NCBI GenBank assembly: GCA_014706385.1
Contig: JACGZH010000008.1
Location: forward strand, 868,001 to 932,000
Origin: Phaffia rhodozyma
Taxonomy: Eukaryota > Basidiomycota > Tremellomycetes > Cystofilobasidiales > Mrakiaceae
Reading direction: 5' to 3'
Length of the DNA stretch: 64,000 nt
In this document: positions 1 to 64,000 of the stretch, in pieces
Layout of the letters: every line of letters begins with the position of its first letter
How positions within the stretch are numbered: the stretch's first letter is position 1
Notes under the pieces: model-generated
Database searches by the model: none
What the model was told of the DNA's origin: nothing
Seen by the model: the letters and a program-made list of their open reading frames with translations, nothing else
Translations under genes and position numbers: made by a program

Positions 1-1808
1 GACAAAGCCATCATGACCATCATCCGCTTCGTATGCGGATCTTTCTCACATGTGGCAACGGCAGTAGCGATATCGGTCGCTTCCACCAGTTTCTGCCTCT
101 GAGGATCCGACAGAGACATGTGTTTGATCATCACTATGTTTTTTTTTTTTGCAAGCATAAACGACCAAAATGATTATTAGTCAAGATATAAATTCGACGG
201 AACACTGTGAACACGGTTCTTGACATACGTTGCCAAATCATGGTGTAACGAGGTATGCGCTGCACGGGCTCCATCAGTAATTCCCTCAAGCCGACATTCG
301 AGATTCCCTCCGTCTTGTATTTTGAAGCCTGACGGCGCGACATGCATTTCAAAACAAAAAAAGTAGATCAGACTTGAAAGCTTACCAAGTGAAAGCACAC
401 GTGAAAACGTATGAGTCGAACAGACAGCGAACGTACAGAAACGAAATCGGCAAACTGTTTTCGTTTGACGATCATGTCTGCAAACATAGTCTGCGCATCT
501 TCACATTTGTCATAATACGTCTTGTAACAGTCGAACGCGCGAAGATCCTTGAACTGATGAGACATGCGCGAGACCAAAGGGAACCACCGTCAAGAACGAC
601 ATTAAAAAACCCGAATTGTTAGGAAGCACAGTTTGAGAAGAGGAGAATATATGACGAACATGTTTTAAGGCTACATCCCCGATACCCCATTCGTCTTCAG
701 TGTCGACCTTATACTCCGTACTATGTTGCCCCTGCCCGATGACAGTCTCTAGATCTGCCAAGAAAGCCTCATTCACTTTGATAATAACATCAATGTTTCC
801 GAACAGCTGATTCGCGTTATATACCGGAATGATTGCCGTCGAGGGATCTTTAGAAAACAACCGAAGCGGGTCGGCGTAAGTCTGTTTGAGCGCGCGAAGT
901 CGGCGGACATATGTCTGTTCAGTCGACAGCAGTTCGGACAAGAGCGGAGGAAGCTTGGAAAGATTCGGAAGCGAAGGAGATGTCTAGGAAGCGTAGGGTG
1001 ATATATGAGAAGCATGATCAGGGAGTCAAAACCAATCCTTATCTACATAACACGATATGGATGTTGCTTGTATCTGGAGAGCACAACTTACCGACATGAT
1101 GTCCACGCTCCCACTCCTCTCCATTCTTCCTGGAACATTCAGATGTGACCTCTCTGTTTCTGATGAACTTCGATTATTCGTTGGCGGAGCCGACGATGAA
1201 GAAAGTGGGACGGAAGGAACAGCAGGATAGGGTATAGCATGTAGTTGATCTCCCAACGTCGACAAGAACAAGTTTGTCTCTATTGGCGACAGAGCGACCG
1301 AGGAAGAAGATGACCCGTATGAGCATGATCCCAGGACAAACAGTGCCTAACTGGAGACCAAAGAGCAGCAGTAATTGGAAAAGAAACACAAGGACGAACC
1401 ATCACTCTCTCTTCCATCCTCCAGAACGATATCACAGAAGAAAGCTCTTTTCAACAGCCTTCCCGAACCCCCACTACTTCCTCCAGAATGTCCGAGCATT
1501 GAACTCGTTTTGAGGCCTCCTGGGGTTCCTCCTTCTCCACCAGCTGACTGAGGTCTTCGCCCAGATGCCAAGGGTTTCACAGGCGATGACCCAGTCGGAT
1601 GAGTAGATACAGAGCCAGAAACACGGCCAGATCTGGAGTCCGAAGCATGTGTCTGTTCGGCAGGAAGGCCAGGAAGAGATTTATGATAGATCGGAGAGGC
1701 GGGCTGGGTAGTTGCCGCGGCAAAAGGCGAATGCTGACGGTGTTGTTGTGATTGATGAGGCTGACGAGGATGATCTACAGTGTCAGGATATGGAGATGAA
1801 GTATGCAT
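1..1808 (-). CDS. RhoGEF (DH domain) protein, 3' part cut by window edge
   Basis: A Dbl-family guanine nucleotide exchange factor, expected to load GTP onto a Rho/Cdc42-type GTPase at the cell cortex. The start is the ATG at 1808. The first about 130 residues are a Pro/Ser/Gln-rich, probably disordered leader. After an intron near 1345-1415 and a second Ser-rich exon, the DH domain begins near 960 with SELLSTEQTYVRRLRALKQ, the usual CR1 block. CR3 is seen near 240-290 as LRELLMEPVQRIPRYTMIWQ, the most diagnostic DH signature. Further DH sequence with helix residues (SDPQRQKLVEATDIA) runs to base 1, so any PH or later domain lies outside the window. At least five introns are needed. It lies just downstream of a WASP gene on the same strand. 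Family is confident; the particular GEF is not. Confidence 0.88.
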
Positions 1809-2117
1809 CTTGATTCAAGAAGAATACCGTCTGGGTCTTTCAGAACAAGAATAGCAGAAGGTCGTTTACTGGATGTTGTGGATGTGACTGAGAAAAGGTG
1901 AACGATGGAAAAACAATGGAAATTCCGGTTAGAAAACTCTCCAAATTCATTAGGCCGAAATTCTGATGCTTTCGACTGGGATCAGTACATGTTTCGTCAC
2001 ATTCTTAAACAGATCTTCATTCATAGCATCACAGAGGGTGTAGGAAAGGAAAGAGCAAACGAGACAAGATATATGGCAGCATGTTCAAAAAAGAAAAACA
2101 TATCAGCGTCGAAGCCA
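1809..2117. other. Intergenic: RhoGEF promoter and WASP 3' end
   Basis: About 310 bases between the RhoGEF start and the WASP stop codon, both genes on the minus strand. I see no conserved reading frame. It must hold the RhoGEF upstream region and the WASP terminator. Confidence 0.5.
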
Positions 2118-3945
2118 TTAATCCCACTCGTCGTCACTCTCTTCTTCTTCATCGCTATCACCCATGTTTCCCTTTCTCGTACTCAACGCCGCAGCCAACG
2201 CGCTTGCAAGATCACCACCTCCAGCAGAATTGTCCTCAGGGGCAGCGACCGAGATCGCTCCTGCGCCTACACCTGCTCCTGCTCCCACCGCCGCTGCTAT
2301 GGCCGGTGATGCCGAAGTAGGAGCGGGAGGAGGCGGTGCTCTGGCCGGCGGAAGCGGCGGTGCACCTCCTCCTCCTGCGTCTTCCCTTGCAGACCCTCCG
2401 CTCTTTGATTTGAGGTTTTGTATTCCTACTCCTTGGATGGAAGCCAACAGATTTGCTCTTGGCTCTGTGACTTCAGGGAGACCAAGACTGGTCGTGGGAA
2501 CCGGTGGCGCAGACCCAGACGATGGTGGCGGCGGAGGAGGCGGTGGAACGGGTCCTCGAGAGGGTAATGAAGGTGCCATCGGAGGTGGAGCAGACCTACT
2601 AGGCGGGGGCGGAGGTTGTTGTTGGTATGGTGCTGACACAGGAGCGGGAGGAGGAGGAGGAGGAGGAAGTGTGGACGTCGGTCGGGATGGCATCGGAGGT
2701 GTAGACGGGGTATGAGAAGCCGCTACCGTGGTCATCGTCCGAGAAGGAGGGGGTGGAGGGGCTTTTCTTTTGGAAGTGGGTGCCGGTGGGGGTGCTCGTT
2801 TTTTTGGTTCTGGCTTGAATGGCTATATTCACCAAACAATAATCCGATGTTAACGACGAATATGATCGACGACTTAGTTGAAACATGACATTCACTAACA
2901 GGTGGACCTCCACTCTTCTGAACGAAATCTCGAATGAAACCTTCATTCTCCATGATTTGTTTCTGACTGATTCCCTGACTGCCTAGCTGATCAAGCAATG
3001 CCTGCCAAGATGGATCAACACCTGACGAGGAAAATCCTGATTCGGAGGAATAACCCATATGTGCGACGTGCTTGAACGATCCTTCCGACTGTAGCGCGCG
3101 ACACGAAGAACAGTTTAAAAAATTTGGTATCAGAGTAGGGAGAAACTCGTGAGATATATAGAAAAGGACAACATACAGGACCAGAGATTAACGACTTGTC
3201 GATCTTGCCTCCTTTCTTCTTCTTGACGGATCCAGTAGATGACGCACCGCTCGGCGCCTTTGTCTTTTTCTTGTCTTTGTCTACACGGATTGGTCTGATG
3301 AGTACGTTCCGATGTGTAGAGATCAGATAAAAAAGGGAGTCTATCAAAACACGTACAATACTTTCCACGAGCGTGAACTTTTTTGTACATCTCACCCGCC
3401 TCACCCTCATCCGCAAACACGAACGCGACGTTTGTGTCCTGATATACAACAAGAACCTCGATCACGTCAGCTGAAAGGCTCGAGATGTAGACAAGATGTC
3501 GAAAGAAGAGAAAGAGGAGAGAGAAACAACAAGACACATACTTCGCTAGGAAAGGTATGAAAGAATCCTCGGTCTTGGTTGTATGACCACGTAGATGACG
3601 ACGGCAGTTCGTGTTCCCAGATCACGCCTCTCGTACCCTTGATGGGATTCCCGCCGAAACAAGAGACACGATGTCTTTAGTACATAATGCATTCTCCTAT
3701 GATTAACATGAAAGAATGAAGCAATTCGGCCCGCTCACCAAGAGATCAACGACCTTCCACCAGACACCTCCTCTTTGCTTGTCGAACACTAAACAGGCTC
3801 CCCCTTGGACGCCAGAATAGACCCAATCGTTCCCACTTTGATAGAATATTCTGACGACGGTAGCAGTCAGGATCTTGTTTCCCGACGGGATTGCTTTCTT
3901 GATCAACGCCTTATCCTCGGCTAGGAGTGAAGATGTGGATGGCAT
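2118..3945 (-). CDS. WSP1: WASP homologue with WH1, CRIB, poly-Pro and WH2-acidic tail
   Basis: An activator of the Arp2/3 complex that drives branched actin assembly at endocytic patches. The start at 3945 opens the WH1/EVH1 domain (TATVVRIFYQSGNDWVYSGV), continued in later exons by GTRGVIWEHELPSSS and VVYQDTNVAFVFADE. A basic stretch leads into a CRIB motif split by an intron (IDKSLISGP, then SFKHVAHMG), which binds activated Cdc42/Rac. An autoinhibitory-like segment follows (DPSWQALLDQLGSQGISQ). A long poly-proline exon (2240-2735) binds SH3 proteins and profilin. The C terminus has a WH2 motif (RANLLASIQGVGIQNLKSK) and an acidic end DEEEESDDEWD with the terminal Trp that contacts Arp2/3. 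Budding-yeast Las17 lacks the CRIB, so this is the WASP/Wsp1 form. Stop at 2118. Confidence 0.93.
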
Positions 3946-4486
3946 TCTTGAGCTCTGTCGTTTGGTTCACCGAGTGATGGCTTGAATGAGAGACACACTC
4001 GCAGCTCATTGTCTCACCGATCACAGATGGAAGACACGAGGCGATGACGGGACGAGAGTTCGCTCGCCTTACCTAAGCAAATTCCTTAGCGGCCGTTCTC
4101 CCACTCCTTTCTCTACTCATACCTGCCCCGGCTCTCTCTTTCTTCAGGTGGATCTGCGCCTTGGATCTCTTGAAGAAGAGGCCATGTGCATCGTTTGTGT
4201 CCTCTCCATTGTTTGTTTTCGATTGTTCTCACGGCTTTGCGAGCTTCGCCGAATTATTCGTGAAGAGAGATCTGAAAGAAACGAGACGAAACGAAAAGAT
4301 GGATATAACCTTCTGATATTGATATCATATGTAAGAAAAAAAGCCAAAGAAACAAAACAAAATCACATGAACAACAACAGGCAAGGATGGAAAGATAAAT
4401 ATAAGAAGGGAACATCCTGAAAGAGGTGAAGACATCAAGATAAAGGAGAAAGAAGGTTCTCTTTTGTGAAATGTTCTTGGGTTCCT
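3946..4486. other. Intergenic: WASP promoter and GGA 3' region
   Basis: About 540 bases between two minus-strand genes. The left part is the upstream region of the WASP gene with pyrimidine-rich stretches. The right part (about 4260-4450) is A-rich on the plus strand and is probably the GGA 3' untranslated region. Short ORFs here have no recognisable content. Confidence 0.5.
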
Positions 4487-7332
4487 TCAAAGCAAAAGAT
4501 CCTCGAACGGATCCTTCTTTGTCACACCCTGAGTCCCAGCGTTCGATCCTGTCCCAGGAGAAGCCCCGGGAGAGACTCCAACCCCATACTGTCCGTTAGC
4601 CAGTCCATTCGAACTCCAGAAACCACTCGATCCACCGGGCCCAATGTTCAAACTGATTCCTCCACCTCCTCCTCCTCCGTTACCCGACGAGAATTGACTG
4701 CTGCCTCCTGCCGGGGCTGACGACATGCCCCAACCCATCTGTGATGTCCCTTGAGCTTGAGACTGAGATTGAGCTGTCTGTTGGTATGATTGCTGTGGTG
4801 GCGGCGGCGGCTGCTGCTGCTGCTGCTGCTGTTGGTAAGGATTTCGATAAGGTTGGGCATATAGCGAACTCAGGTCTGCCCCTGCCAAAAATTTTGAGTT
4901 GACAGGGCCCGAAGTCGAGCCCCCAAGGTTCAAACTGGGCGCTGCCGGAGCGGAAAACAAGTCGAGAGGAAGTCCAGAGAACGAGGGTGGGGGTGAAGGT
5001 GCTGCAGTTGATGTGGCTACAGATGCTGGTGATGTCGATGCTAATGCTGCGGATGAAGAGACAAACGACTCGGAAGGGGGATCATCGGCAAATGCGTCAA
5101 ACGAGATTAGAGAGGGTTCCGGAGCGGGTGGCGCAGTGAATGTTCTGTGTTTCAAGTTAAGCATCAAAAGGGATCTTCTGTCACTATCCGTCGAGAGAAC
5201 AATAATGGAGGAATAGGGAAGCTGATAAACGAACGAGACCGCAATATTTCTTCCTTTGGACCAATCGCCCTTCCTGCACGCCTCGTATCTTTCGATAACC
5301 CCGTTGATGAGATCGTTGATTAAAAGTAGCCGATCTGTTCATCATTCGGACATGAAAACGAGTGGGGGTTTGCCGGGGTTAGTCCGAAATGGCGTCTTGA
5401 ATCCATCAAAGATGATCAAGGAAAGAGAGAGAAAAAAAGTAGATGGAGTATTCAGTCGACTCACCCATCGAATCCGGCTCATCCTCGCTCACTTCGCCAA
5501 TCCACTTTTGAATCTTTGGCCTAGCCTGCATACACACGAGCGCGACCTGCTGATAAGCGTCACCTTCGAGTCCGATTCGCTCGTTCTCATTGGCGCTGTT
5601 GAGCATATCGTTCAACAGGATCGCCTTTGCCTGGACTTTGTCAAGCTCCTTGGCAGTCTGCGATCGGTAGTCTGGTGCTTTCTCCGGCTCCTAATCATTT
5701 GTTTGTTTTCGTTTATAAACCGATCAAGCCAAGACATCAGGATGAGGGTTCAGAAGGGCATGTTTCTTTGGGACAAGTGATTCAGATCAAGGAAAACGGT
5801 CACGTACGAAGCCTGAGAGATCCTTCATCAGTTCTTGCGCTGCCAACAAATCTTTCGGTTTCCCTCGACGAATAAGCTCTTGTAATTTCTGCTCGACATC
5901 AAAAAGTGTTCCGAAAAGATCACATGAGTACGAATCACCTATCAACTCAAGTAAAGCAAGCATGCTCTCACAGCCGATTTCATTTGACGATCCTCCTCTT
6001 CGAGCTCTTGAGGTGATTTAAGATTCTGTTGGTACAAGTTTGATCCAACAGATCCCAAAGAGAGTCTTCGTTAGCTAAATCATGAAAACACAATCTCTTG
6101 GGTGAACCCGACAAACCTCTGTTTCTTGAGACGTGATGCTGGTAGAGTTTGCTCGAGAGTCTTTGAACCGATAACCTGGTGTCACCGACAGATATGATAG
6201 TTCATCAAGATCAGCTGATTAGTCGCGAAGAAGATAACACAAATATCCGTGTTGGCAGAATCTTACCCTTATAGCTTAGCAAGCGATGCATATCTCGGAT
6301 GTGGACTAGGTCCTCCTTCCACTTGGCGGTCACACAAATGGTATTCTTCCATTCATGAATCAACTAAGCCACGTAGAACAATCGACTCAGTGTTCTTCAG
6401 CAAAGCTCAACGATCTCTATCAAGATGATCCTGATAAGGAAGAATGGAAGGAGATATATAAGAATTTGAAGAACATACCTCCAACGTCTTTTGCATGGTA
6501 TACGGCGGATACACTGGCGGTCGTTCCGGAAACTTTCGAACAAGCTCGTTGAGGAATTCTTTAGTACCTACTTGAAGTTGAAACGGGTATCCGCAGTTCT
6601 TGACCAAAGTGTCGAGTAACTGTGATGAATAAAGTGAAAACCATGTGCCGAGAGAAAGAGATAAGCAAAGTAACCAAGACGGAACGAATTGGATACAGGA
6701 ATTGGATCCAATGTCGTGTGCGATGGCGGTTGAAGCAAACGACCGACAGAGCGGTCCGATCAGACTTACGTGTAGAGCCAGGACAGAGACGTGAGGGTTC
6801 CGATGATTCACCATCCGAACCACTTCCACCGCCGCCTCTCTCGGTCTGTTTGTCAAGGAAGACCCAAACAAAAGAAGAAAAACAGATGACAGGGACGTAA
6901 GGTCATCAGTTCGAATGGCGATCGATGTCCATACGAGTAAAGGCTTGTCTGTATACGCTAGAAAATCCCGGACCAAAAATAGACGAAGGTTGTGGATGGT
7001 TCGACGAATGAACTTACGTGTTGGCCTTCTTCTCATCAATGTAATCGGCCAGCTCCAAGTTGAGAGTATAGGCTGGCTCTTGAAGCGATGGTTCACATGC
7101 ACGCTCTGGGTACCATATGTAAGTGTTAGATAGAAAGTATGGACAAATTCGGGCCAAATAACGAAAGTAATATTGAGCAAGACCGACGTGAAAGATGAGA
7201 TGGAGAAGTTGCACTGGGAAGGCGAGTACGGGAAAGGAGACTGGGCATGAAGGAAACGTGGGCACACATACCTACAAGAGACTGTACAGGAGATACGGAT
7301 CCCCAAGTCGATGGGCCTCGAGGGGCATACAT
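4487..7332 (-). CDS. GGA: GGA-type VHS-GAT clathrin adaptor lacking a visible ear domain
   Basis: A monomeric adaptor that binds Arf-GTP and ubiquitinated cargo at the trans-Golgi network and sends it to endosomes. The start chosen is ATG 7332 (MYAPRGPSTWGSV); an in-frame ATG at 7419 would add 29 residues not typical of the family. The VHS domain is spread over several exons: ACEPSLQEPAYTLNLELADY, PREAAVEVVRMVNHRNPHVS, LLDTLVKNCGYPFQLQVGTK, KEFLNELVRKFPERPP, then KEDLVHIRDMHRLLSYKGY. These match yeast Gga1/2 better than Tom1 or Lsb5. A GAT-domain exon holds MNDMLNSANENERIGLEGDA. The last exon (about 4487-5167) is Ser/Ala/Gln-rich with a CAG-encoded Gln run and ends KKDPFEDLLL. No GAE beta-sandwich is evident. 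Many introns; internal joins are approximate. Confidence 0.85.
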
Positions 7333-7703
7333 GGCAAAGAAGATGAGTTGAGAGAGTGAGCGAAGTGGATGGTTGATAGGTTGATGGAGCCAACGAGAGA
7401 ACTTGTTGAGGATGAACATATCGCGAGCAGGCTTATGTCAGCATGATAAACAGTCATTTCTGCCGCCAGTGTTCGTCCTCCCTTCGGTCTGCTCATCTCG
7501 TTTGGAATGTAGACGTTGATGAGAATGGCATCGAACTGGAGGAAGGCTGAATATATATACATGTGTATGGAGGAGAGTGTGTTATATGATTACAAGAATG
7601 ATATCTAAAGATAGTACAAGTGAAGGCAGCGGCAACGAAGTTGACCACGTCGTTTCGAGGAGAAGATGGAACAAAGAAACGGCAACGAAGAATGGAGTTC
7701 CCA

Positions 7704-8671
7704 TCAATCATCCCTCCAAGAGACCTCGCCACGGCCCCATCGTTCGGACCAGATGGCGCGTTTGTGGTAAACCTTTCTGGCGCCTTTGAATTCTCTGGTA
7801 AAGTCCTCCAATGCTCTGGCCTGAAGATTGAGTGGATGCGAAAACGAGTCAGCATGTATCTTATACGTCAAACACGAAGACGGATGGACAGAATGACGTA
7901 GACTTACTCCTCTATCATTGGAGCCAGCGGTTCCCGAGACGTCGAGAGATGGAGTGTCTGCTCTAGAGCCTTCGATGAACGCATTGGCGAGTGCTTCCGA
8001 AGTGTCGTCTTGATCTACTAGCGCGTGTCGGAGGCGAAGATTGAGAAAGGAAGCCGAGAAGCGCTGGACAGATAGAATTTTATGTGTGTTTACGTCGTTG
8101 ATGTTTCAGAAGACAGCTATCTCGTCAGCCTTCTCTGTACGAAATTAAACATGCTTTCAAGGGAGCAAAAGGGACGAACTTGGTATAACGACGCCTGCTC
8201 TTTTTCAATCTCCTTCCAACGAGCCTTTAGTTGCTCGGCTTCCGTGAAGGCTGCTAGTGTTTCCGATCGGAGTTGGACTAAGCCGGGCTGTAAACTCTGA
8301 TTTTTCTCTAGAGTACAGACCACAAAACAGCCGAAAGATGAGCATCGGTTCCGACAGGGTCCGATCAGATGAACGAGCTGAAGCAAGGGAACCTACCGGC
8401 TAACGTCTCGTTGTCCTTTGCGACCTTGGATATGCTCTCGATCTTGTCTGCTACCTGAGGGAGTGTGTTGACGAAGGCTTCTCTGTAGGCTTCATCTGTA
8501 AGAAGCTCGTGCAGATCGTCGTTCCTGTTATAAGGTTGACCGATGAGAGAGGATGATGAGCGTGAAGCGTTGATGCCGTACACAATCCGGGCGATAACGA
8601 ACTTACGAGAGAGCTTTTGTCTGTGGAAACGCCTGATACAGAGAAGATACAAACGTTGTTGTCGTTGTCAT
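7704..8671 (-). CDS. VPS37: ESCRT-I subunit VPS37 (Mod_r domain)
   Basis: A component of ESCRT-I, which with Vps23, Vps28 and Mvb12 sorts ubiquitinated membrane proteins into multivesicular bodies. The start at 8671 gives MTTTTTFVSSLYQAFPQTKA, followed by a GTAAGT intron. The remaining exons form one helical Mod_r domain: HELLTDEAYREAFVNTLPQV, ADKIESISKVAKDNETLAE, LRSETLAAFTEAEQLKARWK, then RFSASFLNLRLRHALVDQDD. The C-terminal helix ends FKGARKVYHKRAIWSERWGR, then SWRDD and a TGA at 7704-7706. The length of about 210 residues suits fungal Vps37. Its own stop codon and the 5' exon of the following GGA gene show these are two separate tandem genes, about 370 bases apart. Confidence 0.88.
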
Positions 8672-9185
8672 CGTTGAGATAGGTGTATGCGTATGTCTGA
8701 TGGGTCTGTCAAGCCGGTTCGTTCTCGATGATGGTGATGGTGATGATGATGCGATGTGTTGGCTGTCGTACAGAACTCATTACAAACACGGACTAGGCGG
8801 GCATTAGGAAGGCATCCGGAAAACACTACGAAAAGCGGATTTACAGAAAACTACAAAAGACGACTAGAGGAAACTACAGCCATGACTAGGAAAAGACAGC
8901 AAAACGGGCATTACAAAAAAGACTACGATATTCTCACAAACTCAATACAAAAAATTCGATTTTTTTCTATTCGCCAGGAATTTTCCATTTTCTCTCCTTT
9001 TTTCCCCGCCAACCTTCTTTCTCTCTTCATTCCATCTTAAGTACTGTCGGTCAACCCGTTCGATCGTCTTCTATCGGCCAGAGAATCAAGCTCAAAGCTA
9101 CTGATCGATAGTCCTAGGATAGCTTCAGCTCTGTTCTCTCTCGCTTCCCTTTTCTTTTCTTCTCTTTCCATACCTGTCATACACA
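8672..9185. promoter_or_regulatory. Divergent promoter region with degenerate ACTAC/GGCATTA repeats
   Basis: About 510 bases between VPS37 (leftward) and the mitochondrial-type gene (rightward). Bases 8770-8950 carry imperfectly repeated words: ACTACG/ACTACA followed by AAAA, GACTAG, and GGGCATTA twice. Bases 8950-9180 are strongly T/C-rich, a common feature just ahead of fungal start codons. No known binding site is assigned. Confidence 0.5.
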
Positions 9186-10747
9186 ATGTTCGCCTCGACC
9201 CGGGCTACCCAGCATCTGCACCTCCGTCCGGCGGCAGCCCGGTTCTTCTCGTCAACCTTGGCAACTCCTCAGTCATCGGGTCCCAAGTCGTCCCAGCAAG
9301 CCAGTAAGCAATCTTTTCTTTCAAAGTAGAAGCTGGAGCGAATCATGGATGATTCCATGCTTCACCTTGCTCATCGTTCTGTCTAACGGATGTCTTTACT
9401 CTGTCTTACTTTTTTTTTCCCCTCGTTCCCTGATTTGCCGGGTTTCTCTCCTTCTCTCTCTCCATTTCATCTTCTTCGAAACCGTCTCACGTCACGAGCT
9501 AGATCCCGAGAATGCTGCCAGCATGGAATTCGTCCCTCAGGGAACGCCACCAGTATCTAGAGCGAGCAGAGGAAGCAGAGGCCGTGGAGACGGAGGAGGA
9601 TCCGTCAAACTCCGTAAGTGATACATCATAGGCCTACCAACGTTCAGACACTTGAACTGTCATTGACCATCAGCGTCCACTCCTTTGTCCTAAACTTGTT
9701 TCTCCCTTAGTTCGTGTGTACTGGAACAAACACCGATCGCCAGATCGAATTCGTTCAAGCCAAGCTGCTCACGGTCAATTTGACGACGCCCCTGCTCAGT
9801 TTAAAAACAAGCCGTCTGGCAACCGAGCAAATCGACCTAGTGAATCTCGACGATCTGATGATTCGGTCACCATCCAACTCGACAGTCCTACCCGCCGCCG
9901 AATGGAAGAACGAACGCCACAAGGCCAGATCATCAAGCATTACCAAGATAAAGCTCAGGGAAAATTCGCTAGGTTCGGCCCTGGAAGAGGTGGCGCTCCC
10001 AACTCGAGTGGTGAACGAAGACCCTATGTCCCCCGGGAGAACGGTCCGAGCTCTCGATATGGTGGCGCTGGTGGTGCTAGAGATAGAAAGCCGTCCAACA
10101 AGTCGGCAGCTCCAAGGAAACAACAGTACACTGGTGATCCTTACCGAACCATCAGAGAGCTTCCAACGATGGCACCTTCAACATTACCCGGTCTCCACTT
10201 GCTTTACCAATCGGATAATATCCTTGCCGGCGAGGAAGACGCACCGACGACTGCTCCTCCGAAAATCACAAAGGGCCCTAAAGCCAATGTGTTCCCTCCT
10301 CAAACAGCTTTCCAGCAGAAGATCCACAACGTCGTCAACGACCAAGCTCCTTACGCCGGCATCAAGATGCTCCGAAAGAAGAACCCTTTGCCATTCCTTC
10401 CCGACACGCTGTCTGGAAATCAGCCAAGGTTGATCAAACAACGCGCCAAAGAGTACGACATGATGGTCTCTCCCGAGTTTGCCGACGTCGAGGGGATCAA
10501 TGAAAAGATTGATAACGAACGGGTTGGTGGTGATTATTCGCGATACTACGATCGAGAAAGGCTCGATCAAGATGTCAAGACTCTCAACAATGGTGACAAG
10601 TCCGCGAAGGAGAACGGAAAGATTCTGGCCGAGTACGGAGTGAGCTGGAATGGAGATCTCGGAATGAGAGAGAGAGAGATGATCAAGAGCTTGGTCGATG
10701 AATTCATGGGCATGAAATTGACAAAGCCCAAGGAGACAGCCAAGTAG
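9186..10747 (+). CDS. Unrecognised protein with mitochondrial targeting sequence
   Basis: Three exons: 9186-9303, 9503-9613 and 9711-10747, each join keeping the frame with GT..AG introns. The N terminus is Arg/Ala/Ser-rich without acidic residues and ends in RFFSSTLATP, a classic cleavable matrix-targeting presequence. The middle is Arg/Gly/Ser-rich and looks disordered (RASRGSRGRGDGG, GPGRGGAPNSSGERR). The C-terminal half is more ordered: YRTIRELPTMAPSTLPGLHL, KIHNVVNDQAPYAGIKMLRK, DYSRYYDRERLDQDVKTLNN, and it ends in a charged helix REREMIKSLVDEFMGMKL. I do not recognise a catalytic family. A basic, low-complexity organellar protein of about 420 residues could be a fungal-specific mitoribosome or mitochondrial RNA-binding protein, but this is a guess from composition only. 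Confidence 0.8.
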
Positions 10748-11093
10748 TGGCTGTTTGATTTGGAGCAATTTAAATACAATGACTATTGTTCTGCTATGTT
10801 TTGTTTCCTCTTGCCTTAATTGAGGACTGTCTCGTATGTGTGTGAGAGGAGCAGACTTCTCGAATGACCAAAGGATGGGGTTGGGTCGTTCGTATCGAAG
10901 ATGATTGTACCAAAAAAAAATAAAAAAATCTAGGATTGAATGAAGAAAGGAAAATGAAATACCGTTCCCCTAACACAGACACTTTCAAGGTCAACGACCA
11001 TCCACCATCAATCACTTCGCATGCCATTATCTCTTCTCATTTAGCACACATACACACAGACGCACACATACATAGCAAACATAGCAGGCTCCT
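10748..11093. other. Intergenic with A-rich and CA-rich tracts
   Basis: About 350 bases between two plus-strand genes. It holds the 3' untranslated region of the upstream gene, an A-rich stretch near 10910-10930, and an imperfect CA/ACACAT tract at 11045-11085 directly ahead of the next start codon. No gene is seen. Confidence 0.5.
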
Positions 11094-14000
11094 ATGTCGA
11101 CTCCCATATTCAAAAAGCTCAAAAAGACTTCGCTCCGACCCACGTCGTCATCGTCAATCCGGGATACAATTTCTACCCCCGAAAACGACGTGTCACCTCT
11201 TTCACGATCGACAGAGTCCATCGCGAACGCGTCTGTCTCGTCGGATAGGCCGAACGGAAAGGATGGTCAAGAAGAGGATGACGGAGATTTTAGTCCGTCA
11301 GCAGCAATAGCAGCAGCAAAAGCCAGGACGAAGAAGGAAAAGAAGAAGAGACCGGTCGAACGGTTAAGCTTTGGAGGAGAGGAGGATGTATGTCTTTTCT
11401 TTTCTAGACTCTCATCCGTTAGGACTCAACTGGGATCGACTCTGATGGGTCCTCTAACTGTTTCTTGTTCTTTTCTTCGTTTCCATAAATGGTTCTACCT
11501 AGGAATCATCATCAACAACCTTCGTTCCCAAGAAATCGGCTCTCTCCCGCGCTCTCCAACTCCCTCGTCCACCTATATCCTCCGACTTGACTCTATCCCA
11601 GCAAACCCCTGCCTCAGCGATCCCTTCATCATATTCATCAAGCTATCTATCCGAGTTGAAAGCGTCGACCCCTACTAGACCTGGTCCGCTTCCACCGTCT
11701 GCAGGAGATCGAGATGGTGGCGAATATGACGCGATCACCCGCGCAAAATATAATATCACCGCAGACGAAGGTGGTGTGCCTATAATTCCGACGCAATCCG
11801 CTATCGACGCTGCGAAGAACAGACGGTCAAAGTTGCGATCAACCGGTGGGGACAACCAAGATCAAGACGGTTTCATCTCCATCAGAGAAGGGGGCAGAAA
11901 GGGAGCATTGGTCATCAGAGATGAGGAGGTTGACCTTGGAAGAACAGGGTTGATGAGAGAGGATGATGAGTTGGGAGACGGAGCGGACGGTACGTGAATC
12001 TTTCAGTTTCCATGACCTTTTTTCTTTGCTTTTTCTTTGTCAATCGAATCGCTCAGAAGAGGGTTATCCATAGATGTTGACAAGCTTTCACTCTCAATCT
12101 TTGACAGAATTTGCCGAGTTTACAGAAGCAAACGTTCGGATCCCCTTGGGCAAAGCTGCCAACAAAAAGGCAGCTCGATTGTTGAAAGGAGAGAAACAAC
12201 AACTTATCGAAGAAAGGTCAGTTCAACCTCGCGGACGTATTTAATTACCTGTTTTCCTACCTGAATTCGTATCTGATTCTCTTACCACCATCTGGCTCGA
12301 CTGGGATAATCGTATCAAGAGAGGAAGAGGACGAGGAAGAGAGTGACGGGGAGGGAATGGAATGGGAGGATGCACAGATCCGGCGGGCAAACTTGTGGGC
12401 AGAGTCTGAGGATCAACAGGATGCGTCCAAGACGCCCTACCGAGCAGCTCACAGTATGATAGTTTCATTTCCTTTCTTTCGTATTGTAAGATTACAGATC
12501 ATACCAAGCTCATCCTTCCGTTTTTTCCTTGGTTCTCTTACGTTCGCTCGTTGATCAAGTTCCCACACCTGTGCCCCTGCCTTCTCTATCAAACGCCTCA
12601 GCCAGGCTGTCAGAAGCTCTTTCTACATTGACAATGTCCCACGCGGAACACACTGCCCGTTTGGAAAGCGCGGCTGCAGAGTTGACAGCTTTGGATCACC
12701 AGGAGAACGATCTTCGGAGAGAGGTAGAACGAGTGGAGGAAAAGAGAGAGTGGGCAGAGGAGTTCAAAGGATGGGTGGAGGAGGTCGGGAAATTCTTAGA
12801 AGTCAAGGTTCGTCAAGCGCTGAGCTCCTTTTTTTTTTCTTCGCTCGCTTTGACAACGGCTGACATATTGATCTATTCAATTTTTGACTCATTCGCTTAA
12901 AAAGTATCCTGAGATGGAAAAGATCGAGAAGGAAAACATAGAACTTTTAACGGAACGTTACCGGATGATCTCACTTCGGCGACTTGAGGACGATTCCGAT
13001 GATCTGTGCCTCTGTCTTGGAACCCCTCTCGAGAATCTTTCTTCTCTCGGTCCCAAGCTGTCAGCATCAATCTCCTCGTCAACACCAAACACACTGGACT
13101 TGATTTCCCCACCGATGTCTGATATCCGAACTCAACGCCGGGAGACCCGTCAAGCTCGACTCGCGAGCTCGACGTCCGCGCCGTCATCACTCGAGACAAC
13201 CCCGTTCGTATCTTCATCCGATCAAGGATATTTGACCGACTCGACCCTCCCTCCATCCGAAGAATCTGACTATGCACTCGCTCGGGCCGGTCTAGATGAG
13301 AGGAGACGGCAGGTGTTGGGTGATGTAAGTGCTGTGGACCTGAGAGATCCAGAGCTCGGATTAGTGCGCAGATTTAAAATCTGGCGAGAAAGAGACGGAG
13401 GAGAGGAGTATCTGAAAGCTTGGGGTGGAGAAGCGTTAGTGACCGCCTGGGAGTTTTGGGCCAGGTTGGATTTATCCGGTTGGGATCCTTTGACTGTATG
13501 TTCAATATCTGTCATTCGAGATGTCCGAGAATTTTCGACTGAAAATCTTTTTTTTTTCCTCAACAACTGTATGTGATCAGTCCTCAGAAACACTCGATCA
13601 CTTCCCATTTTATACCTCTCTTCATCACTATTCTCGCCCGCCTATACCCCATGATGAAGACGATGACGACCTTATGGAGGATGAGAAACCTCCGTTGGGT
13701 CCCGAAGGGGATCTCGTGGCTTCCATCTTGAAAAACACTGTCTTACCTAGGCTGACCAAAGTGTTCGAGTCTGGAGGCGCGTTCGATCCGTATTCGGGCG
13801 TGCAGACTAGACGGGCGGTTGATTTGGTTGAGTTGTTGGAGGAGGGTGTTGGAAAAGATAGCGCTAGGTTCCAGGTGGGTGGCTTATCGTCGTCTCTACC
13901 ATCACAACATACCATTTATCTGACTCGGAAACATGACCCCTTTTTTTTGTGTTGTCAACAGACCTTCGTCAAAGCTCTTCTCACGTCGTTCAATAGCTTA

Positions 14001-14333
14001 TTGGAAACCTTGTCTTCCCTTACAATGGCTTGTAGACAAGGCTCGCCCCCTCCAGCATTCAACCCGTTATCTTTCTCCTCACGAACGCGTTTCCTGTCGC
14101 GCGTATTGAAAGTGATCAAGAACGCGCTCGCCTTTCACTCATACGAACCGAGCCAAGTCGGTAGGCTTGTAGAAGGATTAGTCGAGGTTGGCAGGATGGT
14201 AGCTGAGTTGGGATGGGAGGAGGAAGGCGGAGGTAGAGAATGGGGAGCGAAAGTAAGGAGTTTGGTGCCGGGTGGTTTGTTGAACATAGATTTGGAGAGG
14301 AGACTGGCAAGTGGACCGCCTCAGGGATGGTAG
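11094..14333 (+). CDS. GCFC/PAXBP1-like splicing factor
   Basis: A member of the GC-rich-sequence-factor family (PAXBP1, plant ILP1, yeast Ntr2 relatives), whose characterised members act in spliceosome disassembly. The start is ATG 11094; exon 1 ends at 11387 and exon 2 starts at 11503 in frame. The N-terminal half is charged and disordered, with the family-type element PIIPTQSAIDAAKNRRSKLR near 11780-11830 and an acidic block EEDEEESDGEGMEWEDAQIR. A coiled coil follows (ARLESAAAELTALDHQEND; LRREVERVEEKREWAEEF). The C-terminal GCFC domain includes YLKAWGGEALVTAWEFWARL, DLSGWDPL, SRVLKVIKNALAFHSYEPSQ and a Trp at the end (PPQGW). At least six introns. The name GC-binding factor is historical; a splicing role is more likely. 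Confidence 0.8.
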
Positions 14334-14523
14334 ATTTTCTTTTCCTGAGAATAAGGGAAGACTTTGATGAAGCATGGTTCTCTTTCTCTCTCTATCTCGT
14401 CTACCTTTCTAGCGTTGTATCGATGGGGTGTGTACGTGTTTGCTTGCGTGCATAACGGTGGTGTTTGATGAAAGTCGGAGAGAAAAAGAATCAACCCTTT
14501 CCATCCATCCTCCAGCATACACA

Positions 14524-15522
14524 ATGTCGGACAAACCGTATCTACCCTTCGACATCTGGCAACATGTCCTCCCACATCTGGCTGATTCACCATCGACACT
14601 TGTTTCACTATCTCTCGTGTGTACTTTTTTAGCTGAGCTGACGACCAGGTCGTTGTACACACATGTCCATCTGGCCAAGTCATCGATAGCGTACCAGTCG
14701 TTCTTCAGAACGTTCACTTCCCCGTTGTATGACCAGCCGAAAGAGCGAGAATCTCCTCTCAAGTTCACAAAAACCCTGACGTTGGGCGCATATGGAGAAG
14801 AAAGCATCTCAAAGTCGGCATCAACATCAATGTTGACATCCTTGACTACGACAACAAGAAGTTCAGCGAAGATCGAAGAGCTCAATCTTCCGCCATTGCC
14901 AAGATCGTTGTTTCCTCAGTTGGAGACCCTTGAGATTGGATGCACCCATTCGGATCAGATCGCATCCATTCTACCCATCCTGATCACATTGAATCCAGTT
15001 CATGTTCGGTTGTGTGCTTCCGCCCCTGAACCTCCGTTCTCATCAGGAGGCGAACAGGTGATGATGAAACCACAATCAATAAAGTTCTCATTCATACCAC
15101 ATTTCACGTGGGTGATGTACAACCGTCTAGAATCTGTCTTTATTTCAAAGTGTGATGTCCATCCCCCGTCGTCGTCAGACTACCCTCCATACTACGAGTT
15201 TCCATTTCCTTCGACATGCACAACTCTCCGATCAGTCGAATGGGATTTTAGGGGTGCGATAGGAAATCCTCCGTTGTTCAGAGGGTTCTTTAGAAATCAG
15301 ATCGGTTTATGGGATTGGAAGACACCGTTGCGAGTTAGCGTCTGGGTTGATGAAGAGAGTGAAGGGGAGGGGATGCTCAAAAGCAGTCTAGCATCTGTTC
15401 TTGGAGATCTGGTCTATGAAGGAGGCGAAGAATGTGAGAAAGAGTGGGTCGATTCGAAAGTAAGGATTGGGCTCTTCATCAACGGAGCCAAGTATGTTGG
15501 ATTTCATGAAGAGTCATCCTAG
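14524..15522 (+). CDS. F-box-like protein
   Basis: A single-exon gene of 332 codons, unusual in this intron-rich window. The first 45 residues resemble an F-box: YLPFDIWQHVLPHLADSPST followed by LVSLSLVCTFLAELTTRSLY, matching the pattern LPxxIWxxILxxL..L..LSLVC..l. F-box proteins bind Skp1 and present substrates to SCF ubiquitin ligases. The rest has alternating short hydrophobic strands (LETLEIGCTHSDQIASILPI) reminiscent of degenerate leucine-rich repeats, without a clear repeat register. The start at 14524 was chosen because the F-box begins at residue 5 and the upstream in-frame extension shows no family similarity. The substrate cannot be inferred. Confidence 0.72.
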   Translation: MSDKPYLPFDIWQHVLPHLADSPSTLVSLSLVCTFLAELTTRSLYTHVHLAKSSIAYQSFFRTFTSPLYDQPKERESPLKFTKTLTLGAYGEESISKSASTSMLTSLTTTTRSSAKIEELNLPPLPRSLFPQLETLEIGCTHSDQIASILPILITLNPVHVRLCASAPEPPFSSGGEQVMMKPQSIKFSFIPHFTWVMYNRLESVFISKCDVHPPSSSDYPPYYEFPFPSTCTTLRSVEWDFRGAIGNPPLFRGFFRNQIGLWDWKTPLRVSVWVDEESEGEGMLKSSLASVLGDLVYEGGEECEKEWVDSKVRIGLFINGAKYVGFHEESS

Positions 15523-15614
15523 ACGGAGAGGGAGAGGTATGTGAGAGAGCGATGATCTAGATGCATGTACAACATCTTCTATCAGACAAAGCTGTAGTTC
15601 TCTTGCCATCCTCC

Positions 15615-15806
15615 ATGTCGGCTCTAAGCTGGACACATGGAAGGACGAAGAAAGCAAAGAAATCGCGATCCGATGATGATGGTGATGATGACAACACATC
15701 AAATAAGATGGAGAAGAACATCGATTTGTTTCATCTCGACCATCAACAGCCAGATGGATCATCCATCGTCTCTCACCATTCCTCCCATCACCAAGCGTTA
15801 AGTTGA
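15615..15806 (+). other. Upstream ORF of 63 codons ahead of CDK8
   Basis: An ATG at 15615 opens a 63-codon frame that ends with TGA at 15804-15806, only 5 bases before the CDK8 start codon at 15812. It is rich in Lys, Asp, Ser and His. It may be an inhibitory upstream ORF if transcription begins further upstream, or a chance ORF in the leader. Transcript start sites are not visible in sequence. Confidence 0.35.
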
Positions 15807-15811
15807 TCCCG

Positions 15812-17833
15812 ATGGCTCGGGAACCATCTCAAACAGATCCCATGCGGGCTTACAGAGCCGAGATGAACTCTCGTCGAAAGCTCGTCCTCGATAGTTATCT
15901 AATCCTCGGTTTCATCTCCTCCGGAACATACGGCCGGGTATACAAAGCTCGACTCAAGCCGGCTTTCAACTCGTTCGACCCAACATGCCCAACCAGACCT
16001 GGAGATAGAATAGGCAAAGAAGGGGAGCTCTATGCTATCAAGAAATTCAAACCAGACAAGGAAGGAGAGGTTGTGACGTATACTGGAATCAGTCAGAGTG
16101 CCATCAGAGAAATCGCGGTATGGTCTTTGTTGCCTTGCGAGTGAAAGAGGATGTCATAGCACTCACCATGCTTCTTCCTTGTTCTCTTCAGATCAATCGA
16201 GAAGTAGACCATGAGAACGTCGTGGCACTTCGAGAAGTCATCCTCCAAGATAAAAGTATCTTCATGGTCTTTGGCTATGCTGAACATGACTTTCTTGTAA
16301 GACTTCTCTCCCTCTTCTCCTTGATGCTTTCCCGAAGCTCACTTGTTTCACCCATCAATCTGGAACAACATCTGATACCATCTTATGGTCTGAAGCAAAT
16401 CATCCATCACCACTCTCAAACGCTGCGTTTGCCAGTTCCTCCTCCTACACTCAAGTCTCTTCTACATCAACTCCTTCTCGGCACGCTTTACCTACATACC
16501 CATCATATCCTCCATCGAGACCTCAAACCGGCTAACATCCTGGTTACCAACCAGGGTGTAGTCAAGATTGGTGATCTCGGTTTAGCCAGGGTCAGCAGAG
16601 ACCCACTCCAGCCACTCTGGCAAGGTGACAAGGTCGTAGTTACGATTTGGTACAGAAGTCCAGAACTTCTTTTGGGCGGACGACATTATACTGGCGCTAT
16701 CGGTTAGTTTTATTATCATATAACTTTCTTTCTTATTTCTTCAACAAAGCCAAAACATTAGAAGAAAGCTCTGATCGTCGGCAGGGGGATTCTTGTTGGA
16801 TTCTATCCACTAGATATGTGGGCAGTGGGATGCATCTATGCAGAGCTTTTGTCGTTGCGCCCGATCTTTAAAGGTGAGGAAGCAAAAATCGACAGCAAAA
16901 AACAACTGCCATTTCAGAAGGATCAGATGAGTAAGATCCTAGAGGTCTTAGGGAGCATCGACAGTAAGTTTTGCTGAGGCGTCCCGGTTCTTCTGTGTGA
17001 TTTCTCTCTTCGTGGAAAGATTAGCTAACGGTGTGTTGGTATCTTGATAGAGGAGAAATGGCCAAATTTACATCACTATCCAGAAACACCACATCTAGCT
17101 CGAATGGAACGGTCCGTTTCTCGTTTTTCAATGTCTCTGCCTGATTATTCTACCTATTCTCACTTGCCGTTACGCTCATCAACAGATATCACCCTGGACT
17201 AGCGCATTGGTACAAGACCAAATCTGGCCCATCCTTTTCACCCAAAGGATTTGACCTCCTCTCTTCGATGTTTGAGTTCGACCCAGAACGAAGAATAACT
17301 GCTAGGGAAGCACTCAAACATTCTTGGTTCTTAGACGACGGAGGCGTTAGCTCGAAGTACGTCTTTCCACCTGTTTCGTCTCGTCTGTTCGTTTTCCATC
17401 GACATTAATTCCCATTCCATCGTCTCGCTTATACGGAAAACACAGCGCGTTTGCTTCGTCTAACTTGGTCTATCCAGATCGTAGAGTGACACACGACAAC
17501 GAATTATCCTCTCAGCCCCTTCCTCCTTCACAAGCCCAGGGTCAAACATCGAACACAACAACAGCAAACAACCAAAACCGATCTATCCATCTTGCAGGTG
17601 ACCCGTCGAGAATACATAATTCATCAATCCCTCCACCTGCACCGCCTAGTGTGATCCCGATGCCTGTGTACCCAGCAAGCTCTAGACCAGGTAGTGGGAT
17701 GAGACCAGGGGTGGGAAGCGTAGGGCCTGGTGGAATCGGAAGTGCGGCTGGACCGGGAAGCGCAGGGAACAGTGCTGGCAGAATGGTTGGTAAAGCGGTA
17801 GATGGCAGTCGGAAAAAAAGTCGGATCATATAA
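15812..17833 (+). CDS. SSN3: Mediator cyclin-dependent kinase CDK8/SSN3
   Basis: The kinase of the Mediator CDK module (with cyclin C, Med12 and Med13), which phosphorylates transcription factors and the polymerase II tail. The start is ATG 15812. The glycine loop is [12 protein letters not shown]; the catalytic Lys lies in [12 protein letters not shown]; the PSTAIRE-equivalent helix is SQSAIREIA, the form typical of CDK8. The catalytic loop [11 protein letters not shown], the metal motif (DLGLAR in place of DFG, normal for this family) and [13 protein letters not shown] follow. The activation loop lacks the phosphorylatable Thr of cell-cycle CDKs. [19 protein letters not shown] continues the C lobe, then [17 protein letters not shown]. 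The C-terminal tail (about 17465-17833) is Pro/Gly/Ser-rich and ends KKSRII. At least six short introns. Confidence 0.94.
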
Positions 17834-18007
17834 TTCTTCTTTCCAATGATCCGACCAGTGTCGCACGTTTCGTAGATTTAGTTTCTCGCAGATAATGTAT
17901 ATTCAATTCGAGAAATAAAAACATCAACTTCCTTTCAAAAGATCTTCAAGCAGATATCAATAGATATAATGGAGAGCAGAAACCCAACATATATCTCATC
18001 AATAGAT

Positions 18008-21000
18008 TCATTCGTTCCTCGACAGACAACTTCGCAGTCCAGCAAGATACGTTTCAGATATAGCTGAAAAGTAATAGGAATGTTGAGCGTTATGAGGAGA
18101 GACAAGATTATGAGCAATTTCGTGCGCGAGTGTAAAGTACCTATGGTATATGAACATCGATTTGCATTTTTCAGTCAAGTCACAGTCAAAGCCTCAAAAA
18201 GACGAGTTGATACGGACCAAGATGTCAGGGCCTCATCGAGCTTTCCGTTTCGAACGAGATCAGCGTGCCAGGCGAGATAGTATCGCAAGTTCATAAACAC
18301 TTATCGTTTACAAGACCATAACAAAGATCGAATCAGACCAATAAGAAAACTTTAAGCATCGTCATGCTCATTCCATATTGAATCAGGAGAAGATTGATAG
18401 CTTACAAGAACCGCTTCGATTAAAGGCAATAAGAGGTCCAGATACGTCATGGAAAATGTGCTGAGAAGAACCATCAATCGACCCCATTGACGACAAACGT
18501 TAGCTCGGTAAGAGAACACATCGAGATTGAAAAAAGTATAAGAAGACTCACCAAAGACAAGGAGCTCATTTTGAAAACGTCTGAAAGTGGTAAAAGGACT
18601 CTTCCAGCGAACAATTCGATATCAACCTGGTGTCTCGCAAGAAGACCCTTTGGATTCTCCTCGCTCTTGTCGGCATAGAACTGAAGCTTAGACTTGTCAT
18701 CGTTTCCGACAAAGACAAGGTTTGTGTTCACGCCGGTCGTATCACAGAAATCTTTGGTCTCTTGAACAGGGACAGTCTGCTGTTTAGAAATAAGAGTGGA
18801 TGATCGGTTTCCTCGGGAGGCGTTGACAGCCTTCTCGACATTGGACCTACAGAGCCGAGTGTCAAAGAGATGTAGGATATGAATTGCAGAATCAGCAACA
18901 AATCAAACACCATGAATGCAAAAATGACAAACCGGATATCTTTTGTCGGTGTCACGATACTTGTCCGAGGTTCTGTTTGACCGATTTGCCTATGAACGGC
19001 GGGTATTGGAGTCGATACAGTTTCTTTGACCGAGGGCTTCTTCAGTCCGCTTTTGAAAGAACTGAAGAAGCCTTTGGGGCCAGAAGTCGAAGGAGATCGG
19101 GTGAGACCAGAAGAAGAAGATGGAGATTTCGATAACGAAGACTCGCTAGATGGGGATTGAACTTTAGAATGGGAATTTGTAGCTCGTTTAGGGTAAGATT
19201 TTTCCAAAAGCTCGTTTGTGGCATTGACAAGATGGTTCTCGGTCTGAGCGCGTAGCCTACGCTGAATTTCTAAGGGATCACAGTCAGGGAATAACTTCAA
19301 AGTAAAACGATGTCGCGTGAGATACAAACCACCTTTAACTAGAATCATAATGGATTGATGATAGATACCTCTTCTAATTCTACACCCATTGCTTTGAACT
19401 TTTGCTCCTCTTGAAGACGTAATTTCTCAGCCGACTCTTGAGCTAATCTCTCAATCTTCTTTTGTTTGAGAACCCGATCCGTCGCAAACCCTCTTCTGCG
19501 CTGTACATCCTCAAATCGATATAATCAGCCACATCAAAAAACAACATTGATGAAATACGTCGATGCATGAAAACGGCCTATACGTACCAAAGCCGATAAA
19601 GGTGTTGAAAGGATTGTCGAGAGTAGCAAGGCGTCCGTGGAGCGAGACTGAACAGGAAGGTGCTTGATGAGAGCCGACGCAACCTCGTATAGCTCAAGAT
19701 CTATACTTGAGGACACAGCCAACCGAATCTTACCCCCTCTATCCTCGGAAGCAGCAGCAGACACAGGCTCGATACTAGTCTTGACAATTGTGCCTATACG
19801 CAAAGTTCGTTTCAACTCTAATTTGTGTACTTCATAAACCTCTATGGAATTTCGAAGTGTCTCCGTCGTGATCGGATGCTGTTTCTCATGAAGGTAGATG
19901 GGAAGCCGTTCGAGAATAAGATGGTTCGTTTGATAGGCGAGTTTGGATTGAGAGTTGACAGCTCCAGTAGCACTGTAGTCCTCTACAAATAAACGGAATG
20001 GAATCAGTATGATGACAACGAAAGCTTATACCAGCCATATGCGATATGCCTGATGTTGAGCTTACCTTTTACCTGTCTGCTTAGCTTCATAGAGCCAAGT
20101 TTCAAATAGAATCTAACATCACCAACTTAGTGATCTTCTGATCCAATCCCTTCATATGCAGAGATACACTTACTCTTCGAGAGCGGGCTCTTCAGGAGCT
20201 GCCAATATAGATTCTTGGAAAATCAAGTGGATCACTGGATCATCGAGGATCATAATCTCTCGGGGGTACGCTAACGTCCAAATGTTTTCTGAAGAAACAA
20301 GATAGCCAATCGGGGCAACAAGTTAGTAGATCAGACTATACTCGGACGCATGCGCAGGTTGAGGGTCGAAACAGCATACCGTATTCCTCGTCATCTTCAG
20401 CCTTTGAAGCAAGTTTGACACGCTTGAAACCGAGAAGTACTTGATTTTCTCCCATCGATCGCAAAACACTATTGGGGAGATTAGATATACTTAAATTCCT
20501 CAAAACGTCGAGGTACCTATGAATAGATTCAAACAAATCGATGAGAGCTGTGTTTGTATGCAGAACGTTTCCTGGACTTACAATTCAGGAGTGCCAGCCA
20601 GGTCTAATACAACGCGGGGGCTGAAAATGGACGATACAGCCGTCGTTAACATAACGAGAAGAAGGCTAAGCAGTTAGATTGTCTTACTCTTTGATAACCA
20701 TCTTGGCGACTTCTGTAGGACTTGGTTCAGCTTGTACCCCGATAGCTCGTAGAAATGTGTTTCCTTTAGCGCCAAAGTCAACGTAGACAAATCTAAAGAA
20801 AATACCAGGTTGAAGGTCAGTGATATGAACGAGTAGTAGCGATGCCATGCCTTACGCACAGAGCTTTGTACATTGATGAGCTGCTCGCGTCATGATTGAC
20901 GAAGTAGACTTCACTGTTTTCATAAATGAGAGAACGACAATGAGACGGAGAGATCCGAGACTACCAAATAGACTGACAAAGGAGATTCATACTTTGAACG

Positions 21001-24000
21001 ATGAAGCTTAATGCTTCCGGTCTTATGAGCAGGGATGAACGGCACCGTGTTGAGCCTCTTTAACGACACATGATCAAACGTGGACAGTCTTGAGGCCAGA
21101 TACTGCAAATAACACAATAGTTGTCTAATAAGCTTCACACATGGTCAAATTAATCACTCAGATACACATACTTCAAATATCTCTTGAGCATGAGTAACAT
21201 TCTGAGGAGCTTTGCTGATGAGTGCATCAACCAGCGCAGAGGCTATGGTTTGTCGTTGAAGTCAGAAACAGATGGATTGGAGAAGAGAGCGGTAGTAGGG
21301 AAATATAGAGTCGTATCAGTAAATCGATGCACCATAGTATATCGTGGTGCAAGACACGAACCTTTAGGATCCATGTCAACTAAGAGCGGAAGGACTGGTA
21401 CCTCTCGGATGGAGCTTGCTACAACTGAAAAGCCTAGAAGTTTGGCATCCAGATTTCGGTAGACGTCCAAGGGAGAGCCTAGAAATGCAGATCCATCCTG
21501 CTTGATACAAGGAATGAATGCGAGTTTCCGGTTTTCAGATGCGGGATCTAGCAAATCGAAGTTGAGAAAAATGTAAACAGTCAAATATTTCATTATAATG
21601 TGTCAGATATATGCTTGAAATACAGAGACTTCGAGAAAAGAACTCACAAGTTTGCGCATAGTACTTCGTAAAGTTCTCAAATAGAAACTCAAGAGCTACA
21701 GTTCGAACGGAATTAACAGAACCAGCGGCTAGAGGCAAAAGAGTGTCGATGGATGGGTACCTCATCAATCCAAGAGAGAATAAAAATTTGGCTAGTTTGT
21801 GATCACAAAAATCGACACTGTGAGCTCTAATTCCAGATTGCTTCTAGCAGAAGTGTGGAAGACGCTCACCCTCATCTGAATTCGATCTCCACTTAGCTTT
21901 CCAATCTAAGATAGGAAGGCCGAGCTTCCGAAGCGAATCTGATGGTTCGTATATCTGTCTAGGTAAGAATCTCGAGGTAGAACCTTCGACGGGAAATGCA
22001 GCCGTATTTTTCAACCGGTTGATCTCAGCTGGGCGGAGATTTTCTTGGACAGAGACCAGGTATTTCGTCACTGTTGGAGATTCTCTTGAAATGATATCAG
22101 TGCATCTCCTAGAGATAGCTTGATCAAGTTTGGTCACTGACAGTCCATCACACTCCATCCACCTGCGCCTAGAAGCCTGCTGAAGACCAACTGAAGTTCA
22201 ACATGTTTTCGAACCCCCAAAGCCATCAATAGCTTTTCCATGTTTCCCTTTAACGAAGATCCTTTCGGGAAAGCAATAATTCTTTTAAGCCGGTTCCGAA
22301 ACCCATTTAGTTTCTGCGTTTCGTTGTGGCGAAGGAGTATACAGGAAAGGCTTACGGGAGATCCGGGAAGAGGCTGACATTTGGAAAGTAAGCCTCTCCA
22401 GGAGAAACCTGTTCTTCCAACGAAAGATGTAAAGATACATCATGGAGTGATCATCAACTTTGTATGTGAAGTAGAATAGTGAAGTCGACTGTGCAGTGGG
22501 AAACAGGAACTTACCATCCCAGATTTAGAAGGTATGATCTTCTTTCCTGACAATAGTCCAAATATTTTTGCCTGAGTCTGCGCGTTTGCACTTGTCCAAG
22601 CTCTGGCGACAATTCCCAGAACCCTCTCCGCGAAAGTAGCTGAGACTTCCATATCCAACTCTGGATCATCTTTTGCCCGTTCTAAAAGGTTTTCTAACCA
22701 GACCGGGAGAGAAATCTCCTGTAAGCCAAGAGCGAAGGGAATACGCTGTATATCAAGTTGTTTTGAAATAGCTGGGGGAAGCATATCCAATGGGAAGGGG
22801 AGATCGGATGGAATGACCGAGCGAGGTTGATGAAACGTCCGCATGGAAGATAATTGAGCTATCTCTGGCTCTCCTGTCTTCTTCGATTCAACGTTTTGAT
22901 GGGGCCGAATGGTGAATATAGCGTAATCGAGAATTTTGGACCTGAGCGACTTGTCATATTCCGGGGCTTGACTAAGTTCGATCCACCATTTGAGGCAATC
23001 CACCATTTCTTCTTCTGTCAACAATCTACTCTTTAACTCGCCTGCGATATCGTCTAACGACATATCTTTAAGCATTCCTCTCGTTTTCAAACGAGTCACC
23101 ATTGATGAAGCACCGTCCAGGACTGGTGACGGTACAACAGGAACCTTGCGGATGAAATTTGTAGTGGCAGCATGAGGCATCCTGACCTCAAGCATTGCAT
23201 CAGCAACGCCTTGCGTAGATATTATGTGGAAAGGTCTCGACCTGCCAGAGCATGCAAAGAACGCGGCCTCCATATGACGAGACACGACGCCCGATGGTGT
23301 CGAGGAGAGGAAAGTGAAAAAACGTAATGCATGAAGTGCTCGGGAGGTGAGGACTTCTTGGAATTGAGGGGATGGAGAGTCAGTCAGAGATGGGCCCTTC
23401 CATAACGAGCGGATCTCGGAAAGCTCTGTTTCGTAGACTGCACGGCACAGAAATCCTATCATTGCCCAAAATGATACATCAGCTATGTAATCGATCCTCG
23501 AGATGAATCAGGATCCTTAACACATATATGAACAGTACCTGCAACGTATAACAGCTGTACGAGCCGATCAAGAGACAAAAACGCCATAAGTTCGTTTCAA
23601 ATATTATAATATATTGCGCATTGAGATAGATGTTGACTAAAGACATACCTCCTTGTTCCATTGGCTGACATATCGATCTACCAAGTCGATGCTTTCTCTT
23701 TCTACAGTGGGTATGAATCTACCAGCTGATGATGTCTCCATGGTGAGTGTTATCAGCAGTGAAGGCTTCATATGTATGAACATATATTTGACCTACATAT
23801 ATGACCCCCAATTCCTGTCGTCTGTCCTGTGGCGTGTCCAATGAAAATCTTTGCGAGTCCTTGTCTGGTGTTATCAAGAAATGCAAGTTGTTAAACAGTA
23901 ACTTCCAAGTTTGATAAGTGAAACGAGCAAGAATGGTCGATGAGAACAAACATACCCTTCTAAATCCGCTCGGAGCCCTCTGAAGATGCTGTTTTCCCCC

Positions 24001-25651
24001 GTACCTTCTTTCTCGTTCTCCCCCTCTTTCTCGGCCGCATCCCATTCGTCTTTACTCGTCCATACCAACACAACTTTAGTCCTGCTTGGTGGCTGCTTCT
24101 TCATTGCGCGTTCCATCTCTTTTCCGAAAGCCTGTGAGATTCCGACTTTGGCGTCAGCAGCGATGAGGTTGAGTTCTAATCCAGTTTCTATCAACTCGAA
24201 TGGATCCTTAGGTTTTGCAATAGAGGGCGGAGGTAGAGCAACGGGTACGGGAGAAGATCGACCGAACAAGGCCGACGATAGCATCGACGTAAATGAAGTC
24301 GTAGGAGCTGCTGAAGGTGGTTTGAGAAGTTTCGGAAGAGACCTTAGAGGGGGAGTCGCACTATTGTATATCGCTCGAGGAACCTTCGCAGTGATCTTGA
24401 TGGCTGCAAATAAGAGTAGTGAGGTTAAGAAACGCTTGAATGCCCTTTGGAGTGAACAAGAAGGAGGGTGGATCATAACGAACAAGTGCTAGCTAACTCG
24501 TCAACAGTCATCATTCCTCCTTCACTCTTTCTCCCCAACCCGACAGGGACCTCCATCAACTTTGAGGCTCTCACATCCTTCTCGATCAACGCTGCTCTCA
24601 TATCGTCGAAGAAAAGCTCGGCTCGCTTGATTTGGACCATAAATGTGATGCTTGTTGCCAAGAATCTGGCTAGATCCAGGAGTGAGTTTTCCATCGGTGC
24701 GGGTGTACGAAGGTCAAGCGTAAATGTTGTCCACGGCTGATTGAAATAAGAAACAGAAGGATTTGAAGAAGGAGGAAGGGAACCTGCTCTCGCAAACAGC
24801 TGTATTTTAAGGACGAACAGAAACCAGTGCGTTGAACATAACAAAGATCCAATTTGGAGAGTCAAGAAGTCACATACCTGATCGCCGCCACCTTTCCAAT
24901 GAAAGCCCATCCATGTTCCATTACTCTCGACGTGAGGCTCCTCAGTGATCGAAAACAACGCATAGAATCCAACACCATATGCCCCGATCTTGATCGAGTC
25001 GTTATTTCCGTCGGCAATCTTTTTGAGTCGACTCCAGTCTTCTGGCCGGAAAGGTATCTAGGATATCGATTCGATGATAGGGGAATGTTTAGTAAGCTTT
25101 CAAATCCTGAGGAACAAGTAAGTTTGTAGACTGAACATACCCCATCATTTCGGAACTCTATTCTCACAACCTAAGAATCACTCCAATACTTGTCAATATT
25201 GAATCATTGTCCTCGCGGTCAAGAAGGATTGTACCAACAGGATCATCCTTGAAGTTCGGAGGAGTCCCGTCTGTATCTTGCTCCTTGTCATCAACCACCT
25301 GATTTGACTCTGTTGGATCTTGCTTAAGCCGAGCTCTCTCACGGTCAAGCCCCTTTTGAGTGAAAAACTTGATTTGAACCGAAGAAGCCTCTGCATCGTC
25401 TGCATTCTGCAGCAGCTCTCTTCATTAAGAGCAACAATATATAAGGGCCAACACGATCCCAAATCAGTTCTGACTGAAATCTAGAGAATGATAGGAGGGT
25501 AGCGAACTATGGAAATAGATTTGTAGAAAGGAACTCGCCTGAAGATCGTGTGTTCTCCACTGTAACGAGCAAGCACCTTATCGATCAACGCTCTCTGGTT
25601 CACACTAACAGCTTCATCTTGACCCGAGTCCCACAAATTCTTTCTATCCAT
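18008..25651 (-). CDS. Giant sacsin-like GHKL-ATPase / DUF3684 protein with C-terminal HExxH motif
   Basis: A very large fungal protein (my estimate 1,600-1,700 residues) split by many introns. The start at 25651 gives MDRKNLWDSGQDEAVSVNQR. The N-terminal Bergerat/GHKL fold shows the N-box FRELLQNADDAEASSVQIKF, the G1 element FRNDG-IPF and the G2 element KIGAYGVGFYALFSITEE, as in sacsin and Hsp90. Next come WTTFTLDLRTPAPMENSLLD and helical regions of the DUF3684 type. The last exons give GSLFMNLRYYLAWHADLV and, after a final intron, YFTLAHEIAHNLVSPHNAQH followed by SYYFSAISETYLAGLRSC and TGA at 18008-18010. HEIAH (18110-18124) fits the zinc-metallopeptidase HExxH pattern. The first intron (25420-25538) appears to use a GC donor. 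Function is not established; chaperone-like is inferred from the ATPase fold. Middle joins are approximate. Confidence 0.85.
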
Positions 25652-26049
25652 TTCTGAAGCTGTAATGGTTGATGTGATGGCGGAAGATGTTTGGAATGAT
25701 TATGATGTTCAAGCGTCCAAGCGGTGGAAGGTAGTAACCGGTCTGCTCGGTCTTAGCCGCGCTCATTTGACGATGAACCGATATACAACATACATACACA
25801 CAAAATAAGCACAGAATAACATTGAGACCAAAGATTTTATCGTGGCGTCTAGCATTACATTGTGAAGTAAGGTGAAGTATGACAACGAAATAAGTCAAAA
25901 CAAACAGGCAGAAACTTGAAATACAACATGATTGGATATGGTATGTTATGGCAATGACCTCAGAGGAAGAATAACAAAAAAAAATGAAGCGAGACCAAAA
26001 ACTAACAGAGAATATGGAGATGAATTCCGATAGATACACGCAAAGACAG
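25652..26049. other. Intergenic: DUF3684 promoter and OPI1 3' region
   Basis: About 400 bases between two minus-strand genes. It is A/T-rich with an A-run near 25977-25985. No gene or recognisable element was found. Confidence 0.5.
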
Positions 26050-28787
26050 TCAACCGCCCATCTCGATTTCTGTCTTTTCGTCTGGCCGCTCACTAAGACT
26101 TCCAACCCTGCTTCGTTTCCCTATCACCCCATCCTCTCCCTCATCCTCCGCACCCATGCTTTTGGACTCGTCTCCTTCTGAATCCTCGATCTCTGTTCTC
26201 TTTCTTCCTACACTCGAGCCGTCCAGCCACCCATCAGGCCCTGAAACTCCTCTGGACGTCGCTCTCGCTCTCACAGGCGTTGAAGCGCCAGATTTTAAAG
26301 GTGAACGATAGCCACTTCTTGTGTCCGTCCCTTCTGGTAATAAGTCTTCCGGACTAGAGCGCGAGAACGGACTAAGCTCTAAAGAAAGGTCTTGAGGGTG
26401 AGGCTCGAGAAGGGCTTGACCTCGATTCGCTTGTTGGCGTTGTGGACCCAAGATCCGAAGTCTTTCGATCCAACTATACAGGTGATTTGAACGAAAATTC
26501 AGTCTCTTATAAGCAAGTGAAGACAAAGATGGCAAATAGACGAACGCTTCGGCCCTTTCTAAACTTTCACCAAATACCTGAGCAAGACCTGTGATCATAT
26601 CCAGACTTTCCACTGCTAATGTCATAACCCTGCCAGCCGCACCCCTTGCCATCCCAACTTGTACTCCCGGCACCCCTGCTTCTAGCTCACCAGACTGACC
26701 ACTCTCTCTGTTAAGTCGCTCGTTCGCCCTTTCCCAACGTTCCGGTAAGCCAAGGATGAATCTTCGAACGGTCCGTCGGGCAGGTTCTGGTAAGGCTCCA
26801 CCAGCGTATTTTGATACGACATCAACGACCTTGCGGATGGTGTTTACCACGTCAGCTTTAATCTTGGAAAGAGACTCCAAGGCCGAAGGAGAGATCAAAG
26901 CTTGAGATGAAGCCGAGGAGTCATTTAAGGATGCGATGAAGTTTCGAAGGATGCTAATCTGGTTGGTTATATGCGATGTCGCGTACTGTTTGTTTCGAAT
27001 TGCGCAAGTCGGAGTGATCAGAAAATGAGCCTATGGAAAAATAGAGGAGAAAGAAAAAGGAATAGGTGAAGATGATAAAAAAAGCCTACTTGTAGCCACT
27101 GCAGACAATACGTCAAACTCTTCATGCTCTCTTCGCTTACCGCCGCTCCTATTCCTCCAGCAGTCATACCTGCCTCGACAAGCATCGAAGACCATCGCCC
27201 AGTGTTTCCTCCAGTCGTTCGTTCTACCTCTTTCGTCTCCGATGGAACATGGACGAGCGCTTGGCCTGGTTGAGAAGTCGGTCTTACCCGAGATTGAGAA
27301 CGCGAAGTTGAACGATGAAGAAGTGGGAAAGAGGATGAACCTAAAATAGATGTATATCATATAAATGATCAGAACGGAATAAGAGGATTGCTGAATAGGT
27401 GACTCCTAGATGTTCATAACCTCACCCTGAGCTTGAGGATCTTCCTCTCGTTTCACTCTGTTCTCTAGACCAGGACTATCTCTGGAGCTCATATGATCGC
27501 TTCCGCTTAAGGAGGATGATCTTATTGAGCTCGTCGCTGTCGAGGTTGACCTATATCTTTCTTCAATATTGGTTGGCGGCAAGGAAGACGATCCAGGTGT
27601 TGATAGCTTCATATCGTCAGCACAAAAACGATGGTCCAACGCAAAAGTGGTTAAAAAGTAAGAAATTTAGAGGCAAAGTCAAGGAAGCGAAGAGATATAA
27701 ACACAAAGACCAACTCCAACTCGATCAAGAGTCCGACAGCCCCAATCATCCATTGCACCCGTCAGTCTAGGATCTATTCGATCCATGACCGGTCTTGAGA
27801 TTGTCTTGACCGAAGACTCGACAATTTCTGCTCCATACTGCAAAGCAAATCGGATGAAGATACTTTGTCAACCAACGATATTCAAACAAAGAACGAATGG
27901 CAAAACATACTTTGACAACTCGGGATCCTCCTTTGGCTGTTTCATAAGCTTTTAACGCAGTGTTGACAACAGGCATCATCGATACTCTAGATACGAAGTC
28001 GGCCTCATTCTGGGATGGTCTGGTAAACTCATCAAATTGGTTGATCGATAAATAGGAACATTCAGAAACATTGTCAGTCAAGGGATCGTCGAAACAAGAA
28101 AGAGACCCATACGACGAACATGTTAGAAGGAGAAGGTCCGAGATCTAAAGGGTTCGAGTAGACCGAGGACGCCAGAGAGGGAGTTGTCGCCACGGTTGAT
28201 GAAGGAGTCAAGGATGGACCTGAATCAGTGAGGGCATCTGTGAGTGAAGATGAACGATGGAATCAATATATGTGTAACTTATAAGCAATTGAATAGAGGT
28301 GATGATGATATAACGAAGGGAGATCAAAGCATCGACAGAGAGAACCAAAGGACCTCATGGTATCTTGAGGGACGATGGATTGACGAGTATCCCTTCTTGA
28401 GCACTTGTGCTCGAGTTTGCCGGACACCCAGCCGGATAGATCCGTATAAGTGAACCCATGGTGGAGTGGAAGCTCTTTCTATCCTGGTCAATATTCCTTT
28501 CCCGTCCAACTCTCTCTGTTTACTGAATGCACTGCCCTGTTCGATACGAAACGAATGATCTTACCATGTCCGAAACTAGAGTCGGTATGGATAGAAGAAG
28601 CAAGTGACATAGCGGACTCCCCACAGACCGTACTGTTGCTGCTACTGTCACTGTGTTCGGCTACCGGCCGCGGCGGCCCGGTGGGCGATTTAGATGCCAT
28701 CATGTGTAGAGCTGTGATGGCGATGAGTTCGTCTTGATCCCTAGGTGGCCAAATTGGAGGATCTGGTTGTGTAGATGAGCCCTTCAT
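26050..28787 (-). CDS. OPI1: OPI1-like transcriptional repressor of phospholipid synthesis
   Basis: In yeast Opi1 senses phosphatidic acid at the ER and, when released, enters the nucleus to repress inositol/choline-responsive genes with Sin3. The start at 28787 gives MKGSSTQPDPPIWPPRDQDE and then LIAITALHMMASKSP, the N-terminal AID-like helix. The core Opi1 domain is in later exons: EADFVSRVSMMPVVNTALKA, YETAKGGSRVVKYGAEIVES, SVKTISRPVMDRIDPRL, then DVVSKYAGGALPEPARRTVR and RFILGLPERWERANERLNRE. AGRVMTLAVESLDMITGLAQ and SLERAEAFVYLPSL follow. The C-terminal exon is Ser/Asp/Glu-rich (EIEDSEGDESKSMGAEDEGE) and ends EIEMGG at 26050. No FFAT motif was spotted. It is divergent from the SDR gene, with only 190 bases between the two start codons. 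Confidence 0.88.
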
Positions 28788-28977
28788 CTTAGTCAAAGGA
28801 TATGTCTGACGTGGAAGATGGTATGAAAGGATGGTGTAGCGAAAGACAGAGGCGGCAAGGATGCGAGTGCGTCTGCTTGGAATTGTGACTGAAGGATAGT
28901 AACCGGATGGTGAACCGGCTAGATGAGTACGAGATTTGCTTGCTCTCCGCTCAATCTTGATCGACTTCACCTTTAAC
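28788..28977. promoter_or_regulatory. Short bidirectional promoter OPI1 / SDR
   Basis: Only 190 bases separate the OPI1 start (leftward) from the SDR start (rightward), so the two genes must share promoter sequence. No known motif was assigned by eye. Confidence 0.55.
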
Positions 28978-30825
28978 ATGTCGTTGTCAAAGAAACCGGT
29001 CGACATTGAAGATGTTCTTGAAGGTAAGCTCTTCAATCTTAGCTTTGATCTTGTTCACCGACCAACTTTCTCTCGTTTCCTTTGTTTGATAGTCGTAGAC
29101 AAGACTGTCCTCAGACCGTTCATCGCGATATCGATCTCTCTCGCCGTTTGGGTCTTGGGTTATTCATGGACTAGTCGACTCTTCCAGGGCACTTTGATAT
29201 ATACCACTCTAGTCGTTCTATACTGTAGGTTTCGCTGCTCTGGTTCAGTCCGGTTTCGTTTGCGCTTAATAATCCTCTTGCCTTATATCATTAGCCCTCA
29301 TCCCTCATCTCATCTCGATTGCCCTCTCGCCTCATCCGCGAAAATACCTGTTTTCTCCACCCAAGATCGACTGGTCCGAACAGATCGTTCTCGTTACCGG
29401 TGCAGCTGGAGAAATAGGCTTCACTCTCGTCCAAGCTCTGTCTACCAAAGGTGCTCGTGTAATCGCGCTCGACATCAAGCCTGAGTCTGATTGGGTGTTC
29501 ACCGGAGATGAGACAGGTAGTGGTCAGAGTGTGTTCTATTACAGGTGTGACATTTCAAAGAAGGAAGAGGTTGATTCAGTGGCAGAGAGGATCTGGAAGG
29601 ATCTAGGAGATCCAACGATAGTAGTGAATAATGCTGGGATTGTTCAAGGGAAGAAGATCTTGGATTTGACCGAGCAGGACATCAAAGAGTACGCCATGGT
29701 TAATTTGTTTAATCAATCAAGTCGTATATCCGCTTATACTCTCATCTCATCTGTGGGTCCTGGTTGGCACTAGAACGGTTGGAGTCAACTATGTTTCTCA
29801 TTTTTGGATCGTTAAAGCTTTCTTGCCAGCCATGCTGAAGACTAAGCGAGGTCATATCGTAAGTACTTTGCTTTTTCTTGTACGTGTCACTGAGTGATCA
29901 CTCGAGTTATTGACATCATGCAATGTCCCCGTGGCGAAACTATATCTGATCACCAGTTGACGGTGGCAAGTGTGTTAGGCCTTATTGGCTGTGCTCGTCT
30001 CAGTCAGTCTTGGAACCTGTCACTTTGCATGATCATCGGTCTGGATTGAGAAGTCTGTGATATCTGATATGATTCTAGGCGTTTTCCTCGTTTTCTAGCC
30101 GACTATTGTTCTACCAAGGCTGCCATCATTCAGTAAGTCTGGGTTTGCGACGTCTCAACCAGATAGTTGATCGGCTTGTTGACAGACCGTCTTCAAATCC
30201 ATCTCTTCCTTGGAACAGATTTCATGAGGCGCTTCGATTTGAGCTTAATACCCAGTCCGTCTCAAATACCTGTTTCCTTCGTACTGTTCACCTATTTGAG
30301 TTCACTAATCGATATTCAATGGACCTCAGATACGACGCTCCAGAGATTTATACCACTCTTCTCCTTCCGTCTTTCGTTCACGGTCCGCTCTTCGCGTCAG
30401 TAACGATGTCAAACAATCCGTTCATCAAATTTTTCTCTCCTGCACTTGAGGCGAGAGATATCGTTCAACGAATGATCGACCGGTTGGGCGTAGAGCAGAG
30501 CGGGGTGATCATGATGCCTAGGTGAGACTTTGTTGGTCCTCCTTCACAAAGAGATAGTTGATCTGATCTTTTTCGGAGTCCCCGTGGGAAATACAGCTAC
30601 GTCCGGATTGTGCCATTTATGAGATGGATTCCTGGGCTAAGAGAGATCTGTCAGAATGTTTGTACAAGTTCTCATCTCTCTTTTTGTCTTTCTTCGTTTT
30701 GGTATTCATAACGAGAACTAATCAGTATACACGGGATTATTCATAATCGCCTCTGGGGCAACTAGCTTTCTGAAGCAGACCACGCGATGGACAAGTTTGT
30801 CCGACCAGGCAAGAAAGCAGATTGA
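28978..30825 (+). CDS. Membrane-anchored short-chain dehydrogenase/reductase
   Basis: An NAD(P)-dependent oxidoreductase of the classical SDR family, probably acting on a lipid or retinoid-like substrate at the ER or lipid droplet. Exon 1 (28978-29023) encodes MSLSKKPVDIEDVLE. The next exon encodes a hydrophobic anchor, AISISLAVWVLGYSW. The cofactor loop is VTGAAGEIGFTLVQAL (TGxxxGxG), followed by VVNNAGIVQGKK (NNAG). The catalytic Ser lies in TVASVLGLIGCARL and the Tyr/Lys pair in DYCSTKAAIIQ (YxxxK). Late exons give YDAPEIYTTLLLPSFVHGPL and the C terminus ADHAMDKFVRPGKKAD, with TGA at 30823-30825. The layout, with an N-terminal anchor and about 340 residues, resembles the 17-beta-HSD11/13 and DHRS3 groups. 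Substrate is unknown. Several introns, including one around 29710-29770. Confidence 0.88.
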
Positions 30826-30983
30826 TTATATATGCCTAAACCCTAGATTTGTCGAGAGAAAACTTCTGTTGCTTATGTTTCGCTCCTCGACAAACTGCTT
30901 TTACATGATACTCCTCTGAGTCGTTCTCCTAGATCTTGTTAAGCCAAAAGACCATCACAAGAGAAGAATAAGGGGAGAACAAT

Positions 30984-31271
30984 TTATCGATCAAATATAC
31001 TACCACTCTTCTTCACTCCATCACCCGTTCTGGATACATTTGAGCTCTTATCCTGTTCTTTTTCTTTCTTCTTCTTATCTTCGGACATCTGTTTAATCGT
31101 GTCGATGACTTGAGACACATGAGACGATGCAACAAACACACGCATCACAAAGGTTGTCATTTGTACCTAAACAGAGATTGAACAAGTACGCAGGAACGAA
31201 CCCTCTCGCTCTGATGCCTTCTTATGCGGCCGGGCAGAATGGGCGTCTCCGGTGAGATGGACGCTGGACAT
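30984..31271 (-). CDS. Small basic two-exon protein, unrecognised
   Basis: A candidate gene of about 68 residues, too split to appear as a single long frame. Exon 1 runs 31271-31190 (MSSVHLTGDAHSARPHKKAS and EREGSFL), the intron 31189-31109 has a GTACTT donor and CTCAAG acceptor, and exon 2 runs 31108-30984 (IDTIKQMSEDKKKKEKEQDK, then GDGVKKSGSIFDR and TAA). The product is hydrophilic and Lys-rich, with no membrane segment or cysteine. It lies convergent to the SDR gene and back to back with the LEA-like gene, with about 285 bases between starts. Function cannot be inferred; a small disordered stress protein is one possibility. The splice join is my own reading. Confidence 0.45.
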
Positions 31272-31556
31272 GTTGATGCTCGGGATGCTAACTCGTAATT
31301 CAATGGTGGTCGGTTGATGAACGAGTTCAACAGACGGGTGTCAGATACCAAGAGAATAGAACTACACGGGCGCAATGTTAGGGTTAAATGACGTCATTGA
31401 TCTACAGTTAGGCTCTGTGCACAGCCACATCCGGTATCGCGCACGGACCGCCAAAAAGAGGAACATCTCCAATCATCCCGAGCCTCTTTCTCTTTCTTAC
31501 CCTCACCTTCATTGATCCAACCATTCATCCAGCCATCAATCACTTGCTCAAACACT

Positions 31557-32760
31557 ATGTCTGCCACTCAGGATCACACCGCTACTCCCCCTACTGCTGC
31601 ATCTGGCTCTTCGGTCCCTCCCTCTGTCGAAGCTGCTGCTCAGTCTGCCCAGAATATCCTCGCCCAGGCTCAGCAGGTCAGTTCAATCCATCGGCATCTT
31701 GAAAATTTCCAGGTCTTGCTTTGGTTTCACCCTTGAAAGATTACTCACCCGTTTGGATGCCATCCCAACATATACACATCAAATTATAGCAAGCCGCTCC
31801 TTATTTGACTAAGGCCCAGGAGATCGCCGCACCTTATATTGAGAAGGGTAAGGAGTTCACCGCTCCCATTATCGCCAAGGTTCGTTCAATCGAGTATGCT
31901 CTTGTTATCTCAGCGCAGACAGTTATCTTACGTTTTGTTCTTGATATATCATCATTTAGGGTGGAGAAGTTCTCAATGCTGCCCAGGCTCGGGCTGATGA
32001 GCTCATCAAGGAAGGGAAGGCCAACAGTGCTGCCGCTGCCGTACGCATTCATCTCCATCTCTCAAGTCTCAGTCGCGTCCTTCTACTCTTGCTGTTTGAT
32101 ACTCATCTCTCAGTGTCATACTTTGGAACAATAGGGTCAGACTCGGTCAGCCGCCGACGATTTGAAACAGGAGGCTTCGGCTACCACTAACCAGGCCGCT
32201 CAGGAGGGTTCTCACAACTTGGAGCAGGCCAAAGAGTATCTCGCCGGAGTTGCTAGCACCGTCACTGTATGTCTCGAGTCTGTCTGCTCTGAGCGCAACT
32301 GTATCCTTACAATCACATGTGCCATATAGACTCGGCCTGAAACGATTTCTTGTCTTAAATAGGGAACTCTCAGTTCGCTCTCGCATCAGTTGAATGACAA
32401 GACCGCTACCGCTTCTCACCCAGGAGTCGTGACTCAGCTGTTCGTCGCGTCTCCCTTGTACTCTCTATATAACATGAGACTAAAAAATCTAACATCCAGC
32501 TTTCTTTCCCTCTCTTCTGTTTTACCCCTCTCGCTTCAACAGCACGAACGCGTTCAGCTCAGCTCAGTCGTACATCAACACTCATCTGCCCCAGTCATCA
32601 ACTACCGTCGAAGAACCAGTCGGAACTGTGATCTCTGACGTCGCCAACAACAAGGCTGACGAGGCTGAGATCAAGGATGCTCTTAGGCAGCTCGCCGGAA
32701 AGGGAGAAGAGACTTTGGAGGGAGCGAGGGAGCAGTTGGAGGATGTCAAGAGGCCTTAAA
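31557..32760 (+). CDS. LEA-like amphipathic Ala-rich protein
   Basis: About 210 residues in six exons, each join in frame. The start is ATG 31557 (MSATQDHTATPPTAASGSSV) and the stop is TAA at 32758-32760. The protein is almost entirely Ala/Glu/Lys/Gln/Thr-rich helix: AAPYLTKAQEIAAPYIEKGK, EVLNAAQARADELIKEGKAN, SAADDLKQEASATTNQAAQE and DALRQLAGKGEETLEGAREQ. It has no cysteine or catalytic motif. Such 11-mer-like amphipathic repeats occur in late-embryogenesis-abundant proteins, apolipoprotein-like and lipid-droplet coat proteins. A role in desiccation or membrane protection, or lipid-droplet binding, is plausible but inferred from composition only. Every intron falls between helical segments, so exons and repeats roughly coincide. 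Confidence 0.8.
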
Positions 32761-33109
32761 TGGTCAGAGTGTAGATTATAGAATTGTAGAAACCATGTCT
32801 TGTGTTTTTCCTGTTCCATCTCCTTTTCTCGCTTCGGTTACATCTGTTCTTCATTTGTCCCAAATCTGTTTTCTCCAAATCTTTGGGTTGTATCATGTGT
32901 TAAAGTTTAATTTTATCTATCTGATGAATCATGATGTCTGCTACGTCTTGTATATGAATCCACGAGGGTCGGAAAGCCCAAGATGAGGCTGACTCGGTCC
33001 GACGCGACGGCTGTGAATTTCCTGGGTTCAGTCCCATCTCGCCTCTCTTTGGTCAATCTCACTATCAACCATCCTTTCACCATCACTCATCTGATCCATC
33101 GATACAGCC
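32761..33109. other. Intergenic between LEA-like gene and IST1
   Basis: About 350 bases between two plus-strand genes, T-rich in the first half (LEA-like 3' untranslated region) and C/T-rich towards the IST1 start. No further element recognised. Confidence 0.5.
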
Positions 33110-34274
33110 ATGCCACCCTGGAATGCTGCACGAGCCCGGATCCAACTCAAGTGACGTCCTTTCCTCTTGGGATCTCACCTTCTGCTGTCTGTTGCCCTCT
33201 GCTTATACCTTCTTTGGCGTTTATCGCCTGCTATGCTATATCTGTCATCCTTTGCGATTACTTTTAGACTTTCAATCCAACGACTTCAGCTTTTGCAAGA
33301 TAAAAAGACGGCGATTGCTAAGAAGACAAGAAGAGATATTGCGGATCTGCTTCTGAAGAACAAAGTCGAGACTGCCAGAGTCAGGTGTGAGGTTGTCATT
33401 GGAGATGAGATCACCGTGGAGCTTCTTGAGTTGCTTTCCGTTCGTCGTTTCTCTTCCCTTTCTCTCTTCTTGGCTCATCGGGACTTATATTCAGTGATAA
33501 ACTGGAAGACAGTTGTACGCAGAACTGCTCCTCGCTAGATTCGCCCTACTCGACAACACATATTCTTCTTCCGAACCCGATCAAGGTATCCACGAAGCTG
33601 TCTGTACTCTCATCTATGCCGGACCGAGAACGGAGGTCGCTGAACTTCATCATCTGCGAGAACTACTCGTACACAAGGTGAGAATCCTCTTTTCGCGTTG
33701 TTTTACTCTCGATAGCCTTTGTTTTTTTTCCCCTCAACAAAACAAACCTTTTACTCGCCAAATCATTTTGTATCAGTTCTCGAGAGATTTCGCTATAGCG
33801 GCAATAGAGAACAAGGATGGCTGTGTGAACGATCGGGTGTTTGCAAAACTCCAGATATACAGACCACCGACCGAGTTGATAGACGCATACTTGGATGAGA
33901 TCGCGAGGACATACAAAGTCAATTGGAGTTCCGGAAGAGAAGATCCAGCGAACGGGGATGTCCCTGCAGGGTTTGAACAATCGACTGAAAAACCAGACGA
34001 TTCGGCCAGTCAACCCACATCTACGGACCCAGCCTCCTTGCCCAACACTACTGTCGCTGGCAACTCTTCTACTATAAATACTACTACGCCGAACCCTCCT
34101 CCACCATCCTATCAACCTGCATCCTCCTCCTCTTCTTCTTCACTTCCTAGTGAGAAGACAGATGCATCCAACGAATCTAAACCATCAGCTCCACCTGCGC
34201 CTAGCGCGAGAGCACAACAGAAATCGGCGGATGACCTACTAGCAGCTCGATTTGCAGCTCTCAAACAAAGGTAG
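33110..34274 (+). CDS. IST1: IST1, ESCRT-III-like regulator
   Basis: Ist1 is an ESCRT-III-fold protein that binds Did2/CHMP1 and Vps4 and tunes endosomal sorting and tubule scission. The start is ATG 33110; exon 1 is very short and joins exon 2 in frame to give ARARIQLKLSIQRLQLLQDK. The conserved helices follow: KKTAIAKKTRRDIADLLLKN, ETARVRCEVVIGDEITVELL, ELLLARFALLDNTYSSSEPD, AVCTLIYAGPRTEVAELHHL and VNDRVFAKLQIYRPPTELID. A Pro/Ser/Thr-rich linker leads to the C terminus ADDLLAARFAALKQR. This fits a MIM1 helix ((D/E)xxLxxR(L/F)xxLK), which binds the Vps4 MIT domain, and its position at the very end supports the stop at 34274. About 300 residues, four exons. Confidence 0.93.
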
Positions 34275-34422
34275 GCCCTCATTTCCTTCTTCTCTAGCAA
34301 TTGTTCAGAACCATGTCGCTGGCAGATTCGATACAGACGATTGATATCACTTGAAATTACATCGCTAGATAAGTTACGTACGCCCGACGCCTTCCCCTTC
34401 ATCTTTACTTTTACCTCCGACC

Positions 34423-34860
34423 ATGTCTTCCCATCCTATCGACGCATCTAACATCATCAAAAATACTACAACAACCGCCATCTCCGCTACTACGATCGAA
34501 ACACTAAAAGGAGAAGAATTTGAACCAGAGCCAACCACATACACTGAAATCGAAGAACTGAACGATGACTACGAAGACAACGATCGCAAAGAAGAAGTAG
34601 TGGAGGAAGTAGAAGAAGTGGAAGAAGTGGAAGAAGAAGAAATAGTAGTAGTAGCAGCAGCAGCTGAAACGAGAAAAACGGGAATTAGCACGAATATGGT
34701 GGCGTTCAATGAAAACTATCTGATCAACTTGGCAAGTGGTAGTCTAGGTCTGCTTGTTGGTAGTTTGTTTGGATTCGGAATTGTTTTGGGAGGTTTCACA
34801 TGGGTCATAGGTCTTTTCTTTGGACTTGGAGATGGATGGCACGGACGAGAAGAGGCGTAA
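34423..34860 (+). CDS. Small acidic protein with glycine-zipper membrane segment
   Basis: A single-exon frame of 145 codons starting at ATG 34423, about 150 bases after IST1. The N-terminal half is hydrophilic and very acidic, with a near-perfect EEV repeat (VVEEVEEVEEVEEEEIVVV). The C-terminal third has a long hydrophobic segment, LASGSLGLLVGSLFGFGIVL followed by GGFTWVIGLFFGLG, spaced as GxxxGxxxG, a pattern used for helix packing in membranes. It ends DGWHGREEA. I do not recognise the family. The clean segment layout argues for a real gene, but the absence of introns and the simple acidic repeat leave doubt. Confidence 0.5.
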   Translation: MSSHPIDASNIIKNTTTTAISATTIETLKGEEFEPEPTTYTEIEELNDDYEDNDRKEEVVEEVEEVEEVEEEEIVVVAAAAETRKTGISTNMVAFNENYLINLASGSLGLLVGSLFGFGIVLGGFTWVIGLFFGLGDGWHGREEA

Positions 34861-35022
34861 AATTAACTTGGTCGTTCAGAGTGAGGCAGGTTGTATCAAT
34901 GGAATTTTTCAAGATCAAGAGGGGGTTGTTTGTCATTTCCCAAATCAATCTTGGCTGAAATGAACAAAGAGACATCTGTGTGTCTAAGCAAAGACAACGA
35001 AGTGGATACAGTCTTTTTACTC

Positions 35023-38000
35023 TCATCTCCTATCTTTTGCTGACCATCCACCACCACCAGCAGATCTCCCTTCATCTTCCCTTCCCCGACCATATCTTCT
35101 CCCCTCCTCTCCTTTCTCAGCCCCAAACCTAGACCCAGATCCTCCCCGACCACCGTCTCGAGGTCGAGAGTCGAACCCTCTACTAGACCCACCTGAGCGA
35201 GACGCTCGTTCGACTGAGTACCGGCCCTTCTTTTGAGAATCTTGCGGTTTCTGGGAGTAAGCTTTAGCTTGAGACCGAGTGTCTATCACCTATATATCAT
35301 GGGTGCCGATATCGATGTTTGAAAGAGAACAGGAGGCGAGGAGAGCGATGAGTCGTAGAAAAAGATCATTAAACAGAGAAACGGAGCAAACCTCATAATC
35401 AGTCTCGGCTCGCCGAGTCTCATCAACCGCTTTCTGATCGGTATGATCAATCAATGCATGACCCATCCATCTAAAAATGGAAGGAATTAGAGAAGAAGAT
35501 GACAGAATGAGAGGTTTCGCAAATATTTATATGAAGAGAGCAGAAAGAAAGAGTAAAGAGAGATCGACCTACCCAAGATCATTATCAACCTCTAAATCTC
35601 CTTCCTCCCCGTCGCCTCCTTCTGCCCCTTCGGAATCATCTCTTGCGCTTTGCATCTTCCTCCTAAATCCACCCAACAAAGCCAGGATATCCTCCTCCTC
35701 CTCACCTCCTTTCCTCTTTCCATTCCTTCCCCCACCGGCAGCACTAGTGTTCCCACGTCTACCACGTTCGTACCCCGCGAGTTCTCTCTCAAGCATCGAA
35801 GGCCCCTTCGATCGAACAGGAGATGGGGACCGGGCGCGTTTGTTCGAGAGATTACGAAGGGAAGCTTCCATTGCTTCAATTTCGCGCGCTCGTTTCACAC
35901 TTGTGACAAAGAAGGCGAACAAATGATAAAGTAAGAGAATCGGTCACATGATCTATAGAGAAAAGATCATAAGAGTAGTAAACATACTCAGCATTATCTT
36001 CATCAGCCTTTCTTCGAATATCTTCGAAGTCTTCCAATTTAGCCTGTGATGCATTTGGTCTTGTTGAAGATGCCGATACCTGCTGAGTCCATTGAAATAA
36101 ACCGACCATTGGAATGTCAATGAACACGTGGTTACTTATGAAAAGACGTGGTGTAAAGAGAAACGTGATGAACGGTCACCTGTTCGCTGGGAGGTCGTAT
36201 AGCAGGTGCATCAGCTAATATCTTGTCGAAAGAAGGCACATCGTTCGCCGTTGTTGACACAGCAACTATCGTAATGTTATGGACGAAGAGACCAGAAGGA
36301 TGTGTCAGATTTATACGTGTCATAGGATGAAGGAATCCAATGAAATAAACTGACGATCCGGTCTGGCAAGGTTTTTCTTCGAATGAGCGGCTTCGAGTTC
36401 TTCCTCACCAGCTTCTTCTCCAAACGACAAAAGCTTCGTGTTTCTGCATTCCAGCAACGAGTGATTTGTTTTGTCAAAGACCCAAACTTACAAGCGTTTT
36501 CAGACTCTTCTCTCTACGCGTCTTTCTCAGTACTCACTTTTTCTTTTTCCCTATCCCAGCTTCTCTCCTCTCTTTTTCTTCTTTTTCTCTTTCCCTCCTT
36601 CTGGCCTCCTGTTTCCTACGTTCCTCGGCAGTTATTCGAATGACAATATCGTCAAACGGGTTATCTAGGATAACGATTGATTTGATTTTTGGTGGGTACT
36701 TGGGTCTCTCGGTTTGCTTGTCAGTCTCGAGTTGACCAATTTTCAGAACGTTGAAGATAGTGTTTCCATCCGCCGCTACCTGATTATGAAAGAGAAAGAA
36801 TCGGCAGAAGACGTTAAGGAAAGTAAAATCCAGAGAAAAGAACGAAAAAGAAGGAGCGCACTTTTCCAAAAATCGTCTAAAGTATACGAAAAGCAAGCTA
36901 AAGTGAGCTCTCTTGTCTTCAGTAAGAGAAACAAGGAACTTACGTGCTTGCCCTGCAACTCATCCGTTCGATCTATGCAACAATCATTTCCCTCAGCCTT
37001 CAGACCTTTATCTATAGGATTTCAAACTTAAAACTTACCAAGGGTGACTGTAGTACATACGCCATCATACAATTATTGAGAGGTCAAAATGATTGCGCGC
37101 GCTACAGTAGACAGACTTGAGGATGATGTTCACTAACTGAAAAATTGACTCTGATTGGTATCTGTTCCGATAGATAACAAACATAAAGAGACATGGAAAT
37201 GTCGGTAAGAGCTCTCAAATACATGTATATGAAATAACTCGAAGAGGACTTACTTCGCGCGTTGTTGTTGGCCATAGCAACGAGCCCTCGTCTGGAGAAC
37301 TTGAGTCTCTGATGAGGTTCATCCTCGAACGGTTCTGTGCAAATCCCAGAGTCAGTGAGCTCAATCGGCATATGTTAAGCGGAAGAAAGAGGAACGTACC
37401 ACCGTAGAATGATTCGCCTCCGTAACCGGTGCCGGTTGGATCTCCTGTTTGGATCATGAAGTTCTCGACGATTCGGTGGACTATTTGCAGCAGAGAAATT
37501 GGTGATGTGATCAGTAACTCATGCACTTTCCAACAGATGTACAGATGCTGCTGCGTGAGCCGTAATGGATCCTGGGAGATGTTGATAACTCACAAATACA
37601 ATTGTCGTAGTATCCCTCCCTACGTTAAATAGACCGTCCAGCAAATTATGGACGACGTCAGCATGCCCATCAATTAATGCGCTTGAAAGAACTCAGTAGG
37701 AGAGGAAAGCAAAAGCATGGAGTTACATGATTAAACTGTCTCGGATGAAAACCAAGATGAAGAGACTGCTTCAGCACGGTCTATTCTGGATAGCCTCAAG
37801 CGTACGCAATTATGAAGAAAGATCAAGTGTTAAACGAACGCGATAAAGTTCCGACATGCCTTTGGAGCCTCTTTCGGCCAAAGCTCGATCTGGTGAGCGA
37901 AGGAAAACACGTCACGAAAAGAAAAGAAAAGATCAGAGAATAAAGTATCGAGTAGAAAATTGATTCAAGCTGCTATAACAGATGTTGGTGTAGGGCTGAT

Positions 38001-38175
38001 GACGAACCTCTATGTCGCCCATAGTCGTTTGAAGAACGACTGTTGAACATGACGTGACGTGCGTAGAAGCAGAACAGAGTCAGAAGATGAGTCAGACAAG
38101 CGAAACAAGACACAGAGTTAAAAAATGTTGACCTTTTCCACTGGTAGCTGGCTCATAGATGTATAGGTTGGACAT
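35023..38175 (-). CDS. CWC27: Spliceosomal cyclophilin-like protein CWC27
   Basis: Cwc27 is a component of activated spliceosomes (with Cwc22/eIF4A3 in animals). The start at 38175 gives [14 protein letters not shown], close to the family N terminus. Cyclophilin exons read [51 protein letters not shown] and ANNNAR. The segment RTDELQGKH has Glu where active cyclophilins carry Trp, as known for Cwc27, so isomerase activity is probably lost. [20 protein letters not shown] closes the domain. A charged C-terminal half follows: [68 protein letters not shown] and a Gly/Arg-rich tail ending GGWSAKDRR at 35023. At least nine introns. PEX16 is divergent 250 bases away. Confidence 0.92.
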
Positions 38176-38425
38176 CTTCTCTGCCGGCTCTGTCCTCGTT
38201 GATGATGGCCGTTGACGATGATGGCATGGCTGGTAGAGCCATGAGGGAAGAGGAGGAGGGGTTTATATGTGGCTGTGTGAACACGTGACTGAATTCTCTT
38301 GTGGCTGTGCCGGCTAATTGACCATACCCGGGTGATGTTCTTCTCGTCTTCCTCCTACTTTCCTATCCTCGCCATCATCTTGATATTCATCACCATATAC
38401 TTCCTTCTCACCATCATTATTCACG
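38176..38425. promoter_or_regulatory. Bidirectional promoter CWC27 / PEX16
   Basis: A 250-base region between divergent start codons. The PEX16-proximal part is strongly C/T-rich (38335-38420). No assigned motif. Confidence 0.5.
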
Positions 38426-40163
38426 ATGGAAGGTATATCCACTTCGCTAGATACAAAAACGATATCACCTCAGAGTCATCAAGTTCTCGATCCCGACATT
38501 TTACCTTCCCTTCACCCAGTAGATCCTCCCAGAGCTGCGTCTGCTCCTACTCCCGTTCTGGCTACAGGTTACACAAAGTTTCTTATCGAGAATGCAGCCT
38601 CGATTAATAGTGTAGAAGGCGCAATTCGGAGTGGAAGTTATCTCCTTCCAGGAAGATTCGAGGGAGCTGAGATCGTTAGTGAGGGAGGTAAGTTCTGCTT
38701 CCTGATCTTTATTGTCTCTGCCTACCTGTGTCGCGTCTACAAGTTGATCACTTCGGTCGTTTAACTCAAATGTTCATCCGCCTGGCATCTTTCTTTTTTT
38801 TTTGTATTTTTTTTTGTAAACAAGTCTCTGCCTTCCTCCATATACTTACACATCTACACTCCACTATAATCTCCAACTATGTGGGCCGACTTCCTTTGAC
38901 TTTCAGGCCACCTGTTTCACCTCCAACGATGCAGGAGCGATATACTCGATCATGGGCTAAATCTTCTGGCCTGTACAGATGGTCAGCCAGACTACTCCAA
39001 TTGTTGAGTCAGGTTGAGCTGTTGGTCGAGATGTGTGCTCATCGAATGGATTTGAAGGACAAGAAGCAAGGAAAGGAGAACAGAGGATCGAGAAGAGCGA
39101 ATGTGCTTGTGGGTATCGAGGGAATTAAGTACGTCTTGACCTACTTGCCCAATGAGTAGAGCCGAGATCTTCGAGACTGACTATCCTCTTTCTTTCTTCT
39201 TCTTCTTTTTCTTTTTGACAGAACGATCCTTCGACTCATTCTTCTTGCCGTCACTTCTCGTCCATTGATCAACCCTCCTCTTCCTCAACCTGCGTCCGAT
39301 CTAACATCAGTCCCACTCAGCACCTCCCCTTCTCCTCTATCCGAGCCCGAACGTGACCTGACGCAGATCAAAAACCCGATTCAAGAGATACTTCTTCCAA
39401 AAACTCTCTACACCAGCTCACTTGTCAAAGGAAGGGACCTTGTGACTCCTCTTGCCGGTTGGAAAGATACGTTAGGAGAAGTCTTTTGGGCGGGAAGAGG
39501 AGCGTTTTATGTGTTGCTTTGGGTCTGGGGACGAAAGTTCGGTGGCAGAGGGAAGGCTGTTTGGGGCGCACTTTTGGTTAGTCATTCCCCGAAATCGTTG
39601 TCTTCTAGGTTAATCTGTATTAAATCAAACTGCTTCCCTTCCTTTGTCCATCAGCTTTCGATCCTGTCCAGAAATCTTTCTAGAGCGGCCTCATCGCCGT
39701 CGTCGGCATTGACGCCGTCAAAACCGACGTATCCATCTTCGACTACCAGCCCCGAATCTTCTCGCAAAGTGAGCTCGCTTGAGAGGGCAGAGAGGGCTAA
39801 CAGAGATAAGGCATTCTTCGGTTATCTATTCAGGGGTGCCGTCTGGGAGACTCTGACTCGGTCCGTTGTCAATTTCACTTTTGATCTCATATTCTTCCAT
39901 GAGATTCTGTTTTCAACACTCGTGTTGACGCTTCTGCCCCTCCTTTGTTGTTATTTTCTTCAATGGCTTGGTTTCATTTTCTCAAATTCAATAAAATAAA
40001 TATCAGACCGATGTTAGAATCAGTGGCAAGAAAATCGTCAAAGATTCCCATCGTAGGATTAGTAGGTGGTGTGCTGGAGGACTATATTCCGTTGATCGAG
40101 AATTACTATTGTTCGTCTCTCTTCTTCTCTTCTTGCTCTCTCACTTTTGTGAACATACGCTGA
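38426..40163 (+). CDS. PEX16: Peroxin PEX16
   Basis: Pex16 is an integral membrane protein that, with Pex3/Pex19, starts peroxisomal membrane assembly. The start is ATG 38426. The N-terminal block TGYTKFLIENAASINSVEGA, IRSGSYLLPGRFEGAE is the hallmark of the family. Later exons give RWSARLLQLLSQVELLVEMC, NVLVGIEGIKTILRLILLAV, LVTPLAGWKDTLGEVFWAGR and GAFYVLLWVWGRKFGGRGKA. A long Ser/Pro-rich insert near 39680-39790 precedes RAERANRDKAFFGYLFRGAV. The C-terminal exon is PMLESVARKSSKIPIVGLVG, then GVLEDYIPLIENYY. The exact end is uncertain: reading on stops at 40163, but a further short intron at the end is possible. The frame through 39860-40010 requires an intron ending in the run TTCAATAAAATAAATATCAG. 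Confidence 0.9.
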
Positions 40164-40545
40164 ACACATGTAACAAATGGTTGTTTCTTCCGGTTGGTTT
40201 GGCTGTGCTCGTCCGAAATCTGGATGGTTTCTTAGATTATACGGCCGACTAGTCTGTGTTGTGTATCATGATAATCTGTACACTGTCTCACATGTCTGTG
40301 AATCATTACATCGGGGGTTTCCTCATTCTTTCTCGTTCTTCATGCTTTGTGTAAAGTCGACTCAGGATATCAGATACAATGTAAATGCATGCGAGACAGA
40401 AAAGTCAAGATGGAATGCTTGATCGGGGATGATGCAAACATCATATGATGTGACAATACCTATGGTAATTGAATGATGGAAGATAATTATCGAATTCGAT
40501 CATCAGGATCCAAACACCTGACCCAACTTCCCTCTCTTTCCCAGT
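40164..40545. other. Convergent 3' ends of PEX16 and the GDSL gene
   Basis: About 380 bases between two genes transcribed towards each other. It is T-rich and is expected to hold both 3' untranslated regions. No gene seen. Confidence 0.5.
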
Positions 40546-43013
40546 TTATAGGAATCGATTTCTCTTCCTGTAAATCCGTTTACATTCGGGTGTCGAATCC
40601 ATTAGAAATATCAAGAGTAGAAAGAGAGAAGAGATGAGGTTAGTGAAGCTATCCCAGGACGCATATCCGCACAAGACAAACAAACAAAAGAGAAGACCGG
40701 GATTCACAAATGATCGTGTTAGCCTTGAGAAAACTCCTCTTGCCAGTCGTTGATGAGCTAGTAACGAAGGATGGAAGCAGTCTCTTATGTTTTTCCCACA
40801 AAATTCCGTAATGGGGATCAATGCCCGACATGCAAAGAGATAGGAAAGAATTATGGCTCACGCTGACGACAAAGCTTCAATGGGAACTTCTGACATGTTG
40901 AGCGCCGATCCTGGTTGAAAAACTGTGCCACTTTGATCCATGATGTAAAGAGAGAGCAAGGCCAAGAACACAATAATCGGGGCGGTGAGAATGACAAACG
41001 TGATAGGCGACTTGTTAGGAGGAGAGCAGAGAGCGTACAACATAGGATCTTGAAGCCCTTGATAATATTCAACGATCCGAACGAGCCTTTCATCTGTTCA
41101 TTCATTACAGAATTGAGCATGAATTCAGTTAAAGCAGAGAGATTCACCCAGAGCGCAAAGGTGTGTATCGATATAAGAGAATGGTGCAAACATACTATAT
41201 CGTTCTTGCAGAAATTTCATCCTCGACCTCGTCAACTCTCCTATCTTCCCTTGTCTTAATGCGCATGAACACTTGAATTCATTCAACTCAATCGCTTCTG
41301 CGCTAATTGATCGATATCGGGATTAATCATTGGTTTGAGAGGGAAGTAAGAAGCGTTACGAGAAACATGCTTAGCGACATTTTGAGGGTCAGGGAGAGAC
41401 TCACCAATATGGGTCTTGACCATTGTCCGAAAGTTCATGAATTTTGGAGACGTCTAACACACCGACTGAGGTTTTTCGAGTAATATTGATGTTGTTGAGA
41501 ATTAAGCGTCGATCTTCTCTAGATTGACTTGTGATGAAGATAAAAACCAAGAAATTCTGACCTATGTTGATCATCACTCCGGCTGTCAAGTACAAATGCA
41601 AGCCCATGTTGATAGGATCGATATCGTGAGAAGGGCATCCAATCTTTTATCTGTTTTCCAAAGATAAAGAACAGAAGTAGACTAACGAATGAACTTTCGC
41701 ACAATCTCCAGTGTCTGTCGAACATTCAGTTCAAAGAGATCTGGGGATCCAGGAGTGATAGCAATTCCAGCTTTTGGGTCAGGTGTCGATTTGACCAGTT
41801 AGTGATGCGTCCAATTCATCTTGTAAATGACATGTACATGTCGTGAAGAATCCACGCACGAGAAGAACAAAGTGCACACTACGGTACATAAAAATCAGAA
41901 CCAACCCAGGCGACCGGTTGAACTACTCATGCTAGTACCGTCGAAGGAGAAGAAGGAAGCTTACTAAATCGTTCGATCCAATCTGTAAATTGAGATATGT
42001 CCATTTCATAGGACGTCCCGATTTATTAAATCCCCATTGGTGTTTTTCGAATACATAGTGAGCCATAGGAACAAGGTAGTCTGTCGCAGAACATCAGCCG
42101 TGTTTTGAGGGGGTGTACAAGTTTTTAGCTATCAGTTTTCGTGATTGAGTCGAGATGTTCAGTAGGGAACGACACAAATATATTAACCTCGAGCCTGATG
42201 AGGTAGGTTCTCAGCCAGACTACCAGAAAGTGCTGCATTCAACCGATCCTGACGTGGTGTCCATCCGACAGGACCCAGAGGGCATAAATGACCTAAACAA
42301 ACCAGATGATGGAGGAGATATGAAAAATTCAATTGAATGAGCCTCAAGAGAAATTGTTAATAAAGAAAGAGAAATAAACAGACCGTAACATATTTCCGCT
42401 GGATGATCCCCTCTAGAGAAGCCAGTTATACTCGAAGAGTAGTATCTAAGTAGCTTCTCAGATTCATACCCCGGAACTCGATCGATCAGTCTTACAAGAT
42501 TGGTCGCCCACAGTGCAAGGATGCTGATCGAAAAGACAGACGAAAGAACAGAACAGAAGACATACGTTAGGAAGAGTAATTTCTTTATGGTCTCCTCCGG
42601 CCGCCCAACTAGCGCCTCTGAACTCATGCGATGTTGTTTCAGGTGTGGATTGTATTCCTCGGAGGAACCATCCGGCGGTGATCGAGTCCCCTAAAGCCAT
42701 CGTATACGAGAACTCATCCGGCCGACTTGTCGATGTCAAACGGGAAACACCAACTGGTCAATGAATGATCCAAGACCAGCATTACAACCGGTGATCAGAA
42801 AGTACGAGTAGGAACTTACAGGTCCCATACTGACTCTGATGGACGATCTCTGGCTGGAAGATGAGGGCAATGCTTGATATTTTTAACCCAGGTTCCGTTG
42901 AAAGGCTGGGCCGAAGAAGTACTTCCCAATGTTTTTTGCGTTTGTGATCGAGGCACCGGGACAGGATAGAAAAGAGAGCTGAGAAGCGTCAATATGGAAA
43001 AAGATCGGTCCAT
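40546..43013 (-). CDS. Secreted SGNH/GDSL phospholipase B1-like hydrolase
   Basis: A lipase-like enzyme of the animal-type phospholipase B1 group, expected outside the cell or in the secretory pathway. The start at 43013 gives a signal peptide, SFSILTLLSSLFYPVPVP. The family block follows: ARDRPSESVWDL, then DEFSYTMALGDSITAGWFLR with the catalytic Ser in GDSI. EFRGASWAAGGDHKEITLPN carries block II Gly. Middle exons show FNKSGRPMKWTYLNLQIGSN with the GxND Asn. A later exon gives QPGSALNMSEVPIEALSS and, across an intron, DCFHPSLLAHQRLARGV with the catalytic Asp and His (DxxHPS). The C-terminal frame is hydrophobic (NPGLLFCLFVLCGYASW) and could be a membrane anchor or intron read-through. About ten introns; the C-terminal end at 40546 is the least certain part. 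Confidence 0.85.
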
Positions 43014-43599
43014 CGGTTCATCAAGACAAACGGCTTGTCGGGAAGTTTGATTGAAGGTCTTTGAGAGAATGGATGGTGATCAGCAACGAACTACATGGTC
43101 AGAAGGTAAAAAGGCTGAGAACAACATCGAGAGAGATAACAACGTACAGGACTTATCTAATCTGCGGCCAAGGAAGATGCGTCATAACATGTGATTCAGA
43201 AAGCTGTGCTCTACGCGTTCCTGTTCCTTTGTTTTGTTTTTGTTCCTTCTGTGATTTTCGTGGTATTTTATTTTATTTTATTTTATTACCCGCCTTCTTT
43301 TTCTTTGTTGCGCCCGTTCTTTCTTTCCTCTTCTCTCTCCAACCATCATCAACGACCGAGCTAAGCAAGAGCAAGCCATCAAGAAAACAAGACCAGGAGT
43401 GCACATAGGCAAGGTTAAGGAGTTTCTGTTTCTTCTCTTCTTTCTCTTCAAGAAGTACCCTCCACCATCATCTTTTTCTCGGAACCCATCCTACTAGCTA
43501 TCTCTTCTTGACACCAAATCAAGCCTCAGATTGCCATCTGCCTTTCCTTCATTACCTACAACGCCACCTCTACAAGTAACCTCTTCTTTACTTCGAAAC
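43014..43599. promoter_or_regulatory. Divergent promoter region with TTTTA repeat
   Basis: About 590 bases between the GDSL gene (leftward) and the RING-RRM gene (rightward). It contains a pentanucleotide run (TTTTA) at about 43264-43287, a following T/C-rich stretch to 43360, and one ACGCGT word near 43214. No gene is seen. Confidence 0.55.
43264..43287 (+). repeat. TTTTA microsatellite
   Basis: About five tandem copies of the five-base unit TTTTA within the divergent promoter region. Likely to vary in copy number between strains. Confidence 0.8.
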
Positions 43600-46500
43600 A
43601 TGGCTCCTTCAACTCCTGCCAGGTCCAACATTAATTCCAGGCCCTCATTCCAAAACTCAACACCGAACCAGTCCAAATCAGGGCATGCTCAGGGCTCAAA
43701 CCCGTCTGTCAATGTCAAGACTCCTGCGTCGAACGCTGCAAACTGGAGGACTCGAGTTCGGTCGACCACTTCGACATCTTATGCTACCCCTGCTGCTCAG
43801 AGCAGGAGGAGGACTGTGAGCGACCAACAGATTCAAGGTGTACGTATACCTCTTTCTGCTGGCTAGTTTGATCTTTTGGTGTTCCCCTACTCTCCTTCCT
43901 CTTTCCACGTCTGCAGGAGCCGGACATGGCTTGATGCATGTAGCCTCTAAACTATTTGCTGCCGAAACTTTGTTTCGATGTCTTGCGATAGATGTCAGTA
44001 TGCATGTCGACGGTGCACGACTCTCTGTTGCCATCTACACTGTCCTTACGTAGTTCATTCCCCCTGACTCCAACTCGCGGCTCGAGCTGTCCCTGGCTGC
44101 AGCGCTTCAGCACACCACCTCTTTGTTCCTCTCTTTCTATCAAGGTTATCATTCTTACTAGCACACTAAGCTTTCTTGCTTTGCCTCCTTGACTCGATGC
44201 ATATAGACCCAAGATCTTTCCGAGACCCCAGGTTTGAGTTACGGCGACACTCCTTCAACCGTTGGCTCCTCCGTTGGTTCCTCTCTACCTGCTACTCCGG
44301 CCTCCCCGACGTACCGTCAGCCTCGAAACTCGAAGAACGTTCCGTATGTTCCGTCCAACCTTCATTCCAGGCACCACTCTTCACCCCTTCACCGATCCTT
44401 AGGTCTGCCTGCAGACGACTCGTTCGATGAGTCCTATGAGCAGGACATATCGTTTGATGAAGGCGTTGGGATCCACAGCATGATGCCCCAGTCTGCTGCG
44501 GCCAGAAAGCTTCGGCTTGGAATCCTTCCAGAGGAGAACACCGAACCATTTACTATCTCTGCTAGCAAGCTTGATCAAGACTGGTCTGCTCCTAGCCAGA
44601 CCGGCGCCAGCCCCCTGCGATGGAGGCAGGTGAGCGAAGCATCATCCTACGCCAGTCAGACCGATGGTGAAGATGCCACTTCAGGTCTGTTTTTTCCTTG
44701 CGCATATACTCGCATGTTTTCTTGTGCACCTTTCTCATAACAAGAAGTTCATACTGACTCAAACTTCTCGTTTCCATTACAGTCAAAACTGTCACTCCGG
44801 CCACGACTCCTCCTAGAAGCAAAACGCGAGCCCTAAGCTCTGGAGCCGTTCCCCACTTTCTTACTCCGCCTCCCGTCAACACACGAGGTCGAGTGATCGT
44901 TCCCATTGCGCCTGCCACCGTCGCTCCCTCCCTTCGAGGGACCAGTCGACGGTCACTCTCACCTTTCTACGAGAACGATGAGCCGCTGTTGCCCATCGAC
45001 AAGAGCATCTCTAAGCCCCGGTTCGCCGGTCTTTCTCCCGCTCAGAGAGGGACTCTTGTCTCAGTCGTCAATCGAGCCATCGCCATCAGAAAGCCCCAGT
45101 CCCCTACACCCAAATCAGCCACGCCAACCGCTATATTGGGTTCTCAAACAATCGAGGCGCCAAGTCAAGCAGAGCCGCAGCAATCATCTGCTATTTGTGG
45201 ATGTTGCGAAGATGAGATCAAGAAGGACGGGGTAAAGATTGGACCTTGTGCCTGTGTGGTCTGTAAACAATGGTCAGTTGGATTTGCGCTTCGTCCCCAG
45301 CTGGATCTCAACTAAACGGTTCCAAGCGTTTGCTTCTCTCTCAACTCAAATAGTTTCACTAGTGGAATGAAGTATGTATAAGATCAGATCAGGCCGCCTT
45401 CTCCTCAGTGCTAATCTTGCCTCTTTGTCATTCTTCCGATAGCGTTGTATGTGATGTAGCCGGAGGCATCATGAGGTAAGCATTTACAGATCAGTATTCC
45501 ATCTCATATCTACTGATCACATCGTCTGGTTACATCTTAGATGCCCTTCTTGTACAACCACTGTCAACGACTTTTCAACCTTCTCTCCTCCTAAGCAAGA
45601 AACTTCCTCCAAAGTTCAACCCAAGGTCCAAACTCGAGTTCTGCCTTCCATTAACGATCAATCCAATATGCCTGTCATTCTTCGATTTGACAATGCCAGT
45701 TGGGTGAGTTACCTCCGCGCTTTGGTGTAACGCCGTTTTGGCATTCGCTCAGAACTGATGTATCAAGAACTTTCTCAATGTTCATAGGATGTTACCCCTG
45801 AGATGATCATTGACTTTCTTCCTGAAAACGCTCTTGCCGATCCATCTCAAAATCCTCACCCTATTCACCTCTTGATCAACCCTTTTGATGGAAAGACTAA
45901 AGACTTTTTCGTACGTGTCTTCAAATCAAATTTCAATCACTGAACTTCGTCCAGTGGGTTGACCGACAAAGCATTTACAATCCATCACCTATCTTAGTTT
46001 GTCGAGGTTGTATCAAAGTCAGCGGCAGCGGCAGTCATCAAGAGTTGCCAGTCAACCATTCTTGGAGAGGGCAGGAGAGCGAGACCAGTGACTATAACTG
46101 TATGTCGGTTGCAGGCTTTAAATAACCGAATGAAATGATTCTAAATAGAACAATCATTTGATATACCAGCTTTCGAACTTGACTGAGCTTCGACGAGAGG
46201 CGAGTACTAAGTTTATCAATTTAAACCTGAGTATTTCAAACCTGATTCTTAACGTCTTCCCGTGTTTTCTAGATTCAACCTACTTCTGCGCGAGCATTGA
46301 ACAGCGTCCTTGAGTTGTGCTCCACTGCATTCTCGACCAAGAAGAGCTACATCAAGCGAAAGTCCTTCCCATTGTAAGTTCAAGAAGCGCTCTTCATCAG
46401 ACGTAGCGTAGAGCCGAACCTGACAAAGATATTTAATGAATGGTCTGGCAGCTTGTATATGATGACAATTCTTACTCGGGCTAGTCTCAAGGGTCTCGAA

Positions 46501-46938
46501 ATGGACTTGCTTGTCGTCTTCCAAGGTGCGAGTCTCCTTTTTAATTTAATCTGTGCCTGCGCATGCAACCGTACCTTATTGCCTGAATCTTTTCATCCAG
46601 GCGCTGCCCTGATCATCTCAAATCTTCTCGAGTCCGGCGCTGCCTCGACTTCCGAGCTAGCCCTTGCCCGGGCGCTTTACTCTGTTCTTCTCCTATCCCC
46701 ACTCTTGACCCCTGTTGTATGCGGTCCATTCATTGGTGTTATGCCCGGACCAGCTCACCCTCTAAGCCGACCTGTTGTCCAACCTCAAATGCCTCAGCTC
46801 ATGTTCAATTCGATGGGTATTCCGGGTTACAACGGAATGGGTATGATAGCGCCGGCAAATGTTGGGCAGTCCTATTTGCAACAGCAGCATCAGCATCAGC
46901 AACAAATGTTTGCGATGAACGGACAACTAAGAATCTAG
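43600..46938 (+). CDS. RING-like zinc finger plus RRM protein
   Basis: The start is ATG 43600 (MAPSTPARSNINSRPSFQN). The N-terminal half is a long Ser/Thr/Pro-rich disordered region with PATPASPTYRQPRNSKNVPY and FDESYEQDISFDEGVGIHSM. A cysteine-rich module spans 45190-45560: CGCCEDEIKKDGVKIGPCAC, VVCKQCFTSGMNVVC, then MRCPSC, spaced like a RING finger and assembled from exons that include an 18-base (45354-45371) and a 33-base (45443-45475) exon. An RRM-like domain follows: MPVILRFDNASWDVTPEMII, HPIHLLINPFDGKTKDFFV and VVSKSAAAAVIKSCQSTILG. C-terminal helices and a Gln/His/Met-rich end (QQQHQHQQQMFAMNGQLRI) complete it. The RING-then-RRM order recalls Not4, but Not4 carries its RING at the extreme N terminus. 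Function is unassigned: an RNA-linked ubiquitin ligase is a hypothesis. Confidence 0.78.
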
Positions 46939-48149
46939 CGTTCTCGTCTAAAGCAGACTTATAGATTTCTGTTTCTTCACTCGTTTCTTCTCTTCTCTCT
47001 TTTTCTCTCGACGAGCACTCATTTTCTCACCGGCTGGAAAGTTGCTTCTCTATTTCAAGATCCCTCAATAAGTAAATACACATCTATTTTACCTGTTTTT
47101 CTTTTTCACACTATATCCCAACCTTGCATACATAAGTTTGATCATATCCTCCTAACATGACTCGGAAGCATCCTCTTCTGCGTTTGAAATGGTTTTTTTT
47201 TCACTCTTCTCATTCTGATTCTTCATCTGTTTTCATCTGTACTTTGAATTTTCTCCTCTTCTGCTCGTTTCTAGATATATATCCCTCTTCACCTCCATTA
47301 CGGTACGCCTCCGTGTCTGCATATGTCCGTCTTTCATTCATTTGTTCGTATGTTTCGCTTCTCGGTTCGACGCAACTCGTTCTGTGTTTTGCTCGCTTAG
47401 GCTTTCCGAAATCGCTCCCCTCGATCACGCGAAGTTCATGATTTATGATGTTTCTATTCTTCTATCTGTCGTTCCAAACTGTTGCAAGATGGGTGCCAAA
47501 CCTCAGACATGTACCTGTTTATAGCTAACGACCTGTCTGTAGGTGCATCCTCAAAATACTTGTTCAATCAGCTGTATTTTGACAACAGAGAGGGAACAAT
47601 TCGCAAAATTCGATTGATGCGCTTATCAACAAAGCCCTCTGATTTGGAACACTTTACTGATCCACTTATCCTCATTGTACAGTGTGCGCAGCTAATTTAT
47701 TCGTCAGAATGATCTTATTCAAGAACGACTCAAGATGAACAGGCCTACTGTGTACCTTCGTGTCGGTTTGTGAACGAAAGGAGTTATGTATGTTAGTTTT
47801 ATTCTTGCGAAGCGGACTTTTCATCAAAGGATCGTCTCTTCTTTGTCAAAGGCGTCCACTCTCGAGGAAAGTGTAGAAGTATAGCATAGAGAAAGCAACA
47901 ATGTGACCAAACGAGAGTACTAGGAAGAAAATGCCCGGAAAGTTGATAATGATGACAATATACTGTACAGCATGGAGTATACGGAAACACAATGAGGAAG
48001 AAGATAAGCAAAGACAGTCAGAGACAAAGTTAAACAGAGTAGAGAAAGCTTACAGAAAACAAACAAGGAGAGGCAGAGCAAAGAGAGTGGGAGAGACGGG
48101 AAATCCTTAGTAGGAAAGCAGGATGAGCAAACAAATGGAAGAAGACTGT
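46939..48149. other. Gene-poor stretch, T/C-rich
   Basis: About 1.2 kb between the RING-RRM stop codon and the opposing tail-anchored gene. The plus strand is T/C-rich (46975-47450). Short plus-strand frames are composition artefacts. On the minus strand, 47962-47846 encodes a hydrophobic run (YIVIIINFPGIFFLVLSFGH) after an AG acceptor and before a TGA. I could not connect it in frame to an upstream exon, so it is not called as a gene. Confidence 0.45.
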
Positions 48150-49374
48150 CTACAACAGAAGAAAGAGAAGAAATAGAGAAATAACGGAAAGGAGAACGGA
48201 AACGCGAAAAAATTGCTGCTCTCGTCTGGATTCCTCGAGGGTGTTGAGATTAATTTCAGTCGCTTCTGCAGACACTTTATGAACGATCGGTGGTGAAACC
48301 TCAAGTTGCTCGTCCGAGGATATCAGAGGGAGTTGAGTCGGACTGAGAAAGGAAGAAATGGAGGATTCCGTACAGAGTATAAACTGGTGTAGAGGAGATC
48401 GAGATCGCAGGATCGATCCTCCCCACGGATAAGGAGCCACTTGTTCCTGATGTTCGTTCCTTCGGGCCTCAATCCAACTTGGGATATTTACTGATTGGGG
48501 CCGTTGCGCGGGAACAGAGGGTGAGCCTTCTAAATCCAACGAGTTCTCAGCCCATTGCTTCGGCTTCTTGTTTGACCGAGCCGGCTCATCACAAAGTTTG
48601 ATGGAAGGATCGGCCGAATGATGTCGAATTCTTTTTCCGAGAGAAGACTTGGTAGTAGGCGAGGCCCAGGCAGCACGTGATGAAGAGCGAAAAAGCTTGA
48701 CAGAAGGCAAAACAAAGACGGGCTTCGATGTCATTCTGTGAGGACGATATCACAAGGCGTTAGCTAGAAAGAACCGATGCTCGGTAAATGAAAAGAGGCA
48801 TTTACCTGTAAGATTCTACCTTTTTGATGTTTTTGATTTTCTTAGTCTTGTCAGTTTTGTTGATCTTGTTAATTTTGTTGATTTTCTTGATGTGGTTTAT
48901 TTGGTTTATCATATTAACTAATTGCGTCTGTCTGACACGTTTGGCGAGTTTGATCCGTTTCGCCCGGGAAAACATGATAGTGGACACAGTTCGATTGACA
49001 GGGCTGGGGGACGATGGAACATTCAACTGAGTGTTGTGAGTCAGAGGAAGGGAAAGGTCAGATCGAGAGGTGATAGAAACAGTGCTCATGATGAATGTGC
49101 TGATCGAAGGAAAGAAGATGGCGCCGAGTGGAAGAAAAGTGGAAAGCGTGAGATAAGTCAAGAAACAAGAACAACTGTTCCTGACGACCAGCCATATATA
49201 CCTGGCCAAGGATTTCCTTCCCTTCGTAAAACTGATCCAGGGCGCGTCGAAGCTGCATAAAGGATAAGAAAAATAAATTGATGAACGCGATTATATTCTA
49301 TTTCCAGGCGACGTGTCCGTTTGTTGTTTTTCTTTTCGGACGTGTTGTGCCTGGATGTCGCGCTGCAAGTGTTG
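48150..49374 (-). CDS. Unrecognised coiled-coil, Lys/Asn-repeat and tail-anchored protein, 5' end uncertain
   Basis: A chain of exons that join in frame. 49374-49342 encodes QHLQRDIQAQH; 49252-49202 encodes LRRALDQFYEGKEILGQ; 49026-48806 encodes LNVPSSPSPVNRTVSTIMFS, a basic patch and an IKKINKINKINK run; after a 70-base intron, 48735-48150 encodes MTSKPVFVLPSVKLFRSSSR and a Ser/Pro-rich region. It ends with the hydrophobic FFRVSVLLSVISLFLLFLLL directly before the stop, a possible tail anchor. Upstream exons may extend to an ATG at 49592 or 49565. Alternatively the start is ATG 49089 (MSTVSITSRSDLSLPL) and the two small exons belong to untranslated sequence. I do not recognise the family. Confidence 0.42.
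48830..48905 (-). repeat. Imperfect ATC-AAC-AAG codon repeat (Ile/Asn/Lys)
   Basis: A low-complexity tract inside the previous gene, made of degenerate nine-base units that read KIN KIN KIN on the minus strand. It grades into TDKTKKIKNIKK. Either a real Lys/Asn-rich linker or a microsatellite that entered coding sequence. Confidence 0.7.
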
Positions 49375-49592
49375 CTGTAAGAACGAACCACCACTGTGAG
49401 CAGGATGTCATCAAGTCGGAAGGTCATTTGCGACCGGTCGATGTACAAAGACGCATCATTTGTATCAGTCACAGCAGTTGCATCAGCTAAAGCTATCACG
49501 ACCTCCGCTGGGCTATCCGGAACTTCACATGCAGTGTTCCTAAGAAGTGTGAGTGATCTGAGCATGTCAGTTCGGAAGCTGCCTGGAGAGCA

Positions 49593-50115
49593 CATCTAAA
49601 TTAATATCACAGAGAGCGAAGAGCGAAGGGTAAGGAACCGTAGATCTAAGGGCTGAGCTCTCTTTACAATGCGACGCATACTGACTTCCAATCTAAGGAC
49701 GCTGACATCCGCTTATTTAGACAGTCCGTCCTTCGTTCTCAGCACTCGGATTGTATCCTGGAAGATCTGAAAGAAGAATTTGAGGAACAGTTAACGTCGA
49801 CACCTGTGCTCTGTACCAAATGAGCGGACATACGTCTTTATGAAAGAAGAGTCAGAGTTATGCAATTGCCCACACCCTCGGCCACAACATCATCATGTTC
49901 AGTAGGCCTCCTCCCTCCGCTTCTACTCCATACAGCCTCCTTCAGGTTATCTCACAATGAAGAAGAGCTCTCGTTCCGCCAATAAATCACTCTAACAGTC
50001 TGCTGATATGACAATATATGTATTACACATTGGAATGATCCACGGCTGTTTCATTCAGTCCTTGGTAGAATGTACCGATCGAAAACCTGATCGATCGACA
50101 GGCCACTCAAGAGCA
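49593..50115. other. Intergenic, no gene recognised
   Basis: About 520 bases upstream of the tail-anchored gene and downstream of the RNase MRP/P gene. A 33-codon plus-strand frame from 49658 (MRRILTSNLRTLTSAYL) resembles a mitochondrial presequence but stops quickly and no continuing exon was found. Confidence 0.45.
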
Positions 50116-50943
50116 CTAAACGACATTTCCCAGCCAGTCCATCAGAGATCCTCCACCTGATGCGGCTTTAGAGGCAGATTCTGCTTCCTTTGCCTTATTG
50201 GAAGCTAGCATCTTTTGTAAAGCGGATGGCTGTTTCTTCTTCTTCCTCGATGAAGTGGTCGGATTGATGGGGCCACTGACACTAGCGCCAGAGGTAGTGG
50301 AGATAGCAGAGGGAGGGGCTGGTGATAATGATGCTGGCGAGCTAAGCGGTGTCTTTGATGCAGATCCAACAAGAGGTAACGCAGATGAGATAGAGAGAGG
50401 ATTAGGAGTGATGGATGATGAGAATGCTGGTGTCTTGATCGGCTGTTTGATAGAAACACGCGCACTGGCTGGAGAGTGAGGTGCAGGCCCCTGCAATATT
50501 GACGTCGTGAGTAGGGGAGAGGAAGGAAGAGATTCCACAGGTTGTTGTTGCTGCTGCTGCTTCTGTAAACTCCTCGTCTTCCTTGTGCTAGGAAACGATT
50601 CAACCACATTCCGATCACTTCCCGGTCTGATATTAACATCCCCACAAGCCAAACAGGTCACTCTGACCCTGTTAAATTTCTTCTTTCGCTCTTTTTCTTT
50701 CCCTTGATCAATTCCTTTTCCTTTCTTAGATCTCCGTAGCTGTATGGTCGAAGTATGACCGGGAACAAGTAAGGTGCTGCATCGAACGCAGCTGATGTGT
50801 TCGGTGGCTGATGCGGGAAGTTCAGATAGAAGACGAAGTCGACTCAAATGGAGAGCGGATAGATTAGGTGAAACTGGGTAGAGGTGAGCGGGTAAATGGG
50901 AGAGATGGGATAGCGTGGGTAGGCTGGGTTGAAAGGTGGACAT
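50116..50943 (-). CDS. RNase MRP/P subunit of the SNM1/RPR2 (Rpp21) family
   Basis: A single-exon gene of 275 codons. SNM1/RPR2 proteins are zinc-binding subunits of RNase MRP or RNase P, which process pre-rRNA and pre-tRNA. The N-terminal helix NLSALHLSRLRLLSELPASA precedes the zinc ligands in HISCVRCSTLLVPGHTSTIQ, and, after a basic linker (RSKKGKGIDQGKEKERKKK), VTCLACGDVNIRPG, giving CxxC..CxxC as in the family. The rest is a Ser/Pro/Ala-rich tail with a Gln run and a basic patch (TSSRKKKKQPSALQKMLASN), ending GSLMDWLGNVV. The long tail is typical of Snm1 rather than Rpr2, but I do not assign one symbol. Divergent from UBA3 with 254 bases between starts. Confidence 0.83.
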   Translation of the reverse strand: MSTFQPSLPTLSHLSHLPAHLYPVSPNLSALHLSRLRLLSELPASATEHISCVRCSTLLVPGHTSTIQLRRSKKGKGIDQGKEKERKKKFNRVRVTCLACGDVNIRPGSDRNVVESFPSTRKTRSLQKQQQQQQPVESLPSSPLLTTSILQGPAPHSPASARVSIKQPIKTPAFSSSITPNPLSISSALPLVGSASKTPLSSPASLSPAPPSAISTTSGASVSGPINPTTSSRKKKKQPSALQKMLASNKAKEAESASKAASGGGSLMDWLGNVV

Positions 50944-51197
50944 CGTGGTTTGGATGAGGAATCAGTTCTCGGTCAAATTAAAGGAGTTGGATGTTGAGGA
51001 GGATGAATGCAAAAAAAGAAAGAAAAAAACTAGAGAAATTTTGTAATAAGAAATTGGACAGCCGTCTAGTTTAAACTTACAGTCAAGAGCTCAAACGTCG
51101 GTGGCACTTCCGGTTGATCTCCATCTCTCTTATTCCATCCATCTTACCTGTATATTTAATCACAAACAACCAAAAAACACAGGCAGATACACATTCT
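50944..51197. promoter_or_regulatory. Bidirectional promoter SNM1/RPR2 gene and UBA3
   Basis: 254 bases between two divergent start codons. It has an A-rich stretch at 51010-51060. No assigned motif. Confidence 0.5.
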
Positions 51198-53520
51198 ATG
51201 GCATCACCAGATATAATAGGTGCTCCAGATTGGCCTGGAAGATACGAGCATGTGGAGTAAGCTACAAAATGATCTGACTTCGTTCGAAATTGTCTGTCAT
51301 ATGCCCCTCAGTCCTGATAATCACATCTTGAATCCCCTGATGGATCTCCGGGCTTGAATGAACCGATAGCATGCTACTTGATAGGCCTGGACCCAGCACA
51401 GATATAGACTCCTTCGTTCCTGGCGATGCTGTAAGCAAGTTTCTGGCTCTGATGCGATCGTCTGTTGGGTGAGATGGATGAGGGCGCTGATGCGCGTATA
51501 TCCTCTCGTTGTTCCAGATCAAGAGCTTTCTCAGAGATACCTGCAAAATCTTGGTCATCGGAGCAGGAGGACTGGGTTGTGAAATCCTGTCGAATCTGGC
51601 AATGTGTACGTTTCTCAAGATCACTCTGATGAACGCAGCGAATCGGTGCTGATAAACCCATACATAAAGTGGGCTTTAAGGACATCACCGTTATCGATAT
51701 GGATACAATCGATGTGGGTTCTTGAGTATAATCTCTGTCCATAGCAGGGCCTAAGCTTAACTTCATTTCTTCACGATCATGATAGGTATCCAACTTGAAT
51801 CGACAGTTTCTCTTCCGGTTCGTTCACATTGCTATGCCCTTAATTGTCCCGATCACCGCGCTCACTTCTGATTCCTGTGATAAACCTTGTAGAGAATCTG
51901 ATGTAGGTAAACCGAAAGCGACTGTAGCGGCCGACTTCATCATGGCGCGTGTTCCGGGATGCAAAGTTACGTCGTACGTACCTTTCTGCTTGGATTCTGT
52001 GATGGAGAGATTGTCCATTGACGACAATATTAATCGTCCTCTGTCTCAACAGATATTTTGGAAAAATTCAGGACCATCCTGAGTCGTTTTATAAGCAGTT
52101 TAACTTAGTGATCACCGGGCTTGATTCGGTGGAAGCTCGAAGATGGATGAACGCCACATTGGTCGGCATGGTGGATGAAGATGAAGGTCCAGAGAGTATG
52201 AAGCCGATGATTGATGGTGGAACAGAAGGTTCGTATCATCTCGGAATAAGATGCATCAAGTTATGAATCAATAGCTGATGTTTGGCTGCTCAATGTGACC
52301 TTCTCTGTCACAGGCTTTAAAGGTCAAGCCACGGTGATTTTGCCCACAATCTCGCATTGTTATGAGTGCACTGTGCGTCTACGGCTCGCCTGTTTTCGAT
52401 ATGTTCCCAAACCTCAATGATAACTGATAGTCAATTTCAATTCGACACTCAACTGCGAGTGCAGCTCCACATGCACACACCGCCTACAGCTTTCCCGATA
52501 TGTACGATCGCAAATACACCTCGACTACCGGAACACTGTATTGAATGGGCTTCTGTACTTGAATGGCCTAAAGTATTCAAAGGTGAGTCTTTCTTGCTTG
52601 TGATTGACAAGAGAGGCAAGCTGACGTGATAGATATTGCTGCTGCCATGACAAAAACAAAAAAAAAGACAAGAAGCTGGACACCGATGATCCCGCAGACA
52701 TCGAATGGCTATACACCCAGGCATTGGCTCGAGCAAAGAAGCACCACATCGAAGGTGTTACTTGGTCGCTGACACAAGGTGTCGTCAAGAACATTATCCC
52801 CGCCATCGCCAGTACAAATGCAATCATCGCTGGTGAGTTCATTGTTCAATTCTCGCGAGTCTTTTCGGAACATGACGTGAAGAGGAAACTAACTGGTTAA
52901 TTTTCATCGATATTCAGCGAGTTGTTGCACTGAAGCTTTCAAACTTGTCACCAACAGCGCTCCTTACTTGGATAGCTACATGATGGTAAGAATGTTCCCT
53001 TGATGTTTCTCCCGCTCTGCTTTCGCCTATCTTTATCTTGATCTGTGCTGACATTTCTTAAATGTTTGACACTATACAAACAGTATGTTGGTAACGATTC
53101 GATATACACATACACCTTCAAACCTGAACAACGGCCGGACTGTCCGGTCTGTGGGGGAGAAGTGATAGACGTCACTATCAAAAAGGAGTGGAAGATAGAA
53201 GATCTATACGAGTGGTTGAAAGCTAGGCAGGATCTGTCAGTTACATTTCCTTCTTCCTCTCTTCTCGCCCATCTTCTAGCTTCTGTCATCGATGCTGAAA
53301 TAAATCTGAACCTGGCATGAAACAATTTAGTCAACTCAAGAAACCATCCCTTTCAAGTCCGAACGGCCCACTGTACTTTTCATCCCCACCCCAACTTGAA
53401 CTTGCAACTCGACCAAATCTTGAACGACTAGTCAGTGACCTTTTGAAGGACGGGGATGAAATTACAGTGACGGATGTCGCGTTGCCCTTCCAAATGAGTC
53501 TTAAGGTCAAGTTCGAATAA
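51198..53520 (+). CDS. UBA3: NEDD8-activating enzyme E1 catalytic subunit UBA3
   Basis: Uba3, paired with Ula1/APPBP1, adenylates NEDD8/Rub1 and passes it to Ubc12 for cullin modification. The start is ATG 51198 ([19 protein letters not shown]). The nucleotide-binding loop is [20 protein letters not shown], followed by [14 protein letters not shown], then RQFLFR and [34 protein letters not shown] and the zinc-ligand region [13 protein letters not shown] follow. The catalytic Cys lies in [20 protein letters not shown], the UBA3-specific context. [20 protein letters not shown] and [20 protein letters not shown] continue, with the second zinc pair in [10 protein letters not shown]. The C-terminal ubiquitin-fold domain ends [15 protein letters not shown]. 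About ten introns. All key residues are present. Confidence 0.95.
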
Positions 53521-53996
53521 GAAAAGCGGGTAAGATGTAGACTAGGAGCGAGACAGTTGTTTACAGAATTTGTTTCGTCGATAGTTCTCTTCCCTCATGA
53601 TTAATCAGATTTTTGATCGGTAGTGTGAATTGAGGGATTGAAGATTGATATGAGAATCAGTGAATGCCGGAGGAAAAAGAGTTTGTACATAAGGCAAGAA
53701 AAGAACAAAGGGGAAGATGTCAAACACTATAAACGATTAACATGATGACTAGGGTTCACTCTACTAACAATGAACGAGTAAATGACCAAAAAATAAAAAA
53801 GAAGAAACTATAGAAGGAGTGGAAGGAAGAGGGAAAAGACTCCAAAGAAAGGCCGAAAAAACGGAGAGAAATCAAGATCACGGATTGAAGAGAGATCAGG
53901 TCAATGAATTGAGATCTGTGCCCCTGACAAGGGCATGGATACAGGATAAAGTTGTGACGATTGAAACTATTTGATTAAGGAGAGCACCGGAGAGAC
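53521..53996. other. Convergent 3' ends of UBA3 and CKB
   Basis: About 480 bases, A/G-rich on the plus strand (53640-53880). Expected to hold two opposing terminators. No gene seen. Confidence 0.5.
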
Positions 53997-55438
53997 TTAG
54001 ATCGAGGCTCCCTCTTCGCGCTCAACAGCTTCAAGTCGAGAGATTTGTCTGTGAGGAAGGGCCAAATTGGTACAAAAAGAGGATCCAAAATACTCCAGTC
54101 GGGTCAGAATCAAGTAGGTTAGACCTTCAGAATGGAAGAATGCAGATAGGACTGACCTATCTCTAACAGCTTCCTGCCACCTTTGAAGCCTTCCGACCTC
54201 ATTCACTCCGAACCCGAAGATTTTTGGTCGGTACCTTTCAACTTTACTAGCAGCTGCCACCATGCTCACACTCCCCACTCCTGATGGGCCTGCCAATCCT
54301 CCACCGTGTAATCCTTGACCTCCTTGACCGGCTGTTTGTCCGCCGGTGTTGGCACTACCGGACGTGAAAGCGCCATCGCTTTGGTGTGCGGGGTGAGAAC
54401 CAGGCAAAGGTGTCCCGGAGTTGTTACCAGCGCCTGCTGACGAGGCTTGTTGAGGAGAGAGTAGTAAAGGAAGCGAAAGGTGGGGCAATGTCGGAGGGGG
54501 GACTTTGGAAGGAATCATGTGAGGGTAAACCATGAAAAGCATGTGAGGAAAGGCTGATAGGGCGTGCGTTGCAGAGGCAAGGTTAGAATCAATTCGAAAA
54601 GTAAGGAAACTGAATAGACGAAAACGGAAGGACCTACTAGTTCCAAAATAGGCCCCATCAATGGTTCCGTGTCGGTTGCTTTTCGGACTGTAGATGTCTT
54701 CACATCGAGGACAGTACAGCTTTACGGCTTTTTGATAAGGTAGATCGGACAATCCAACCGGAAGAAGCGGTTGAGACAAGCAATACACCCTAGGGCACCT
54801 TCCGAAGTCGGCTTTTTTATATTTTTCCATCTGAGAGCAAAAGAGAAAGAGCGTAGGTTACGGCTTGATCAACAAGTTTGATTCTAGAAAAGCATTTAGA
54901 TGTGGATAGACGAACCATCTTGGCTAAACCTCGGGATGTAAGGATATAACGGGCGTGGATTAGACCATATAGGAATCGGGCTGAATTTTCAATCGTTTCT
55001 CTGACTTCATCTTCCAGGTCTTCCTCAACTGTAGATATGAAAACAAGTTTTTGAATAAGCTAGATGCTATCTGGCAGAAAGATAGATGTCCAGAGGAAAG
55101 GGACTTACAGACGCCTAGAGAATCAGTAATCAGGTCGAGTGCTCTTGAGTACTCATTCAACACCTCAGCACTCAATCCAGTAAGGTTAAATCTGTCAAGA
55201 ATATATTCCTCATCAACCTCCGCATAGTATTCGTTCCCTTTAGTCAGAAGGAACCAGTTGATCCATCTTGGGTTTGAGCATATTCAGTTGTGAATGAGTC
55301 AGGTGAAGACAAGAAGAAAAAGAAGAAAATCAGGAAGGGAAACGATTTGACATGAATAGGTACAAAGAAACAAGTAAAAGAAAAAAACACGAACGAGCTG
55401 TTGTACTCTGAGTCACTTCCTGTTGAGAGGTCGTCCAT
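53997..55438 (-). CDS. CKB1: Casein kinase II regulatory (beta) subunit
   Basis: The dimeric regulatory subunit that brings two CK2 alpha subunits together. The start at 55438 gives [15 protein letters not shown]. The next exon reads [40 protein letters not shown], then [20 protein letters not shown] and [20 protein letters not shown]. The zinc ribbon has all four Cys: [20 protein letters not shown] and [39 protein letters not shown] follows. A Gly/Ser/Ala-rich insert of about 100 residues then interrupts the domain before [20 protein letters not shown], the normal C-terminal strand. The protein ends REEGASI at 53997. Whether it corresponds to yeast Ckb1 or Ckb2 cannot be told; only one such gene is seen here. 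Confidence 0.93.
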
Positions 55439-57207
55439 TTTGAGATCAAATGGAAGAGAAGGAGAAGAAAGAGGTGAACGAATAAGTCGAGCGAGCTGAT
55501 GGAAGGAAACGAGGACGATGGAACGATGGGCACGGGAAAGATCAAGTCCTACAAAAAGCGGCACCTTTTTTCTCCGTTTCGCAACTCAAACATTTTCTAA
55601 TCGGTCATTACGACACTTTGTAATGTTTCATATCAGTCGACACAAATAGCGAGTCTCCTCATCAATTGAGGTTCTCTCAGAAGATGCAATACCAGGTTCT
55701 ACCGCAACAAGTGTAGTTGCGAATGAACATCCTGTGATCTCATCATATAGATGAAATATAGGCAATCAGTTCAGTACACGATCCGTTTTGAGCACTCGAC
55801 TTTCTGCAGTACGAGGTTTCCTTCGTAATCTACTCCTCAAGCGTACACGCATGATTGCTTTGTTAAGGCCTTCAATATTTATCTCTCTAGTCAGTTGAGT
55901 ATACAGAGCGCAGATATTTCGTATCTGGGCAATCTATACGAGAGAGTTCAATCTTTGTATGTTCTCTGCATAAACACTCTAAGATCCTTTTCGGGGTCTC
56001 TCGTAGCCAGCTGCACAACGCACCGAAATCCAGGCATAACCCTACGCTGGGTGCGCCCAGCACAGTTTGGCAGCAATGGTGAACTAGACAACGATATTAT
56101 TTTTGAAGTGATGTGGAGGACACTATCATCAGAAGAACTTTATCTGGGTCGACTGACTGGTTTTGTGTCCTCTTGCTTCCCAATGTGATTACATATATAT
56201 TAATTTCGTCCTGATACAGTGCTCCTGTAGCGATGGTTGGAAGAGGTCGGGTCATTGAGTAGCATGATCAGAGAATACGGTTTCATAGTTTACGTATCGA
56301 CTTGTCTTCTCCCTTGCGCTGATTTCATTTTTTCTTGCGTTTTTTGTGATCACACGAGTTTGATGAGGAAAAAATCTCACTTCAAGCTCTCACAGTCTGT
56401 TCTGACGAAACATTGTATATGAGGGTTCTATTAGACCGTGATGAAAACATTAGCTGCCATGGGAATCAAGTCTTGAAAGTTTGTCTACGTAATTTGAGAC
56501 TTCAAATCAGTTAATTCTTCAGATCATGAACAACGACTCTGCCGAGTCATCCGCTACTCGAGAATGTCGGGCATGAGGTTATGTTGAGTTTGCTGACTTC
56601 TGACGATGGGCAGGCGGTCATCGACATGATCAAGACTGAAAGCGACAACAAAATCATCCCTTCAAACTCCTCCGACTCTGGTCCAAGCGGGTTCTTTTCA
56701 TGCCTGGTCAAGTATATAACAACAATACTTGAGATATGATCATGTACGGGATGACGTACTGAGGATAATAAGGGTTACATACAATGTGTGACGACAGTAC
56801 AACAACTCGTAGAGTCTCAAGACGAACTCATTAAGTCCTTTCAACGCGTCGCGTGCCGCGTGCGGAGGAACGCGGTCAGCTTGACGCGTGCTGTTGTCAC
56901 AAGAAGTTTCATCCAACCGAACCGATCGATATTGTCATTCCCTGCTTCCATCATCCTTCTATCTTTTCTTTTTGGTTGCTTCCTTCATCGGCACTCTCTT
57001 CTTCCTCTTTTTCTCTTTTTTTTTGTTCTCACTTTCGTCTTTGCTCTATTTTTCTGCTTACGCAGGTCATCAGGACATCCCTTGTAAAATCCGTTTGAAA
57101 GGGAACAGAGCAAAACCTTCCAGCATATACCCATAACATATACCCTCCATTTTTCTGATCCTTCGGTTCTGATCATCAACAGCCCATCTTCAGCCTTCAA
57201 CTAGAGC
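55439..57207. other. Largest gene-poor stretch, CKB to POL2
   Basis: About 1.77 kb between the divergent CKB and POL2 genes. No frame shows a recognisable domain. A 97-codon frame at 55895-56188 has no family resemblance. Bases 56615-56720 (DDGQAVIDMIKTESDNKIIP) look mildly coding-like but lack a connected start. The part nearest POL2 holds the MCB sites and, at 56940-57060, a strong T/C tract. Confidence 0.5.
56844..56889. promoter_or_regulatory. Paired MCB (ACGCGT) sites upstream of POL2
   Basis: Two perfect ACGCGT words at 56844-56849 and 56884-56889, 40 bases apart and about 320-360 bases upstream of the POL2 start. Between them are further CGCGT-like words (GTCGCGTGCCGCGTGCGG). ACGCGT is the MluI cell-cycle box bound by MBF in yeasts, which drives G1/S expression of replication genes including DNA polymerases. 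The sequence is seen directly; its use here is inferred. Confidence 0.6.
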
Positions 57208-60200
57208 ATGGCACGAGGTGGAAACCCAATTTTTGGACTAACCTCTGGCAGAGGTACCGGTGGACGAGGCAGAGGTCGCGGAGGTAGATCCAACACTCAG
57301 TTCACTGGGAGTCGTCGAGGGGGTCATGGTGCCGCTAACGGCAAAGGTTCAGGTCCAGCTCCAGTTAGAGCAGACGATGGTTCTGCACAAGTGGAGAAGT
57401 TCGAGGATATCAGAGTCAAAGATGAGATCGACGAGAAACTTGGTTTCTGGAGGTGGGAAGGGGGAGGAGGAGGCGCAACAGGCGAAGAGGATTCTAAGAT
57501 TGGCTGGCTGGTCAATATGCATCAGGTACGTCGTCCTCAAACCTAACTATCAAGTCTCCTACCGTCTTAGTCGGGGCAGAAACACTAAACACCTTCACCT
57601 TGCTTTTTTCGTCGTCGTACAAATTCTGTTGACAGACCCTAACGCAGGACGAACACATTGCAGGAGGTCGTCAAGCGATCGACCTGTACTTCATTCAAGA
57701 CGACGGAGGCATGTTCAAGAGCACGATGCCATTTGAGCCATATTTTTTTGTCGGATGCAAGGTTGGTCAATCATCTCAATGGTTTCTAGACAACATGCTA
57801 ACTAGTTTCTGTTTTTTAAAGCTTGGAACGGAGACGATAGTTGAAGAGTGGCTTATGAAGAAATACGAAGGTCTTCTCATCAAAGTCAGCCGAACACGGA
57901 AGGAGGATCTCAAACTCGTTTGTCGCTTCCCTTCGTTATAATTCCTACTCTTGTTTATCTCAACTGAATCATCGTCATTCGTTGTTTTCACTAGCCAAAC
58001 CATCTGAAGGGCTATCGACCAACGTTTCTTCAACTTTTCTTCTATAACACCGCCGACCTTTACGCTGTGCGCCGCGAAATCGTTCCACTCGCGCTCTCGA
58101 ACCGGTCAAAACTTGATGCTGTTGATGCCTATGCCGAGGTTGTTCAAGCCACTATGGGCGTTGAGATTGAGCAAGGGTTCGGCGAGGACAGCATAGGTCA
58201 GAGTTGGGCGGGAGAAGGAATGAAGAGAGGAAGAGACTTGGATCCAAGTGAATGTTTGAATGACGTGAGGGAATACGACGTGAATTATTACTTACGAGTA
58301 GCTATTGATCTAGGTCCGTCAGTTTAATCTTTGGGGCGGGTTATTGGACACTCCTCTAACGCCTGTTTTTGTTCCCACCTTCATAAATGATGACCCTATA
58401 GACATCCGAGTGGGACTTTGGTACACCGTCAAGTCCATGTTTGGTTCAATATCTCTGAAAACGATCACAGAACGAGTGAAGAGAGCCGAACCGGTCGTCA
58501 TGGCATTCGATATCGAGACCTCAAAATCGCCCCTTAAATTCCCTGACCAGCAGGTCGATCAGATCATGATGATCTCCTACATGGTTGACGGAATGGGCTA
58601 TCTCATCACAAACAGAGAGATCGTGAGTGAGGACATTGAGGATTTCGAATACACCCCGAAACCAGAGTACGAAGGCCCATTCACAATCTTCAACGAGCCC
58701 GATGAGGTGCGCTTTCTATATTTATTCTTCTGACTTTTTACTCTTTGTTAAGCCTCAGATAAGGTACTTGGATCTGACCGAGAATCCTTCAATTTGATGA
58801 CATTAGGCAGCGCTCATCAGAAGATGGTTTGAGCATGTCCGAGATGTTCGACCGACCGTCATCGCTACCTTCAACGGAGATGCTTTCGATTTTCCCTTCG
58901 TCGATGCTCGAGCCAACTTTCATGGTATCAGCATGTTTAACGAGATTGGCTTCATGAAAGATCAGGAGGATGAGTACAAGTCGAGGAGTTGTGTTCATAT
59001 GGACTGTTTCAGGCATGTCTCCAAAATTCCTGCTTCTTTCTCTCAAGTGACACAAGCTATCCTCTTATGGCTGACTGATCCTGATACCGTGCTTGCTGTC
59101 GTTCACAGATGGGTCAAGCGTGACTCATATTTGCCTCAAGGAAGTCAAGGTCTAAAGGCAGTCACGACTTATAAGCTTGGTTATCAGCCTATCGAACTCG
59201 ATCCAGAGCTTATGACTCCGTGCGTTTCCAGTTCGATTGCTCTCTATTTCCGTCTTTTATCTGTGCAGATGATTGACCGCTGTTTTGCTCTCCTTGACGC
59301 ATGCCTTTTTGATGAATTGTTAGGTATGCAATTGAACAACCTCAAATTCTAGCCCAGTACTCTGTGTCAGATGCAGTAGCAACGTATTACCTTTACATGA
59401 CTTATGTCCATCCGTTCGTCTTCTCTTTGTGTAACATTATTCCATTGAATCCGGATGAAGTGTTGAGGAAGGGGACAGGTACACTTTGCGAGACGCTGCT
59501 AATGGTAAGACTCCTAAACTATCTTGGCTCAACTTATCCCCTTTTGTCCAATCATTTGACCTGCTTTTCCCCTTTTATTTTTATTTTTATGATTAGGTGG
59601 AAGCCTTCAAAGGAGAAATCATCATGCCGAATCGATATGAAGAACCTTACGGGAACATGTACGAGGGCCATCTCTTATCTTCGGAGACGTATGTCGGTGG
59701 TCACGTCGAAGCTCTGGAGGCCGGTGTTTTCAGAAGTGATATACCAACAAATTTCAAAGTAGTACCGACCGCTATGCAACAGGTGTGTCATATCTCTAGT
59801 TCTTGTACACCCTGAAGCTTGCCACGATGAAACTGAAGGAGGTCTCGGCGGTCTCTCTCTTCAGCTCATCGATGATCTAGACTCCGCGCTCAGATTTAGT
59901 CTGGTAACAGAGGGAAATGTCAATCTAGCCGACGTTGAGAATTACGACGAAGTCAAAGGCCAAATCCAGTCTGCGCTCGAAGAACTCCGTGACAATCCAT
60001 CTCGAATGGATAAACCTCTGATCTACCATCTGGATGTGGCGGCTATGTATCCGAATATCATGTTGTCCAATCGGTTACAACCCGATTCAATTGTGGATGA
60101 ATCGATGTGCGCGACGTGCGATTACAACCGTCCGGACAAAACGTGTGATCGTCGTATGCAATGGGCCTGGCGTGGAGAATATTTCCCCGCGAAGAGGGAC

Positions 60201-63200
60201 GAATTCAACATGGTCAAGAACGCGTTGGAACAAGAATCGTTTCCGCCGAAATGGCCATCAGGACCGAGTCGCCGGTTCGTCGACTTGACTCAAGTGGAAC
60301 AATCGACACTTTTACATAAACGATTGGGTGATTACTCTCGAAAAGTATACCGAAAGACTCACGAGACCAAGATCATTAACAAGGAGGCAATCGTATGTCA
60401 GCGAGAGAATCCATTCTATATCGACACTGTACGGGCTTTCCGAGATCGTCGATACGAGTACAAAGGTCTACACAAAACCTGGAAGAAGAATCTCGACAAG
60501 GCCGCCACCGGAGGAGGTTCCCTTGCTGAAATCACTGAGGCTAAAGGAATGATTGTCATTTACGATTCGCTCCAGCTTGCTCACAAGTGCATTCTCAACT
60601 CTTTCTACGGATATGTCATGCGGAAGGGAGCGAGGTGGTACTCGATGGAGATGGCAGGTATCACCTGTCTCACTGGAGCTACCATCATTCAGATGGCTCG
60701 AGAATTGGTCGAACAGATTGGGCGGCCGCTTGAGCTCGATACCGATGGAATTTGGTGCATGCTTCCTGGAACGTTCCCTGAAGACTTCAACTTTCAACTT
60801 AAAGGAGGTAAGAAGTTTGGTGTATCGTATCCTTGCACGATGCTTAACCATCTTGTGCACGCCAAATTCACGAACGATCAGTACCATGAAATCGTCGATA
60901 AAGAACGTGGCACATACGCCGTGAGAAGTGAGAATTCGATCTTCTTCGAGTTAGATGGACCCTACAAGGCGATGATCCTACCATCTTCCAAGGAGGAAGA
61001 CAAATTGCTCAAGAAGCGATATGCTGTGTTCAATCCAGATAATTCGCTTGCGGAGTTAAAAGGTTTCGAGATCAAACGTCGTGGAGAGCTTCAGTTGATC
61101 AAGATTTTCCAAGCTCAGATCTTCGAGAAATTTCTACTAGGGACCACCACAGAGGAGTGTTACGCGGCTGTTGCGCAGGTCGCTAATCAATGGCTTGACG
61201 TTCTTCAAAGTAAAGCGGCTAGCTTAGAGGACAATGAGTTGGTTGAATTAATCTCTGAAAATCGAAGTATGTCCAAGACGTTAGCAGAATATGGATCACA
61301 AAAGTCGACTTCGATCAGCACGGCCAGGCGACTGGCTGAGTTTTTAGGAGACCAAATGGTCAAGGACAAGGGACTTGCCTGCAAGTTCATCATCTCTGCC
61401 AAACCTCACGGAGCACCAGTGACAGAACGGGCGGTACCGATTGCAATTTTCGATGCAGAGCCGACAGTCATGAAGCACTTTCTACGCAAATGGCTCAAGG
61501 ACAACAGGTAAAAAAATTCCCTCTTCAATTTGTATCGATCACGAAAAGAAAAACTAATCTAATATTTCTACGACGTATACGTTCAGTATCGTCGACTTCG
61601 ATCTTCGCTCAATCTTGGATTGGGAGTATTACACTGAACGTCTAGGATCAGTCATTCAGAAGCTCATCACGATCCCTGCCGCTCTACAGAAAGTCTCAAA
61701 CGTAGGTTAAAAATCTCACCTTGTCGTGTACATGATCTAGAATCGACTGACCAACATACTATTTTCTTTGTTAACACTGCAATCAGCCGGTACCCCGAGT
61801 TCGTCATCCAGATTGGCTGCATAAACGGGTGGCCACGAAGGAGGACAAATTCCAACAGCACAAACTTACGGATATGTTTGCTCGACAAAACGCTGCCAAC
61901 TCTTCTGTTCTGCTGTCAGCTGACATGGAAGATTTTGGAAAACCTTCGGCATCGAGCAACGGCGCGCTCGCAGTCGCACGAACCACGCATCGACAATCAA
62001 AAGTTCAACAAGAAGAGGCTGTTGTTCAAAAGATCGAACTTCCGTTGAGAGATGTAAATCTAAACTATCCAGGTTGGGTTTCCGGGATGAAAAAGAAATG
62101 GAAGAAACAGAGAGATGTTAGGGCGCGTGGCATGGTGTCCGGGGGAAACGGTGGAGCCAGATCCGGATACGACAACAGTTCAATCTCCTCTTTGTTCCGA
62201 CAGAGGACTTTTGGGTTGAGCTCATTGACGTGGGAAGTCATTCAGGTCACGCCGACTTCCCGACCGGGGTTGTTCAATTTATGGCTTCTGATTGATAACA
62301 GTCTTCAAAAAGTCAAACTTCGTATTCCTCGACAGTTCTATCTAAATCTTCGATCTCCCCCGGAAAAAGACACGTTCTTGCCCATATATCAGGCCGAGCC
62401 TCTCGTGAGAACACTTCCAAGAAACCATCCATGTCTAAACTTATTCCGGATCAAAGTCGACGAACAGCTTTATCTTGAAGGAGAATCTCACTTCTCGACG
62501 TTAATTAATAACCCAAAAGTCGATGGTGTATATGAACTCCAAGTAAGTACCAGCTCATTTGTTTAGCAGGTCATGAAATGATTGCTCATATGATATCTTG
62601 CAATTTGTGACCAGATTCCTTTGGTTGTAAGAGCTCTTCTTCAATTTGGAAACACATGCGCACTTGACAAGACTGTGAAGGGAGGCCTTAATAAAGGACT
62701 TGATGAAGGTTTCGACCTTGATCAACTGGAACGGATTGGACCTTCTCTCTCAAAGCGGCCGTATCTCAACGGTGGACAAGGTATAAGATTCATCTTCGTC
62801 TACCATTCCACTCAAGACAGCCGTCATCTTCTTGGTCTCTTCGCTCCTGGTCAAACCGCGCGAGTGATGTCAATCGATAGTGCCCGAGCTCGTCAACAAA
62901 TCAACCATCTTCCCAAGTTCTATGCCGAACGGCATTCAAAATCACCTGATACCTTTCTGAAGAGTAATCTGTTCGACTACCCTGAAGAACATGACTTCGA
63001 GGTCTCGTATCATTTGACTGATCAGGCAGGTTTCTCCGCCTTCAATAAAGAGCTCCTCAATCTCTCTTCCCGAAGTCAACCTACAGTCCTTGTTGCCTTT
63101 ACATCTCAACCGCAACAATTCTTTGAGCAACGTGTGTCTGCATTTGGAAATTACCCAGTCGTCATGATGCACAGTAGCAAAGAAAGCGGGTCATCACTCA

Positions 63201-64000
63201 TGTGGCTCAATCATACGACCCGTCGAATGGTTGTTGCTTATCTCAGCATGGAAGCTCGACTCAGGGATCTAATCGAGGTTGCTCGTCATCATGATGTACC
63301 GGTCGGTAACCTTGAGGCAGATGCCCCTCTCTTCCTCGCAGATATTGACTTTGCCCGCCGGCTGCAGTCTCAGGATGCTGTTCTCTGGTGGTCGGCAGGC
63401 CCAAGACCCGATTTAGGTGGACTCGAAGATGATGCAAATACTCCACAAGCTATTGATGAACTCGCTAGTCCAGAGTTCTCAAACGCTGGTTGTTACACCA
63501 ACGTTACTTTCCGTATCGCAGTCCAAGATCTCGCTATCGACGCCATTCTTCAATCAGCTTTGGTCAACGAGCTCGAAGGTAGTGGATCGGGGTCCATGGC
63601 ATTTGATTCAGCCTCGCACACTTTAGACGATTATTCGAGAGGAAGCGCCCACGCGTCCCTTACATTGGGGGATGCTGTCTTATCAACCCAAACGTTTGGA
63701 ATACTCAAGTCGATGGTCAAGTCATGGTATCTCAATAAAGCTCGACTGTCTGGTGACGTTCCTGTGGCCGATATGCTGGTGGATAACTTCTGGAGATGGA
63801 TCAGTTCCAGCTCGTCTGCAATGTTTGATCCCGGCGTGCATCGATTCCTTCATGGGTTGATGAAGAAGACATTTATTCAACTCTTGGCCGAATTTAAACG
63901 ACTGGGGTCCTCTGTTGTATATGCTGATTTTAACGAGATCATCCTGTTGACGTCGAAACCATCGACAATCAACACCGTTGCATACGCAAAGTATCTTCTT
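57208..64000 (+). CDS. POL2: DNA polymerase epsilon catalytic subunit, 3' part cut by window edge
   Basis: The leading-strand replicative polymerase with 3'-5' proofreading. The start is ATG 57208, followed by a Gly/Arg-rich leader ([16 protein letters not shown]). Family blocks: [17 protein letters not shown]; exonuclease [14 protein letters not shown]; exonuclease [20 protein letters not shown]; later exonuclease block [14 protein letters not shown]. Polymerase motif A is [20 protein letters not shown]; the region around [20 protein letters not shown] is motif B; motif C is [18 protein letters not shown]. The CxxC cluster in [19 protein letters not shown] matches the Pol epsilon iron-sulfur/zinc region. 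Bases 60006-61511 are one long exon. The final open frame from about 62615 to 64000 is the start of the inactive C-terminal module ([20 protein letters not shown]). The C-terminal zinc fingers lie beyond the window. Catalytic aspartates and DIE are present, so both activities should be intact. Confidence 0.97.

Follow-up and report, generated by a model that had tools for sequence, protein, structure and literature searches.

The window, a 64,000-nucleotide stretch of a Phaffia rhodozyma contig (JACGZH010000008.1, positions 868,001 to 932,000 of the forward strand), harbors on its reverse strand a multi-exon DUF3684 gene whose features are collected in Table 1. The gene starts with an ATG codon at 25651 and terminates with a TGA codon at 18010-18008, limits that match those first noted for it (25651..18008) exactly. 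Spliced alignment revealed that the product is identical, without gaps, to the C-terminal part of the deposited P. rhodozyma protein P0001 (100% identity), which was the best homologue in the first of two homologue searches and bears the name transcription factor Opi1. Relative to the 1,741-residue model, P0001 possesses 628 extra N-terminal residues with an Opi1 domain; since none of the remaining homologues that the first search listed has this domain, the joining of the Opi1 gene to the DUF3684 gene in P0001 is probably a gene-model fusion error. The upstream Opi1 gene, located at 26050-27030 on the reverse strand, is merged in P0001 with the DUF3684 gene starting at 25651. On the forward strand, a convergent gene at 17145-17833 looks like the C-terminal portion of a protein kinase with a low-complexity tail behind it. 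All 11 DUF3684 matches in the complete Phaffia genome (19.8 Mb, 15 contigs) fall in the gene described here.

Table 1. Position of the DUF3684 gene and of its main features in the window.
Feature	Position	Strand	Description
Whole gene	18008..25651	(-)	30 exons, 1741 aa; sacsin-type ATPase, DUF3684, linker and C-terminal zincin
N-box E39 L40 L41 Q42 N43 A44 D45 D46, start of exon 2	25395..25419	(-)	Predicted catalytic Glu, ATP-site Asn and Asp
N106-D107-G108, adenine-side motif	25141..25149	(-)	N106 in 111/112 rows, G108 in 111/112
KIGAYGVGF glycine loop (G133, G136, G138, F139)	24965..24991	(-)	Conserved in 110-112 of 112 rows
IPTVERESID loop with R455 (23699..23697)	23685..23714	(-)	Residues 450-456 and 459 in 112/112 rows
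Second HExxH (HEKQH, residues 1289-1293)	19876..19890	(-)	Internal negative control, not conserved
C-terminal zincin domain, residues ~1549-1741, exons 26-30	18011..18949	(-)	Based on AlphaFold models of homologues P0129 and P0244
C1588-D1589	18741..18746	(-)	Invariant (112/112); candidate cysteine switch in low-confidence loop
N1666 in IAFNR	18419..18421	(-)	112/112; at the place of ScWss1 Asn83
Last intron	18141..18217	(-)	Retention stops the frame at 18175, with loss of the active site
HEIAH	18110..18124	(-)	Candidate zinc ligands H1704 and H1708, catalytic E1705; 112/112 each
H1714, candidate third zinc ligand (HExxHx5H)	18092..18094	(-)	112/112
H1718, further near-invariant His	18080..18082	(-)	111/112

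In a Pfam scan of a 1,637-residue draft of the protein, the SACS model (PF25794) matched residues 22-135 well above its cut-off (59.1 vs 32.8 bits, E 7e-16) and DUF3684 (PF12449) matched residues 199-1242 (893.3 bits vs a gathering cut-off of 27, E 3e-268). The NCBIfam sacsin domain model NF047352 was also above its cut-off (52.5 vs 50), and the general HATPase_c models stayed below theirs (15.6 vs 26.4 bits). The Pfam scan placed a weak WLM match (E 0.18) precisely over the HExxH, and matched none of the DnaJ, HEPN and ubiquitin-like domains. The window protein is therefore a member of PF12449, a family whose Pfam model leaves the zincin outside; the zincin tail has already been touched by machine annotation, as one 111-residue tail fragment (P0287) is labelled 'WLM domain-containing protein' in UniRef.

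Conservation was assessed in an alignment of 112 rows, consisting of the long sequences from both homologue searches (65 rows from the first and 47 from the second). The N-terminal head carries the elements FRELLQNADDA (residues 37-47), FRNDG (104-108) and KIGAYGVGFYALFSI (131-145), and the best solved relative of its first 497 residues by sequence is sacsin (5v44, E 2.9e-7). In the N-box, E39, N43 and D46 are conserved in 109, 110 and 110 of the 112 rows, respectively; together with A47, N106, F111, G133, G136, G138 and F139, each likewise kept in 109-112 rows, they are counterparts of residues for which ATP binding has been reported in sacsin. Among the latter are E116, N120 and D123 (PMC9880540, Table 1), and sacsin N160 stands where Hsp90 has Asp79, although the same source describes the binding and use of ATP by sacsin itself as debated (PMC9880540). 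The window protein shares with sacsin these ATP-site residues, including the Asn in place of Hsp90 Asp79, and by analogy its R455 is a candidate equivalent of the middle-domain catalytic Arg (Hsp90 R380, sacsin R474). It differs in architecture, in that sacsin contains three ATPase units, whereas one was matched here, with a zincin added at the C-terminus. H444 and the IPTVERE loop (within 23803-23685, reverse strand, across an intron) are invariant in all 112 rows, and no histidine other than H444 is fully conserved outside the zincin.

At the opposite end of the protein, AHEIAHNLVSPHNAQH contains H1704, E1705, H1708, H1714 and H1718. The original prediction had combined the ATPase head and an HExxH motif in one protein, and a single spliced gene indeed encodes both in one frame; the HEIAH was located at the expected place (18124..18110) and is followed by the two additional histidines mentioned, H1714 and H1718, whereas the distance between head and motif, given as about 1,500 residues, amounts to about 1,665. 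In the alignment, H1704, E1705, H1708, N1709 and H1714 are invariant (112/112), an outcome that favors the original prediction, which had named invariance of the two His, the Glu and a third ligand as a check. According to the description of the tool, the first search was seeded with words from the first 500 residues, so that the C-terminal motif was not asked for by word, and scored whole proteins; of 7993 candidates scored, 1866 matched and 120 were listed. HExxHN(4)H is present in 118 of these, while P0011 and P0110 end before the motif. The second search, run with a partly invented ascomycete-like C-terminal sequence, found 336 proteins, and the motif was present in all 120 listed, a count biased by the probe, which itself contains the motif. 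The other HExxH of the protein is kept by 41 of the 65 first-search rows and by 1 of the 47 second-search rows, vs 65/65 and 47/47 for the C-terminal site.

At the composition of this protein, 0.045 HExxH and 0.0009 HExxHx5H motifs are expected by chance; given this figure and the near-universal conservation, a fortuitous HExxH, which the original prediction had allowed for, is very unlikely. The same applies to the idea of a chance motif in a mis-spliced tail: a gene model based on codon use only does slightly favor an end before the last exon, with the stop at 18175 (161.24 vs 161.00), but the in-frame conservation among the listed homologues, the low chance expectation and the identical deposited protein leave this explanation with hardly any credit, and conservation refutes it. 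The evidence behind the last exon consists of its conservation and of the deposited gene model. The homologue P0110 diverges just past the tryptophan where the last intron sits in the window gene, as if reading into the intron, and retention of this intron, with a stop at 18175, could be alternative splicing.

The fold of the C-terminal domain was examined in AlphaFold models of the homologues P0129 and P0244 (for the latter, pLDDT 91.1 and pTM 0.86). Both are predicted to adopt a zincin fold, in agreement with the original proposal of a metallopeptidase-like site, and their closest solved relatives by VIA-align are Wss1 structures, with structural Z values below 8, which according to the tool may reflect merely a common arrangement. 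The best Foldseek match had an E value of 0.009, and none reached 0.001. At the level of sequence, the WLM model (PF08325) fell below its gathering cut-off for the window domain (15.4 vs 26 bits, E 0.02) and matched 16 of 23 family members at E<=10 (best E 0.0027), while Reprolysin_5, a metzincin model, matched six of these 23 members with a best E value (0.0016) as good as that of WLM and was also below cut-off on the window domain (13 vs 27 bits, E 0.12). Comparison of the domain profile with PDB sequences yielded 16 weak matches (best E 0.083), which to judge by their names are metalloproteinases of the snake-venom/ADAM kind and an O-glycan protease, and Wss1 was absent from these 16. At E<=1, a genome-wide search of Phaffia with the WLM model gave three matches, namely two exons of a Wss1-like gene on contig 8 and the zincin exon (E 0.25); at the same threshold it also matched, below cut-off, 4 of 14 control genomes, so that a weak WLM match alone proves little.

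Beyond the active-site stretch, no sequence signal to Wss1 was detected, as 98 of 100 shuffles keeping this stretch scored equally high. Metzincins have the motif HExxHxxGxxH/D, in which the third residue following HExxH is a Gly. With those of the reprolysin/ADAM type the window domain shares an HExxHx5H-type spacing and weak profile matches, but this Gly is missing in all 112 rows, position 1711 being V in 102, E in seven, I in two and S in one. In M1-type gluzincins, the third ligand is a distal Glu in a second helix; here an invariant His (H1714) is available as a candidate for this role. Considering the missed WLM cut-off, the equally good best E value of Reprolysin_5, the PDB profile matches without Wss1, the likeness to Wss1 confined to the active site and the absence of the metzincin Gly, the domain is most likely a zincin with a Wss1-like fold that represents a separate branch and not a member of the WLM family.

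Inactive zincins usually lose the catalytic Glu, and the invariance of E1705, judged from sequence, argues for an active enzyme. A genuine zincin fold with a purely structural or regulatory role, in which zinc merely stabilizes the domain and the protein acts as a chaperone alone, would be compatible with the fact that neither a report of activity nor any paper naming DUF3684 was found in the literature searched, but the retention of this Glu in 112/112 rows makes such a role distinctly improbable. The HExxHx5H spacing with three His ligands is the same as in ScWss1 (H115/H119/H125), and both proteins have an Asn on the preceding strand, N1666 being paired with Asn83 by eye, a pairing that recurs when an hhalign alignment is forced, though with low confidence. 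Asn-83 is described as lining the zinc site of ScWss1 (PMC5557861). Among the Cys columns, C1588 alone is kept throughout the 112 rows (the next best reaches 98); it sits 116 residues ahead of H1704, in a stretch poorly modelled in P0129. Wss1 is reportedly latent and opened by thiol reagents, its regulatory cysteine being thought to be the C-terminal C226 (PMC4559962). As C1588 is instead N-terminal to the active site, a cysteine switch at this residue is a guess by analogy, with a placement different from that in Wss1.

Several known proteases operate with an ATPase. Wss1, a WLM metalloprotease (MEROPS M80), recruits Cdc48, whereas the window zincin is fused to an ATPase of its own. SPRTN works beside the ATPase p97, and the arrangement of a mini-zincin alongside an ATPase is common to the SprT-like proteases and the window protein; the former, however, are encoded by a separate gene in the Phaffia genome and are not among the PDB matches listed. 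The AAA+ proteases FtsH, Lon and ClpXP likewise combine an ATPase with a protease in a single machine, and FtsH also uses HExxH, but the predicted motor of the window protein is of the GHKL/Hsp90 type. By VIA-align the nearest structural relative is Wss1, which works with an ATPase (PMC4559962), and the window protein might accordingly be imagined as a protease of the Wss1/SPRTN kind that clears DNA-crosslinked proteins, its sacsin-type head replacing Cdc48/p97. The Phaffia genome, however, already contains a canonical Wss1-like gene (contig 8:1382051-1382376) and a SprT-like gene (contig 9:1803821-1803952), to both of which the window zincin is additional, and this DNA-linked role is considered quite unlikely.

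The zincin is preceded by a long linker (about residues 1441-1548) with a mean modal identity of 0.157, vs 0.585 for the C-terminal domain core (1644-1741) and 0.611 for ATPase residues 20-160; in the P0129 model, pLDDT is below 50 over most of the matching stretch. Such a linker would suit an active zinc peptidase engaged mainly in self-processing, where one cut in the linker or elsewhere in its own chain frees or switches off the chaperone and clients are not degraded. Activated Wss1 is indeed reported to cleave itself, but also to cut associated proteins (PMC4559962), and self-processing as the main role appears unlikely.

The best explanation of these data, and one we regard as reasonably probable, is an ATP-regulated chaperone and protease in a single chain. 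The original prediction, a chaperone driven by ATP and linked to a protease of its own, gains partial support from the conserved active-site residues of both head and tail and from the zincin fold predicted in homologues; proteolysis, ATP hydrolysis, client binding, latency and coupling are what we infer from them, as the best reading and not as a result. In this chaperone-protease, the sacsin-type N-terminal domain would bind ATP and cycle in the manner of Hsp90 and sacsin with the help of the middle-domain R455, its cycling opening and closing a clamp over client proteins held by the DUF3684 body. The long disordered linker would tether a compact Wss1-like zinc peptidase, which would cut clients that the chaperone cannot release. 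The peptidase would probably be latent, perhaps through coordination of C1588 to the zinc (a cysteine switch), and could be unlocked by the ATPase cycle, by client binding or by thiol stress. The partnership of Wss1 with the ATPase Cdc48 (PMC4559962) offers a two-part analogue, both parts of which the window protein would hold in one chain. Since this reading depends on the zincin fold, whether or not the domain belongs to WLM, its standing is unaffected by the Reprolysin and control-genome results.

In the literature searched, no paper combining sacsin with a zinc metallopeptidase or with a WLM domain was found. To our knowledge, the combination of a sacsin-type ATPase with a zincin has not been described, its parts being of known kinds and the family being already listed by Pfam among the domains without assigned function; all ATP-dependent proteases known to us use AAA+ motors. 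One Tulasnella gene owes its annotation to its resemblance to a 'Sacsin' of Psilocybe (PMC11503967). A more far-reaching version, advanced tentatively and with the balance against it, is that of an energy-dependent protease with an Hsp90/sacsin-type (GHKL) motor in place of an AAA+ one, widespread in Dikarya, in which the chaperone would decide, inside a single molecule, whether a client is folded or cut and whose protease would be locked by a cysteine switch sensing thiol stress. The family occurs in two large fungal groups and, if the chaperone-protease reading is true, a sacsin/Hsp90-class ATPase with its own peptidase would represent a second design for protein quality control. Loss of sacsin leads to ataxia in humans by a mechanism described as still unclear, and a single-unit fungal relative whose enzymatic activity can be measured would open the ATP cycle of sacsin to direct tests.
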